Position numbers and translations under genes: made by a program. Source: Armatimonadota bacterium (GTDB taxonomy: Bacteria; Armatimonadota; Fimbriimonadia; Fimbriimonadales; Fimbriimonadaceae). Taken from it: a stretch of DNA of 51,009 nucleotides. Positions within the stretch are counted from its first letter, which is position 1, and each line of letters begins with the position of its first letter. The notes beneath the pieces were generated by a model. It saw nothing but the letters and a program-made list of their open reading frames with translations, made no database searches and had not been told where the DNA came from. The stretch spans positions 1 to 51,009 of the forward strand of contig JAKOXK010000012.1 in the NCBI GenBank assembly GCA_029781035.1. The letters run 5' to 3'. Below, piece by piece: positions 1-51,009 of this stretch.

Positions 1-815
1 GCCATGTTGACCCGGCGCAGATCGCCGGGCTTGACAAGGGCCTGTTCGTACACGAGCAACAGGGCAGCGAGTCCGACACCGATATAGGTCACGATACCGG
101 CGTTCACCAGCACGGCCGAAGTTGCCAAGCAGGCCACGGCGAGGCCGTGCGAGCAGCGACTGACGAAGAGAGAGCGCTTTTGGCCAATCGCTTGGGGCAA
201 GCTTCTCAGGCCGTTCTCTTTATCAAAGTCTTCATCCTGTAGGCTATATATAATGTCAAAACCTGCCGTCCAAAACGTGACTGCGGCAGTCAGCCAAACG
301 ACAGCCAAGGAGAGCGTACCGGTCGCCGCGACCCAAGCTGCAGCAGGAGCGATACCGAGGCTGATCCCGAGAACGAAGTGGCACAGCGGGGTGAACCGCT
401 TGGTCATTGAGTAGAAGAGGGTCACGCCAAGCGCGATCGGACTCAGAACCAGAGCCAGTGGATTAAGTTGCCACGCTGCGATCAAGAAGAGCGCACAACT
501 CCCATAAAAGTATAAGTTTATCGTCCTGAGACTAATCAAACCGGAAGGCAGGGCCCGCCCCTTTGTACGGGGATTGCGAGCGTCGATGTCTCGATCTGCG
601 ATTCGGTTGAATGCCATTGCCGCGCTCCGGCACGAAACCATGGCCACGATGATCCACAGGAAGGCCCGCCAGCCAGGCCAAGGGTGGCCCGTCGCGCTCA
701 CTGAGCCCCACATCATGCCGATCAAGGCGAACGGCAGGGCGAAGACGCTGTGCTCGATCTTGATCATCTCGAGGTAGACGCGAAATCCCTGCCATCCTCG
801 GGCGGCGGTCGCCAT
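1..815 (-). CDS. UbiA-family prenyltransferase (4-hydroxybenzoate polyprenyltransferase / MqnP-like), 3' end outside window
   Basis: Integral-membrane enzyme that attaches a polyprenyl chain to an aromatic quinone precursor. My translation from ATG at 815 gives 271 residues and runs off the left edge without a stop. Residues about 65-81 hold the first Asp-rich motif (FNRIADRDIDARNPRTKGR), and about 175-190 the second (DIIYSLQDEDFD); both bind Mg-diphosphate in UbiA proteins. The rest alternates hydrophobic helices. The form without MenA features would fit either ubiquinone UbiA or MqnP of the futalosine menaquinone route; the sequence alone does not separate them. It is the last gene of a co-directional run, 68 bp after the lipoprotein. 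A CATACT hexamer ends 6 nt before the ATG. Family call is firm, pathway is inference. Confidence 0.9.
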   Translation of the reverse strand, partial: MATAARGWQGFRVYLEMIKIEHSVFALPFALIGMMWGSVSATGHPWPGWRAFLWIIVAMVSCRSAAMAFNRIADRDIDARNPRTKGRALPSGLISLRTINLYFYGSCALFLIAAWQLNPLALVLSPIALGVTLFYSMTKRFTPLCHFVLGISLGIAPAAAWVAATGTLSLAVVWLTAAVTFWTAGFDIIYSLQDEDFDKENGLRSLPQAIGQKRSLFVSRCSHGLAVACLATSAVLVNAGIVTYIGVGLAALLLVYEQALVKPGDLRRVNM

Positions 816-883
816 TCCCGAAGTATGCGGGATTCGCCTTGCCCCATGCAGGATTCGTGGAGCTATTGAGGCAGTGCTCAGCT

Positions 884-1813
884 CTATTGCCCTGGTTCGT
901 CTGCAGGATTGACCGGATCGCGCGTGTAAGGCACGAAGTACGATCCTCCGTTAGCCTTGACGTAGACGGCGTCGTGCCCCGGAACAAATCCATAGGACGT
1001 GAGTTCAAAGCCGCTAAAGACGAGGGCGCCCGCCGTACTGTTCTGGCCAGTCGAGGACGGAGGCGCTGGACCCGTCATCCACACCGATTGAAGGACCGAG
1101 GTCGCAGTACCGTGCGAGACTGTCGTCTCCAATGAGTCGAGCAGCCAGTTTCCACGGACAGCGAGTGGAGGGCTTACCAAAAGAGACACCGGCGTCGGTA
1201 CGTGTCGAACAGTTCCCGTCACGTCGACGGTGTACCAAGCGTCGTTGTCTTTGTACGCGTAGAAGCCGTTAGCCGTAAAGCCCAGACTCGATGCTTCGAT
1301 AGGAATGTCGACCACGAGACCGCCCGGCGTAACTAGGTGATTGCCCACGGCAACCATGGTCCATCCCGAATTTGCCAGATAGGTGCTGCCAAACGGCATG
1401 CTGCCGTTGGAGTCTCCGCCCGTAAGGTCGCGGACGCCTCCCGTCTTGAAGTCCAAGGCGATCAGGTTGGAATGGCCCCAGGAGCCCGGGCCGAATTTGA
1501 GGCAAACCAGTTCCTTCTGATTGGCAAGGAAGAGGATCGGAACAACGGCCTCGATCTTGCTGTCGCGCGAGAACAACACCCGTCCGTCCACACTCCGCCT
1601 CACCTGAAAGGAGTCCTGGTCTCCCGGAAAGCGGATTGTGACGGCATAGAGGCTACCGTCAGAACTGAAACAGTTGAGTTCTGCGCCCGGCGGCTGGATT
1701 TGAACAGGGGTTCCGAAAGTTATGGCCTCGTGCGCAAACCTCGCCGATCGGCCCGAGGATTGACAACCCCCGACAAAGAAGGCAACGGCCAGGCATGGGA
1801 TAAGGATCTTCAT
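884..1813 (-). CDS. Orphan lipoprotein
   Basis: About 309 residues, no family that I recognise. I start it at the internal ATG 1813 because it opens with MKILIPCLAVAFFVGGCQSS, a short signal peptide with a lipobox (VGGC), and because GAGG lies 6 nt upstream of that ATG; the longer reading frame adds 31 non-signal residues. The mature part is rich in beta-prone stretches ('GSLYAVTIRF', 'GRVLFSRDSK', 'KELVCLKFG') with loose repeats, as in a small beta-propeller or sandwich, but no repeat consensus is clear. Expected to be anchored in a membrane facing the periplasm. It lies 43 bp after the broken glycosyltransferase and 68 bp before the prenyltransferase, so the three may be co-transcribed; no functional link is evident. 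Confidence 0.75.
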   Translation of the reverse strand: MKILIPCLAVAFFVGGCQSSGRSARFAHEAITFGTPVQIQPPGAELNCFSSDGSLYAVTIRFPGDQDSFQVRRSVDGRVLFSRDSKIEAVVPILFLANQKELVCLKFGPGSWGHSNLIALDFKTGGVRDLTGGDSNGSMPFGSTYLANSGWTMVAVGNHLVTPGGLVVDIPIEASSLGFTANGFYAYKDNDAWYTVDVTGTVRHVPTPVSLLVSPPLAVRGNWLLDSLETTVSHGTATSVLQSVWMTGPAPPSSTGQNSTAGALVFSGFELTSYGFVPGHDAVYVKANGGSYFVPYTRDPVNPADEPGQ

Positions 1814-1856
1814 ATGAAGCCTCAAAACCTTCAACCTCGCGGAACCGCCAGAAGTT

Positions 1857-2717
1857 TCAGCCGACCTTTCGCCACTTGCTCGATGTGCCTGGACCAAAGA
1901 ACGCATCCATCAGCGGGCCCCAATACCGCCTGACAGCGACAGGCCGGAGCGCGTGCCGAGCGTATCGACGCGCTTCACGTTTGTGGCCTAGTCGCCACTC
2001 GCAGTTGGCGAGCTGCAGTTCGCAGGCGGTGTGGTGCGGTTCGGGCAGCAAAGCGCTGCACCTTTTGAGCAGGCGCTCCGACTGCCGCTCGGCCTCGGGA
2101 AGCGGTCTCCCAAACCGGGTATCTGAATGAACCCGGTACTAGAACACTTCGTCCGGAACCGAGTGAAAACTCATCCCTGCCCTCGCCGCACGGATCCAGA
2201 AGTCATAATCCGCCACGGGTTCCCAGTGCGGATCGTATTGCCCGACCCGATCGAGCAGCGAACGACGGTACAGGAAGCATCGGCCAATGATGTTCTCGAG
2301 CAGGAGGTCCTCAGGCCTACGAGCTCTCCGATGAGCGATTACCCTGCCGACCTCATCGACGTGAGCCATATCGCTGTAGACGACATCGAAGCCAGCGATC
2401 GTCTTCGCCAAGACTTCGAGAGCTTCGGGCTTGTAAAGATCGTCATCGCTTGTCCAGGTCAAGAGATCGCCGCGCGTCTCGGAGAATCCCCTGTTCAGCG
2501 CCTCGGCAAACCCCCTGTGCTCTCCGTTTCGCAGAGAACGAATCCGAGGATCTCCCGCAACAAGCTCGGCGATGACTCTTGGCGTTTCGTCTGTGCTCGC
2601 ATCGTCTACGATGACCAACTCCCAACTTTCGTGGGTTTGAGACAAGACGCCCTCGACCGCCTTCTCCAGCATGTCGGCCCGGTCACGGGTCGGCAGCACG
2701 ATTGATACGAGTGCCAT
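1857..2717 (-). pseudogene. Family 2 glycosyltransferase interrupted by an in-frame TAG
   Basis: Residues 1-192 are a GT-A glycosyltransferase: VSIVLPTRDR at the N-terminus, VIVDDASTDET nucleotide-binding region, TSDDDLY as the DXD-type metal site near 110, and EPVADYDFW acceptor region near 170. Translation stops at TAG 2141-2139, just after DEVF. In the same frame, with no shift, 94 more sense codons follow: YRVHSDTRFGRP and on to ..SSKWRKVG, then TGA at 1857. 'YRVH' is the usual continuation of this family, so the stop splits one gene of 287 codons. One base change from TGG, AAG, GAG or CAG would explain it. It may be a recent pseudogene, a sequencing error, or readthrough. The start has a good ribosome site (GAGGAAAGG). 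Confidence 0.85.
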
Positions 2718-2934
2718 GGCCTTTCCTCACACCAGTGGTGACGAAGTTCGATGTCTGAGGTTCCCCCATTACTTCACAAAACGAAGAACATTGTCTCCTC
2801 AATTCATGCTTCACGCCAAAGCGCCTCGACTTATACGTAATTGTTTCGCGCAGCACGAATGATCTGAAGCTGCAGTCACGAGGCTGAGGCGGCGTAGTCG
2901 CAGCGGAAATAGATAAACTGCGGCTTGGCGACCC

Positions 2935-4011
2935 GTGTTCTTCTTTCACTCCAGGATGACTGCCTATGACTTCGGGCCGAAGCACCCGTTGAGGCCGGAA
3001 CGCCTAGAGCGGACCGTGACCCTGCTCTCCCGCCTTGCGCCAGGCATCGAAGTGGTCGATCCCGGGCTGGCGACCCGAAAGGACGTTTTACGAGTCCACA
3101 CTTCGGAGTTCATCGAGGTCGTCGCGATGGCGTCGTCCGGTATGCGAGTGCCTCACGGGCTGTTGGCGGAGTGCGGCTTCGTCAACAGTGACAATCCGCC
3201 TTTTCCGGGTATGTACGAAGCGGCCCTTGCCTATTGCGGAGGCGCCGTTAGAGCCGCAGAAGTTGTGCGCGACGGAGCGGGCCTCGCCTTCAGCATGGCT
3301 GGAGGCCTGCACCATGCCCGTCGAGGTCAAGCTTCGGGATTCTGTGTGTTCAACGACTGCGCCCTAGCGTGTTCCGTGCTCAGGGAGAGGTTTGGCCGCA
3401 TCGCCTATGTGGACATCGACCTCCACCACGGCGATGGAGTGCAATGGATTTTCTGGGATGACCCGACCGTCTTGACAGCCTCCATTCATGAGAGCGGGCA
3501 CTACCTTTATCCTGGAACCGGGTTCGTCGAAGAGCACGGCGATCACTATTCCCACGTGAACGTGCCTCTAGACCCGCATTCGACCGGAGACACATGGCTA
3601 TGGGCTTTTGAACGCGGCATCCTGGCGGCACTAGAGAAGTTCCGACCGGAAGCGATCGTCCTCCAGATGGGTGCTGATCCTCACTTTCTGGATCCACTGG
3701 GACACTTGGATGTCTCGGCACAGGAATGGCTCGAGGCCGTAAGGAGAATCCGGTCGCTGGGACTGCCGATTGTCGCTCTCGGAGGCGGAGGCTACGAGAT
3801 GACGACCGTGCCCCGGATGTGGGTGTCGGCGGTCCTGACACTGATGGGCATGGACTATCCGAATGAGGTTCCCGACGACCTTGCCCAAGCCTGGAACATG
3901 CCTGTGATGGCTGATCCTGAGCTGCCAGAGCCACGCTGGCGGTGTCGTGAACGAACGTCTGCAGTCCTTGACCAACTCAGAGAGTCCGTTCTCGCTCGCG
4001 TGGGCAGTTGA
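2935..4011 (+). CDS. acuC: AcuC-type histone deacetylase-family protein
   Basis: Zinc-dependent deacetylase of the acetoin-utilisation AcuC/class I HDAC fold; AcuC proteins deacetylate lysine in proteins such as acetyl-CoA synthetase. Visible motifs in 358 residues: DFGPKHPLRPERL at the N-terminus, GGLHHA with the catalytic His pair, YVDIDLHHGDG carrying the Asp and His zinc ligands, QMGADPHFLDPLGHL with the third ligand Asp, and GGGGYE near the C-terminus. Length fits the family. The start is GTG at 2935, since VFFFHS...YDFGPKHP aligns with the usual N-terminus; ATG at 2956 would cut the first strand. A TAAACT hexamer lies 15 nt before the GTG. The gene is divergent from the glycosyltransferase and convergent with the chemoreceptor; no acs or acu partner is nearby. 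Confidence 0.92.
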   Translation: MFFFHSRMTAYDFGPKHPLRPERLERTVTLLSRLAPGIEVVDPGLATRKDVLRVHTSEFIEVVAMASSGMRVPHGLLAECGFVNSDNPPFPGMYEAALAYCGGAVRAAEVVRDGAGLAFSMAGGLHHARRGQASGFCVFNDCALACSVLRERFGRIAYVDIDLHHGDGVQWIFWDDPTVLTASIHESGHYLYPGTGFVEEHGDHYSHVNVPLDPHSTGDTWLWAFERGILAALEKFRPEAIVLQMGADPHFLDPLGHLDVSAQEWLEAVRRIRSLGLPIVALGGGGYEMTTVPRMWVSAVLTLMGMDYPNEVPDDLAQAWNMPVMADPELPEPRWRCRERTSAVLDQLRESVLARVGS

Positions 4012-4059
4012 ACCTGCGCCCCCGTTTCGACCCCAGGTACCCGCTGGAACCCATGTCGG

Positions 4060-6012
4060 TCAGGCTGCGTGCAAAGGCCGTCTCACTGGCGCGGTTTGCT
4101 CGGCAGCCGATTCAACTTTGAACTGGTTCACGATCGCCAACAACTGCTCGGACATGTCGCTCAGGCTCGAGGCCGCGTCATTGACCCTCTCTATGCTCCT
4201 CACTTGATGTTCGATCGTTCGAGCCACATCTTCGGCAGAGGCAGACACTTCTTCGACAGTCGCACTCAGTTCTTCGGTACTGGCAGCGGTCTCCTCGCTG
4301 ACTGAGGCCACAACCTGGATCGAGTCCCCCACGATGTTGCTCGATACCTCCATTCGCTTGACCGATGCCGCCGTGCTGACGCTGACTTCGGCCACGGTCT
4401 TGACGGAGTCGGTCACTTGTTCTACCGACTTACGCATCACGACGGCCGACTGGCCCGCCGCATCCACCCGAGCGCTGGAACTGGACATGGCGGTGACAGC
4501 AAGGCCGACGTCAAGCTGGACACCGTCGATCAGGTTCGTGATCTCCTGGGTGGCCGTCTGGGCTCGCTCAGCGAGCTTGCGGACTTCTTCTGCGACGACG
4601 GCAAACCCACGGCCAGCATCCCCCGCCCTGGCGGCTTCAATGGCAGCGTTCAATGCCAGTAGATTCGTCTGAGCAGCAATGTCCTCGATGGTCTGCACGA
4701 TACTTCCGATCTGCTCACTCTTCTCGTGCAGCAGATGGATCGCGCTGGCTGTGGCCGTGACCTCACTCTGAATGCTCTGCATCCCGGAGACCGTCTCGTC
4801 CACGGCTCGGTTCGCCTCACTGAGTCCCTTGTTCGTCGCTTCGATCGCTTGGTTCTGAACCTTGGTGTCGTTGAGAACCTCGCGGACGGACTCGAGCATC
4901 TTGTCCACCTCTGTAGCCGAGTTCGTGGCGCTTGAGGCAAGTTGCTGGCTTCCGGCGGCAATCTCAGTTGTGGCTCTCGCTGCTTCGGTCGATGCGGTGG
5001 CCACATGAGTGACGGACTGTTCTATCTGCTTGGACGCCTCGTTGGCCGTGGCCGCGGAGTCGGATAGCTGTTCGCTCGCGAGTGCGAGCTTCCGCGAATG
5101 GCCGTTCAAGTCCCAGACGAGGGCCGACAAGTTTGCCCGAGCGGTGTTGTAGCTCTCGATTGTGGACTGAAGCTTGGAGAGCATGCTGTTGAACGTCGCG
5201 CACATCCGCCCAAGCTCATCGTCGGCGAAGACGGGAACTGGCTTTGTCTTGGGCTGGGCCGGGACGGTCAGATCTCCCAGGGCAAGGGCCGCCAACGCCC
5301 CTTCCAATCCGGTCGCACAATTGACTTCGACGCTCGTCATAGCGGCACCGACGACGCGAATCGGACGAATCACTGCATTGGAAAGCAGCCAGCATGCGAC
5401 AAAGCTCGTGACGAGCACAAGCAGCATCAGGCAACCGACGAGACCAAGACTGCGTCCACTACTCCGTTCGATCGCCAGGGCTGCCGCCTTGGTATCGTTA
5501 ACGTTCGAGGACCAGAACGTCGCCAACCCCGTTGTCGCATCGCCAAGCTGCTGGAACATGCTCTGGCGCCGGATTGCTTTGACGGCGTCCGTATGACCTT
5601 TTTGAGCCAAGTCCTCCAGACGGTCGATCAGCAAATCCGCCGGATGAAGTTCTCGGAGGAGTTCCTGATACTGGGATTCCTCACCGGCTCCCTCAAGGCC
5701 ACCTTTGAGGCGTTTGAGACCTTCAGCGATCGATTCCTTCTCAGATGCGTATTGGCCAACGGCCTGCTGGGACGAAAGGGCACCATCTGCCAGTTGGTCG
5801 GTCGTTTTGACGACACTGACGGCGTACAGGTCGTAAACATCGCGCACCGCCTCCATCGGCATCACGTTCTTCTCGAAGATACGCGTTATCGTCGACCGGG
5901 CGGATAGGATCGAACCCAGTCCGGCCAACGATAGGACGACCGCCATGACTCCCACGGCGCTAAAAGCCATGATGAGCTTCGACCTGATCCCCAAGTTCCT
6001 GAATCGTGACAT
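4060..6012 (-). CDS. Methyl-accepting chemotaxis protein
   Basis: Transmembrane chemoreceptor of 650 residues. Membrane helices at about 13-35 and 188-210 enclose a mostly helical sensor domain of 150 residues (four-helix-bundle type by appearance). A HAMP-like linker follows, with an extra 40-residue stretch (about 225-265) that is not typical. The cytoplasmic coiled coil has the conserved hairpin tip at 442-491 ([20 protein letters not shown], then [18 protein letters not shown]), which contacts CheA and CheW. There is no C-terminal NWETF-like pentapeptide for CheR/CheB. It signals to the flagellar motor, which fits the fliD fragment at the right end of the window. No che genes are adjacent, so it is an orphan receptor; the ligand cannot be told. 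AGGGA lies 10 nt before the ATG. Confidence 0.96.
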
Positions 6013-6081
6013 TTCGGTGTATTCCCTACAATCCTATGTCGGACGGTAGGGCCACCGTTCTAGATTAGAAATATCTACCGT

Positions 6082-6109
6082 ACACTTGACACCCTGTTAA
6101 ATCAAGTGT
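6082..6109. promoter_or_regulatory. Inverted repeat upstream of the chemoreceptor
   Basis: ACACTTGA (6082-6089) and TCAAGTGT (6102-6109) form a perfect 8-bp inverted repeat with a 12-nt spacer. It lies 70-97 bp upstream of the chemoreceptor start and 78 bp past the end of the BNR gene. On the plus strand it is followed by TTTT. It could be an operator for the receptor gene or a weak terminator; the minus-strand side has no T-run, so I do not call it a terminator of the BNR gene. Confidence 0.35.
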
Positions 6110-6186
6110 TTTGGCAGGAATTCCATCTAGTCCTTACTCAATTCCCGATTTCCGTTTTCCGGGGTCTTCGAGAAGGAGTAACCCGA

Positions 6187-9138
6187 TCACGAGACCTTCA
6201 TCTTGGCGGTTCCAACCTTTCCGGCGACTTGTATTTCGATCGTGTAATCGCCCTTAGGCACATACTTGGGACGGCGATCCAGGTAGGGATCTTTTGTAAC
6301 GTCGTCTCCAGTTTTCGGCGTCGTGAAGTCTCCTGGCGCATTGGGGTTGCCAGCAGCGAGCTGCATGCCGATCGAAACCCAGTTGAAACCGGGAGCCACA
6401 TCGTAATCCGCCGACTTCACCTCCTTACCGTCTTTGTCTTTGAGTACGACCTTGCCTTTGCCGCGTAGGCTCGTCCAGAACTCGACCGTTGCTGTCGGCT
6501 CCGAAGGATCGGTCTTGTCCCACTCTCCACGCCTTTGATAGCCCCAACGGTCTGAACCAGTCAATCCGGAAACAGGCCAGAAGTAGAACTCAGACTTTCG
6601 AATGTCGTCGGTCAAGTCATAGACGGGTTGCGTCGAGATTTTCCAGACTGATCGAGCGTGTGTCGCCACTACCATCTCTTTGGCTCGGGCCTGGACGGCC
6701 AGGTCATGGACAGGAGTGTGCGGCAATCCGCCACCATAAACGTCCCAGTGATGGCCACCGTCGAACGTGATGTAGACACCCATGTCCGTTCCGACCCAAA
6801 GCACGTCCTTTCTGACCGGATCTTCCCGCACAGTGTTGACGGGCTCGGCAGGCAGGTCTCCCACGACTGATTGCCACGTCTTGCCGAAGTCGGTCGACTT
6901 CCACACGTAGGGAGAGAAGTCGTCTTGTCGGTATCCGTTCTGTGAGCAGTAGACGGTTCCAACGTCATACTGACTCGCTACGATCCGGGTCACCCAGTTG
7001 TCGGGGCGTGGAGTCGCGATGTCCACCCACTGATAGCCGCTGTCTGGCGTCATTTTGACGCTCCCGTCGTCAGCGCCGGTATAGATCAGTCCAAACCGGA
7101 GCGGACTTTCACTGACCGTGGTCAACGTCGAGAACGGGACGTTTCCATTAGGCTTGTTCTTCGTCAGGTCGGGACTGATGTCTTCGTACTTTTTCCCCAT
7201 GTTGAACGATCGGTGCAGTTTGTTCGACCCGAGGTACACGATGTCCGGGTCGAACGACGACACGAAAATGGGAGAGATCCAGTTGTACCGGAGCCCTCGG
7301 CCCGGAGCGCGAGCCGTCCACCGTTCGTTAGTCTTCTGGTTGTATCCTTCGTGGTCGCCGAATTGGCTGGCGACATAAACGATATCACCACCATCCCGGG
7401 GATCCACGGCCACTGCGCTTCCGTCGCCGCCTCCGATGGATTTCCAGTCGTTCGGGTCGCTCCGACCAGGTACGTAACTGTTCGGACCCTTCATCGTGCC
7501 GTTGTCCTGGAGGCCGCCGTACACGTTGTAAGGGGTCTTGTCGTCAACAGCGATCGTTGTGAACTGGCCAACGGCCATGTTCTCGAAGTGGCGCCAGTGT
7601 TCGCCTCCATCACCGCTGAAGTAGAGACCTCCGTCGCATCCTTCCCACTGTCGATCGTGATCGCGCGGATCGATGTAGACGACATGGAAGTCAACATGGC
7701 TTTCGCGTGCGACCATAGACCAGCTCTTGGCACCGTCTTTCGATCGGAGGAGCAGAACACCACCGGTATAGACGATGTCGGGGTTTGTCGGGTCGACAGT
7801 GATGTCGCCGCCGTAATAGCCGCCGTGCGAGCCCATGCGGCCGCTCACGTTCGTCCAGGTCTTGCCCGAGTCGTCGCTGCGCCAGACCTCGGCTTCGCGG
7901 ATCCGCTGGTCAAAGATGTGGGGATTCTTCTTGAGGAAGAGGTCGTCGAGGCCCTTTTTGTCGAGCTTTCCGTCTTTGAGCTGCTTCACAACATCTTCCG
8001 ACTTGACATCGTCGGGCAGGTACAGGGACAGGAAGGAACGCAGCCGAAAGTCGTCGATCTGCAAGAGCGCCTCGATCGGCGCGCGTCGATATTTGAGGAT
8101 GGTCAGCGTGCCGTTGGGCGAACGCTCGTCGAACCGGTCTGAATCCTGATCGGGATTCTGATTGTCCAGAAACGCGTACACGATGTCTGGTTTGCTGGGA
8201 GCTATCGCCAGTCCGATCCGACCGGTGTCAGAGTCACAAGGCAGGGCCGTGATCTTGGTCCAGTTCTTCCCCCCATCAGTGGTCTTGTAGACGGCCGTGC
8301 CCTTGCCGCCCTCGCGAAAATCCCAGGCTCGGCGGTCGCGGTCCCAAGTGCTGGCAAAAACGATGTTGGGGTTTCGCGGATCCATGACCAAGTCGACTGC
8401 GCCCGTGGTGGAGTCGACTTTGAGGATCCACTGCCAAGTCTTGCCGCCGTCGGTGGTCTTGTAGACGCCCCTCTCCGGGTTCTCGCTGTACAGGTGCCCG
8501 AGCGAGGCGACCCAGACGGTGTCCTCGTGTTTCGGGTCGATCAAGATGCGCCCTATGTGGTGGCTCTCGGGAAGCCCCATGTTCGTCCAGGTCTTACCCG
8601 CGTCCGTGCTCTTGAAGACTCCCGTGCCGCTGTAGCTGGTCCTCTGGCTGTTGTTCTCTCCCGTGCCGACCCAAATCGTGTCACCGCTTTTGTTGACGGC
8701 GATGTCACCGATACTGAAGGCGCTCTGGTTGTCGAAGATCGGAGTCCAGGTGACGCCGTCGTCCTCGGTCCGCCAAAGGCCGCCAGTCGCAAATGCGACG
8801 AGTGTCTGTTTGGGCTTGCTAAGAGGCGAGTCGATGTCGACCACACGGCCGCCCTGAACTTCGGGCCCGATGCTCTTCCAAAGGACACGTTGGAAAGGCG
8901 AGTCGGCTTCCATTTGAAGCCGGTGCTGAAAGCCAGCCATGCGTTCGGTGGCCGACATACCCACGACGTCGGGCTTGTGGAACTTCACGTCCTCTTGGGC
9001 CTTCGTCTGAACCTGTGCGTCGGGAGCTTCCCGATCACGCTCCTGTCGAGCTTCTTGTGGGTCTCCAGCTAGTCCTCGGTCCCATTGCGGCCCCCCGTCT
9101 TGCCGCAGAGCGATCAGGGCGATCAACGTGCCAAACAT
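6187..9138 (-). CDS. Large secreted BNR/VPS10-like beta-propeller protein
   Basis: About 983 residues from ATG 9138. The open frame extends to 9732, but the extra part is antisense to aroA and not protein-like; MFGTLIALIALRQDGG is a plausible short signal sequence. The body holds many Asp-box/BNR repeats, for example TEDDGVTWTP, STDAGKTWTN, TTDGGKTWQW, TTDGGKNWTK, SDDSGKTWTN, SGDGGEHWRH, TPDSGYQWVD, STDFGKTWQS and TFDGGHHWDV. This is the layout of sortilin/VPS10-like or sialidase-fold double propellers, often annotated as glycosyl hydrolases although catalytic residues are not established. A helical insert of about 80 residues sits near the middle (ALLQIDDFRLRSFLSL..). The C-terminus is a small beta-domain. 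Substrate unknown. Divergent from aroA; 174 bp upstream of the chemoreceptor. Confidence 0.88.
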   Translation of the reverse strand: MFGTLIALIALRQDGGPQWDRGLAGDPQEARQERDREAPDAQVQTKAQEDVKFHKPDVVGMSATERMAGFQHRLQMEADSPFQRVLWKSIGPEVQGGRVVDIDSPLSKPKQTLVAFATGGLWRTEDDGVTWTPIFDNQSAFSIGDIAVNKSGDTIWVGTGENNSQRTSYSGTGVFKSTDAGKTWTNMGLPESHHIGRILIDPKHEDTVWVASLGHLYSENPERGVYKTTDGGKTWQWILKVDSTTGAVDLVMDPRNPNIVFASTWDRDRRAWDFREGGKGTAVYKTTDGGKNWTKITALPCDSDTGRIGLAIAPSKPDIVYAFLDNQNPDQDSDRFDERSPNGTLTILKYRRAPIEALLQIDDFRLRSFLSLYLPDDVKSEDVVKQLKDGKLDKKGLDDLFLKKNPHIFDQRIREAEVWRSDDSGKTWTNVSGRMGSHGGYYGGDITVDPTNPDIVYTGGVLLLRSKDGAKSWSMVARESHVDFHVVYIDPRDHDRQWEGCDGGLYFSGDGGEHWRHFENMAVGQFTTIAVDDKTPYNVYGGLQDNGTMKGPNSYVPGRSDPNDWKSIGGGDGSAVAVDPRDGGDIVYVASQFGDHEGYNQKTNERWTARAPGRGLRYNWISPIFVSSFDPDIVYLGSNKLHRSFNMGKKYEDISPDLTKNKPNGNVPFSTLTTVSESPLRFGLIYTGADDGSVKMTPDSGYQWVDIATPRPDNWVTRIVASQYDVGTVYCSQNGYRQDDFSPYVWKSTDFGKTWQSVVGDLPAEPVNTVREDPVRKDVLWVGTDMGVYITFDGGHHWDVYGGGLPHTPVHDLAVQARAKEMVVATHARSVWKISTQPVYDLTDDIRKSEFYFWPVSGLTGSDRWGYQRRGEWDKTDPSEPTATVEFWTSLRGKGKVVLKDKDGKEVKSADYDVAPGFNWVSIGMQLAAGNPNAPGDFTTPKTGDDVTKDPYLDRRPKYVPKGDYTIEIQVAGKVGTAKMKVS

Positions 9139-9253
9139 ACGTAAGTGCGAGTATGCACCAGCAGGAGCCGCAGATTGGTTCGTGTTGCCGCCTGTGCGGG
9201 GATCGATTTCAATGCCTGGGAGACTCCGTCGGCCGTCTGCCAAACTCGACACC

Positions 9254-10561
9254 GTGAAGACGTTGACCGTCAGCCGCATCGAGGGACTCAAGGGGAACTT
9301 GAGGCCTCCCAGCGACAAGTCCCTCACCCACCGGGCCCTGTTGTTCGCGGCGATGGCGGAGGGTGGCCCCAGCCGAATCGGGACGCCCTTGCTCGGCGAG
9401 GACTGCCTGAGCACAATCGACTGCCTCATCGAGTGCGGTGCGGACATTGAGGTCTTCGAGCAAAGCGAGTTCGGCGACCGGCCGTTCGCCATTGTGACCC
9501 GGGAGCGGGCTTGGACGTCGCCCGACATCCCACTGGACTGCGGCAACAGTGGAACGACGATGCGCCTGTTGGCGGGGGTGTTGGCAGGTAAGCCAGGCCT
9601 CGATGCGACACTGACCGGGGATGCGTCTTTGAGCCGGCGCCCCATGCGGCGCATCGTGGAGCCGCTGCGACAGATGGGGGCCGCGATCATGGGAGACACG
9701 CCGCCACTGGCCGTATCGGGACGACAGCTCACGGGAATCCGTTACATGTCTCCAGTGGCGAGTGCCCAGGTCAAGTCCTGCCTGCTTCTGGCTGGGCTCT
9801 CCGCTTCGGGCGAAACCTGGGTCAGCGAGCCGAGCAAGAGCCGTGACCACACAGAACGGATGTTCGAAGCGCTCGGGATCGAAGTGATGACCGATGGAGA
9901 CCTTGCCGTAGGTGTACGCGGAGGGCAATCACTTTCGCCACTGGATTTCGATGTTCCAGCCGACATCTCGAGCGCGGCGTTCCTGCTCTGTGCCGCATTG
10001 GTGTTGCCGGCTTCGAACCTTCGCCTGCTCGAGGTTGGTGTCAATCCCTCGCGGACAGGCGTTCTCGATATCCTGAGTTCGGCCGGAGCACTCGTCGAAC
10101 AGGAAGGACTGCGCGACGCCACGGGTGAGCCCGTCGCCGACCTGCACGTCATGAGTGCATCTAACCTCCGTGCGTTCGAGATCAGTGGATCCCTGGTGCC
10201 GCGCCTGATCGATGAGATACCAGTGCTCGCCGTCTTGGCGACCCAGTGCGAAGGAACGACCCGCATTCGTGACGCGGGTGAGCTTCGCGTCAAAGAGTCG
10301 GACCGGATTGAGAGTGTCGCCACCGGTCTGCGCGCCATGGGTGCCACCGTCGAGACGTATCCGGACGGGATGGACGTGCACGGGCCTGTGGAACTGAAGG
10401 CGACGACAATCGATGCGGCTGGAGATCACCGGCTCGCCATGGCGTTTGCCGTTGCCGGGCTCATCGCTTCAGGAGAAACGACGATCCACAACGCCCAGTC
10501 AGTCGAGACAAGCTACCCGCGGTTCGAGTTGGATCTGGACCGGGTTGCCGTGCGATCGTGA
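9254..10561 (+). CDS. aroA: 3-phosphoshikimate 1-carboxyvinyltransferase (EPSP synthase)
   Basis: Cytosolic shikimate-pathway enzyme joining shikimate-3-phosphate and phosphoenolpyruvate. Chosen start is GTG 9254 (VKTLTVSRIEGLKG), giving 435 residues, the usual family length; the frame is open 42 codons further but that part is not protein-like and is antisense to the BNR upstream region. Motifs in order: LRPPSDKSLTHRALL (substrate Lys and Arg), DCGNSGTTMRLL, LTGDASLSRRPMRR, AQVKSCLLLAGL, SRDHTERM, DIPVLAVLA-type Glu/Asp region (IDEIPVLAVLA), LRVKESDRI and DHRLAMAFAVAG. The P-S-D-K at the N-terminus differs slightly from the usual P-G-D-K. It stands alone, with no other aro gene in the window, and converges on the orphan at 10572 with a 10-bp gap. 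Confidence 0.97.
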   Translation: MKTLTVSRIEGLKGNLRPPSDKSLTHRALLFAAMAEGGPSRIGTPLLGEDCLSTIDCLIECGADIEVFEQSEFGDRPFAIVTRERAWTSPDIPLDCGNSGTTMRLLAGVLAGKPGLDATLTGDASLSRRPMRRIVEPLRQMGAAIMGDTPPLAVSGRQLTGIRYMSPVASAQVKSCLLLAGLSASGETWVSEPSKSRDHTERMFEALGIEVMTDGDLAVGVRGGQSLSPLDFDVPADISSAAFLLCAALVLPASNLRLLEVGVNPSRTGVLDILSSAGALVEQEGLRDATGEPVADLHVMSASNLRAFEISGSLVPRLIDEIPVLAVLATQCEGTTRIRDAGELRVKESDRIESVATGLRAMGATVETYPDGMDVHGPVELKATTIDAAGDHRLAMAFAVAGLIASGETTIHNAQSVETSYPRFELDLDRVAVRS

Positions 10562-10571
10562 CCTGAACCGC

Positions 10572-11423
10572 TCAGTGCTTCTTGACAAGCGGCCCGAAAG
10601 TCAGCATGACGGCTTCGGAAGCATCGGGCGCGTAGTCCTCGTTCGAGTAGCTCACCGTCCGATCCTTGAACTCGTAGCTGTCTTTACCGAGACACGCAAC
10701 CGTGTCCGGGTGGCTTGTCCAAAACGCTTCGATGTCCTTGTCCGACAGATCCTTGAGCGCTTCGTCCTGATCGACGAACTTGATGGATCCATTAACAACG
10801 TCCGATGCGAAATCGATCTTGATGTTCAGCGCACCGATGCTGCCTTTCCACGTCGCACCGGTTTCCAGGCTGTAGCAAAAGTACGGCACGCCGTGTTCGG
10901 CGAGGTTGGTGACGCTATGGGGAGCCGTATAGCTCGTGTGAACGCGGACGGACTGTCCCTTGGCGAAGTCCACGTCGAACGTCTGCCACTGGCGAGTGTC
11001 GAAGTGGCTCTCGTAGTCGTCGTCTTCTCCCAGGACAGTCCGGGACAGGGACGCATCCTTGCCATCCACCGTGATCTTGAGACCCTTCAAAACCTCTTTG
11101 TCCAAGTCGCCGTCTTCTTTGTCCCAATCGTCGGTCCCGGAATCCTGGAGTGCCAGTCGAACCTTGCACGCATCGCCTTCATTGGTGAACTCGTAATCGC
11201 ACGTGACCAAGGATGACGCCCTGTGCACGACCGCATTCACAGTGGCGCTGGTCATCGTTACCGATGCGTGCTTTCCACTCCAGCAGGCTAACAGGCCGTG
11301 TATAGCCTCCCAACCGTCGTCGGACTGTCGCAACGGCAGGGGGGAAAACGCGAGTAGAGCACAAAGGGGAGCGATCAAGGGCACAGGGCGATGGTACCGC
11401 TTGGCCCCACCCGCCAAGGACAC
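10572..11423 (-). CDS. Orphan secreted protein, tandem paralogue A
   Basis: Up to 283 residues; GTG 11423 opens 10 bp after the stop of its paralogue, so the two are translated from one message. A second GTG at codon 14 is possible, starting directly at the hydrophobic PLIAPLCALLAFSP segment, which looks like a signal peptide. The mature protein aligns over its length with the neighbour at 11434-12231: DDGWEAIHG.. with DDGWMPMNG.., SGKHASVTMTSATV with SGKHPSVRMVSETV, TRQWQTFDVDFAKG with IRQWEVKTVPFARG, GATWKGSIG with GGTWHGKIG, and FGP near the end. The opening 'V.M.SE.V...Y.F.N.GD' layout faintly recalls DUF4424-type proteins. No function can be assigned; it should be exported. Confidence 0.75.
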   Translation of the reverse strand: MSLAGGAKRYHRPVPLIAPLCALLAFSPLPLRQSDDGWEAIHGLLACWSGKHASVTMTSATVNAVVHRASSLVTCDYEFTNEGDACKVRLALQDSGTDDWDKEDGDLDKEVLKGLKITVDGKDASLSRTVLGEDDDYESHFDTRQWQTFDVDFAKGQSVRVHTSYTAPHSVTNLAEHGVPYFCYSLETGATWKGSIGALNIKIDFASDVVNGSIKFVDQDEALKDLSDKDIEAFWTSHPDTVACLGKDSYEFKDRTVSYSNEDYAPDASEAVMLTFGPLVKKH

Positions 11424-11433
11424 CCAGATGCCG

Positions 11434-12231
11434 TCATTCCTTGTCCTTTTCTATGCCGAAGGTGAGGATGATGTTGTCGCCCTCATCGGGAGACCATTCG
11501 CTTTTAGTAAACGTGATCGTCCTTCCGGAGACCTTGGGCCGACTCGGTCCAAAGTAGCTCACGGCGTTCCTGTTCCTGAGGAAAAAGCGCGCGTACTTCG
11601 TCGAGCCCTTCTCGTTCGGGTCGGAAAGACCGGATTCCGGCACGAACTTCACGGTACCTGGGACAGCATCTTTGGCGAGCGTGACGATGACATCCGCCCG
11701 TCCGATCTTCCCGTGCCACGTTCCCCCAGTGGCGAGGATGTAATAGAAGTGCCGTACTCTGTGGTCGGCATCGACGTCCGACCCGCCGTTCGGCATCTGG
11801 TACTGGTCGTGCACGTGGACTGTCGCTCCCCTAGCGAACGGGACCGTTTTGACCTCCCACTGGCGGATTTCGAAGTTCTGTTGGGGATCTTGCCCCTCGT
11901 CAAGCACGATGTGCTCGGTCTTGACCCGCTTCCCGTCTACTGTGGACTCAAAGTGGCTCAGTACTTTCTGGTCGACTTCGTCCTTGGCGTCATCCCAGTC
12001 ATTCTCTCCGGCGGCAGGAAAGGCCATCCGGACGGCACAAGCGTCACCGTCGTTCTTGAAGACGAAATCGCAGCCCACGTCCGACGTGTCTCGGTGTACG
12101 GTTGCTCTGACAGTCTCGCTGACCATCCGCACAGAAGGGTGCTTGCCGCTGAACGACATGACGCTTCCATTCATCGGCATCCAGCCGTCGTCGAAAGTGA
12201 CAAGTGCAGCGGCGGCAAGGACACCCAACAT
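11434..12231 (-). CDS. Orphan secreted protein, tandem paralogue B
   Basis: 265 residues from ATG 12231. MLGVLAAAALVTFDDGW gives a short hydrophobic N-terminus compatible with a signal peptide. The body is predicted by eye as beta-rich (VHRDTSDVGCDFVFKNDGDACAVRMAFPAAG) and shares its whole architecture with the downstream gene, including the conserved pair of Cys residues (one in 'GCDF', one in 'DACAV') that could form a disulfide after export. A TATCAT hexamer lies 6 nt before the ATG, so this copy is the likely first gene of the pair. The upstream small orphan at 12301 is 69 bp away on the same strand. Function unknown. Confidence 0.8.
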   Translation of the reverse strand: MLGVLAAAALVTFDDGWMPMNGSVMSFSGKHPSVRMVSETVRATVHRDTSDVGCDFVFKNDGDACAVRMAFPAAGENDWDDAKDEVDQKVLSHFESTVDGKRVKTEHIVLDEGQDPQQNFEIRQWEVKTVPFARGATVHVHDQYQMPNGGSDVDADHRVRHFYYILATGGTWHGKIGRADVIVTLAKDAVPGTVKFVPESGLSDPNEKGSTKYARFFLRNRNAVSYFGPSRPKVSGRTITFTKSEWSPDEGDNIILTFGIEKDKE

Positions 12232-12237
12232 GGCGCG

Positions 12238-12243
12238 ATGATA
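12238..12243 (-). promoter_or_regulatory. -10-like hexamer TATCAT next to the paralogue B start
   Basis: TATCAT reads toward the ATG at 12231 with a 6-nt spacer, which places the expected transcription start at or next to the start codon. No clear -35 element is visible. Confidence 0.4.
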
Positions 12244-12300
12244 CTCTGTGCAAGGTCGATGAACTCGACAGGACAGCCGACGGCGTTTGGGGCCGAAGTC

Positions 12301-12522
12301 TTAGGCGCTCTGCTCTCGGGAAACGACGACGAAGCGACCGCCCAAGGCTTTCGACTTTCGGACAAAGAACCCTTTTGATTTGCCCGTCGTGGCGTAGTGT
12401 GCGTCGGCATCGTCGAAGACGACGATCCCCAGCCCCGGTACCTCGTAGTCGCCCCGCACCGTGGGCCGCCCGAGTTCATCCCAAGTGACGTAATAGCGAT
12501 CCTCAACGACGGGCTGCCGCAT
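12301..12522 (-). CDS. Small orphan protein (73 residues)
   Basis: MRQPVVEDRYYVTWDELGRP and onward. The composition is protein-like (alternating charged and hydrophobic residues: YEVPGLGIVVFDDADAHYAT, FFVRKSKALGGRFVVVS), unlike the antisense and other-frame products of this stretch. TAACCT ends 7 nt before the ATG, the same start-adjacent hexamer seen at many genes here. It is divergent from the lipid kinase (62 bp) and followed on the same strand by the paralogous pair. I do not recognise the family; a small beta-barrel is possible. Confidence 0.6.
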   Translation of the reverse strand: MRQPVVEDRYYVTWDELGRPTVRGDYEVPGLGIVVFDDADAHYATTGKSKGFFVRKSKALGGRFVVVSREQSA

Positions 12523-12529
12523 GACTCAG

Positions 12530-12535
12530 AGGTTA
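12530..12535 (-). promoter_or_regulatory. -10-like hexamer TAACCT before the 73-residue orphan
   Basis: TAACCT is followed by a 7-nt spacer and the ATG at 12522. The same hexamer stands 6 nt before the start at 40298. Confidence 0.4.
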
Positions 12536-12584
12536 CCCTTCGCCCAAGAGACCGGATTCGGACCAGCCTGGACAGTCATCCATA

Positions 12585-13475
12585 ATGAGAGCCGTGTCGA
12601 AGGTCGGGTTTGTCGTGAATCCCAAGGGAGGAGGTGGGGCCTCGCTTCGCGCGTGGTCCATGATAGAGTCTGCTGTTTCTGGCGTGGCTCCGTATTTCAC
12701 CGAAAGGCCTGAGGGTGGCACTGACGCAGCCAAGAGGGCTATCGCCGACAACTGCGACCGGGTAGTGGCCGTCGGTGGCGACGGCACAGTCAACGAAGTG
12801 GCCAACGCACTGATCGGCACTGAAGTGGCGCTCGGAGTGGTTCCAGTGGGCACGGGCAACGACTATGCGCGAACGCTGCACCTCCCCAGTGACCCTGTCG
12901 AAGCCGCCAAGACCGCGATCGAGGGCGCGACCCGACGAGTCGACGTCGGCCGAGTGGAAGGAAAGAAGGACTTCGTCAACATCGCCGGCGTCGGATTTGA
13001 CGCTGAAGTGATGACCCGCTTCAATTCACCAGGGCCAATCACAAGGGCGCTCCCCGTTAAGGCGCGCTACTACTTGTCGATCCTGAGGACGTTTGCGAGC
13101 TACCGCGGCACAAGAGCCCGTTTGACACTCGATGGACAGGTGCGGACTGTGGACAACCTCCTGCTTCTGGCGGTCGGATGCGCCGAGTACTACGGTGCAG
13201 GCATGCACATCCTGCCCGACGCCGACCTGCAGGACGGTCTGTTCGACCTTGCTTGGGGCCAAGACGTACGGCTCAAGGATCTCAGCAAACTTATGGGGTT
13301 GATCTATCACGGTAAACACGTCGGGCACGCGAACGTGCGCATGGCTCGGGCAAAACGCGTCGAAGTCTCATGCGAACCGGCCACGAAGTTTCACTTGGAC
13401 GGCGATGTCTTGGGGGCGACCAGCGTCACTTTCGAGTGCATTCCCGCGGCGCTCTCGGTCGTGGGTGGAAAGTAA
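12585..13475 (+). CDS. Diacylglycerol kinase-family lipid kinase (YegS/DgkB-like)
   Basis: 296 residues. ATP-dependent kinase of a membrane lipid or sphingoid-like substrate. KVGFVVNPKGGGG opens the catalytic domain, VAVGGDGTVNEVANAL (about 60-76) is the nucleotide-binding GGDGT motif, and VPVGTGNDYARTL the second conserved loop. FVNIAGVGFDAEV begins the C-terminal beta-sandwich domain, which ends with LDGDVLGATSVTFE, as in YegS/DgkB. Length matches the family. ATG 12585 lacks a clear ribosome-binding site. The following small membrane-protein gene is 60 bp downstream on the same strand. The exact lipid is unknown; candidates are diacylglycerol, undecaprenol or phosphatidylglycerol. Confidence 0.93.
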   Translation: MRAVSKVGFVVNPKGGGGASLRAWSMIESAVSGVAPYFTERPEGGTDAAKRAIADNCDRVVAVGGDGTVNEVANALIGTEVALGVVPVGTGNDYARTLHLPSDPVEAAKTAIEGATRRVDVGRVEGKKDFVNIAGVGFDAEVMTRFNSPGPITRALPVKARYYLSILRTFASYRGTRARLTLDGQVRTVDNLLLLAVGCAEYYGAGMHILPDADLQDGLFDLAWGQDVRLKDLSKLMGLIYHGKHVGHANVRMARAKRVEVSCEPATKFHLDGDVLGATSVTFECIPAALSVVGGK

Positions 13476-13535
13476 CTGGATTGTCAGGCCGTCAAAGCAT
13501 CGCATAGAGGCTTCGGGCCTGGGTACGGTGGCGAT

Positions 13536-13775
13536 GTGCTCGTCATACTCGCCATTCCGTTCTATCTCGTTTCGTTCGTCTGTGGGATCATCGTCCTGAT
13601 CGAAGCGTTCAAGGACGAGATCTGGAAAGGAATCGTCAGCTTCCTGTGCGGCCTTTACTTGTTGTACTACGGTCTCGCCGAGTTTGACCATGAGAAGAAG
13701 CCCCTGATCTTGTTGGGTTGGCTGGGAGGGGGCGTCATCGGTGCCCTTCTCGTTGCGATGAGCGGGCGATCGTAG
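13536..13775 (+). CDS. Small membrane protein (79 residues)
   Basis: GTG start, then LVILAIPFYLVSFVCGIIVL, a first membrane helix; GIVSFLCGLYLLYYGL, a second; and a third ending WLGGGVIGALLVAM. Short charged loops (EAFKDEIW, EFDHEKK) separate them. No family recognised. It is 60 bp after the lipid kinase and may be co-transcribed. A TACGGT hexamer ends 6 nt before the GTG, a weak match to the start-adjacent pattern. Confidence 0.65.
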   Translation: MLVILAIPFYLVSFVCGIIVLIEAFKDEIWKGIVSFLCGLYLLYYGLAEFDHEKKPLILLGWLGGGVIGALLVAMSGRS

Positions 13776-13789
13776 TCCTGACGTTCAAC

Positions 13790-13819
13790 GATCTGAGGCC
13801 CGATCGGTTCCCTCAGATC
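13790..13819. other. Perfect 9-bp hairpin after the small membrane protein
   Basis: GATCTGAGG (13790-13798) pairs with CCTCAGATC (13811-13819) across a 12-nt loop, 14 bp past the stop at 13775. There is no T-run on either side, so it is a hairpin of uncertain role rather than a convincing intrinsic terminator. Confidence 0.45.
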
Positions 13820-14184
13820 CCGAAAACAGTACGCCGCCATCCCAGTTGGCCATGAGTACCAAGGTGGGCCCGTCCAAGGCTAAGCAAGCGAGCATAACGA
13901 GGCTGTGCCAAGGGGATCGCCCGCGGATGGGCGACTTTGTGGCTCCGATAGACACCGACGGACATCCGGAGATTGGCAGCGGTGGAAGTCAGCAACAGAA
14001 GGCTGAAGGTGACGGCCTTAGCCAAGGGTAACAGGCACTCGAACATGGCGAGTCCCGCATCTAGTGTTTGGTCTAATTGGTACGGCCCGTCCAGTGAGGC
14101 ACCACTTATCTGAAGTCCGGCAGGGCCCAGCCTGGGAGAACGTGGAGCCGCTTGTAGTGCGTGTGTCCATCAAGCCACGAACGA
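13820..14184 (+). other. Protein-less stretch ahead of a strong plus-strand terminator; candidate noncoding transcript
   Basis: About 365 bp with no protein-like frame on either strand: the longest frames (61 codons plus, 77 codons minus) have composition typical of shadow frames. It does not match tmRNA, RNase P RNA, SRP RNA or 6S RNA by the motifs I know. Because a T-tailed plus-strand terminator follows at 14185, transcription is expected to cross this region on the plus strand, either as a long 3' tail of the 13536 gene or as its own RNA. Confidence 0.35.
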
Positions 14185-14247
14185 ACACCGCTCGGTCGAA
14201 GCCCGGAGAGTACTCGGAGCCTCGACCGAGTGGTGTCTATTTTTTTT
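14185..14247 (+). terminator. Strong intrinsic terminator, plus strand
   Basis: ACACCGCTCGGTCGA (14185-14199) pairs with TCGACCGAGTGGTGT (14222-14236), 15 bp with one G-U pair, then CTAT and a run of eight T (14240-14247). The minus-strand side lacks a T-run, so it acts mainly on plus-strand transcripts, though it lies just past the minus-strand gene ending at 14259. Confidence 0.8.
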
Positions 14248-14258
14248 CCGTGCTCCGC

Positions 14259-14645
14259 TCAGTCGGCGAAAGCTATATAGAGCGGCACGAAAAGCCCAAT
14301 GCAGGGAACGATCGTCAGGATCGAGATCCAACCGGGCTTGTTCCTTGCCTCGCACACCTTCCAGAGTAGGAAGATGACGAAGAGGAAGCCGACGTAGGGG
14401 ATCAAACCGAGAAGCCCCATCCAGATCGGCTGGCCGGCCAGTTCGGCGAGCAGCAGCAAGTTCAAGATCGGCACCCAGGCCCACCACGACTTTTCCTTTT
14501 GCCCGAGTTTGTTGGCGATCGTCATGAGTGAGACGCCCATGATGATGTAGGCGATGACGACGCCGACCATGACCATCATGAACATGCCGCCGGCAAGAAG
14601 CCCGGCAGCAGCGTCAGAGTCGGATTGCGCAAGAAGTTGAAGCAT
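14259..14645 (-). CDS. Small membrane protein, DUF5684-like
   Basis: 128 residues from ATG 14645; GAGGG lies 7 nt before it, while the codon just upstream is only a TTG. A first hydrophobic helix (GGMFMMVMVGVVIAYIIMGVS), then KEKSWWAWVPILNLLLLAEL, GQPIWMGLLGLIPYVGFLFV, and GWISILTIVPCIGLFVPLY. The 'W.a.iPi.n...l..laG.p.W..ll.liP' pattern resembles DUF5684 membrane proteins, whose function is unknown. It follows pyrE by 48 bp on the same strand, at the end of the ccmE-ccmF-panD-pyrE run. Confidence 0.75.
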   Translation of the reverse strand: MLQLLAQSDSDAAAGLLAGGMFMMVMVGVVIAYIIMGVSLMTIANKLGQKEKSWWAWVPILNLLLLAELAGQPIWMGLLGLIPYVGFLFVIFLLWKVCEARNKPGWISILTIVPCIGLFVPLYIAFAD

Positions 14646-14693
14646 CAAATGGCCCTCTTCGTCCGTTTGGACGGTCGGACTCTTAAGAAAGCT

Positions 14694-15266
14694 TCACGAA
14701 TGATCCACAGAACGGGTGCCAGGTTTTGAGATGGGTATTGCGGACAGCCACTCGGGCACGTCTTGGGGGTCATAAGATCTGGCTTCCACCTTGTACGCCG
14801 CGTGGGTGCGGTATTCAAGGCCGAGACCATCTGCGGAGCGGTCGATCAGCACGCCGACGCCGACGACGACACCGCCTGCTAAGGACACGGCGTCGGCGGT
14901 CTCCCGCACGCTGAGCCCAGTCGTCAGGACGTCGTCGACAACGAGTACACGGGTTCCCGCCTCGACTCTTGCGCCGCGTCGCAGGGTCTTTACGCCGTTC
15001 TCGGTTTCAACGTAAAGGGCGGGAACTCCCAGTTGCCGGGCGACTTCGAACGCGATGATGATTCCGCCCGTCGTCGGGCCGGCCACAAGTTCGACCTGGC
15101 TCTCCCGAAACGCTGCGGCAAGCTCTTGGCACAAGGCAGAAAGCACGTCTGGGCGCTCCAGGATCCGGAACTTCTCAAAGTAGACGTCGCTGTGGCGCCC
15201 TGAAGTCAGTAGGAAGTGGCCGCGCAAGATGGCTCCGGATGATTCCAAAAGAGACGTGAGATCCAT
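14694..15266 (-). CDS. pyrE: Orotate phosphoribosyltransferase
   Basis: 190 residues, the usual size. Pyrimidine biosynthesis: orotate plus PRPP gives orotidine 5'-phosphate. The PRPP-binding signature VLVVDDVLTTGLSV is at 107-120; GHFLLTSGRHSDVYFEK near the N-terminus and LVAGPTTGGIIIAFEVAR (60-77) are typical of PyrE. It is 57 bp downstream of panD and 48 bp upstream of the DUF5684-like gene, all on the minus strand. No other pyr gene is in the window. The start context has no clear ribosome site or -10 hexamer, which fits an internal operon position. Confidence 0.94.
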   Translation of the reverse strand: MDLTSLLESSGAILRGHFLLTSGRHSDVYFEKFRILERPDVLSALCQELAAAFRESQVELVAGPTTGGIIIAFEVARQLGVPALYVETENGVKTLRRGARVEAGTRVLVVDDVLTTGLSVRETADAVSLAGGVVVGVGVLIDRSADGLGLEYRTHAAYKVEARSYDPQDVPEWLSAIPISKPGTRSVDHS

Positions 15267-15323
15267 GCTGATTGAGGATGCGGGAACCCTGACGACGAAT
15301 GCAAGGGCCCAGCGGTGGTGGAA

Positions 15324-15686
15324 TCAACCGAGGACGCAGTAAGGCGACATGTCGCGGACGACCCGATTGTTTTCGTCGAGCAAGACGACTTTGGGTTCGA
15401 CGGGCTCGTCCGTCCAAGTGAAAGCTGCGATAACCACGCGGTCACCGGCCTGAAAGTGGTGGGCGGCCCCACCGTTCAGACCGATGACACCTTTGGGTCC
15501 CCTGAAGGCGTAGGTTTCGATCCTTGATTTGTGATCGACGGCCCAGACGTGGACCATCTCCCCATCTTGGATACCAATGCGGTCCATGAGGTCGCCATCG
15601 ATCTCTATGCTCCCTACGTACTCAGGGTTCGCATAGGTGACGCGTGCGTGATGCAGCTTAGCTTTGAGCAAGTGGTTCAGGCGCAT
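15324..15686 (-). CDS. panD: Aspartate 1-decarboxylase (pyruvoyl enzyme)
   Basis: 120 residues. Converts L-aspartate to beta-alanine for pantothenate and CoA. The self-cleavage site is visible: EYVGSIEIDGDLMD, with Gly25-Ser26, where Ser26 becomes the pyruvoyl group. Lys8 or Lys10 in LLKAKLHHARVT, Tyr and Asn-Gly-Gly-Ala-Ala (LNGGAAHHFQAGD) match the family. ATG 15686 is fixed by the conserved N-terminus MRLNHLLKAK, so the gene truly overlaps the end of ccmF by 29 bp in another frame. It is followed by pyrE after 57 bp. The unusually tight link of a CoA-precursor gene to heme-lyase genes is likely simple co-transcription. Confidence 0.95.
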   Translation of the reverse strand: MRLNHLLKAKLHHARVTYANPEYVGSIEIDGDLMDRIGIQDGEMVHVWAVDHKSRIETYAFRGPKGVIGLNGGAAHHFQAGDRVVIAAFTWTDEPVEPKVVLLDENNRVVRDMSPYCVLG

Positions 15687-18117
15687 GCCTCTTCGGTGGA
15701 GTGGCCACGGTACCGTCTGCTTCGGCTTCCTCGTCCGTCACAGTAGTCTTGTTGCGGACTCTGCGAGTCAACGCTGTCAAGCCACCTCCGAGGGTCATGA
15801 TACCAACGCCCAGCCAGACGAACAGGGTCAAAGGCTTATAGAAGAGTTCGGCGACGTAGGCCGGTTGAAGGTAATGGACTTGAATCGTCGCGCCCTTGTT
15901 GGCTGCGTCCATGCTCACCAGGCTGATCGAGTATTTGTCTCCAATCTTGGCGGGCATGTCCTGCATGCCTCCATCGGTGAGTTGGATGCCGGGTTCGAGG
16001 TTCCAAACGCCTTCTGGGGTCTGGATCTTCACGCTCGCGAAGAACTTGGCTCCCGCTTGTCCCAGTTGCCCCTCGGTCCGCATCCCGTTGTACGTCACGA
16101 GCATGCTCTCCTCGTGCAGGATTTTCATGTCGCCCTTCTGCATCGGGGTGGGCCCCGTGGCGTCGAAGGTCATGTTGTGGAGCACGAGGTACATGTCGTA
16201 CAGGCCCGATCCGTGGATTCCCGGCCAGATCATCGGCAATGGGTTGCCGTCCTGGTCCATCCCGTTGAAGTACAGGCCAGGATCCATCTTGTAGGAGTTG
16301 TTCGGGGCAGGGATCTGCAATCCCAGTAGCTTGAGCGGATGGCTCGGCCCCTTGACCGCAACCTGGATATGGTTGTTGGGATCAACGAAGTTCGACGTCG
16401 CGCCCAGCACGGTGAACTCGTATCCGAGGGCTTTGGTCGGTCTGCCCGGCGGGATCACAAACGCTTCCTGCTTCTGCTCCATGCCGCGGCTGAAGATCAG
16501 ACCGAACAGGGCGACAGTCACACCTAGGTGAGCCAGCGAGCCACCGATCGTCGACTTTTCTCTGCGGACGCCTTCGTAGAGGCGCCAAAGCGCGGCGATG
16601 ATCCCGAAGTAGCAGAAGAACGACAGAACCATCATCCACGTCGTTTTGTCTACGTCGAGGAAGAGGAAGAGTTTGGCCTTGGCGTTGGGATCCGCAGGGA
16701 TGCCCATGTAGTCGGACTTGAGCCACAACAGGGTGCAACCAACGAGACCGACTGAAAGCGCGAACACGTTGAGGAACCGCGTGGTCAGCTCACGAAAACC
16801 CAACCCACGCCACGTGATGAATGGCGACACCGCCATGACGACCACGAGGGGCAGGAAGAAGAAACTCAGGACCGTGTTGTAGAGGGGCTCTTCAACGACC
16901 TTGGGCTTCTGTCCCATGAGGGCCTGGATGAACGGGACGCTCATGCCGATGGCCGTGACGACACCGAACCCGACGAGCAGCCAGACGCCGATCGCGAGCA
17001 TGGACTCGCGGTTGATCGGCAAGACCTTCATCGGCCTGGATCCCGACTCGGCCCCACGCATTTGGAACAGCCTCGTGAACCAGAGCGCACCGAACGACAC
17101 GATCCCGGTCACGATGACGCCCACCAGGATCCAAAGGGCCGAGTGGTTCATTTCTGCGAAGCTGTGGACGCTGGCGTCGCCCAGGAAGCCAGACCGCGTC
17201 AGGAAGGTGCCGTAGCAGAAAAGCAAGAAAGGCAGCCCCGCCAACATGACGTTGGTGAACATCCATTTCTTGCGCGAGACCTGCGTGAAGATGCCGTGTG
17301 TGAACGCCGCGACCGCGACCCAAGGGACGAAACTGGTGTTCTCGACCGGGTCCCACATCCAGAAGCCGCCCCATCCGAGCGTTTCATAGGCCCAGAAACC
17401 ACCCATGGCCAGTCCGAGTCCAAGGAGCGTCAAGGAGACCAAGGCCCACGGCCGAACCGCCGTGATCCAGGAAGTCAAGTCCTTCTGGATCAGGGCGGCG
17501 ATGGCCCAGGCGAAGAGGACGGTGAGTGAACCGAACCCGCTGAAGATCGTGGGTGGGTGAATGACGACCCAATAGTTCAGCAGGCTGGGGCTCAAGCCAG
17601 CGCCCGTCTGGGGCACCATCGCTACCCCGTCAATCAAGGGCCGCATGGCGAACGGCGATTCGTAAGCCAGGATTCCTGCGACACTGGCGAGGAACGCTGC
17701 ATAGCTGATCGTGAACCAACGCCGGTAGACGCCTGTGGCTCGGGCTGAAATCAGGCCGAACAGGGCCGAGGCCGTGCCCCACAGCAGGATCGAGCCTTCC
17801 TGGCCGGACCAAGCACCCGCGATCTTGTACTTCAGAGCCGTGTCCTTCGACCCGTGGCTGAAGACGTACTTGTACTCGAACTGGTCGTTGACAAAGAGCG
17901 CAATGACCGACACGAAAGCGCCGAAGAAGAAGACACAACCGGCGCTGAACGACAGCCGGGCCCACTTTTCCCACGCGGGCTTTTGGGGCACCCTCAGGTA
18001 GAGGAGGGCCGAGAGGACTTGTAAGACGAGGGCGATCAGCACACAGGCTGCGCCAAACTTGCCGACGAATAGGAAGATTGGCTGTGCGGGCACAGCACCA
18101 AGAATGTCGGACTGCAC
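15658..18117 (-). CDS. ccmF: Cytochrome c-type biogenesis protein CcmF (heme lyase)
   Basis: 819 residues, long but normal for CcmF with its periplasmic C-terminal domain. Multi-pass membrane protein that ligates heme b to apocytochrome c. The tryptophan-rich heme motif WGGFWMWDPVENTSFVPW is at 249-266; EGSILLWGTASALFGL near 107-122 and YWVVIHPPTIFSGFG near 182-196 supply the helices with heme-ligand His residues. About 15 hydrophobic helices are visible; residues about 600-770 form a soluble beta-rich domain before the last helix (LTLFVWLGVGIMTLGGGL). GTG 18117 opens 3 bp after the ccmE stop. The C-terminus overlaps panD. ccmA, B, C, G and H are not in the window. Confidence 0.95.
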   Translation of the reverse strand: MQSDILGAVPAQPIFLFVGKFGAACVLIALVLQVLSALLYLRVPQKPAWEKWARLSFSAGCVFFFGAFVSVIALFVNDQFEYKYVFSHGSKDTALKYKIAGAWSGQEGSILLWGTASALFGLISARATGVYRRWFTISYAAFLASVAGILAYESPFAMRPLIDGVAMVPQTGAGLSPSLLNYWVVIHPPTIFSGFGSLTVLFAWAIAALIQKDLTSWITAVRPWALVSLTLLGLGLAMGGFWAYETLGWGGFWMWDPVENTSFVPWVAVAAFTHGIFTQVSRKKWMFTNVMLAGLPFLLFCYGTFLTRSGFLGDASVHSFAEMNHSALWILVGVIVTGIVSFGALWFTRLFQMRGAESGSRPMKVLPINRESMLAIGVWLLVGFGVVTAIGMSVPFIQALMGQKPKVVEEPLYNTVLSFFFLPLVVVMAVSPFITWRGLGFRELTTRFLNVFALSVGLVGCTLLWLKSDYMGIPADPNAKAKLFLFLDVDKTTWMMVLSFFCYFGIIAALWRLYEGVRREKSTIGGSLAHLGVTVALFGLIFSRGMEQKQEAFVIPPGRPTKALGYEFTVLGATSNFVDPNNHIQVAVKGPSHPLKLLGLQIPAPNNSYKMDPGLYFNGMDQDGNPLPMIWPGIHGSGLYDMYLVLHNMTFDATGPTPMQKGDMKILHEESMLVTYNGMRTEGQLGQAGAKFFASVKIQTPEGVWNLEPGIQLTDGGMQDMPAKIGDKYSISLVSMDAANKGATIQVHYLQPAYVAELFYKPLTLFVWLGVGIMTLGGGLTALTRRVRNKTTVTDEEAEADGTVATPPKRHAPEPLAQS

Positions 18118-18120
18118 GGT

Positions 18121-18489
18121 CTATTTCTCGCTTTCGTACTTGGACGGGCACTTGAGGAGGAGTTTGTTGGACATGAACGTACCGTCTTTCATGCCGCCGA
18201 TGGCCACGAGCTTGGTGGCGCTGCCCAGGTTCGTAAGGGGCGGGCCCGTGTACAGGACTTTGCACACTTGGCCACTCTGATCCTTCAAGTCGAATTTGAC
18301 GGTGCCAGCGTTCAAGTCCGTCAGGAGCGTCCCCGGGACAATGTCACCTGCCAGATGCTGGTTGTCCCCAGTTCTAGCTTGTGCTTCCTTCACGGTGACG
18401 TAAGGGCTGGCGTTCGTCATGAACGCGAACACAACGGCGGACAGACCGACCGCTGAGAGGGCGACTGCAAGGATGGCACCGAGTTTCAT
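18121..18489 (-). CDS. ccmE: Heme chaperone CcmE, CXXXY type
   Basis: 122 residues. Membrane-anchored periplasmic OB-fold protein that holds heme covalently and passes it to CcmF. An N-terminal anchor helix (LGAILAVALSAVGLSAVVFAF) is followed by the OB strands: HLAGDIVPGTL, VKFDLKDQSGQVCKVLYTGPPL, and KDGTFMSNKLLLK. The normal heme-binding His in HXXXY is replaced: residues 114-118 read CPSKY, that is CXXXY. This variant is known in archaea and some bacteria such as Desulfovibrio (System I*). It lies 3 bp upstream of ccmF, confirming the identity. TAGAAT lies 24 nt before the ATG. Confidence 0.9.
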   Translation of the reverse strand: MKLGAILAVALSAVGLSAVVFAFMTNASPYVTVKEAQARTGDNQHLAGDIVPGTLLTDLNAGTVKFDLKDQSGQVCKVLYTGPPLTNLGSATKLVAIGGMKDGTFMSNKLLLKCPSKYESEK

Positions 18490-18601
18490 GGTTCTGTACC
18501 CGTGACTCCAAGTATTCTACGCTAAGATGTCCAGCTTCCCAAGGAACCTGGGGCGCTTGACCAACGTTTCTTATGAACCAATGACGAATGTCATCGGGGA
18601 G

Positions 18602-18607
18602 TACAAT
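18602..18607 (+). promoter_or_regulatory. -10-like TACAAT upstream of the secreted orphan
   Basis: TACAAT lies 24 nt before the ATG at 18632, giving a leader of about 17 nt. The same hexamer precedes the tRNA gene and the genes at 29370 and 42084. Confidence 0.4.
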
Positions 18608-18631
18608 CGAGTCTGCACTCCCGGCAGCATC

Positions 18632-19165
18632 ATGATCCGCGTCTTCTTCAGCCTGTGTCTCCTGACCTTCTGCGCCTTAGCCTGGAGCCAACCGGCCACG
18701 TCCGCCCAAAAGGAGGGCGTGAAGGACGACGGTTCCATGGACATCCTGCACTTCGGAACCAAGATCGGCAGTTTCAAGATCATCAACGGGGCCGGGCGCG
18801 TGGAGTTCACCTTCACTGGCACCGTCTTGGTTAGCCGCATGGAAGGGGACCTGTCGATCACGGGCCACATAAAGAAGGAGTACGAAGGGAACGGCAGAGT
18901 CGTCTACACGGGCACGGGCAAGGTCGTGGCTGTTGGCTCCTGGCGCGGGCTCCAATGGTTTGGCCGAGACATGGACGGCTACTGGTACGGCCATGGAGTG
19001 ATCCGACTCCAAGGCGAATACGACCGAAACCAAAACACCGGGGTCTATTGGTACCAGAACGTGGCCGAGAAGGACTCTTGGCCGGGGAGCACGACGATGG
19101 ACGTCCAGCTGCCAGCCGAAAAGCCCGGATACAACCCCAAAGTCAAGATCCGGAAGAAAGGCTGA
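18632..19165 (+). CDS. Orphan secreted protein (177 residues)
   Basis: Start at ATG 18632 because MIRVFFSLCLLTFCALAWSQ is a good signal peptide with likely cleavage after the WSQ/PATSA region; 35 upstream codons in frame are not protein-like. The mature part looks all-beta with regular short strands (GTKIGSFKIINGAGRVEFTF, GTVLVSRMEGDLSITGHI, RVVYTGTGKVVAVGSW) and ends in a basic tail. No family recognised. It is followed 6 bp later by the YprB-like nuclease on the same strand, so they may share a message. Divergent from ccmE. Confidence 0.75.
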   Translation: MIRVFFSLCLLTFCALAWSQPATSAQKEGVKDDGSMDILHFGTKIGSFKIINGAGRVEFTFTGTVLVSRMEGDLSITGHIKKEYEGNGRVVYTGTGKVVAVGSWRGLQWFGRDMDGYWYGHGVIRLQGEYDRNQNTGVYWYQNVAEKDSWPGSTTMDVQLPAEKPGYNPKVKIRKKG

Positions 19166-19171
19166 CACAGC

Positions 19172-19960
19172 TTGCTCAACCGCACTTTCGTCCATGTCCC
19201 CGGTCTCGGCTCCCTCACGGAGCGGTCACTCTGGAAGCAAGGCTGCGTGACCTGGGACCACTATCTCCGTGAACCGGAACTCTATAACGCCGGAGGCGTG
19301 AGCGTAGAAGGGTTGATTAAGGAGCTTCGGGAGTCGAAGGAGGCCCTAGTCGCGAGCCGCCACCAGTACTTCCGTGAACGCTTGGGTTCGAGGGAGTCCT
19401 GGCGAGCTTGGCCCGAGTTCCGCCGATCCTGCGTCTACCTCGACATTGAGACTGACGGCGGTGATGTCGGCGAATCGGTGACGTGTGTCGGGCTCTACGA
19501 TGGAAAAGCTTTTCGGTGCCTGCTGAAGGACGAGGACCTCGCCTTGTTCCCCGACATCATCTCGCACTACAGCATGATCGTTACCTTTTTTGGATCCGGC
19601 TTCGATCTCCCGATGTTGCGGCGAGCCTTCCCAGGCTTTCACTTTGACCAGATCCACGTAGACCTGTGCCCGACCCTCAAACGCCTCGGATACCGTGGAG
19701 GACTCAAGAAGATCGAAAAGCAGCTCGGCATCACCCGAGGCGAGGACACCGAAGGTCTCAATGGGCTCGATGCGATTCGATTGTGGCGTGCCTGGCAACG
19801 GGGCAGCCAGACGGCTCTGGACCAACTGATCGCCTACAACCAAGAGGATGTCGTCAACCTCGAACGGCTCGCCGCCTTGGCTTACGACCGATTGGCAAGG
19901 CAGACGCTATCCGAGGCTGGCGTGGCCCACCTTATGGAAGGCCAAGAGAGCTTCTTCTAG
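19172..19960 (+). CDS. YprB-like ribonuclease H-like exonuclease domain protein
   Basis: 262 residues. DEDD-type 3'-5' exonuclease fold similar to Bacillus YprB. Exo I: CVYLDIETDGG (near 87-97); Exo II: MIVTFFGSGFDLPMLRRAFP (near 134-153), with the acidic residue Asp of 'GFDLPML'; Exo III: LIAYNQEDVVNLERLAALA (near 218-236). The N-terminal 80 residues (FVHVPGLGSLTERSLWKQGC) are typical of the YprB N-terminal segment that recognises 'itHl.GIG...E..LW..Gi..w'. Start is TTG 19172, 6 bp after the previous stop. The last 54 bp overlap the end of the convergent threonine aldolase gene. Confidence 0.85.
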   Translation: MLNRTFVHVPGLGSLTERSLWKQGCVTWDHYLREPELYNAGGVSVEGLIKELRESKEALVASRHQYFRERLGSRESWRAWPEFRRSCVYLDIETDGGDVGESVTCVGLYDGKAFRCLLKDEDLALFPDIISHYSMIVTFFGSGFDLPMLRRAFPGFHFDQIHVDLCPTLKRLGYRGGLKKIEKQLGITRGEDTEGLNGLDAIRLWRAWQRGSQTALDQLIAYNQEDVVNLERLAALAYDRLARQTLSEAGVAHLMEGQESFF

Positions 19961-20932
19961 TTCTAGGTCTCCGATATCCTTGTGGAGCACGGCCCTCACA
20001 CGGTGGGAGCCGGTCGGCACGACCCACACACCCTCCTTCTCGAGGGCATCGACCCAACTTGATGCGGGAGCGACCGTGTCGATCATCAGGATGTTGGTCT
20101 GGGGCGGAACCACAGAAACACCTTTGAGAGCTGACACAGCGGTGGCCAGCTTGTGCGTCCGCAAGTGATCTTCGGCGAGCCGGTCCACCATTCGCGTCAG
20201 GCTGACGATCCCGCAGGCGGCCAGGATCCCGCTCTGCCGGAGTCCACCTCCCAAGCGCTTCCTCCAAAACCGCGCTTCTCTAATGAAGTCTGCCGGGCCG
20301 CAGAGCACGGAACCGACTGGGGAGCACAGTCCCTTGCTGAGACAGAAACTGACCGTATCGACGTGGCGAGTGATCTCGGTGACTCGCACACCCAGTGCTA
20401 CCGCCGCGTTGAAGACCCGGGCACCGTCCAAGTGGATCCTGATTCCGAGACGGTCGGCAGCTTGGCGACACTGTCTGTGGACCTCGACAGGGGTGACCGT
20501 GCCGCCTGCGCGGTTGTGCGTGTTCTCCATGCACAAAAGTGTCGTCCCCGGCGTGTGTTCACTTTTAGATAAGAATCTGGCTTCAATCTTACTGCTATCG
20601 ATCACGCCGTTCGTGGAAGGCACGGTACGGGCTTGGACGCCAGACAGAATCGCGGGTGCGCCGACCTCGTAATACACCATGTGGGCGTCGTCATCAAAGA
20701 GCACGCTGTCGCCCGGGTGGGTGTGGGTGGCCAGCGCCACTTGGTTGCCCATCGTGCCGCTCGGAACGAACAGAGCATCCTCCATGCCCGTGGCCTGAGC
20801 CGCCAGTTCTTCCAGTTGTCTTGTCGTTGGATCGTGGCCTAGGACATCGTCACCGAGGTCGGCCCTCGCCATGGCCGCATACATCTCAGGCGTGGGCTTG
20901 GTGACGGTGTCGGAGCGGAGGTCTACGGCCAT
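19907..20932 (-). CDS. ltaE: Low-specificity L-threonine aldolase
   Basis: 341 residues from ATG 20932, chosen because MAVDLRSDTVTKPTPEM is the family N-terminus. PLP enzyme cleaving threonine to glycine and acetaldehyde. FVPSGTMGNQVAL binds PLP phosphate, IHLDGARVFNAAVALG carries the Asp that contacts the pyridine nitrogen, and FCLSKGLCSPVGSVLCG the Schiff-base Lys. A CATAAT hexamer ends 6 nt before the ATG and no Shine-Dalgarno is visible. The esterase gene upstream ends 53 bp earlier on the same strand. The 3' end overlaps the convergent nuclease gene by 54 bp. Confidence 0.95.
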   Translation of the reverse strand: MAVDLRSDTVTKPTPEMYAAMARADLGDDVLGHDPTTRQLEELAAQATGMEDALFVPSGTMGNQVALATHTHPGDSVLFDDDAHMVYYEVGAPAILSGVQARTVPSTNGVIDSSKIEARFLSKSEHTPGTTLLCMENTHNRAGGTVTPVEVHRQCRQAADRLGIRIHLDGARVFNAAVALGVRVTEITRHVDTVSFCLSKGLCSPVGSVLCGPADFIREARFWRKRLGGGLRQSGILAACGIVSLTRMVDRLAEDHLRTHKLATAVSALKGVSVVPPQTNILMIDTVAPASSWVDALEKEGVWVVPTGSHRVRAVLHKDIGDLELEEALLAFHKVGHASLG

Positions 20933-20938
20933 ACGCGG

Positions 20939-20944
20939 ATTATG
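20939..20944 (-). promoter_or_regulatory. -10-like CATAAT next to ltaE start
   Basis: CATAAT, 6-nt spacer, ATG at 20932. No ribosome-binding site fits in the spacer. Confidence 0.45.
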
Positions 20945-20985
20945 CTCAGACAGGCGATCCAGCACCAGGAAGCGCGCAGTCTCTG

Positions 20986-21750
20986 TCAGCAAACGCTGAC
21001 GAACTCAAGATAGTGCCGCCGGATCTGATCCCAGCCTTCGATGGTGAAGGAGTGCATCTCACCAGGCAGGGGTACGAATGTAGTCAATGCCCCCTTGGCC
21101 TTCAGCGCGTCGGCCAGCTTCTGGCTCTGGAGGAGCGGCACGACATCGTCGTCGGTTCCGTGCATGATCAGGTACCGGCCCTGGGCGTGATCAATATAGG
21201 TGACGGGGCTTGCGCGCCGCCACTCCTCTTCCCTTCCCTCAAACGGCCCGTCCATGAATTGGGTGAGGAACGGCATGGCGATATCGAAGTGGGCTCCTTC
21301 TGGATCGGTCAGATCGCTGATTCCACAGATCGACACGACCGAGTTCGCTCTTTCCGCAAGTGAATCCTTTGAGTCGAACCGCATCGGTGCCAATCCGAGC
21401 ATGAGGGCAAGGTGGCCACCGGCACTGTTGCCCAGGGCTGTGATGCGGTCGCAGTCAATGGCCAGTTCGGATGCGCTCGATCGCGCAAAGCTGAGGAAGG
21501 CTTGGCAGTCAGCGACCGGCTTGGGAAACGGATAAAGCGGCGCTAGGCGGTAGTCGATGCACGCGCAGGCGAACCCCTTTGCCGCCAGCCACACGGCTTC
21601 ATCCCGGTACATGGTCTTGTCCCCGCTGATCCAACCGCCTCCATGCAGAAAGACCATGAAGGGGAACGGCCCATCCCCTTCCGGACGGATGAAGTCGTAA
21701 GCCAGGGAGCCTCCTTCGATCGGATAGCGCTGGTCGCGCAAGACCACCAT
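20986..21750 (-). CDS. Alpha/beta-hydrolase, esterase/lipase (BD-FAE/HSL type)
   Basis: 254 residues from ATG 21750. The open frame runs to 22143 but its first 131 codons are antisense to the oxidoreductase gene. FMVFLHGGGWISGD is the oxyanion HGGG motif; ITALGNSAGGHLALMLG the nucleophile elbow (G-N-S-A-G); MHGTDDDVVPLLQSQ the acid Asp region; PLPGEMHSFTIEG the catalytic His. This is the small carboxylesterase layout seen in acetyl-xylan or feruloyl esterases and hormone-sensitive-lipase relatives. No signal peptide, so probably cytosolic. It shares an 87-bp divergent spacer with the Gfo/Idh/MocA gene. Confidence 0.88.
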   Translation of the reverse strand: MVVLRDQRYPIEGGSLAYDFIRPEGDGPFPFMVFLHGGGWISGDKTMYRDEAVWLAAKGFACACIDYRLAPLYPFPKPVADCQAFLSFARSSASELAIDCDRITALGNSAGGHLALMLGLAPMRFDSKDSLAERANSVVSICGISDLTDPEGAHFDIAMPFLTQFMDGPFEGREEEWRRASPVTYIDHAQGRYLIMHGTDDDVVPLLQSQKLADALKAKGALTTFVPLPGEMHSFTIEGWDQIRRHYLEFVSVC

Positions 21751-21825
21751 CGGCCCGTTGTACCCCTTCGCCGCCAAGGCATTCCGGTGAACGACTGCGC
21801 CCTGAAAACAGCTGATGTCCAGCGG

Positions 21826-21831
21826 TACAAC
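21826..21831 (+). promoter_or_regulatory. -10-like TACAAC next to the oxidoreductase start
   Basis: TACAAC, 6-nt spacer, ATG at 21838; no Shine-Dalgarno. Confidence 0.4.
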
Positions 21832-21837
21832 AAGACC

Positions 21838-22854
21838 ATGGATCAGAAGCGAGTGGTCATCGTCGGTGCGGGCCCGATGGGGAGGGCCTGGGCTGAGAAT
21901 CTCAGGGACTTCCCTTCCACAGAGGTTGTGGGGTGGGCGGACCTTGACCCTAACCGGGCTGAACAGGGCGCCGAGGAACTCGGTCTTGAGGACGTCGCTG
22001 TGGATGGCAGTCACGTTGCCCTTGTCAGTCGGCTCCGCCCGGACTTCGTAGTCGACGTGACCCCTCCCGAGGTCCACCATGAAGTCGTGACTCGTACTCT
22101 TGGCCAAGGTGTGCCGGTGCTCGGTGAAAAGCCGATGGCGCACAGCCTCGAAGCCGCACGGGACATGGTCAAAGCCTCAGAAGACTCGGGGCTGCTCTAC
22201 ATGGTCAGTCAAAGCCGCCGCTACAACAAGGACTTGGTGGCGTTCAAAGATGAAGTCGCCCAGTTAGGCCCGCTCGGGATCCTCAACGCCGACTTCTACT
22301 TGGGGCCGCACTTTGGTGGATTTCGGGACGTAATGCCAAGCCCTCTCGTCCTGGACATGGCCATCCACACCTTTGACGCGGCACGCATGATCATGGGTCT
22401 GGACGCCGAGAGTGTGTTCTGCGATGAGTTCAACCCGAGTTGGAGCTGGTATCAGGGCGACGCTTGTGCGTCTGCCCTCTTCACGATGAAGGGTGGCGCC
22501 CGCTTCAACTATCGAGGCTCCTGGTGCGCCGAGGGCCGCAACACGAGTTGGGAGTCCGAGTGGCGGGCCGTCTGTCCTGGAGGATCGGCGACTTGGAACG
22601 GTGGAGAGGAAACGGTGGTCGAGCGCACTTCGGGTCAGACCGGCTTCATTCGCGAGTGCGAGACACGTATCCGTAGGTTCACCGGAGACTTCCTTTCAGG
22701 GATCAAGGGATCACTTTCGGACTTTCTGTCAGCCCTGGAGTCGGGCAACCAGCCCCAGGGGGAGTGTCACGACAACTTCAAGAGCCTTGCGATGGTCTTT
22801 GCCTCGATGGATTCCAGCCGGACTGGAACCCGGACGCAAGTCCCTTTAATCTAA
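21838..22854 (+). CDS. Gfo/Idh/MocA-family NAD(P)-dependent oxidoreductase
   Basis: 338 residues from ATG 21838 (MDQKRVVIVGAGPMGRAWAE). GAGPMG is the dinucleotide-binding loop, VVDVTPPEVHHEV the second strand region, and VLGEKPMAHSLEAA (about 96-110) the E-K-P motif with the catalytic Lys. The C-terminal domain contains MAIHTFDAARMIMG, in which His is the usual general acid. Members oxidise or reduce sugars, inositols or their derivatives; the substrate is not visible. The start is set by the Rossmann motif; 65 upstream codons are antisense to the esterase. Next gene is 45 bp downstream on the same strand. Confidence 0.92.
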   Translation: MDQKRVVIVGAGPMGRAWAENLRDFPSTEVVGWADLDPNRAEQGAEELGLEDVAVDGSHVALVSRLRPDFVVDVTPPEVHHEVVTRTLGQGVPVLGEKPMAHSLEAARDMVKASEDSGLLYMVSQSRRYNKDLVAFKDEVAQLGPLGILNADFYLGPHFGGFRDVMPSPLVLDMAIHTFDAARMIMGLDAESVFCDEFNPSWSWYQGDACASALFTMKGGARFNYRGSWCAEGRNTSWESEWRAVCPGGSATWNGGEETVVERTSGQTGFIRECETRIRRFTGDFLSGIKGSLSDFLSALESGNQPQGECHDNFKSLAMVFASMDSSRTGTRTQVPLI

Positions 22855-22899
22855 TGGTTTCCTCTGAGAGCAACTGTTTGGGCCGTTATCGCGTTGATA

Positions 22900-23661
22900 A
22901 TGTCTAGAACTGACATGTTCCGAACGTCCAATCCCACGCTTCGAGATAAGGTCTTCCAGAACGTCACCGGCGTTGGCCAGATGACGCTCGGGGGAACCAT
23001 GGCCAAGACGGGGATCCTGTTCCTCTTGCTCCTGGCGACCGCCGCATACGGGTTCACCCACGCCAGCTTGCCTTTGTTGGCGGTCGGTGCTCTTGGTGGT
23101 CTCGGCCTCTGCATCGCCACGTGCATCAAGCCTCAGTGGGCTCCTGTCACGGCACCGCTCTATGCGCTGGCTGAGGGACTTGCGGTCGGCGTCTTCTCGC
23201 TGGTTGCCAACGACGTTGTGGCCCATTCGAACAAGGCACAGCAGTACGGCGGCATCATTCCGATGGCGATCTTCGGCACCCTTGTCGTGTTTTTCGTGAT
23301 GCTGGCCCTCTACGCGACCCGCATCATCAAGGTGACCCAAACGTTCGTCGGGGTGGTGGTTGGAGCCACGCTCGCCATTGCACTGACTTACCTGGCGACC
23401 TTTGTGATCGGGTTCTTCTGGAAGGGGGTGTACGACCTGGGAATGTACGGGAGCGGACCGATGGGGCTGCTTTTCAGCTGCATCGTGATCGTGGTCGCGG
23501 CGCTGAACCTCGCCTTGGACTTCCGCATCATCGAAAACGGTGTCACGGGCCGTGCGCCCAAGTTCATGGAGTGGTACGCAGGATTCGGCTTGATGGTCAC
23601 CCTTGTGTGGCTGTACATCGAAATCTTGCGCCTGCTCATGAAGCTTTCCAGCCGGCGCTAA
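22900..23661 (+). CDS. Bax inhibitor-1/YccA-family membrane protein
   Basis: 253 residues from ATG 22900; a TTG two codons earlier is possible. Seven hydrophobic helices: TGILFLLLLATAAYGF, LPLLAVGALGGLGLCIATCI, PVTAPLYALAEGLAVGVFSL, IIPMAIFGTLVVFFVMLALYA, FVGVVVGATLAIALTYLATF, MGLLFSCIVIVVAALNLALDF and the last YAGFGLMVTLVWLYIEILRLL. The pattern 'aP.yal.eGl..g..s' after helix two and the final 'EWY..fgl..tlvWLYiEilRLl' are typical of the YccA-like bacterial branch. Bacterial relatives conduct Ca2+ in a pH-dependent way (BsYetJ) or interact with FtsH (YccA); the role here is not known. Confidence 0.92.
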   Translation: MSRTDMFRTSNPTLRDKVFQNVTGVGQMTLGGTMAKTGILFLLLLATAAYGFTHASLPLLAVGALGGLGLCIATCIKPQWAPVTAPLYALAEGLAVGVFSLVANDVVAHSNKAQQYGGIIPMAIFGTLVVFFVMLALYATRIIKVTQTFVGVVVGATLAIALTYLATFVIGFFWKGVYDLGMYGSGPMGLLFSCIVIVVAALNLALDFRIIENGVTGRAPKFMEWYAGFGLMVTLVWLYIEILRLLMKLSSRR

Positions 23662-23675
23662 CGGCAGCGACCGAC

Positions 23676-23703
23676 GGTCGGTGTGCCGCAACGGCGCCCG
23701 ACC
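23676..23703. other. Hairpin between convergent genes
   Basis: GGTCGG (23676-23681) pairs with CCGACC (23698-23703), with an inner GCCG-CAA-CGGC hairpin. It lies between the convergent stops at 23661 and 23710. No T-run on either side, so it is at most a weak bidirectional terminator. Confidence 0.35.
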
Positions 23704-23709
23704 ATCGGT

Positions 23710-24963
23710 TCAGGCCAGAGTCGCCACAAGTTCCTCCGTCTCGGCAACGGCTTCTTCGAACGTCTGGCACGCCCACTCGGCTTGCTTCTCGGAGATCACA
23801 AGCGGCGGTTCGATTCGGATCACGCGGGGGTTGTTGAGCGTATAGGCAGCGATCATTCCCCGCTTGACCAGTTGGGCGATGACAAGTTCGCCGACCTCAT
23901 CGATCGCGAACTCGACGCCAATGAGCAATCCCCGCCCACGAACTTCGGCCACGAGGTCATGCTTGCAGGCCATCTCCTTTAAGGCCGTCATCATGAGCCC
24001 GCCCATCTTCTTTGCCCGTTCAATGAGCCCTTCCTCCTGAATCACGTCCAGTGCCGCCAATCCTGCCGCGCAGGCCAGCGAGTTGCCTCCAAATGTGCTC
24101 GTGTGGATCAGCGGATTGACCCCGAAGACCTTGTCCCATACGTCCTTGGTCCCCATGGTCGCGCCAATCGGTACGACGCCTCCGCCGAGGGCCTTGGCGA
24201 GCGGCATGATGTCGGGACGGACGGCCTCGTGCTCGCATGCGAACATGGCTCCTGTCCTTCCGAGTCCCGTCTGCACCTCGTCCACGATCAGGAGCGCTCC
24301 GGACCGGTCACAAGCTTCACGCAGTGCGCGCATATAGCCAACTGGCGGCACGCGGACTCCCCCCTCGCCCTGGATGACTTCGACAATCACGCAGGCTGTC
24401 TCTTTATCGATCGCATGGCTGGCGGCCTCGGAGTCACCGAACGGAACGAACACGACACCCGGGACAAGCGGCTCGAACGGTTTCCGGTACTTCTCACGCC
24501 CTGTCGCGCTCAAACCTCCCATGGTCTTGCCGTGATAGCTGCCCTCGGTACTGACGATCTTGACGCGTCCAGTCGCCATGCGGGCGAACTTCAGAGCCGC
24601 CTCACAAGCCTCCGCACCGCTGTTACTGAAAAACGTGTATTCAAGGCCGCCGGGGGCGACTCGTGCGAGCCGTTCGGCTAGTTCTCCTTGAGCTGAGCAA
24701 AAAAACGTCTTGCCCGAAAGGGGCATTGCGTCCAACTGCTTCTTGACGGCTTCGACGACCTTGGAATGGCGATGCCCCAGGCTGAACACGCCGTAACCTC
24801 CCAGACAATCAAGGTAGCGGCGCCCGTCTTGATCCCAAAGGTAACAACCCTCTCCCTTGACCTCGACGCCGAAACCGGCAAAGCTCATCAAACGAGCCAA
24901 ACCTGGATTCACGTGCCCCGTGTATTGACCGACGGTCTTGGAGAGCAGTTCCTGAGGATCCAT
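23710..24963 (-). CDS. Class III pyridoxal-phosphate aminotransferase (putrescine/acetylornithine aminotransferase-like)
   Basis: 417 residues. Aminotransferase of omega-amino or diamine substrates. YLWDQDGRRYLDCLGGYGVF near 41-60, SNSGAEACEAALKFAR near 113-128 for PLP phosphate, GSYHGKTMG with the aromatic stacking residue, IVDEVQTGLGRTG with Asp228, and PLAKALGGGVVPIGA with Schiff-base Lys257. The N-terminal segment (DPQELLSKTVGQYTGHVNPGLA) resembles PatA-type putrescine aminotransferases, but acetylornithine or other substrates are possible. TAGAAT ends 5 nt before the ATG with no Shine-Dalgarno. It is monocistronic, convergent with the Bax-inhibitor gene. Confidence 0.9.
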   Translation of the reverse strand: MDPQELLSKTVGQYTGHVNPGLARLMSFAGFGVEVKGEGCYLWDQDGRRYLDCLGGYGVFSLGHRHSKVVEAVKKQLDAMPLSGKTFFCSAQGELAERLARVAPGGLEYTFFSNSGAEACEAALKFARMATGRVKIVSTEGSYHGKTMGGLSATGREKYRKPFEPLVPGVVFVPFGDSEAASHAIDKETACVIVEVIQGEGGVRVPPVGYMRALREACDRSGALLIVDEVQTGLGRTGAMFACEHEAVRPDIMPLAKALGGGVVPIGATMGTKDVWDKVFGVNPLIHTSTFGGNSLACAAGLAALDVIQEEGLIERAKKMGGLMMTALKEMACKHDLVAEVRGRGLLIGVEFAIDEVGELVIAQLVKRGMIAAYTLNNPRVIRIEPPLVISEKQAEWACQTFEEAVAETEELVATLA

Positions 24964-24968
24964 AGGGC

Positions 24969-24974
24969 ATTCTA
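24969..24974 (-). promoter_or_regulatory. -10-like TAGAAT next to the aminotransferase start
   Basis: TAGAAT, 5-nt spacer, ATG at 24963; a clear candidate for a leaderless message. Confidence 0.45.
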
Positions 24975-25014
24975 GTCCGGCCAGCAGTAGCGACTGGGAC
25001 GGAATCTGGGCCGC

Positions 25015-25059
25015 AAAAAGCCGAGCCCCCGACCGGCGGAGGCACGATCGGGGACTCGG
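25015..25059 (-). terminator. Intrinsic terminator of the S53 peptidase gene
   Basis: On the minus strand CCGAGTCCCCGA pairs with TCGGGGGCTCGG (12 bp, one G-U; plus positions 25048-25059 and 25021-25032), followed by CTTTTT (25020-25015). It starts 20 bp past the stop at 25079. Confidence 0.8.
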
Positions 25060-25078
25060 ACAGGTTAGCTGGCGATTC

Positions 25079-27259
25079 TCAGGACTTGGTCACGGCGAAC
25101 TTCGCGTATCTGACGTTCCCTGTAAATGAGGTGCCTGGTTCGCCTCGGCGACCGATGGGTGACAAGAACCTCACGAGGGCTCGCACATCGCCTTGGCTCG
25201 ACACGTAGTTGGCGAACTTGGTGTACAGGGTGAACGGAATCTGGACTGTCGCGCCTGTGTGGATCACCGTGTGCGACTTCACCAACTCCCATTTGCTCGT
25301 CGTGAAGTTCCAGAGGAAGATCTGACCCGTGGGGTCCGCTCCAGAGACTGCCGAGACCTTGTACGTCATGGCGATCGACACGATCTTGGTTGGCGCGAGA
25401 CCAGTCGGGAACGTCAGTTGGACGATCGAGGACTCGCCTACGCCCGGAACCGTCGCGCTCTTTTCGCGGTAGCCCGTGCCGGTCCCGTTGACGATGTCGT
25501 TCAGGGATCCGGAGACGTAGGTTCCCTGAAGCAACGCGACGGAACTGGGCGAAACATTGACTGTGTTGTTCCCGTTGTTGAGCTGCGTCTGAACGAACTT
25601 GTCAAAGTTGATGGCGCCCCAACCTGTGCAGAAGTCCCATTTCAGACCGGCCGTCGAGATCGAGCCGTTTGGCAGGATTCCATTGCTTCCTGAAGTCACG
25701 TCGTACCAGACGTCCGACCTTCCGTTCTGACTGTAGAACAGGTCGTTGATCCTTCCGAACCGTCGTTTGCCCTGTGAGTTCGGCGGCAGTCCGCCGAGGC
25801 TCATCAATTGCTGTTCGGCCGTCGCCAGTCCACCAGCAAAGGCGGGTGACGAGCAGCTTGTGCCGCTAAAGGTCGTCAACTGGCCATTGAACACGATGTA
25901 GTAGGCGTCAGACGGGCCGCCAGCGTTGCCAGCCACGTCCGGGCCCAGGCGATAATTGATGTTCGTCGGAACACCGGTCCCGACCTGCCAAGAAGGACGC
26001 TTGTTGAAAGGCACGGCGTCTTGGTCGTCCCATCCGCCCCCGCCATCGGGCCAAGCGACTTCGTTGACGCGAGTGCCATCCGACTGGACGGTGACCTCAG
26101 TTCCGCCCACTAACAACACCTCGGGCTCGTAAAAAGAATACGTGTAGAAGCCGTACCCGATGTTCGTGCCGCTGTCGCCGCTGGCGCACATGTAGGTGAT
26201 GCCCTGCGCGTTCATGGACAGGTGCAAATTGTGAGCCGACGTTGCTGACGATGGGGACAGTGCCCACCCATAGCTCTCTGAAATGATGTCGGCTTGGTTG
26301 TCGTTGGCCTCTTGGGTCAAGACGTCGATCAGCGGTCCGCCTCCATCGTAGATGAGGAAGTTGCAGAGCGGTGCGTAGCCCAAGACAAGCTGAATGTCCA
26401 GGTCGGCTTCACCATTGGCCCCCCCTGTGTAGCCACCGTCCACGGGAATGACAGTGACGTTGCTTCCAACGCCGCCTGGAGGTGTCGGCAGTTGATAGGT
26501 GGAGTAGAAAGTGGGGATGTTCGACAGGAGATAGCCGTCCCAGCTTGAAATCGCGACCGTCCTTCCCTGCCCCTGCTTGCCCTTGTTGAAAAAGGGCGAA
26601 GTCGCATACAGGGTGCGACCTTGATTGACGTTGATCGCCATGGGAAACGGCTTGGTGAAGTTCTCCAAACCCGAAACGTCCAAGACGTCGCCCGCAAGGT
26701 TTGACGGCATTTGAAGCGGCGTCGCGAACGAGTAGTAGCGGGTGTTGCCGTGCTCCTTCGGATCGTACGTCCGGTATTCGTTGATGGTGGTATGGAAAAC
26801 CTTCTGGCACTGAGCGACCGTTCCGTCGGCGAGGATCGACAGTCGGTTTTTGCCGACAAGCTTGATATGCAGACCGTACGACTTCAGGTAGTTCACAACG
26901 GCGTCGACGCGGTTGATCGGCAGACCAAACATCGCGCCGACCTCGTCAGGTGTGATGAACTTCCTGTATTCCGGGCTCTTGGGGTCGCTCACCGAGTCGA
27001 CGAACGCTTGCATACCTTGTGCGTCGCCATAGGGCAGGCTCACAGCGACATGCAGCACCTTGTCTGGACTCGAATGCCCGAGGTAGCGCGACCGGGCCAC
27101 GACCGGTGGGACTGACACGTTGAGTTGGTCAAGTCCCGAGACGAAGGCATAGGCTTGGCCGTAGCGCCACATGCTGGGGACCAACTGCCCCTGAGCTGCG
27201 GTTCCGAGAAGGCTGGCCAGCGCTAAGGACGACGCAAGGATCGCGTTTCGATGAAACAT
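25079..27259 (-). CDS. Secreted sedolisin-type serine-carboxyl peptidase (S53, pro-kumamolisin) with C-terminal accessory domain
   Basis: 726 residues from ATG 27259 (GGGAG 9 nt upstream; MFHRNAILASSLALASLLGT is the signal peptide). Residues about 50-200 are the activation propeptide (LHVAVSLPYGDAQGM..YRKFITPDEVGAMFG). The catalytic domain shows GEADLDIQL with Glu284 and Asp288, CASGDSGTN with the oxyanion Asp362, and FSGTSCSSPAFAGG with Ser468, the S53 triad plus Asp. WYDVTSGSNG and WDFCTGWG form the calcium-site region. After about residue 567 a 160-residue domain follows (PSSVALLQGTYVSG to the C-terminus) that is shared with the neighbouring S8 protease. Extracellular protein degradation, active at acid pH in known members. 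Confidence 0.93.
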   Translation of the reverse strand: MFHRNAILASSLALASLLGTAAQGQLVPSMWRYGQAYAFVSGLDQLNVSVPPVVARSRYLGHSSPDKVLHVAVSLPYGDAQGMQAFVDSVSDPKSPEYRKFITPDEVGAMFGLPINRVDAVVNYLKSYGLHIKLVGKNRLSILADGTVAQCQKVFHTTINEYRTYDPKEHGNTRYYSFATPLQMPSNLAGDVLDVSGLENFTKPFPMAINVNQGRTLYATSPFFNKGKQGQGRTVAISSWDGYLLSNIPTFYSTYQLPTPPGGVGSNVTVIPVDGGYTGGANGEADLDIQLVLGYAPLCNFLIYDGGGPLIDVLTQEANDNQADIISESYGWALSPSSATSAHNLHLSMNAQGITYMCASGDSGTNIGYGFYTYSFYEPEVLLVGGTEVTVQSDGTRVNEVAWPDGGGGWDDQDAVPFNKRPSWQVGTGVPTNINYRLGPDVAGNAGGPSDAYYIVFNGQLTTFSGTSCSSPAFAGGLATAEQQLMSLGGLPPNSQGKRRFGRINDLFYSQNGRSDVWYDVTSGSNGILPNGSISTAGLKWDFCTGWGAINFDKFVQTQLNNGNNTVNVSPSSVALLQGTYVSGSLNDIVNGTGTGYREKSATVPGVGESSIVQLTFPTGLAPTKIVSIAMTYKVSAVSGADPTGQIFLWNFTTSKWELVKSHTVIHTGATVQIPFTLYTKFANYVSSQGDVRALVRFLSPIGRRGEPGTSFTGNVRYAKFAVTKS

Positions 27260-27462
27260 TCTGCATGACTCCCTGGCAGACGACAAACGTCAAGCGCACC
27301 AGATTCAGTATACACACCGTGATTCGGCGTTGCTGGTTGATTCTGCGTGGAAACCCTTGCAGTAGGATCAGAAATCCCTGAACTGAGCCTTCGAATATTT
27401 CGAGCCTCCACGGCGTCCCCTTCGACATATGACGTCCCTGCCGCCAAGCTGTCCAGGCACAA

Positions 27463-27496
27463 GTAAGGCGGGCCACCGACCGGTGGCCCGCCTTAC
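27463..27496 (-). terminator. Strong hairpin terminator after the S8 protease gene
   Basis: Perfect 16-bp inverted repeat, plus positions 27463-27478 and 27481-27496 (arm GTAAGGCGGGCCACCG), only 2 nt between arms, 16 bp past the stop at 27512. On the minus strand the T-rich tail is weak (TTACTTGT). Confidence 0.7.
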
Positions 27497-27511
27497 GGTT
27501 GCCGGATCGTC

Positions 27512-29242
27512 CTAGAACTGGCTGACTTTCGTCACGAGCTGGGCGAACCTGAGCGATCCTGTGAACGCCGTGCCCGACTCGCCCCTCCGACCGACCGGAG
27601 ACAGCATTCGGATGATCGTCTTGACTGTTCCGTCGCTGGCGACGTAGTTGGCTAGGTTTGACGACAGCTGTCCGCTGAACTCCTCGGTCGCTCCCGTCCG
27701 GTTCATCGTGACCGACTTGACAAGCTGCCACTTCTTGGTACTGATGTTCCAAATATAGGACATGGCGGTGACAGGAGGTCCAGCGGTCGCTTGAACCCGG
27801 AAGTCAGGCGCGATGTACTTGAGTTTGGTCACAGGGTCAGTCACTTTGTAGTTGACCTGGACCATGGTCGTGAATCCAACGTTGACGACTTCCTTGGTCT
27901 TTGCGCGGTACCCCGAGCCGGAACCGTTGATAACGTTGTTCAGGTTGCCAGAGTAGTAGGTGCCCGTGAGGAGCGCGAGGCTTGCGGGGGCCACTCCAAC
28001 GACCAACGACTTGCTCGCGTCTGCCGCGAGGGCCGCCTTGTAGAGGTTCACGCGACCATGCCCGAAGATGCTGGGCGAACCGATGTTGTCACACGAGTTG
28101 TACAAGATCGTCTGAACTTCGTCAGGCGTCAAGTCTGGGTTGATCGACCAGATCATGGCGCACACGCCGTTGGTGACCGGTGTCGCCATGCTCGTGCCGC
28201 TCCATGCCTGGTAGCCGCCGTCCATCGTTGTGGACCAGACGTCCACGCCAGGAGCGAAGACGGCCACGCCCTTACCGTAGGCCGAGAAGCCTGCTTTCTG
28301 GTCGTTTGAGTCAGAGGCGCCAACCACGATCGTGTCCGGATAGCTGAACATGTCGAGGTTGCGGTTGTCGTTGCCTGCCGCCCATAGCAGCAGAGAACCC
28401 ATGGCTTTGATCGTCGTGCCGGTCGTGCCGACCGGAGCGTAATCGACGCCAGAGAAGCTGACGCTCACGACCTTTGCACCGTGACCAGCGGCCCAGAGCG
28501 CTCCGTTCAAAAGATCGTCGAACGAGGCATAGCCCTCAGGATAGGCTGCACGGACGGGCATGATGTGGAACTTCCAGCCCTCTCCGACGACGCCCAGGCT
28601 GTTGTTGCCTTGGGCTGCCGCATCGCCAGCGCAGTGCGTGCCGTGGCCGTTGCCGTCCTGCACGTCCCCTCCGTCGACTTCAGCTTTCCGGTTGATCGCG
28701 TCATAGCCCTTGACGATCCCTCCGGAAAGGTCGGGGTGGGCCGTAAAGACGCCTGTGTCAACGATGGCGACCGTCACGTTGCTTGTTCCGGTCCAGATCG
28801 ACCAGGCTTCTTCCGAGTGCATCACCTTGTGGCGCCACATTTGAGGGAACAGGGTGTCGTTCGGGGTCTTCTTGGCCGCAAGCGCGTAGACCCGCCAGTT
28901 CGGCACCGCGTACTCATAGTCGCCGGAACGCATCAGCGCGGTCGAGTAGGTGCTCTCGTTGTAGCCGCTGGGAACTTTCATCACGACCCAGTCCGTCAGC
29001 CCGTTGTGCTCGACGGTGTAAGGTTTCAGCCTGTCGAGAGCGCGCTGGTGGATCTTGGCGATCTGCGTGGCGCTGTAGCCCTCGTCTGCCAATGCGGCCG
29101 GCTGCATCGGACGGACGATCATTTCGCCTGTGAACTCAAGAACGCCCTTCTGTTCATGGAAAGGCCCGACCGCGACGCCCGCCCAGACGCTCGGAACCAA
29201 GCCTAGGAAGGCCGCTGAGATGAACAAACTTCTCTTACACAT
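27512..29242 (-). CDS. Secreted subtilisin-family serine protease (S8) with C-terminal accessory domain
   Basis: 576 residues from ATG 29242 (MCKRSLFISAAFLGLVPSVW, signal peptide). Residues about 35-120 resemble a fervidolysin/subtilisin propeptide (GEMIVRPMQP..). Catalytic residues: Asp162 in VAIVDTGV, His200 in GHGTHCAG, oxyanion Asn291 in WAAGNDN, Ser351 in SGTSMATP. From about 416 a 160-residue C-terminal domain begins (VAPASLALLTGTYYSGNLNN), closely similar to that of the S53 peptidase next door, both closing with LSP-GRRGE-GT-FTG. The two genes are co-directional, 250 bp apart, each with its own terminator, so they are separate transcription units. Confidence 0.94.
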   Translation of the reverse strand: MCKRSLFISAAFLGLVPSVWAGVAVGPFHEQKGVLEFTGEMIVRPMQPAALADEGYSATQIAKIHQRALDRLKPYTVEHNGLTDWVVMKVPSGYNESTYSTALMRSGDYEYAVPNWRVYALAAKKTPNDTLFPQMWRHKVMHSEEAWSIWTGTSNVTVAIVDTGVFTAHPDLSGGIVKGYDAINRKAEVDGGDVQDGNGHGTHCAGDAAAQGNNSLGVVGEGWKFHIMPVRAAYPEGYASFDDLLNGALWAAGHGAKVVSVSFSGVDYAPVGTTGTTIKAMGSLLLWAAGNDNRNLDMFSYPDTIVVGASDSNDQKAGFSAYGKGVAVFAPGVDVWSTTMDGGYQAWSGTSMATPVTNGVCAMIWSINPDLTPDEVQTILYNSCDNIGSPSIFGHGRVNLYKAALAADASKSLVVGVAPASLALLTGTYYSGNLNNVINGSGSGYRAKTKEVVNVGFTTMVQVNYKVTDPVTKLKYIAPDFRVQATAGPPVTAMSYIWNISTKKWQLVKSVTMNRTGATEEFSGQLSSNLANYVASDGTVKTIIRMLSPVGRRGESGTAFTGSLRFAQLVTKVSQF

Positions 29243-29357
29243 GATGCATCTACGGACGGCGTCAAGCCTCCGCAAAGTCGATTATACGGGAAAAAGGTCC
29301 GCATGTGTCGCTTCCTGGCGAAGAACCTCGCAATATCCGTCCGGGCCTGGCGTCAGA

Positions 29358-29363
29358 TACAAT
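29358..29363 (+). promoter_or_regulatory. -10-like TACAAT next to the BON-like gene start
   Basis: TACAAT, spacer TGAGAG (6 nt), ATG at 29370. Transcription would begin at or within a base of the A of the start codon. Confidence 0.5.
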
Positions 29364-29369
29364 TGAGAG

Positions 29370-29609
29370 ATGGCTGATCCGAAGGACGTCCAAGCCTCCA
29401 AATACCTCCGGAGCGAACTCGGGAAGAAACTGATCGATGTGGGACAGGCCGACGTGCGGGTGATGCACGGTGTGGCGTACATCCGTGGCGTCGTCAAGTC
29501 GATTCCCGGGGGCCCTCCCGACGTGAAGGTTGCGATCAACCAGGTCGCGCAGAACCTGCGTCAAAAAGGCATTGTGAAAGACATCGTCATCGACTGCGCC
29601 TATCGCTAG
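29370..29609 (+). CDS. Small BON-like domain protein
   Basis: 79 residues. The pattern LGKKLIDVGQADVRVMHGVAYIRGVVKSIPGG..VKVAINQVAQNLRQKGIVKDIVID matches one BON domain: helix, strand with 'v.v..G.vyLrG.V', helix, strand 'V..i..'. There is no signal peptide, unlike classic periplasmic BON proteins, so it is likely cytosolic and may be a peptide- or membrane-binding regulator. It lies 48 bp upstream of the CoA-transferase fusion on the same strand. Confident as a gene, moderate for the fold. Confidence 0.75.
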   Translation: MADPKDVQASKYLRSELGKKLIDVGQADVRVMHGVAYIRGVVKSIPGGPPDVKVAINQVAQNLRQKGIVKDIVIDCAYR

Positions 29610-29657
29610 TGATGGGAGTCATGGAGAAGGGGACTTTGGCCCGGCCAATAATGCGAA

Positions 29658-31499
29658 ATGATGCCCCTTCTCACGCACAAGGTCGTCACACCTGAAGAGG
29701 CGGTTTCCTATGTCCGCAGTGGGGACCGCGTCTACATTGGATCGAACTGCGGATCGCCCGACACTCTGATCGAGGCCTTGGTCGCTCGGGCTGACCGACT
29801 CAGGGCCGTCGAGATCGTCAGCATCCTGACCTTTGGCCCGGCACCCTACGTGAAGCCCGGACTCGAGGAAAGCTTCCGCTTCGCAGGGTTCTTCCTCGCC
29901 GAGAACGTGCGGGGAGCGGTCAACGAGGGTCGGGCAGACTACATCCCTTGTTTCCTGAGCGAGATTCCGTTCCTCTTTTCGAGCGGACAGTGTCCCGTGG
30001 ACGTCGCCATGGTGTCCGTCGCGCCGCCTGACGAGCACGGCTTCTGCAGTCTGGGCGTGAGCGTGGACATTGGCATGTCGGCTTGTCGCAACGCCCGGAT
30101 CGTCATCGCGGAGATCCAGCCAGAAATGCCCCGCACCCTCGGCGACAGCTGTCTGCACGTGAGTGAGATCACGGCATTCTGCGAGGCCAAGTACCCTATC
30201 AACGAGCACGTGCCCGAGCCACCTGACGAAGTCAGCAAAGCCATGGCGCGGCACATCGCGGCGATCGTCCGAGACGGTGCCTGCCTCCAAACGGGCATCG
30301 GTAAGCTGCCTGGAGCGGTCCTGGACGCGCTCCACGACAAGAACGATCTCGGCGTGCACACCGAGACCTTCTCCGACGCGTTGCTGCCCCTCGTTCGGGC
30401 GGGCAACGTGAATGGCCGAAAGAAAACGCTGTTCCCTGGGAAGGTCGTTTCCACGTTCGTCATGGGCACCAAAGAGCTCTACGAAGAGATCGACAACAAT
30501 CCGTTCTACGAGTTCCGACCGACTGAACAGGTCAACGATCCGTGGGTGATCGCCCAAATCGACGATATGGTGTCGATCAACAGCGCGATCGAGATCGACC
30601 TGACGGGACAGATCGTGGCCGATTCCGTGGGAACCCGATTCTACAGCGGCATTGGCGGCCAAGTGGACTTCATCCGCGGAGCCGGCCGTTCCAAACGCGG
30701 GCGCCCCATCATCGCTCTCCCATCGACGGCCTTGGGAGGCAAGTCCAGCCGCATCGTTTCGTCGCTCAAGCCTTGTTCGGGTGTCGTCACATCGAGAGGG
30801 GATGTCCACTATGTCGCGACCGAGTACGGAATCGCCTATCTGAGGGGACGGCCGGTCCGTGAGCGGGCGCTTGAACTGATCCGGATCGCGCACCCGGACT
30901 TCCGGGACCAGTTGCTCGAGGAAGCAAAGGACAGGGGGTTGATTCCGAAGACGCATCCGACTGTCCGCTTCCCCTACCCCACCCAATGGATGTCGACCAT
31001 TGAGCCTGAGGACGGGACCGTGTTCAACATTCGACCGATCCGGCCGAGCGACGAGGACGCTCTCAAGCACCACTTCTACTCTCTCAGCGCCGAAGCCGTG
31101 TACCAGCGTTTCCACGGAACCATTCCCGCGCTGTCCAACGCGACCTTTTCCGAGCTCTGCAACGTGGACCACAAGTCGCATGTCGCCTTTGTATGCAGTG
31201 AACAAGGGAACATCGTCGGTACGGCCCGGTTCTTCGTGGATCCAGCCAGGAACACGGCGGAAATGGCCATTGCGGTCTTGGACGATTGGCAAGGCAAGGG
31301 TATTGGCAAGGCCCTCCTGGCTGCGATGATCGATGCCGCTCGAGATCTGCACATCTGGTACCTGGAAGGATTTGTGTTGCAGTCGAATCCGCGCATGCTC
31401 AAGCTACTTCACGGATCCGGCGTCCCCTTCAAAGAATGCACAGAGGACGGGACGGTCCACATTCAGTTGGACGTGAGGGAGACGCGAGAGCCGGAATAG
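29658..31499 (+). CDS. Acetyl-CoA hydrolase/transferase-family protein fused to a GNAT acetyltransferase domain
   Basis: 613 residues. Residues about 1-430 are a class I CoA-transferase of the acetyl-CoA hydrolase/4-hydroxybutyrate CoA-transferase group: VRSGDRVYIGSNCGSPDTL at the N-terminus, GIGKLPGAVLDAL, VHTETFSDAL with the thioester Glu236, IGGQVDFIRGA for CoA binding. Residues about 452-610 are a GNAT domain: FNIRPIRPSDEDALKHHFYS, and the acetyl-CoA loop DDWQGKGIGKALLAAM. The fusion is known in several phyla. The acetyltransferase may modify the CoA-transferase or another protein; that is inference. Two consecutive ATG codons start it; an AATAAT hexamer ends 5 nt before the first. Confidence 0.93.
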   Translation: MMPLLTHKVVTPEEAVSYVRSGDRVYIGSNCGSPDTLIEALVARADRLRAVEIVSILTFGPAPYVKPGLEESFRFAGFFLAENVRGAVNEGRADYIPCFLSEIPFLFSSGQCPVDVAMVSVAPPDEHGFCSLGVSVDIGMSACRNARIVIAEIQPEMPRTLGDSCLHVSEITAFCEAKYPINEHVPEPPDEVSKAMARHIAAIVRDGACLQTGIGKLPGAVLDALHDKNDLGVHTETFSDALLPLVRAGNVNGRKKTLFPGKVVSTFVMGTKELYEEIDNNPFYEFRPTEQVNDPWVIAQIDDMVSINSAIEIDLTGQIVADSVGTRFYSGIGGQVDFIRGAGRSKRGRPIIALPSTALGGKSSRIVSSLKPCSGVVTSRGDVHYVATEYGIAYLRGRPVRERALELIRIAHPDFRDQLLEEAKDRGLIPKTHPTVRFPYPTQWMSTIEPEDGTVFNIRPIRPSDEDALKHHFYSLSAEAVYQRFHGTIPALSNATFSELCNVDHKSHVAFVCSEQGNIVGTARFFVDPARNTAEMAIAVLDDWQGKGIGKALLAAMIDAARDLHIWYLEGFVLQSNPRMLKLLHGSGVPFKECTEDGTVHIQLDVRETREPE

Positions 31500-31501
31500 C
31501 C

Positions 31502-31564
31502 CTCCAACGGAGCGCGGGCTTCACTCCAACGGAGCGCGGAATGTGGGCGCGCGGGGACGCGCGC
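31502..31564. repeat. Intergenic repeat and GC hairpin between convergent genes
   Basis: CTCCAACGGAGCGCGG occurs twice (31502-31517 and 31524-31539, period 22 bp); each copy contains the near-palindrome CTCC-AAC-GGAG. A 7-bp GCGCGCG/CGCGCGC hairpin with a GGGA loop follows (31547-31564). It fills the whole spacer between the convergent stops at 31499 and 31571, like a REP-type intergenic element or a bidirectional terminator without T-runs. Confidence 0.55.
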
Positions 31565-31570
31565 TGCTCC

Positions 31571-32914
31571 CTAGCCGAGCCCGATCAGTCTGCCCACTTC
31601 TCCAACCAGGTAGAAGCTCCCGGTCACGAGGATCAGCCCGGGCTCGGCGTCCAAGCAAGCGGTCAGGGCCGAGGCTATGTCCTGGTGGGTTTGTGACCGC
31701 AGGAACAGCCACCCGGCTTCGCTTTGGAGTTCTTCCGGTTGGCGGGTCCGCCTGAAGTCAATGGGAACAAAGTGCACCTCATCCGCGATGGTCGCAAGAG
31801 GCTCGTAGAAATCCGCAGCCACATGGCCCTCGAGCATGCCGGTCAGTAGAATGATCCGTGAAGGTTCTTCTGGTAAAGATTGTATTGATTGGACAAGAAT
31901 CCTGGCGGCATCTCCGTTGTGGGCACCGTCAAGCAAGACACGCCTGCCGTGAAACGCTGCCCACTGCATCCTTCCGGGAGCGCTAGCCTTGGCGACACCG
32001 TGTTTGACCCGTGACGGCACGCGGATCGCTCCAGCTGCCTCGCATGCCGCGATCGCGACCGCCATGTTGTGCGGTTGGGCGACACCTTGAATGCCAGGGC
32101 TGAGCCGCTCATAGCTGCCGCCTGGCGTCTCGACTCGGTATCCGTCCAGACCTCGTGCCAGCACGACGTCGCGACCGTAGATCCATGCCGGAGCCTGATT
32201 GATCTTGGCGATCGTTTCGACCGCTATCCTCGCCTCGTCTTCGAGGTCGCCCACGACAACTGGTTTGCCCTCCTTGACAATGCCAGCCTTCTCGACGGCG
32301 ATCTTGCCCAAGGTGTCCCCGAGAAGCTGCGTATGGTCCAGACCAATGCTGACCACGACGCTGGCTGCCGGAACGACGACATTCGTGGCGTCAAGACGCC
32401 CGCCTAGGCCGACCTCAAGCGCAACGTAATCGGCCAACTGTTCGGCCCAATACGCGAATCCCATCGCCGTCTTGAATTCAAATTCGGTCGGGCCGCCAAG
32501 CTCGGTACCCTCTAGAGTCTGCGCGACCGGCCAAAGATAGGCGACCATTCGCGCAAAGTCCGTCTCTGATATCAGGGAGTCTGGCGAGGGCTTTGGCAAC
32601 CTCAAGGTTGCGTCTGAATCAGTAACGAGCGACGGTTCATAGCCGAACTGTATCCGCTCGCGGACGTTGTACACGAACGGGCTGAATGTCGAACCGACCC
32701 TCCAGCCTTGCTCCCGCAAGATGCTCTGGACAAAAGCGGTGACGCTGCCTTTTCCGTTGGTGCCGGCGATGTGGATGTACTGAGGACCGCCTTGTGACCC
32801 GAGTTTGTCGGAGAGTCCAGCGAGCCGCAGGAACTCCTCCATCCGGTCCAGCCCCAGCCGCCAACCTCGATGCTCAAGGCTGGAAACTCGGTTGAGCGAC
32901 TCTTCGAACGTCAT
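31571..32914 (-). CDS. folC: Folylpolyglutamate synthase / dihydrofolate synthase
   Basis: 447 residues. Adds glutamate to folates and, in bifunctional forms, makes dihydrofolate from dihydropteroate. P-loop HIAGTNGKGSVTAFVQ at about 49-64; FSPFVYNVRERIQ, the omega-loop region; LEVGLGGRLDATNVV with the Mg-binding Glu and Asp; SIGLDHTQLLGDTLGKIAVEKAGI with the catalytic His and the lysine to be carbamylated; LLDGAHNGDAARIL at the start of the C-terminal ligase domain. Length is typical. It starts 14 bp after the Tudor-like gene on the same strand, so the two form an operon. Confidence 0.95.
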   Translation of the reverse strand: MTFEESLNRVSSLEHRGWRLGLDRMEEFLRLAGLSDKLGSQGGPQYIHIAGTNGKGSVTAFVQSILREQGWRVGSTFSPFVYNVRERIQFGYEPSLVTDSDATLRLPKPSPDSLISETDFARMVAYLWPVAQTLEGTELGGPTEFEFKTAMGFAYWAEQLADYVALEVGLGGRLDATNVVVPAASVVVSIGLDHTQLLGDTLGKIAVEKAGIVKEGKPVVVGDLEDEARIAVETIAKINQAPAWIYGRDVVLARGLDGYRVETPGGSYERLSPGIQGVAQPHNMAVAIAACEAAGAIRVPSRVKHGVAKASAPGRMQWAAFHGRRVLLDGAHNGDAARILVQSIQSLPEEPSRIILLTGMLEGHVAADFYEPLATIADEVHFVPIDFRRTRQPEELQSEAGWLFLRSQTHQDIASALTACLDAEPGLILVTGSFYLVGEVGRLIGLG

Positions 32915-32928
32915 CGGGCCCTGCTAGG

Positions 32929-33519
32929 CTAGCGCATCAGCAAGCGGGCTATCAGGACACCCAATGCCCCGCTGCAAACTGCCGTGACCACGACGACGGT
33001 GAGTGAATAAGTGCGTTGGAGGACGGGCGGGAGGTCTGCCCGCAACCTCACGTCTGAGATATGGAACGTCTCTTGGTGCATTCCGTCGGTCACGGTGACC
33101 TTGCCGTTGTCGCGGTCGTACGAGACGACTGTAGAGTTCCACCAGCCCCAGTTCGGCCAAGGCACTTCCAGTTTCATTCCCGGCACGGCCGAGAAGGGCT
33201 TGACGTCAGCGGTGGGCAGAGTCGCATCGCTTCCGGTGAGAAAGCGGAGGCGGAAGGCCCCTGGCTCGACCCCCACGACTTTGGCCACATAGTGACGACC
33301 GTCCGGGGACTTTGCGAAAACCAAATCGTCCACTTGCGCGGGCCGTTCCAGGCTGAGACGCTCCTGGAGTGCCCGACGCACGGCGTCCCGGCTGAGGCCC
33401 GCTTCCTCGGCCGCAAGGGCGATCTGCTCGACTTCTGGCCCGTGATCGACGTTCAGGTCGGACTGCTGCTGAATCTCCTCAGCCCGTTGCAGCAACCTGC
33501 GGATTTGCGATTCGTCCAT
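32929..33519 (-). CDS. Tail-anchored protein with two Tudor/SH3-like repeats
   Basis: 196 residues from ATG 33519 (MDESQIRRLLQRAEEIQQQS; AAAGGCGG upstream); the frame is open for 31 more codons that are not protein-like. Residues 4-57 are helical with the 'IA.EaGls.davrrAL.E' pattern of short N-terminal domains attached to SHOCT/2TM-like proteins. Two beta-barrel repeats of Tudor/agenet type follow: 65-108 (DDLVFAKSPDGRHYVAKVVG) and 114-160 (GMKLEVPWPNWGWWNSTVVS). A single helix at 170-192 ends the protein, so it is C-terminally anchored with the barrels on the cytosolic side. Co-transcribed with folC, 14 bp apart. Family not recognised. Confidence 0.7.
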   Translation of the reverse strand: MDESQIRRLLQRAEEIQQQSDLNVDHGPEVEQIALAAEEAGLSRDAVRRALQERLSLERPAQVDDLVFAKSPDGRHYVAKVVGVEPGAFRLRFLTGSDATLPTADVKPFSAVPGMKLEVPWPNWGWWNSTVVSYDRDNGKVTVTDGMHQETFHISDVRLRADLPPVLQRTYSLTVVVVTAVCSGALGVLIARLLMR

Positions 33520-34379
33520 GGACACCGCCTTTCTACCTTCTTGCTGGGCCCGGCGTCGTCCCTGGGCACGAGTCATCGAGCTGGATACCGGAACAGAGTG
33601 ACCGTACGGCAAAAAAGAAGAGGGAGCCAGGACTGATGCTTGGCCGCCCTCAACAATCGACTACTCGAGCTTTTCCAGCTGTTTGACAGTCCTTTTCGTG
33701 GCGCCCGCCCCGCCGAGAGGAGGGCACTCTTGGACTTTGTTCCATGATACATCAAACAGTGACCTAAGAGATCCACAACCAAAAAGAAAAATCAATATTG
33801 ACGTTCTTGAACTCCAAAAGGTCGATTATTCACAACAATCGGTGTCTTCATAGACAACACTCTCTCCAGAATTCTAGGACTATCTGACGTAGCAATATAA
33901 ACCGCGATAGAAAAGTGTTTTCAATCACGGTTTCTCCGAAGAGTCCGCCGATCATGGCCGAGACGACATCGATGAATTGTCGCCCAACTCTGTTTCACAA
34001 GGGAACTGAGCCGGTGACGCACATCAAAGGAGGTGACGGCCAGCCTGAGCCGATGCCAGAACGACGCCGAAAAGCGGTGGCGATAGGCACGGGCAAATCA
34101 GCCCGCTACACGAGACCAAGACCGATGAGCGACTACGTCAGCGTGGTCGGCCTTGCAGACCCGTGGGGGTTCGATGCCAGAACGGCAGGTGGGGGAGAAG
34201 TGGCCTTCGCCAGCGGAACCGCCAGCTCGGCCACGACGAAGCGCCAGTTGGGCGCGAACGTGTGCCTTGTCATGATGTTTACACCTAGAGGGCTTGATCA
34301 TGCACCACTTCTGGTGTCAGTGACAACGTACTGAATACCAGCACTTGCTGAAAGTTGCGTCAGGTAGCGGTCCGCAAGG
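33520..34379. other. 860-bp gap without a convincing gene
   Basis: The first part (about 33760-33930) is strikingly AT-rich against its surroundings and includes TCAATATTGA and AATATAAA. GGACTG (33630-33635) and CAGTCC (33687-33692) followed by TTTT could close a small plus-strand hairpin structure. From 33915 a plus-strand frame of 139 codons exists but its composition is not protein-like; a perfect Shine-Dalgarno complement, AAAGGAGGTGA (34026-34036), precedes ATG 34053 by 16 nt, too far for normal use. No known RNA family is recognisable. It may hold a decayed gene or an unknown RNA plus the upstream region of the 33519 gene. Confidence 0.3.
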
Positions 34380-35576
34380 TCAGACGGCCGCTCCTTGTGG
34401 GATCAGGCCGCTTTGGGCGATTCGCTTGACGGCCTCGGCGAACCTCTCTCCATTCTTGTCTCCCACCAAGGTCAAAGACATTCGGACATACCCTTCACCT
34501 TCGGATCCATAGCCGTTGCCGGGGATGACCAGCACGTGGGCTTTCTCCAACAGAGCTCCCGCGAATTCAGCACTCGTCATACCGGGAACAGGCACGCGCG
34601 CCCAAATGTAGAAGGCAGCTTGGGGCTTCATCACGTTCCAACCAATCGATCTGAGTCCGTCGACCAGGTTGTCACGCCGCTTCTGATAGAGAGCGATGGT
34701 GTCGTCGTTGTTGACATGGTCCAACGCGTGGGCGCCCGCCTCGGCGATTGCGGGAAACGCCTTGCTGTCGATGTTGCTCTTCAGTCGTTGGAGTGTGTTG
34801 ACGGCCTCGGGATTCCCGCAGGCAAAGCCCAGGCGCCAGCCCGTCATGTTGTACATCTTGCTCAAGGAGTGGAACTCGATGGCGACGTCTTTGCCTCCAG
34901 AGACTTGGAGAATCGTCGGATTCTTATAGCCGTCGTAGCACACGGTGCCGTAGGCCATGTCGTTCACAGCAAGGACGTCGTGTTCGCGGCAAAACCGGAC
35001 GAGGTCGTGGTAGAAGGCTGGCGAGGCGGTTGCGCCGGTCGGGTTGTTCGGATAACAAACGTAGATGAGCTTGGCCCGCTTGGCGTCCGAGGTCGGGATT
35101 TCGGTCAAGTCCGGCAGGAAACCGTTTGACTCTCTCAGGGGTACCTCCAGGACGTCGGCGCCGGCCATAAGAGCATTGACTTTGTAAACTGTATAGGCTG
35201 GATTCGGAACAATGCACAAATCGCCCGGATCCAGATAAGCCCACGCTAGGTGGGCGAGCCCCTCTTTGCTGCCAATGACTTGGGTCAACTCCGTCGAAGG
35301 ATCAAGGTCGACCTGAAATGCTCCCTTGTAGAAGCGCGCCGCCGCCTCCAGGAAGCTGGTCCATCCTCGAGCAGTTTCGTCGTAGCGGTGCGTGGCCGGA
35401 TCGTCTACCGACTTCTTCAGGGCTTCGCGCACGGGCACAGGTGTCGGTAGATCAGGGTCTCCAATTCCCAGGTCGATGACGTCCGCCCCTTTGGCGATCG
35501 CCTCCCGCTTGATCCGTGCCATTTCGGCAAAGAGGTACGGAGGGATCTTCTCAAGGCGTTTGCTGGGCTGCGGCAT
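34380..35576 (-). CDS. dapL: LL-diaminopimelate aminotransferase-like class I/II aminotransferase
   Basis: 398 residues from ATG 35576 (MPQPSKRLEKIPPYLFAEMA); the upstream open frame overlaps the divergent esterase and is not protein-like. PLP enzyme of fold type I: DVIDLGIGDPDLPTP at the N-terminus, GSKEGLAHLAWAYLDPGD near 102-119, CYPNNPTGATA near 174-184 with the conserved Asn-Pro, NDMAYG with the Asp that binds the ring nitrogen, and SLSKMYNMTGWRLGFACG with Schiff-base Lys240. The pattern fits the DapL2/aspartate-aminotransferase-like branch that makes LL-diaminopimelate for lysine and peptidoglycan. Other substrates are possible. TAAAAT ends 7 nt before the ATG. Confidence 0.85.
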   Translation of the reverse strand: MPQPSKRLEKIPPYLFAEMARIKREAIAKGADVIDLGIGDPDLPTPVPVREALKKSVDDPATHRYDETARGWTSFLEAAARFYKGAFQVDLDPSTELTQVIGSKEGLAHLAWAYLDPGDLCIVPNPAYTVYKVNALMAGADVLEVPLRESNGFLPDLTEIPTSDAKRAKLIYVCYPNNPTGATASPAFYHDLVRFCREHDVLAVNDMAYGTVCYDGYKNPTILQVSGGKDVAIEFHSLSKMYNMTGWRLGFACGNPEAVNTLQRLKSNIDSKAFPAIAEAGAHALDHVNNDDTIALYQKRRDNLVDGLRSIGWNVMKPQAAFYIWARVPVPGMTSAEFAGALLEKAHVLVIPGNGYGSEGEGYVRMSLTLVGDKNGERFAEAVKRIAQSGLIPQGAAV

Positions 35577-35583
35577 ACGTCCG

Positions 35584-35589
35584 ATTTTA
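35584..35589 (-). promoter_or_regulatory. -10-like TAAAAT next to dapL start
   Basis: TAAAAT, 7-nt spacer (CGGACGT), ATG at 35576. No Shine-Dalgarno in the spacer. Confidence 0.5.
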
Positions 35590-35646
35590 CTTTCACGACA
35601 AAAGAGTGCCTGGTGCGGACACCTCATTGCGTAGACTTGCGCCTCA

Positions 35647-36885
35647 ATGTCAGCCGTGCTTGTAATGTTGCTGGCCTTCCCGGTCATGAACCAACAAACT
35701 TGGACTCCCCAACGCCTGCTAGACACCGAGACTCACCCTTCCGGACTGGACGGATCCGGCACAGAGAAGAGCTTGACCGACTGGTTTGGCGGCAGGTCGC
35801 AGCTGGAAAAGGGGGCTGAGCCCAAGATCGACGACTTGACCGTGGCTTGGGCGGTATCGGTCAAGGGGTGGCCTCGCTCGGTGGAAGTGAGGTCGGACGG
35901 TGCCTATCCGGACGCAGGAACTGTATTCGTCCGCGGCCAGGGGCTGGTGGAATTGCCAGGCAAGCCTTTTGTCCACAGACTGCACCGTGTCGGAGATAGC
36001 CAGCTCTACGTTGGCGCGAGCCGACTGATGGAGGGGGACTGTTTTTCATGGCACTACGTGGTTGATGGGAAGACCTTGGGCGAGGCACACCGGGTCGAGG
36101 TGTACACGATGCCTCCGGAATCCAAGCCAGACGCCCGTGTCCCCAGAGGCAAGCTTGAGCAACAGCAACGGCTGACCAGCCAAGTCTTCGGCGGGACTTG
36201 GCACGACTGGTGGGTCTACACCCCACATGACTTTGATCCGCAGAAGGAGTCGAATCTAGTCGTGTTCCAAGATGGTCAGTGGGCCCACAGCTACGCCCCG
36301 GTCTACTTCGATCATTTGATCGCTCAGGGCGACCTGCCCCAGACTGTGGTCATCTTTGTGACTCCGGGCACGTTCCCCGACGGGCGGTCAGACCGATCGC
36401 GGGAGTACGACACGCTTAGCAACGACTATGCGCGGTTCCTTCTCGAGGAGTTGTTGCCTCAAGTGGAGTCGCGGTTCAAGATCACGCACGACCCTTCGAG
36501 AAGGTGCCTCGCTGGGCTGAGTTCCGGCGGCATCTGTTCGTTTACAGCGGCTTGGCAACGGCCGGACGCGTTCGGCCTCGTCCTCTCGTGGATCGGGAGT
36601 TTCACCAACATCGCTTCGGGAGCTACCCTGCGGGAAGGGGGCCACAACTACCCAGCCCTTATCCGCAAGACAGAGAAGAAGCCCATCCGTGTGTTCCTTC
36701 AGGACGGTTCGACCGATCTTGACAACGTTCACGGTAACTGGCCGCTCGCCAACCATGAGATGGCCAAGGCTCTTGAGTTCAAGGGATATCAGGTGAAGAC
36801 CGTTTGGGGCCGGGGCGGGCACTCTGACCTGCTCGGAAGGGCCACTTTGGCCGACGCCCTGCGCTGGCTGTTCGGCAAAAAGTAG
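35647..36885 (+). CDS. Secreted esterase of the enterochelin-esterase (Fes/D-type) family
   Basis: 412 residues. MSAVLVMLLAFPVMNQQTW is a likely signal peptide. Residues about 60-160 form a beta-sandwich like the Fes N-terminal domain (TVAWAVSVKGWPRSVEVRS). The alpha/beta-hydrolase domain begins near 185 (GGTWHDWWVYTPHDFD, VVFQDGQWAH), with TVVIFVTPGTFPDG, SREYDTLSNDYARFLLEELL, and the nucleophile elbow CLAGLSSGGICS. The acid is in FLQDGSTDLDNVHGN, the His in WGRGGHSDLLG. Relatives hydrolyse siderophore or carbohydrate esters; the substrate is unknown. TAGACT ends 9 nt before ATG 35647. Divergent from dapL by 70 bp. Confidence 0.87.
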   Translation: MSAVLVMLLAFPVMNQQTWTPQRLLDTETHPSGLDGSGTEKSLTDWFGGRSQLEKGAEPKIDDLTVAWAVSVKGWPRSVEVRSDGAYPDAGTVFVRGQGLVELPGKPFVHRLHRVGDSQLYVGASRLMEGDCFSWHYVVDGKTLGEAHRVEVYTMPPESKPDARVPRGKLEQQQRLTSQVFGGTWHDWWVYTPHDFDPQKESNLVVFQDGQWAHSYAPVYFDHLIAQGDLPQTVVIFVTPGTFPDGRSDRSREYDTLSNDYARFLLEELLPQVESRFKITHDPSRRCLAGLSSGGICSFTAAWQRPDAFGLVLSWIGSFTNIASGATLREGGHNYPALIRKTEKKPIRVFLQDGSTDLDNVHGNWPLANHEMAKALEFKGYQVKTVWGRGGHSDLLGRATLADALRWLFGKK

Positions 36886-36913
36886 AGGGCCCGTGGGGAC
36901 CGGACCCTCTTTA
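36884..36913 (+). terminator. Terminator overlapping the esterase stop codon
   Basis: AGAGGG (36884-36889) pairs with CCCTCT (36905-36910), extended inside by CCG/CGG after one mismatch, followed by TTAT. The stem begins within the TAG stop. Confidence 0.55.
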
Positions 36914-37161
36914 TCCCGCCTACGGAGTGGTCATCTAGGCGTACAGACAGAGGTAGACCTTGGATCAAGGCGTTGTGTCACCGACCGGAGTCGGCCGCCC
37001 GAGACCGAGGAGGTACGACTCGAGACCTTGAAGGACTGCTCCCGACGAGCGACGTGCCCTCAAGGATGGCAACGAATGTCTCACGAAGGCATGGTACAGA
37101 CCTTCAAGCGGATTAACAAGTCGTGAGTATCAACGTCGTTCACTCCTGAGGGCCTCAGTCC
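36914..37161. other. Gap with no gene seen
   Basis: Between the esterase terminator and the operator array. A 77-codon plus-strand frame is present but its composition (runs of Arg, Ser and Pro) is that of a random frame, and it has no ribosome site. I see nothing else here. Confidence 0.4.
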
Positions 37162-37272
37162 GCAACCTCAAGGTTGTTAATTGTGGCAATAGGCAACCCA
37201 GCAGTTGCATAAAATAGAGCCTGTGGGTCAATATGCAACAAGCCGGTTGCCAATGGAACTCTGCAACGTTGC
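37162..37272 (+). promoter_or_regulatory. Array of GCAAC/GTTGC dyads upstream of the ArsR-type regulator (operator candidate)
   Basis: GCAAC-N6-GTTGY occurs three times, at 37162-37177, 37193-37208 and 37235-37250, and a compact GCAACGTTGC lies at 37263-37272. The centres are 31, 42 and 25 bp apart; the first two spacings are close to whole helical turns. The second and third units form a larger dyad around 37221.5: GGCAACC (37192) and GTTGCATA (37204) mirror TATGCAAC (37232) and GGTTGCC (37245). The 16-bp dyad size suits a winged-helix dimer, so autoregulation by the gene at 37288 is likely. Confidence 0.6.
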
Positions 37273-37287
37273 TCAAGAAGGGATTCT

Positions 37288-37596
37288 GTGACGCAGGTCG
37301 TCTTCCATGCACTCGACGACGTGACGAGGCGGGAGCTCGTGTCGCGGCTGTCCCGAGAGGGGCCGTTGGCGATGGGCCATCTCACCGCCGGGCTCCGGAT
37401 GTCAAGACAGGCAGCGGCGAAACACGTCGCAGTACTGAAGGGGGCCGGGCTCGTCCGGTTGGTCCCCCGCGGTCGGGAATCCCTTTGTGTCCTCTGCCCC
37501 GAACCGTTCCGTGAAGTCGTCGAGTGGCTGGAACGGATCGGCGCAGACTGGGACGTCCGCCGTGCCGAGTTCAAAAGGCTGGTCGACGGACTCTGA
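37288..37596 (+). CDS. ArsR-family winged-helix transcriptional regulator
   Basis: 102 residues from GTG 37288; AGAAGGG lies 5 nt upstream. FHALDDVTRRELVSRLSREG is the standard ArsR opening, MGHLTAGLRMSRQAAAKHVAVLKGAGLV the helix-turn-helix, and RLVPRGRESLCVLCPEPF the beta-wing. No metal-binding ELCV-type Cys motif is present in the recognition helix; two Cys residues occur in the wing (LCVLC, about 68-71), so metal or redox sensing is possible but not shown. C-terminal WLERIGADWDVRRAEFKRLV is typical of the stand-alone HTH_20/SdpR-like branch that often precedes an SRPBCC gene; no such partner follows here. It is flanked by the operator array and the tRNA gene. Confidence 0.88.
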   Translation: MTQVVFHALDDVTRRELVSRLSREGPLAMGHLTAGLRMSRQAAAKHVAVLKGAGLVRLVPRGRESLCVLCPEPFREVVEWLERIGADWDVRRAEFKRLVDGL

Positions 37597-37612
37597 GAGT
37601 CCGGCTCCAGGG

Positions 37613-37618
37613 TACAAT
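37613..37618 (+). promoter_or_regulatory. -10-like TACAAT of the tRNA-Pro gene
   Basis: TACAAT lies 10 nt before the mature tRNA 5' end. This supports TACAAT as a genuine -10 sequence in this genome. Confidence 0.55.
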
Positions 37619-37628
37619 GCAGGCTTGT

Positions 37629-37705
37629 CGAGGCGTAGCTCAGCTTGGTAGAGCGCGTGCTTTGGGAGCACGAAGTCGCAGGTTCAAATCCTGTCGCCTC
37701 GACCA
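37629..37705 (+). tRNA. tRNA-Pro (anticodon TGG), CCA encoded
   Basis: Acceptor CGAGGCG pairs with CGCCTCG; D-arm GCTC/GAGC with loop AGCTTGGTA; anticodon stem CGTGC/GCACG with loop TTTGGGA giving TGG; T-arm GCAGG/CCTGT with loop TTCAAAT; discriminator A and genomic CCA. Total 77 nt, all arms complete. It reads all CCN codons partly and CCA/CCG fully. Confidence 0.97.
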
Positions 37706-37818
37706 GACTTCCCTTCCTCCGGAGTTCGGGCCTCGCGCCGATCGGGCTGACATGTTTCCCCGCTCAATTGCCTAATCCCCGCGTTATGGTTGGCGATTAA
37801 GCGCTCATCCTGATCCAA

Positions 37819-37834
37819 TTGGCACGCTTTTGGC
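37819..37834 (+). promoter_or_regulatory. Sigma-54-like -24/-12 promoter candidate before the PEP-CTERM gene
   Basis: TTGGCACGCTTTTGGC: GG at 37821-37822 and GC at 37833-37834, exactly 12 bp apart, with the full TTGGCACG block of the -24 element; the -12 element is imperfect (TGGC rather than TTGC). It lies 114 bp before the ATG at 37948. A TATACT at 37836-37841 is an alternative sigma-70-type -10. Confidence 0.45.
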
Positions 37835-37947
37835 CTATACTTGGGCAAGAGTCGCCAGCGGGCTGATCGTTGGTACCGACTCATTGGCCTCTGTCGAGCA
37901 CCCACTCGGCAAGGGATTCACTTTGGAGGGTATTGAAGGTAATGACG

Positions 37948-38715
37948 ATGAAGAAGATTCTGGTCGTGGCTCTGATGGCCGTTGCGGGCCTCGCCAATGC
38001 GGACTTTCTGTATGCCGTCGACGACTCGTCGAACACGCTGCAGAAGATTGATCTTACGACCCTGACGGTTACGAGCGTTGGTGCCCTTGGCCAAGCTGGG
38101 GACTTTGGAGACCTCGCTTGGGGCCCCGGTAACACCATGTACTGGATTTCCGGTCGCGGCAACCCGAGCCTCTACACGGTCAACACCTCGACCGGCGCCG
38201 CAACCTTGGTCGGTTCCCACGGTGTCGACGACCTGTTCAGCCTCGGCTATGACCCGACGAGCGGCACCATGTATGGCGCGCAGTTCTCTGGCGGAACCGG
38301 CATCTACACGCTCAACACTTCGAACGGTGCTGCGACCCAGATCGGCAACAGCCAGAGCGGTCTTGGCGGCATGACGTATGTTCCGGGCATCGGGATGGTC
38401 GCCTCGCAGGACGGCACCGGTTCCTTCTACCAGGTCAACTCTGACGGGACGACGACGCTCCTCAACAATGGTGCCGGGTTCATCAACGACTGCGACATCG
38501 CCTATGACCCGACTCGGAACGCCATTTGGTGCGCCGACTGGAGCGGAATCCTGTACATGTACGACCTCAACAACAACTGGGCGCGCACGCAAGTCATGAG
38601 CGGACTCAACCCCATGGACGGTCTGGAGTACATGAGGGCCGTTCCTGAGCCGACTTCTATGATCGCCTTGGCGGCCGGTGTGGCTGCCTTGCTGCGACGA
38701 CGCCGCAACAAGTAA
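37948..38715 (+). CDS. PEP-CTERM exosortase-target protein
   Basis: 255 residues from ATG 37948 (AAGG 8 nt upstream; ATG 37942 is an alternative two codons earlier). MKKILVVALMAVAGLANA is a signal peptide. The body has repeated strand units of about 40 residues (YAVDDSSNTLQKIDLTTLTV, SLYTVNTSTGAATLVGSHG, GIYTLNTSNGAATQIGNS), a beta-propeller-like layout. The C-terminus is a canonical sorting signal: VPEP at about 231, a membrane helix (TSMIALAAGVAALL), and RRRRNK. It should be processed by an exosortase and displayed or secreted into extracellular matrix. No exosortase is in the window. Terminator follows 22 bp after the stop. Confidence 0.93.
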   Translation: MKKILVVALMAVAGLANADFLYAVDDSSNTLQKIDLTTLTVTSVGALGQAGDFGDLAWGPGNTMYWISGRGNPSLYTVNTSTGAATLVGSHGVDDLFSLGYDPTSGTMYGAQFSGGTGIYTLNTSNGAATQIGNSQSGLGGMTYVPGIGMVASQDGTGSFYQVNSDGTTTLLNNGAGFINDCDIAYDPTRNAIWCADWSGILYMYDLNNNWARTQVMSGLNPMDGLEYMRAVPEPTSMIALAAGVAALLRRRRNK

Positions 38716-38736
38716 ACGGGGATCAATCCTCACATC

Positions 38737-38774
38737 GAGCCTCGGCGCAACGTGCGCCGGGGCTCCCTTGTTTG
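38737..38774 (+). terminator. Intrinsic terminator of the PEP-CTERM gene
   Basis: GAGCCTCGGCGCA (38737-38749), loop ACG, TGCGCCGGGGCTC (38753-38765): 13 bp with one G-U pair, then CCTTGTTTG. Confidence 0.75.
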
Positions 38775-38876
38775 TCGGGCCCAACGCCTTGGATCGCCAC
38801 TCACGGCACATCTCTGAGGAACAAGACCGGCGACCCCAATCCCAGTGACACGTGGGGACGGGGGTCGCTAGCACCG

Positions 38877-40151
38877 TCAGTTGCCGTCGTCCGACGAACT
38901 GGACGACCCAGGCGGATCGATGGGGGGAGGGTCGCCCGGCACTTGAGGACTGCTGCTATCGTGACCGGCCGTCACCGATGTAGTTGGTGTCTTGGGGTGC
39001 TTGGGATCGGCGCCCGAAGGGAGCCGATGGAGACGCTTCGCGATCGTCGTATAGTCCTTCACCCACTTCTGGATCTGAGCCTGAGTCGGAGGTGTTTCAG
39101 ACTCCCCAAAGGCATCGGACAGCTCTTGAAGCATTTCAGGATCGATTTGCTCAAGTTTCATGCTCTTAACTTGATCACCTTGCTTGAACTGAAGACCCTT
39201 TTGCTTGTCAGTCCACACGGTCACGGGTGGACTGCTCGTGGCGGTCTTGACCTTGATCGTCACGGGTCTGTCCGGAGTCGTCTGGTTCAGCCTCCGCTCC
39301 AGCCAAGTTTTCCAGTTCTCCAGACCGTCCAACCTAGCGACCCACTGCTGACGCTCCGGATCCGGCTTCTGAGCCGAAGGCGCGTCCGCGAGGGCGGACT
39401 TGAGGCGTCCAAACTGCATGTCTCGAACCGCCGAACCACCGTCGATGTTCTGCAGCATCTGCAAAACGTGGTCGCGTTCTTCGTTGGCGCGTTTGACGTC
39501 TTCTGAGGCCCTTTTCTGGACTCCGCCTGAGTAGATCGCAAGCCCTATGGCCAGGACGAGCAAGGCGGGCGCGGCAAAGAGCGCAGCTACCTGCAAGCGT
39601 GCTCTCGGCCGCCCCACGACTCCTTCGCCCGGCGTCACGCTCCATACCTGAAGTGGCGAGTTGATTCCCTTCAGAGTCTTTTCGCCTTCGTAGACACACC
39701 GGCACGGCACCTTGCCGCGGATCACTTCGAAAACGACTTGCGAGACGGCAATGCCGCCCGGCTTGGCCAACGATTGGAGCCTTGAAGCCACATTGACACC
39801 GTCTCCGAAGGCATCCTCTTCCGTGATGACGACATCGCCCAGATGGACGCTGATGCGGTGCTGGAGCAGGCCCTCGCCGGACCGGGCCGTAAACGAGTCT
39901 TGGACGTCGACGGCACATCGGACGGCCTCGACGGCGCTGTCGAAGCAAAGCAACAGTCCATCACCCGTGCCCTTGATGACGCGACCGCCATATCGCTTAC
40001 AGGCTTCTCGCACGATTGTCAGGTCGTCCTGCAGGAGTTCCAGCGCTCTCGCCTCGTTGTGACTGGCCATCGCCGAAAAGCCGACCGCGTCAGTGAACAC
40101 AATGGCGGTCAGGGATCGGCGCGCGCCAGGGAGTTGCGTCGTCGGCTCCAT
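38877..40151 (-). CDS. Class III adenylate/guanylate cyclase with membrane helix and disordered tail
   Basis: 424 residues. Residues 10-175 are a class III nucleotidyl cyclase: AIVFTDAVGFSAM with metal Asp21, KGTGDGLLLCF with Lys60 and the second metal Asp64, and FGDGVNVASRLQSLA with Asp118, Asn120 and Arg124 of the purine and transition-state sites. All key catalytic residues are present. Lys60-Asp118 would fit adenylate specificity. Unlike most such enzymes the catalytic domain is N-terminal; one helix at 187-208 follows, then about 200 residues with a coiled-coil part and a Pro/Ser-rich end (GDPPPIDPPGSSSSSDDGN). The C-terminal part would lie outside the membrane and may sense something. 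TAATCT ends 7 nt before the ATG. Confidence 0.9.
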   Translation of the reverse strand: MEPTTQLPGARRSLTAIVFTDAVGFSAMASHNEARALELLQDDLTIVREACKRYGGRVIKGTGDGLLLCFDSAVEAVRCAVDVQDSFTARSGEGLLQHRISVHLGDVVITEEDAFGDGVNVASRLQSLAKPGGIAVSQVVFEVIRGKVPCRCVYEGEKTLKGINSPLQVWSVTPGEGVVGRPRARLQVAALFAAPALLVLAIGLAIYSGGVQKRASEDVKRANEERDHVLQMLQNIDGGSAVRDMQFGRLKSALADAPSAQKPDPERQQWVARLDGLENWKTWLERRLNQTTPDRPVTIKVKTATSSPPVTVWTDKQKGLQFKQGDQVKSMKLEQIDPEMLQELSDAFGESETPPTQAQIQKWVKDYTTIAKRLHRLPSGADPKHPKTPTTSVTAGHDSSSPQVPGDPPPIDPPGSSSSSDDGN

Positions 40152-40158
40152 CTTGCCT

Positions 40159-40164
40159 AGATTA
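40159..40164 (-). promoter_or_regulatory. -10-like TAATCT next to the cyclase start
   Basis: TAATCT, 7-nt spacer (AGGCAAG), ATG at 40151; an overlapping CATAAT lies two bases further out. Confidence 0.4.
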
Positions 40165-40285
40165 TGTCGGTTTGAAGTCTCTGGGTTCCACCATCAAGGT
40201 CGGTGGGCACACCGACCCTGTCTGCACATGCCTGAAGTAGCCGACGCCCGGCAACAAACCTAGCGTCGACGGGCCCGGTGCCGTG

Positions 40286-40291
40286 TAACCT
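40286..40291 (+). promoter_or_regulatory. -10-like TAACCT next to the glycosidase-like gene start
   Basis: TAACCT, 6-nt spacer (CTCATC), ATG at 40298; no Shine-Dalgarno. Confidence 0.45.
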
Positions 40292-40297
40292 CTCATC

Positions 40298-41959
40298 ATG
40301 TTCGCGCCGCTAGCCGCTGCCTTGCTTTTGACCAACCCGATCCCGGCCAAGCGATGGGTGTACCTGATGACGAACCTACTGGTGGATGCCAATGTGGACA
40401 GCGCCTTGACCCTGGCCGAGCGGGCCAAGAAGGCTGGATACACCGGGATCGTTGTTTCCGACAGCAAGTTCTGCCGGTGGGACAGTGTCCCCGAACGTTA
40501 CTTGACGAATGTCAAGCGGTTCAGCAAGGGTGTGAAAGACGATGGGCTCGACTTGATCGTGGCCGTCGCGCCAATCGGCTACGCCAACGACCTCCTGTCG
40601 CGCGATCCAAACCTTGCCGAGGGGCTGCCGGTCTCTGACGCGCCCTTCGCCGCTCAACCAGACGGCACGCTGGTTCCCGTTGCCGATGACGCTGGATTCA
40701 AGAACGGTGGCTTCGAGTCGACCCAGGGAAGCTCACCCTCTGGATGGAGTTGGGTAGATGAACCGGGCAAGGTCTGCGTCCTGGACCATGACGTCATGGC
40801 CGAAGGGGCCACTTCACTCCGGATGGACGATGCAGGGGGCGGCAATGCCCGTGCGTGCCAGACCCTTAAGGTCGAGCCGTTTCGCTACTACCACGTGAGG
40901 CTCAGCGTCAAGACCGAGGACTTTGACGGGGTCGGTAACGCGCACGTTACGATCCTGGGCAAGTCAGGACAAGGCCTCCAGTATCGGTCGCTCCCGGTTC
41001 AGCGGACGATGGACTGGACACCGATCGACGTGACCTTCAACACCCTCGACAATCACGAAGTCAACTTCTATATCGGCGTCTGGGGCATGAAGGGCGGGCA
41101 CATCTGGTGGGACGATCTGCATCTAGAGCCCGGTGGCCTTGTCAATCTCGTCCGTCGCCCCGGGGCCCCGTTCATCGTCAAGAGTGCAGACGGAAAGACC
41201 ACCTATACAGAGGGAAAGGACTTCGACGGCGCGAAGGATCCGAAGATGGGCAACGCGGCTTGGCCCGGAGACTACGACGCCTGGCACACTCCGCCCCGGA
41301 TGTCGCTGCCGGCTGGTAGTCAGATCCATCATGGAGACCGAGTCCTCGTGTCCTATTGTCACACTGCGATGATTTACGATGGTCAGGTCACGTGCTGTCT
41401 GGGCGAGCCTGCGCTGTACGACATCATCCGCTGGCAGATTCAACAAGTCCACAAGTATATGCAACCTAGCGGTTACCTTTTGAGCCATGATGAGATCAGG
41501 GTCGGGGGATGGGACACGGGTTGTACAAAGGACGGAAGGACTCCCGGGCAGCTCTTGGCAGACAACGTGAAGAAGTGCGTCGCCATGGTCCGTGCCGAAG
41601 ATCCCGGAAAGATGATTTGTGTATGGTCTGATATGTTCGACCCTTATCACAACGCATCACCGGCGGGCAGTTACTACCTACTGAAGGGCCAGGGCCCTTG
41701 GAAGGACTCGTGGCTGGGGCTCGACGAAGACGTTGTGGTCCTTAATTGGAACATGCAGGAGGGCAAGCGGCAGCAATCCTTGAAGTTCTTCGACATGAGG
41801 GGTCAAAACCAGATCCTCGCGGGATACTACGACGGAGGCGGTACTCCCATCGACAAGTGGATGAAGGAAGCGGGTCGACCGTACGGGGTGATGTACACGA
41901 CGTGGCAGGGCCAGTACAAGGATCTCGAGCGGTTTGCGCACGACTGGGCCAAGCCGTGA
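40298..41959 (+). CDS. Secreted glycosidase-like TIM-barrel protein with inserted carbohydrate-binding module
   Basis: 553 residues. MFAPLAAALLLTNPIPA is a short signal-like start. Residues about 18-110 begin a (beta/alpha)8-type barrel (RWVYLMTNLLVDANV, AKKAGYTGIVVSDSKF, DGLDLIVAVAPIGY). About 130-280 is a jelly-roll like CBM4/9: NGGFESTQGSSPSGWSW at its start, YYHVRLSVKTEDFDG, and HIWWDDLHLEPG at its end. The barrel then resumes: PSGYLLSHDEIRVGGWDTGC offers a D-E pair reminiscent of GH20 active sites, then MICVWSDMFDP and VVVLNWNM. So the binding module seems inserted inside the catalytic domain. Substrate and exact GH family unknown. Monocistronic, divergent from the cyclase. Confidence 0.7.
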   Translation: MFAPLAAALLLTNPIPAKRWVYLMTNLLVDANVDSALTLAERAKKAGYTGIVVSDSKFCRWDSVPERYLTNVKRFSKGVKDDGLDLIVAVAPIGYANDLLSRDPNLAEGLPVSDAPFAAQPDGTLVPVADDAGFKNGGFESTQGSSPSGWSWVDEPGKVCVLDHDVMAEGATSLRMDDAGGGNARACQTLKVEPFRYYHVRLSVKTEDFDGVGNAHVTILGKSGQGLQYRSLPVQRTMDWTPIDVTFNTLDNHEVNFYIGVWGMKGGHIWWDDLHLEPGGLVNLVRRPGAPFIVKSADGKTTYTEGKDFDGAKDPKMGNAAWPGDYDAWHTPPRMSLPAGSQIHHGDRVLVSYCHTAMIYDGQVTCCLGEPALYDIIRWQIQQVHKYMQPSGYLLSHDEIRVGGWDTGCTKDGRTPGQLLADNVKKCVAMVRAEDPGKMICVWSDMFDPYHNASPAGSYYLLKGQGPWKDSWLGLDEDVVVLNWNMQEGKRQQSLKFFDMRGQNQILAGYYDGGGTPIDKWMKEAGRPYGVMYTTWQGQYKDLERFAHDWAKP

Positions 41960-42068
41960 CGCCGAACTGACAGGTCGACGACAGGACTTGGCAAAAGGGG
42001 ATACGAACAGCTTGGCCAAGGTCTCGACCTGACGAGCAGCCTGTCCGTCCTGGCTCTTGGCTCTGAGT

Positions 42069-42074
42069 TACAAT
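42069..42074 (+). promoter_or_regulatory. -10-like TACAAT before the carboxylase beta gene
   Basis: TACAAT, 9-nt spacer, ATG at 42084. Confidence 0.45.
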
Positions 42075-42083
42075 CTGGCACAT

Positions 42084-43703
42084 ATGGACGTCATCGAGTC
42101 CCATGCGAACCTGCACGACGATGAGCACAAGGCGAACCGGGCAATGATGGACCAAGCGATGACGGAGTATCGCGAGAGGCTCGAATCCGTCATGAAAGGG
42201 GGCGGAGAGAAGCAGGTGGCACTCCAAAAGCAGCGTGGAAAGCTGTTGGCTCGGGAACGGATCGATGCGCTCATTGACGACGGGGCGCCGTTCCTTGAGT
42301 TCTCCACTCTCGCCGGATGGGACATGTACAACGGAGAGGCCCCGTGCGCCGGGCTTGTCACGGGCATTGGCCGAGTCCAGGGCCGCCAGTGCGTGATCAT
42401 TGCCAACGACGCCACGGTCAAGGGCGGCACTTACTATCCAGTCACCGTGAAGAAGCACTTGAGGGCGCAGGAGGTGGCCCTTGAGAACAACTTGCCGTGC
42501 CTGTACCTGGTCGACTCAGGTGGCGCGTTTCTACCCCTTCAAAGCGAAGTCTTCCCTGACCGAGACCACTTCGGCCGAATCTTCTACAACCAGGCTCAAA
42601 TGTCGGCCAGGATGATTCCGCAAGTGGCAGCCGTGATGGGCTCGTGTACGGCCGGAGGCGCCTACTTGCCCGCGATGAGCGACGAGACCGTGATCGTGAG
42701 GGGCCAGGGCACGATTTTCCTTGGCGGCCCTCCGCTCGTCAAAGCGGCCACGGGCGAAGAAGTCACGGCGGAAGAGTTGGGGGGAGCCTTCGTGCACACC
42801 CGGATCAGCGGCGTGGCTGACCACATCGCAGATGACGATGCCGACGCCCTGGCCATTGTCAGGAACATCGTCGAGTCACTCGGCACGTCTTCGCGCCGCG
42901 AAAGCTGGTTGGACACGGCCGAAGCCGAGGATCCTCTCTATGCGCCCGAGGACCTCTACTCTCTGGTTCCCGGTGACGCCAAGACTCCGATGGCCATGCG
43001 TGAGGTTCTCGCACGGATCCTCGACGGCTCGAAGCTCCACGAGTTCAAGAGCAATTACGGAACGACGCTGATCTGTGGATTCGCCAGGATCTATGGCCAT
43101 CTTGTCGGCGTCTTGGCGAACGACGGGATCCTTTTCAGCGAGTCAGCCCAAAAGGGGGCCCACTTCATCGAGTTGTGCTGCCAACGCCGAGTCCCCTTGG
43201 TCTTTATCCAGAACATCACGGGCTTCATGGTGGGCAAGAAGTACGAGAACGAAGGGATTGCCAAACACGGTGCCAAGCTCGTGACGGCCGTGGCGACAGC
43301 TCAAGTCCCCAAGTTCACCGTGATCGTGGGAGGATCCTACGGCGCCGGTAACTATGGCATGTGTGGCCGCGCCTACCAACCGCGCCAGCTATGGATGTGG
43401 CCCAACGCCCGGATCTCCGTCATGGGAGGCGAGCAAGCCGCAAATGTGCTGCTTACCGTCAAGCTGGATCAGATCAACTCCCGGGAATCGGGCGCGACAA
43501 TGAATGGAGATGAACAACGCGAGTTCATGGCTCCGATCCTCCAGAAGTATGCCGACGAGTCATCGGCGTACTACTCCACTGCACGGCTGTGGGACGACGG
43601 AATCATCGATCCTGTGGACACGCGCCGAGTCTTGGGGTTGGGCATCGAAGCGGCTGCGAACGCGCCCGTTCCCGATGCCGGTTTCAGCCTCTATCGAATG
43701 TAG
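42084..43703 (+). CDS. Acyl-CoA carboxylase beta subunit (methylcrotonoyl-CoA carboxylase type)
   Basis: 539 residues from ATG 42084. Carboxyltransferase that moves CO2 from biotin to an acyl-Co[21 protein letters not shown] and [13 protein letters not shown] open the N-terminal half, [20 protein letters not shown] is the stretch that favours the methylcrotonoyl-CoA type over propionyl-CoA, [17 protein letters not shown] and [16 protein letters not shown] form the acyl-CoA oxyanion region, and [23 protein letters not shown] plus [20 protein letters not shown] the C-terminal half. No biotin carboxylase or biotin carrier gene is adjacent, so its alpha partner must be elsewhere. Leucine catabolism is the likely role. 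TAG stop. Confidence 0.9.
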
Positions 43704-43727
43704 TCCCCTCGATAGCTTGACGAGACC

Positions 43728-44162
43728 ATGTCCACTTCGAGCCCACCCAGCGGATACTCTGGAACCCCCCTACCCAAGAAGCTTGGAATCAAACCCGACT
43801 CGGTCACTTGGCTGATCGATGCCCCCGAGGGTGCTGCCGAGAAGACCTTCCCGTTACCGGAGGGAGCCCAGCTACGGCAGAAAGTTCGAAGTTCGCTCGC
43901 AGACGATGGCTCGCCCCCGCAATTGGGACTGTGGTTTGTCCGGACTCTGGAAACGCTGGACGAATCGATCACCGCGGTTGCTGCTGCTTGCCCGCACGGG
44001 CTTTGGATCCTCTGGATCAAACGTGCGAGCGGCATTCCTACCGATGTAACGGAGGACCTCGTCCGAAACTTTGGCCTCGCAATCGGGCTCGTGGACTACA
44101 AGGTGTGTGCGTTTGACGAGCAGTGGTCAGGTCTGAAGTTCGCCTGGAGAAAGGGCACATGA
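43728..44162 (+). CDS. DUF3052-like protein
   Basis: 144 residues, cytosolic, no signal peptide. SGYSGTPLPKKLGIKPDSVTWLIDAPEG at the N-terminus and LWILWIKRASGIPTDVTEDLVRNFGLAIGLVDYKVCAFDEQWSGLKFAW at the C-terminal half match the small DUF3052 family, whose fold resembles a reduced Rossmann/methyltransferase core and whose function is unknown. The stop overlaps the next start by ATGA, so it is translationally coupled to the DUF5655-like gene. It follows the carboxylase gene by 24 bp and may be in the same message. Confidence 0.8.
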   Translation: MSTSSPPSGYSGTPLPKKLGIKPDSVTWLIDAPEGAAEKTFPLPEGAQLRQKVRSSLADDGSPPQLGLWFVRTLETLDESITAVAAACPHGLWILWIKRASGIPTDVTEDLVRNFGLAIGLVDYKVCAFDEQWSGLKFAWRKGT

Positions 44163-44593
44163 AAGAACTGTGGACCTGCCCCCAGTGTGGTGCACGCCTC
44201 GTATCCAGGAACCTCTGGCACTCGTGTGGCACGTTTAGTCTGGATGATCTCACCGCCGGTTCGGATCCGGGAATCGTGGACGCCGTCGATGCGATGAACG
44301 AGTTGTTCGAACGGCTAGGCGACGTGCAGGTGATCCCCCAAAAGACCCGAGTCGTCTGCGTGGCCCGAGTTCGGTTTGCTGGCTATCAAGTCCGTAAGAC
44401 GTCTGTGCTGCTGTCGTTCGCTCTGAGACGCTGGATCGAGAGTCCTCGCATCGTGAAGACGGAGTCGTTTGGTCCACGATGGTGCGCTCACACGGTGCGG
44501 TTGAGAAACCGCATCGACCTCGATTCGGAGCTCTTGGAGTGGCTGCGGGAGTCTCATGACACGGTTGGTCTGCAAAGCGACCTGACTCAATGA
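44159..44593 (+). CDS. DUF5655-like protein with N-terminal zinc ribbon
   Basis: 144 residues from ATG 44159, which overlaps the previous stop (ATGA). KELWTCPQCGARLVSRNLWHSCGTF supplies Cys-X2-Cys and His-X2-Cys-like ligands of a small zinc ribbon. The rest (VQVIPQKTRVVCVARVRFAG, VLLSFALRRWIESPRIVKTE, HTVRLRNRIDLDSELLEWLR) matches the DUF5655 pattern found alone or at the end of DNA-transport-like proteins. Function unknown. 37 bp before the GH32 start, whose own -10-like hexamer suggests a separate promoter. Confidence 0.78.
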   Translation: MKELWTCPQCGARLVSRNLWHSCGTFSLDDLTAGSDPGIVDAVDAMNELFERLGDVQVIPQKTRVVCVARVRFAGYQVRKTSVLLSFALRRWIESPRIVKTESFGPRWCAHTVRLRNRIDLDSELLEWLRESHDTVGLQSDLTQ

Positions 44594-44617
44594 GGTGGCA
44601 CAAGGCTGCGCTGGCGG

Positions 44618-44623
44618 TAAATT
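44618..44623 (+). promoter_or_regulatory. -10-like TAAATT before the GH32 gene
   Basis: TAAATT, 7-nt spacer, ATG at 44631. GGTGGG in the spacer could also act as a weak ribosome site. Confidence 0.35.
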
Positions 44624-44630
44624 GGTGGGC

Positions 44631-45986
44631 ATGTTCGGCCCCATCCCGATGGCGCTCCAAGACTCGCTTTACCAGGAGCCGCTTCGCCCCCAGTTTCACT
44701 TCACTGCCCAGGAAGGGTGGCTGAACGACCCGAACGGGCTCGTGTTCTACAAGGGCGAATACCATATGTTCTTCCAGCACACGCCGCACAGCACCCAGTC
44801 CGGCGACAAGTATTGGGGCCACGCGGTGAGCCGCGACCTCGTCCACTGGCGACAGGTCGACGAGGCGATCGTCCCGGACGAACGCGGCGCTGTCTGGTCT
44901 GGGTCAGCCGTGGTGGACAAGAAGGACACAAGTGGGCTGGGGGCTGGTGCGCTGGTGCTGTTCTACACGGCTGCGGGCGGGACTACCGAAGCGAGCAAGG
45001 GGGCGAGCTTCACCCAGTGCGTCGTGAGTTCGCTCGACGGTCGTACTTTCGCCAAGCTTCCGACGAACCCGGTACTCGAGAACCAAGCTGACGGCAACCG
45101 AGATCCCAAGGTCGTCTGGGACGATGGCTCGAAGAAGTGGGTCATGGCCCTGTACCTGACTGGCGACAGGTACGCCCTTTTCGGCTCGCCGAACTTGACC
45201 CAATGGACCAAGCTTTCGGAGCTCGAGATGCCGGGCACGGGCGAGTGCCCCGACTTTTTCCCGATGCCGCTCGACGGGAACAAGCGGAACAAGGTGTGGG
45301 TCTTCTGGGGCGCCAACGGCAACTACAAGCTAGGCAGCTTCGACGGCACAGACTTCAAGCCGGCGACCGAGATCATCAGTGCTAACTTTGGAGCGAACAG
45401 CTACGCCGCGCAGACGTTCTTCAATGACCCCAAGGGCCGACGGGTGCAGGTTTGCTGGATGGCGGGGAGCGATTTTCCGGGAACGGCGTGGAACCAACAG
45501 ATGGGGTTTCCGAGGGTCATGACCCTGAGGAGCACCGAGCTCGGTGCCCGACTGTGCTTCGAGCCGGTCGGAGAGGTCAGTTCGCTCCGCCTGCACAAGC
45601 TGAGGGCGACGACCCCAAGCGGCACGGCCTGGAACGACGAGTTCGACGTCCCGTCTGGCCTCGCCGAAATCGACCTTGAAGCGAAGTCACCTGGGGCTGG
45701 CAACCTGACTGTGAACTTGCTGGGACGGCCCTTGACCTACGACGCAGCCACTAGCACTTTGACCTTCGAAGGCAAGTCCGCCCAAGTGTTCCTGGCCAAA
45801 GGCAAGCTTGATCTGCGCATCTTGGTAGACCGGACGAGCGTCGAGATATTCGCCCAGAAAGGACTCGTGACCATGCCGTTCTTTGTCCTTCCCAAGGCTG
45901 GAGTCACGGGAATCACGGTCGGCGGATCGACGGGTTGGAGAAAGGAGAAGCTCGATGTTTACGAGTTGCGTTCGGCTTGGCGCTGA
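44631..45986 (+). CDS. Glycoside hydrolase family 32 (levanase/invertase-like)
   Basis: 451 residues from ATG 44631; GTG 44595 would add 12 unlikely residues. Retaining beta-fructosidase with a five-bladed propeller and C-terminal beta-sandwich. WLNDPNGLVFYKGEYHMFFQ holds nucleophile Asp33; NRDPKV holds the transition-state Asp158; GTGECPDFFPMP holds the acid/base Glu205. KYWGHAVSRDLVHWRQ and GAVWSGSAVVD are also typical. The sandwich ends with LDLRILVDRTSVEIFAQKG. No export signal is evident, so intracellular sucrose or fructo-oligosaccharide cleavage is likely, though the N-terminus is not decisive. Its last 28 bp overlap the convergent NADH dehydrogenase gene. Confidence 0.94.
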   Translation: MFGPIPMALQDSLYQEPLRPQFHFTAQEGWLNDPNGLVFYKGEYHMFFQHTPHSTQSGDKYWGHAVSRDLVHWRQVDEAIVPDERGAVWSGSAVVDKKDTSGLGAGALVLFYTAAGGTTEASKGASFTQCVVSSLDGRTFAKLPTNPVLENQADGNRDPKVVWDDGSKKWVMALYLTGDRYALFGSPNLTQWTKLSELEMPGTGECPDFFPMPLDGNKRNKVWVFWGANGNYKLGSFDGTDFKPATEIISANFGANSYAAQTFFNDPKGRRVQVCWMAGSDFPGTAWNQQMGFPRVMTLRSTELGARLCFEPVGEVSSLRLHKLRATTPSGTAWNDEFDVPSGLAEIDLEAKSPGAGNLTVNLLGRPLTYDAATSTLTFEGKSAQVFLAKGKLDLRILVDRTSVEIFAQKGLVTMPFFVLPKAGVTGITVGGSTGWRKEKLDVYELRSAWR

Positions 45987-47203
45987 CTTCGGACGATCAG
46001 CCTGGCCCCGCGCGAAAACCAGAGGTAAGACCACATCCATTGGACGAAGACGAGGACTTTGCTTTGGGCCGTGAGCAGGGACCACAGGTGGATGCTCATC
46101 CAAATGAACCATGCGGGGAACCCGCTTACTTGACGTCCGAAAAAGACGCCCACGGCGAGTTTGCGGCCGATGGTCGCAAGGATTCCCTTGTCGAAGTATT
46201 GGAACGGCCCGGACTGCTTGCCGCTCAGGCACTTACCGAGGTATTTGCCTTGCTGAATAGCGACGGGACACGTCCCCGGAAGCTGGTTGCCGTCTGAGCT
46301 GGCGAAGACGGCCACGTCCCCTATCGCGTACACGTCGTCACAGCCCGGCACCCGACAGTGGTCGTCCACAAGGATCCTTCCGATCCGGTCTGTATTGGCT
46401 TCGAGCCATTGGCCAGCCGGCGTCCCGACCATCCCCGCGGCCCAAACGACAGTCTTGGTCTCAATCGTACCGCTCGGGAGGACAACGCGATCCTCGTCGA
46501 TCGATTCGACAAACTCGCCAAATCGGACTTCGACACCGAGTCCTTCCAGCGACCGAACGGCCTTCTCACCCAGGGCCTCAGGGAACTCCGCCAAGACTCG
46601 GCGCCCCTCCACCATCACGATGCGTGCTTCCCGCGGATCGATGTTGCGGAAGTCCTTGGCCAAGGTCCGACGCGACAACTCGGCGAGGCTCCCCGCCATT
46701 TCGACCCCAGTCGGGCCCCCTCCAACGATCACAAGGGTCAGCAACGCGCGTCGGACGGCCGGGTCAGGCTCCGTTTCAGCCATTTCAAACGCGCTCAGGA
46801 CTTTCCCCCGAAGTGCCGTCGCGTCGGCCAGACACTTGAGTCCTTGCGCGTTCTCCGCCCATTCCTCGTGACCGAAAAAGCCAGGCACGACTCCTGTCGC
46901 GAGGACCAATTGGTCGTATGGGATCGATCCGTGTTCCAGCAGGGCGGTCTTAGCCTTCGTGTCGACTCCGGTCACCTCGGCCATGACGACCTTGGTCTTC
47001 GCCTGCCGGCTCAGTAGCCCCCGGATGGGCCAAGCTATGTCGGCCGGTGAGAGGCCGGCGGTGGCGACTTGGTACAGGAGCGGTTGAAACAGGTGGTGGT
47101 TTTCCTTGTCCACGAGGACCACGTCACAGTCGCTCCGACGGAGTTCCTGTGCGCAGGCCAGCCCAGCGAATCCTCCTCCGACAATCACGACTTGACGCGC
47201 CAC
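45959..47203 (-). CDS. ndh: Type II NADH:quinone oxidoreductase (NDH-2)
   Basis: 414 residues from GTG 47203. Peripheral membrane flavoprotein passing electrons from NADH to quinone without proton pumping. VVIVGGGFAGLACAQEL binds FAD; HHLFQPLLYQVATAGLSPADIAWPIR is the classic NDH-2 quinone-site stretch; LVIVGGGPTGVEMAGSLAEL binds NADH; DVYAIGDVAVF and PVAIQQGKYLGKCL close the FAD site. The C-terminal part (PAWFIWMSIHLWSLLTAQSK) is the amphipathic or membrane helix region. TATGAT ends 6 nt before the GTG. The 3' end overlaps GH32 by 28 bp. Confidence 0.94.
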   Translation of the reverse strand: MARQVVIVGGGFAGLACAQELRRSDCDVVLVDKENHHLFQPLLYQVATAGLSPADIAWPIRGLLSRQAKTKVVMAEVTGVDTKAKTALLEHGSIPYDQLVLATGVVPGFFGHEEWAENAQGLKCLADATALRGKVLSAFEMAETEPDPAVRRALLTLVIVGGGPTGVEMAGSLAELSRRTLAKDFRNIDPREARIVMVEGRRVLAEFPEALGEKAVRSLEGLGVEVRFGEFVESIDEDRVVLPSGTIETKTVVWAAGMVGTPAGQWLEANTDRIGRILVDDHCRVPGCDDVYAIGDVAVFASSDGNQLPGTCPVAIQQGKYLGKCLSGKQSGPFQYFDKGILATIGRKLAVGVFFGRQVSGFPAWFIWMSIHLWSLLTAQSKVLVFVQWMWSYLWFSRGARLIVRSQRQAERNS

Positions 47204-47209
47204 TTTCTG

Positions 47210-47215
47210 ATCATA
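47210..47215 (-). promoter_or_regulatory. -10-like TATGAT next to ndh start
   Basis: TATGAT, 6-nt spacer (CAGAAA), GTG at 47203. Confidence 0.45.
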
Positions 47216-47252
47216 TACTGTTCCGTCAAGGCGTAAGAGGAATCTGATTCGG

Positions 47253-47258
47253 TAAAAC
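47253..47258 (+). promoter_or_regulatory. -10-like TAAAAC next to the M28 peptidase start
   Basis: TAAAAC, 7-nt spacer, ATG at 47266. Confidence 0.35.
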
Positions 47259-47265
47259 GCGGACG

Positions 47266-48663
47266 ATGAAACGGATCTTCGCAGTTGTGTTGGCGGCGGT
47301 CACAGGGGCCGGGGCCATGGGTCAGGGGGACCCCGCCGTCGTTGACAACATCATTCAGTTGGGCAAGAGTCAGAATCAGACCCGGTCGCACCTGGAGACG
47401 ATCTGCGAGCAATTTGGCGGTCGACTCACGAGTTCCTCACACCTGGAGCGGGCACAAGCCTGGGCCGTCCAAGAGTTCAAGAACTACGGGTGTCAAAACG
47501 TCCATCTTGAGAAGTGGGGCGAGTGGGAAGTCGGCTTTGACCGCGGCAGTTCGGGGCAGGTTGGGCGTATGACGGCTCCCTTCCTCCGTGAGTTCCAGTT
47601 CACAACCCCGTCGTGGACACCTGGAACCAAAGGACTTCAGAAGGGCCCGGCGGTCATGGAGCCCATGTCGATGGCCGACTTCGATAAGAACAAAAGCAAG
47701 TTCAAAGGAGCTTGGATGGTCATGATGCCTCGGACGGGCGAGGGTCTTCCTACCAAAGCTGTCCGCGATACGGTCTTGGCTGCAGCGATCAAGGCCGGGA
47801 TTAAGGGACGCGTGAGTGGATCAAGGGGTGAATTGGTCCTGACGGGTGGCAACTTCAACATCAAGTGGGACACGCGCCCAAAGGACATCGACATCACGAT
47901 CCGAAAAAGCGACTACGACGCGGTGACAGGAGCCCTTCAGGCGGGACAGAGCGCTCTATTGGAGTTCGATCTGAGGCAGTCGTTCCGGAAGGGACCGATC
48001 GCTCTCAACAACGTTGTGGCGGAGATTCCGGGAACAGAGAAACCGGACGAAGTGGTCATTGTGAGCGGACACTTCGACTCTTGGGACGGCCCAGGCTCGC
48101 AGGGAGCCATTGACAACGGTACGGGCTCTTCGGTGACGCTTGAGGCGGCACGCCTCCTGTGTTCGGTCGGTGTCAAACCCAAGAGGACTATTCGGTTCAT
48201 CCTTTGGTCCGGCGAGGAGCAAGGGCTCTTTGGTTCTCGCGGATATGTAAAGGATCACTCGGCAGAGATGGACAAAATCAGCGCGGTTTTGGTCGATGAT
48301 GGAGGGACAGACTATTGGGGCGGTTTTGTCGGACTGGAGACTCAGCGCTCGTTCTTCCAGCCCAGCATGGACGCTCTCATGGCCGCCTTCGCCGACATGC
48401 CCATGCAGTTTCGGGCGCAAGAGAAGATGCCACGAGGCGGCGGCAGCGACCATGCCAGCTTCAACGCGGTCGGGGTCCCTGGCTTCTTTACGATCGAGAC
48501 TGGGGTGGCGGACTACGGGTACATCCACCACACGCAGCACGACAAACTCGAGGCTGCAATCAATTCGTACCTCGTCCAGTCGAGTACGGCAGCCGCAGTG
48601 ACGTCGTACAACTTGGCCTGCGCCGGTTCCCTTCTGCCGCGCGAGCCCAAGTCAGGCGGCTGA
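47266..48663 (+). CDS. Secreted M28-family zinc aminopeptidase/carboxypeptidase with PA-like insert
   Basis: 465 residues. MKRIFAVVLAAVTGAGAMGQ is the signal peptide. Residues about 30-90 start the peptidase fold (LETICEQFGGRLTSSSHLER), about 115-235 form a PA-like lid (GAWMVMMPRTGEG..). The two-zinc centre is clear: SGHFDSWDG with His269, AIDNGTGSS with bridging Asp283, WSGEEQGLFGSRGY with catalytic Glu317 and ligand Glu318, VDDGGTD with Asp344/345, and YIHHTQHD with His421/422. Extracytoplasmic removal of terminal residues from peptides, which complements the S8 and S53 proteases. Divergent from ndh by 62 bp. Confidence 0.92.
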   Translation: MKRIFAVVLAAVTGAGAMGQGDPAVVDNIIQLGKSQNQTRSHLETICEQFGGRLTSSSHLERAQAWAVQEFKNYGCQNVHLEKWGEWEVGFDRGSSGQVGRMTAPFLREFQFTTPSWTPGTKGLQKGPAVMEPMSMADFDKNKSKFKGAWMVMMPRTGEGLPTKAVRDTVLAAAIKAGIKGRVSGSRGELVLTGGNFNIKWDTRPKDIDITIRKSDYDAVTGALQAGQSALLEFDLRQSFRKGPIALNNVVAEIPGTEKPDEVVIVSGHFDSWDGPGSQGAIDNGTGSSVTLEAARLLCSVGVKPKRTIRFILWSGEEQGLFGSRGYVKDHSAEMDKISAVLVDDGGTDYWGGFVGLETQRSFFQPSMDALMAAFADMPMQFRAQEKMPRGGGSDHASFNAVGVPGFFTIETGVADYGYIHHTQHDKLEAAINSYLVQSSTAAAVTSYNLACAGSLLPREPKSGG

Positions 48664-48693
48664 GCGGTTGTCTCTTGGTCCAGACAGCGAAGA

Positions 48694-48714
48694 GGCGGGC
48701 CCAGAAGGCCCGCC
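48694..48714 (+). terminator. Terminator after the M28 peptidase gene
   Basis: GGCGGGCC (48694-48701) pairs with GGCCCGCC (48707-48714), loop CAGAA-type, extended by GAG/CTC across a bulge; tail CTCGTTG is only weakly T-rich. 30 bp past the stop. Confidence 0.5.
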
Positions 48715-48718
48715 CTCG

Positions 48719-48750
48719 TTGACTGCACCCAGCCACGGTGCCCTTATAAT
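48719..48750 (+). promoter_or_regulatory. Possible promoter of the ABC exporter genes
   Basis: TTGACT (48719-48724) and a perfect TATAAT (48745-48750), but 20 bp apart instead of about 17. TATAAT is the best -10 match in the window; the -35 is doubtful. It lies 137 bp before GTG 48888. Confidence 0.35.
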
Positions 48751-48887
48751 CCTCCCCGGATATAGATGCTTATCGTATGAGGTCTTTTGGTCTCGGATTC
48801 GAGCGAAAGACATAAGGACTACCTGCCAATTTCGTGCCAAGGCCAAGACTTCGGACGATTGCGGCCCACAACTCCGGCAACCCTACC

Positions 48888-49670
48888 GTGCCCACCAACG
48901 TAAGGCAGAATCAAACCTTGATCCTCACAGAAGACCTCTCCAAACACTTCACCGACTCGAAGCGCGGCTTGATCCGTGCCGTGGACTCCGTTTCGATCGA
49001 GGCTCATCCGGGCCAGGTCTTCGGCCTGCTCGGAATCAACGGGGCCGGAAAGACAACGATGCTGAGGCTCCTTTCGACCGTCCTAAGGCCGACATCGGGG
49101 CGTGCGTCTGTCGCTGGACACGACGTCGTGCAACAGCCCGAGGCCGTTCGGGCCAACATCGGATTCCTATCGGCATCGACCGCGCTGTACGGCCGTCTGA
49201 CCGGCTTTGAGACGCTGGAGTACTTCGGCAATCTCTACGGGCTCTCCGGATCCAAGCTCAAGGAAAGGATCGAATTCGTGACCGCCACGCTCCAACTCGA
49301 GGAGTTTGGTGGCTCGCAGTGCGACAAACTGTCCACCGGCCAGAAACAAAGGGTCAGCATCGCCCGTGCGATCCTGCACGACCCTCCCGTGCTTTTTCTG
49401 GACGAACCGACGGCAGGGCTCGACGTTGTGAACGCCCAGACGGTCATGGAGTTCATTGAGGCCTTTCGGCTTGAGGGGAAAACCATCGTGTTCAGTACAC
49501 ACATCATGAGTGAGGCAGAGCGGATCTGTGACGAGGTGGCCGTTATCCACGACGGCCAGATCAAGGCTCGCGGAACGGTGGCCGAGATCATCACCTGGTC
49601 TGGAGCCGACAACCTCGAGCGCGCCTTCCTCTCGTTGGTCGGATACCGGAGGGAGGTGGTGACGGCGTGA
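48888..49670 (+). CDS. natA: ABC exporter ATP-binding protein (NatA/CcmA-like)
   Basis: 260 residues from GTG 48888, chosen because LILTEDLSKHFTDSKRG follows closely; GTG 48834 would add 18 residues. VFGLLGINGAGKTTMLRLLS is Walker A, KLSTGQKQRVSIARAIL the ABC signature, PVLFLDEPTAGLDVVNAQ Walker B, and IVFSTHIMSEAERICD the switch His. The TDSKRGLIRAVDSVS stretch and the partner's layout match the sodium-exporter NatA. It overlaps the permease start by GTGA, so the two are coupled. Energy source for export of an ion or small molecule; substrate by homology only. Confidence 0.92.
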   Translation: MPTNVRQNQTLILTEDLSKHFTDSKRGLIRAVDSVSIEAHPGQVFGLLGINGAGKTTMLRLLSTVLRPTSGRASVAGHDVVQQPEAVRANIGFLSASTALYGRLTGFETLEYFGNLYGLSGSKLKERIEFVTATLQLEEFGGSQCDKLSTGQKQRVSIARAILHDPPVLFLDEPTAGLDVVNAQTVMEFIEAFRLEGKTIVFSTHIMSEAERICDEVAVIHDGQIKARGTVAEIITWSGADNLERAFLSLVGYRREVVTA

Positions 49671-50854
49671 ACAGATGGCTCGTCGTCTTCAAGAAGGAAG
49701 TCCGGGACATGTTCCGCGACAGGCGCGTGAGGAGCGGCGCCTTCATCATGCCCGTCTTCATGATCATCCTCTTCGTGCAGCTGTTCGCGATGATCGAGGA
49801 CACCGTCAAGAAGCCCAAGAAGCAAGCTGTGGCCGTCGTCGGAATCCAGTTGGATCAGGCGAGCGAGAAACTGATCGAGCAGGTGGCGGGGACAGTGACC
49901 CACGTGACGAACCGGGCCGAAGGCGTAAAAGAACTTCAGAAGGGCAAAGTCAAGCTAGTCGTAGACTTTGGTCACGGGCTTGAGGCCGGGCTCAACGGAC
50001 ACAAAGCCGTGGTCCAAGCCACATACGACCCATCGGAGCCGTTGTCGCAGATCGCGCTGGGGACGTTGCGCGAGACGGTCTCGGCCCTCAACAAGACCGC
50101 CCTTGATGCGCAACTCAAAGCTGTCGGCGCGACCCAGGTGGATCCCGATCCCATCAAATTCGAGTCGAAGGAAGCGGAGCGCGCCAAGGGATTGGGGGGG
50201 TCAACGCTTGTCGGGCTATTGCCCTACCTGATCGTCATCTGGGCCTTCTATGGCGGCTTTAGCATCGTTGCCGACCTCGTCGCCGGCGAAAAGGAGCGCG
50301 GCACGATGGAGACACTTTTGGTGAGTCCGCTGACGCGCCGTGAAGCGGCCCTTGGCAAGTACCTCTCTTTATGCCTCGTCTGTCTGCTCAGCAGTCTGAT
50401 GAGTCTGGTAGCGATCCTGGTTTTGGGTGCACTGCACTTGGGCAATACGGCGGTGCTGTTCCCGACGGGGTTCTCGTTGTCCGGGCCAGCCCTCGCAGCC
50501 ATGGCGCTCGCCCTGATCCCTCTTGTGCTGATGTTCGCCGGCATTCTGCTGACGGTGAGCGCCGCTTCGAAGAACATGCGCGAAGCACAGACTTACTTGA
50601 CTCTCGTCAGTTTCGTGGTGATCATGCCGGCGATCTTCAGTCAGTTCCTCGGGTTCACGGGAATGGCCAACGCCGTGTGGGTGAAGTGGACGCCGGTCTT
50701 AGGTTCGGCCGTGTGCCTGCGCGAAGCATTGCTCGGCAAGACGGACTGGGCCGGCCTTGGCTCTACTGTGTTGAGTTGCCTGTTGATCTCGGTGGTCTTC
50801 TTAGTGGCCGCATTCAAGCTGTTCGAACGCGAATCGATCCTAGCCCGATCCTGA
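49667..50854 (+). CDS. natB: ABC-2 type permease (NatB-like)
   Basis: 395 residues from GTG 49667, which overlaps the ATPase stop. One membrane helix near the N-terminus (IMPVFMIILFVQLFAMI), then about 140 soluble residues outside (VAVVGIQLDQASEKLIEQ..), then five helices: LVGLLPYLIVIWAFYGGF, LCLVCLLSSLMSLVAILVLG, ALAAMALALIPLVLMFAGIL, LVSFVVIMPAIFSQFLGF, and LSCLLISVVFLVAAFKLF. DLVAGEKERGTMETLLVSPLTRREAALGKY is the signature coupling loop of NatB/YhaP-type exporters. The last 15 bp overlap the convergent fliD end. Confidence 0.92.
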   Translation: MNRWLVVFKKEVRDMFRDRRVRSGAFIMPVFMIILFVQLFAMIEDTVKKPKKQAVAVVGIQLDQASEKLIEQVAGTVTHVTNRAEGVKELQKGKVKLVVDFGHGLEAGLNGHKAVVQATYDPSEPLSQIALGTLRETVSALNKTALDAQLKAVGATQVDPDPIKFESKEAERAKGLGGSTLVGLLPYLIVIWAFYGGFSIVADLVAGEKERGTMETLLVSPLTRREAALGKYLSLCLVCLLSSLMSLVAILVLGALHLGNTAVLFPTGFSLSGPALAAMALALIPLVLMFAGILLTVSAASKNMREAQTYLTLVSFVVIMPAIFSQFLGFTGMANAVWVKWTPVLGSAVCLREALLGKTDWAGLGSTVLSCLLISVVFLVAAFKLFERESILARS

Positions 50855-51009
50855 CGTCGAAGTGGACCATGACGAATACATTTGCGTCAGCTGAGTCTGT
50901 TGTTGCTTCATGGCCGCGATCGCCTGATCCATGGCCAGAAACTTCTGTTGGAGGGTCTGCTGCTCCTTGTCGAGTGTGGCCTGGTAGTCGGTGATACGCT
51001 TGGAAAGCT
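50840..51009 (-). CDS. fliD: Flagellar filament cap protein FliD, C-terminal end only
   Basis: My translation of the minus strand from the right edge gives LSKRITDYQATLDKEQQTLQ then QKFLAMDQAIAAMKQQQTQL and TQMYSSWSTSTSGSG before TAG at 50842-50840. The heptad-rich helix with 'ri..yq..L...q..L...F..mdqAia.mk.qq..l' is the conserved coiled-coil C-terminus of FliD (HAP2), which caps the growing filament. 55 residues are visible; the rest is beyond the window. With the chemoreceptor at 4060 it indicates flagellar motility. It overlaps the permease gene end by 15 bp. Confidence 0.8.
   Translation of the reverse strand, partial: LSKRITDYQATLDKEQQTLQQKFLAMDQAIAAMKQQQTQLTQMYSSWSTSTSGSG

Follow-up and report, generated by a model that had tools for sequence, protein, structure and literature searches.

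What do the GCAAC-N6-GTTGC dyads that crowd in front of a small ArsR-type gene do, and why are there so many of them? The window is the whole 51,009-nucleotide stretch analyzed here, from contig JAKOXK010000012.1 of an Armatimonadota bacterium, and the gene in question starts at position 37288. With a probability of about 0.84, we regard the array as the promoter-operator of this gene, through which an orphan ArsR regulator would repress its own expression. The case is built on sequence comparison.

The dyad array and its regulator gene

The features of the locus are listed below.
37162–37177: dyad A, GCAACCTCAAGGTTGT, one mismatch; weak distal putative operator site, 73 bp upstream of dyad C
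37193–37208: dyad B, GCAACCCAGCAGTTGC, perfect; its 3' arm is part of the inferred −35 element
37205–37210, plus strand: inferred −35 element TTGCAT, overlapping dyad B; placed by alignment with relatives' promoters (TTGCAT, 17 nt, TATAAT, dyad)
37229–37234, plus strand: inferred −10 element CAATAT, directly before dyad C; positioned as TATAAT or TAATAT in relatives, weak match to the consensus
37235–37250: dyad C, GCAACAAGCCGGTTGC, perfect; would cover the transcription start
37263–37272: compact dyad GCAACGTTGC, without the N6 spacer; probably not a canonical site
37276–37282, plus strand: Shine-Dalgarno-like AGAAGGG, 5 nt before the GTG, assigned by sequence
37288–37596, plus strand: arsR-type regulator gene, 102 amino acids, recognition helix MSRQAAAKHVAVL; no SRPBCC partner beside it

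Three 16-bp dyads of the form GCAAC-N6-GTTGC lie upstream of the gene, with centers at 37169.5 (A), 37200.5 (B), and 37242.5 (C), giving center spacings of 31 bp (A to B) and 42 bp (B to C). These spacings and the coordinates of the three dyads and the compact element agree with the preliminary description. The super-dyad centered at 37221.5, which had also been reported, is present with 23-nt arms that are 74% complementary, but much of its symmetry is automatic because B and C are two copies of one palindrome. A cluster of at least three dyads (one mismatch or less) within 95 bp was found once in the real window and in none of 60 Markov-1 simulated windows. B and C also form the sole instance in the window of two identical perfect 5-N6-5 dyads (arms of any sequence) within 60 bp, and such pairs were absent from the 60 simulated windows.

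The genome scan covered 3.42 Mb in 98 contigs; genome-wide counts and those in relatives come from six-frame or pattern searches, and positions are given among the matches listed. Eight perfect dyads were found, two in the array and the other six in or apparently in reading frames (among the matches listed), and the latter were rejected as regulon members. It had been anticipated that frequent occurrence at random sites would refute the interpretation. This applies in part to the loose motif (one mismatch or less), which is slightly enriched genome-wide with 153 matches vs 123 in the reversed control, but not to the cluster or the extended motif; therefore, significance rests with the cluster and not with the bare motif. 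For the extended motif ATGCAACN6GTTGCAT, dyads B and C rank first and second among the genome-wide matches listed. The weight matrix was built without the window's own sites because the clade described below was first found via homology to the window's gene. Scores equal to or above that of C are expected 0.2 times per genome in simulated sequence, and those equal to or above that of B 0.0 times. Against the sites of relatives, the scores are 6.7 for A (1.5th percentile), 26.5 for B (19th), and 20.7 for C (6th), and B and C have spacers of higher GC content than those of relatives.

The compact element GCAACGTTGC has four copies genome-wide, compared with a composition estimate of approximately four, and is present in none of the 44 operator regions of relatives that were scanned. 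It was therefore rejected as a fourth site, and we count three canonical sites.

The regulator gene begins with GTG, and its 102-codon frame is uninterrupted and retains the core residues A8, L9, R14, R20, L21, R40, Q41, L50, G62, R63, and W88. Its product passes the Pfam cut-offs for ArsR-type HTH domains (HTH_20, 30.4 bits vs 27; HTH_5, 23.2 bits vs 22) and misses that of the NCBIfam metalloregulator subfamily HTH_metalloreg (52.5 bits vs 55). SdpR-type autorepressors (NF033789) are likewise a small ArsR-type family and give a weak profile match; however, the score of 34.1 bits misses the cut-off of 100. Its same-genus homologue L017 shares 51% identity with it. Paired wing-strand cysteines are present in both proteins (CVLC; CVC) and are not a feature of the clade.

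Dyads in related regulators

The first homologue search covered 81 genomes. The DNA immediately ahead of the homologous arsR genes mostly lacked sites until the scan reached the start of an SRPBCC-arsR operon; the dyad is located approximately 450–1000 bp upstream of arsR, ahead of the AHSA1/SRPBCC gene that heads the operon. A tree of 32 regulators places the members that carry dyads in one clade of 20 tips (support 98/90), and none of 500 label shuffles was as clustered. The dyad is present in 19 of these tips; the exception is L026, whose upstream DNA is cut by a contig end. The feature common to the clade, which is defined in the present analysis, is an [S/T]RQ recognition helix with R40-Q41 invariant in the 20 members. 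The window regulator belongs to this clade, keeps R40-Q41, and has the dyads in its promoter region.

A profile of the clade was then searched against 291 genomes of the phylum. Dyads with one mismatch or less occur within 1300 bp upstream of 45 of the 49 members found, 48 of which have enough upstream sequence; dyads downstream occur for one of the 49 and are possibly the operator of a second copy. Of the other four members, one is truncated at a contig end; the weight matrix finds sites for the remaining three, namely L105 (approximately 446 bp upstream), L095 (just beyond 1300 bp), and L078 (a pair 41 bp apart). Of 85 family genomes, 7 carry double perfect dyads, vs none for the reversed controls, with spacings of 41, 41, 41, 41, 42, 43, and 48 bp. 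Two proteobacterial plasmids carry the same arrangement: an Aminobacter plasmid, annotated with SRPBCC followed by arsR, has two perfect dyads 45 bp apart upstream, and a regulator left unannotated on a Sinorhizobium plasmid has two perfect dyads 41 bp apart upstream. The sampled regulators with other recognition helices outside the phylum have no dyad. An Embleya regulator with a TRQ helix has none in the 3.3 kb fetched; therefore, the link between helix and motif is not universal. In regulators with an SFAAIAKH helix (L036, about position 1463; L117, upstream of arsR), a related dyad, TCAAC-N6-GTTGA, lies just before arsR, which suggests that helix and dyad sequence co-vary between ArsR subfamilies.

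The proposal that the dyads serve as the operator of the ArsR-type gene thus gains comparative support, as the motif tracks one ArsR clade and recurs at operon promoters. The same association, which spans the phylum and extends to proteobacterial plasmids, together with the simulations, leaves next to no room for a chance cluster or for structural RNA or DNA repeats unrelated to the regulator, a reading favored by the small excess of the loose motif over its control. An RNA element was rejected because no Rfam family except tRNA was found. A repeat element was also rejected; the 405-bp spacer is found nowhere else in the genus.

The gene order in relatives corresponds to the ArsR-COG3832 (AHSA1/Aha1) two-gene module, which Makarova et al. 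(2009) described as a strictly unique pair (PMC2701414). Relatives of the window gene pair with AHSA1/SRPBCC and have the operator in front, whereas the window arsR stands without an SRPBCC gene and is, relative to the account of the module in that paper, a small exception to the strict pairing. The sections of the paper on this pair name no operator motif (PMC2701414). Our search of largely open-access literature on the motif and on ArsR paired with SRPBCC/AHSA1 turned up no description of the operator. The array itself would be an ordinary repressor operator with an ordinary mechanism. Its interest lies in the operator motif that it predicts for the widespread ArsR-AHSA1 module, ATGCAAC-N6-GTTGCAT in one to three copies; the motif links regulator, [S/T]RQ helix, and promoter across a phylum and two proteobacterial plasmids, and the prediction is simple to test.

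Promoter geometry and predicted autorepression

Two-dyad operators of relatives most often have a spacing of 41 bp (16 cases); values of 42, 43, 31, 47, 48, and 51 bp were seen as well. A −10-like hexamer, often TATAAT or TAATAT, lies immediately before most proximal dyads. Where the spacing is 41 bp, the 3' arm of the distal dyad is TTGCAT or similar and forms a −35 element 17 nt from the −10, and some single-dyad promoters have a TTGACA-like −35 instead. The spacer between the inferred elements of the window is 18 nt, and a strict sigma-70 promoter scan of the window operator found no promoter. The 31 and 42 bp spacings had been taken as evidence for cooperative binding on one face of the DNA. 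Because the 3' arm of the distal dyad coincides with the −35 and the proximal dyad abuts the −10, promoter geometry would explain spacings of 41–43 bp at least as well as cooperative phasing, and the additional values of 47, 48, and 51 bp in relatives do not all approximate an integral number of helical turns. Phasing on the helix may contribute to the constraint as well.

The number of sites is less unusual than it had seemed when four were counted. Operators in the family have one site in 19 cases, two in 24, and three in two, including the window; in these figures, the count for L069 takes in a doubtful two-mismatch site. L037 has three dyads at −75/−42/0 compared with −73/−42/0 in the window, and dyad A matches its distal third site; therefore, the site number is not unique to the window.

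We propose the following mechanism for the window locus. A winged-helix ArsR dimer with the [S/T]RQ helix would bind each 16–20 bp dyad (ATGCAAC-N6-GTTGCAT). Dyad B overlaps the putative −35 TTGCAT, and dyad C would lie directly after the −10 and across the transcription start, so that dimers on B and C could shut out RNA polymerase and arsR would repress its own gene. Dyad A would act as a weak auxiliary site, bound more weakly. We infer binding and repression from the pattern across relatives and by analogy with known ArsR proteins, for example Rv2034 of Mycobacterium tuberculosis, an autorepressor that occupies a palindrome within its promoter (footprint −30 to +3) (PMC3338718). The predicted self-repression in the window through promoter palindromes resembles that system; in contrast, Rv2034 has one palindrome of a different sequence with a 4-bp spacer (CCGTAAGT-N4) (PMC3338718). 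A ligand or another signal presumably lifts the self-repression. Since the regulators of the ArsR-COG3832 module are reported, in the account of the module cited above, to be without known metal-binding motifs (PMC2701414), a metal signal should not be assumed.

Absent partner and neighboring genes

What distinguishes the window locus is that no AHSA1/SRPBCC gene, the partner in the ArsR-COG3832 module, is adjacent to its arsR. The AHSA1 search of the genome gave two matches: L048, which pairs with a different ArsR and has no dyad, and L049, which lacks dyads at up to one mismatch and has one two-mismatch match approximately 1 kb away. A profile of the operon-type SRPBCC found nothing convincing in the genome (E value 0.028), the assembly being 96% complete such that a copy could fall in a gap. 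We take the partner to have been lost rather than never present. As there is no SRPBCC partner, the operator directly abuts arsR. L038, a homologue outside the clade, has an SRQ helix and the gene order arsR-SRPBCC; here, too, a strong site (PWM score 35.5) immediately precedes arsR, and thus this arrangement is not unique to the window.

The missing partner raises the question of whether the locus is a relic, with operator and regulator drifting under relaxed selection so that the sites matter little. The operator may indeed be decaying, because A and C score low, the GC content of the B and C spacers is raised, CAATAT is a poor −10 in comparison with relatives, and the strict promoter scan was empty. 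However, the arsR frame with its core residues is intact and the arms of two dyads remain free of mismatches, and we consider a relic unlikely.

The regulator gene lies between an upstream esterase gene, encoded on the same strand, and a downstream tRNA-Pro (TGG) gene (37629–37705). In two same-genus genomes used for an empty-site comparison, the esterase gene is kept, and no common sequence or tRNA follows it. The sites could bind the regulator and chiefly serve another target, either read-through into tRNA-Pro, which begins 33 nt past the end of arsR with no terminator-like site between them, or the high-scoring dyad ATATGCAACCTAGCGGTTACCTTT at 41461–41476 (PWM score 22.9, above dyad C). We hold this to be highly improbable: tRNA-Pro has a TACAAT of its own at 37613–37618, the operators of relatives precede an SRPBCC-arsR operon, and the two regulator loci of relatives that were scanned (L017 and L037) have no tRNA. 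The dyad at 41461 lies within the reading frame 40298–41959 (..KYMQPSGYLL..) and is probably a coding coincidence; scores as high as its own almost never arise in simulated sequence.

A combination of these ideas, in which the partner was lost, the three-site operator was kept, and the regulator was rewired to stand alone, controlling itself and a new target (tRNA-Pro read-through or 41461), seems to us a long shot, somewhat less remote than service to another target as the chief role. If it were true, the locus would be an exception to a strictly paired module. Autorepression of arsR through the dyads remains our preferred reading. Elsewhere in the window, a perfect dyad, GCAACCTCAAGGTTGC at 32596–32611, is identical to dyad A at 15 of 16 bases and is located within an apparent folC-like frame on the minus strand.
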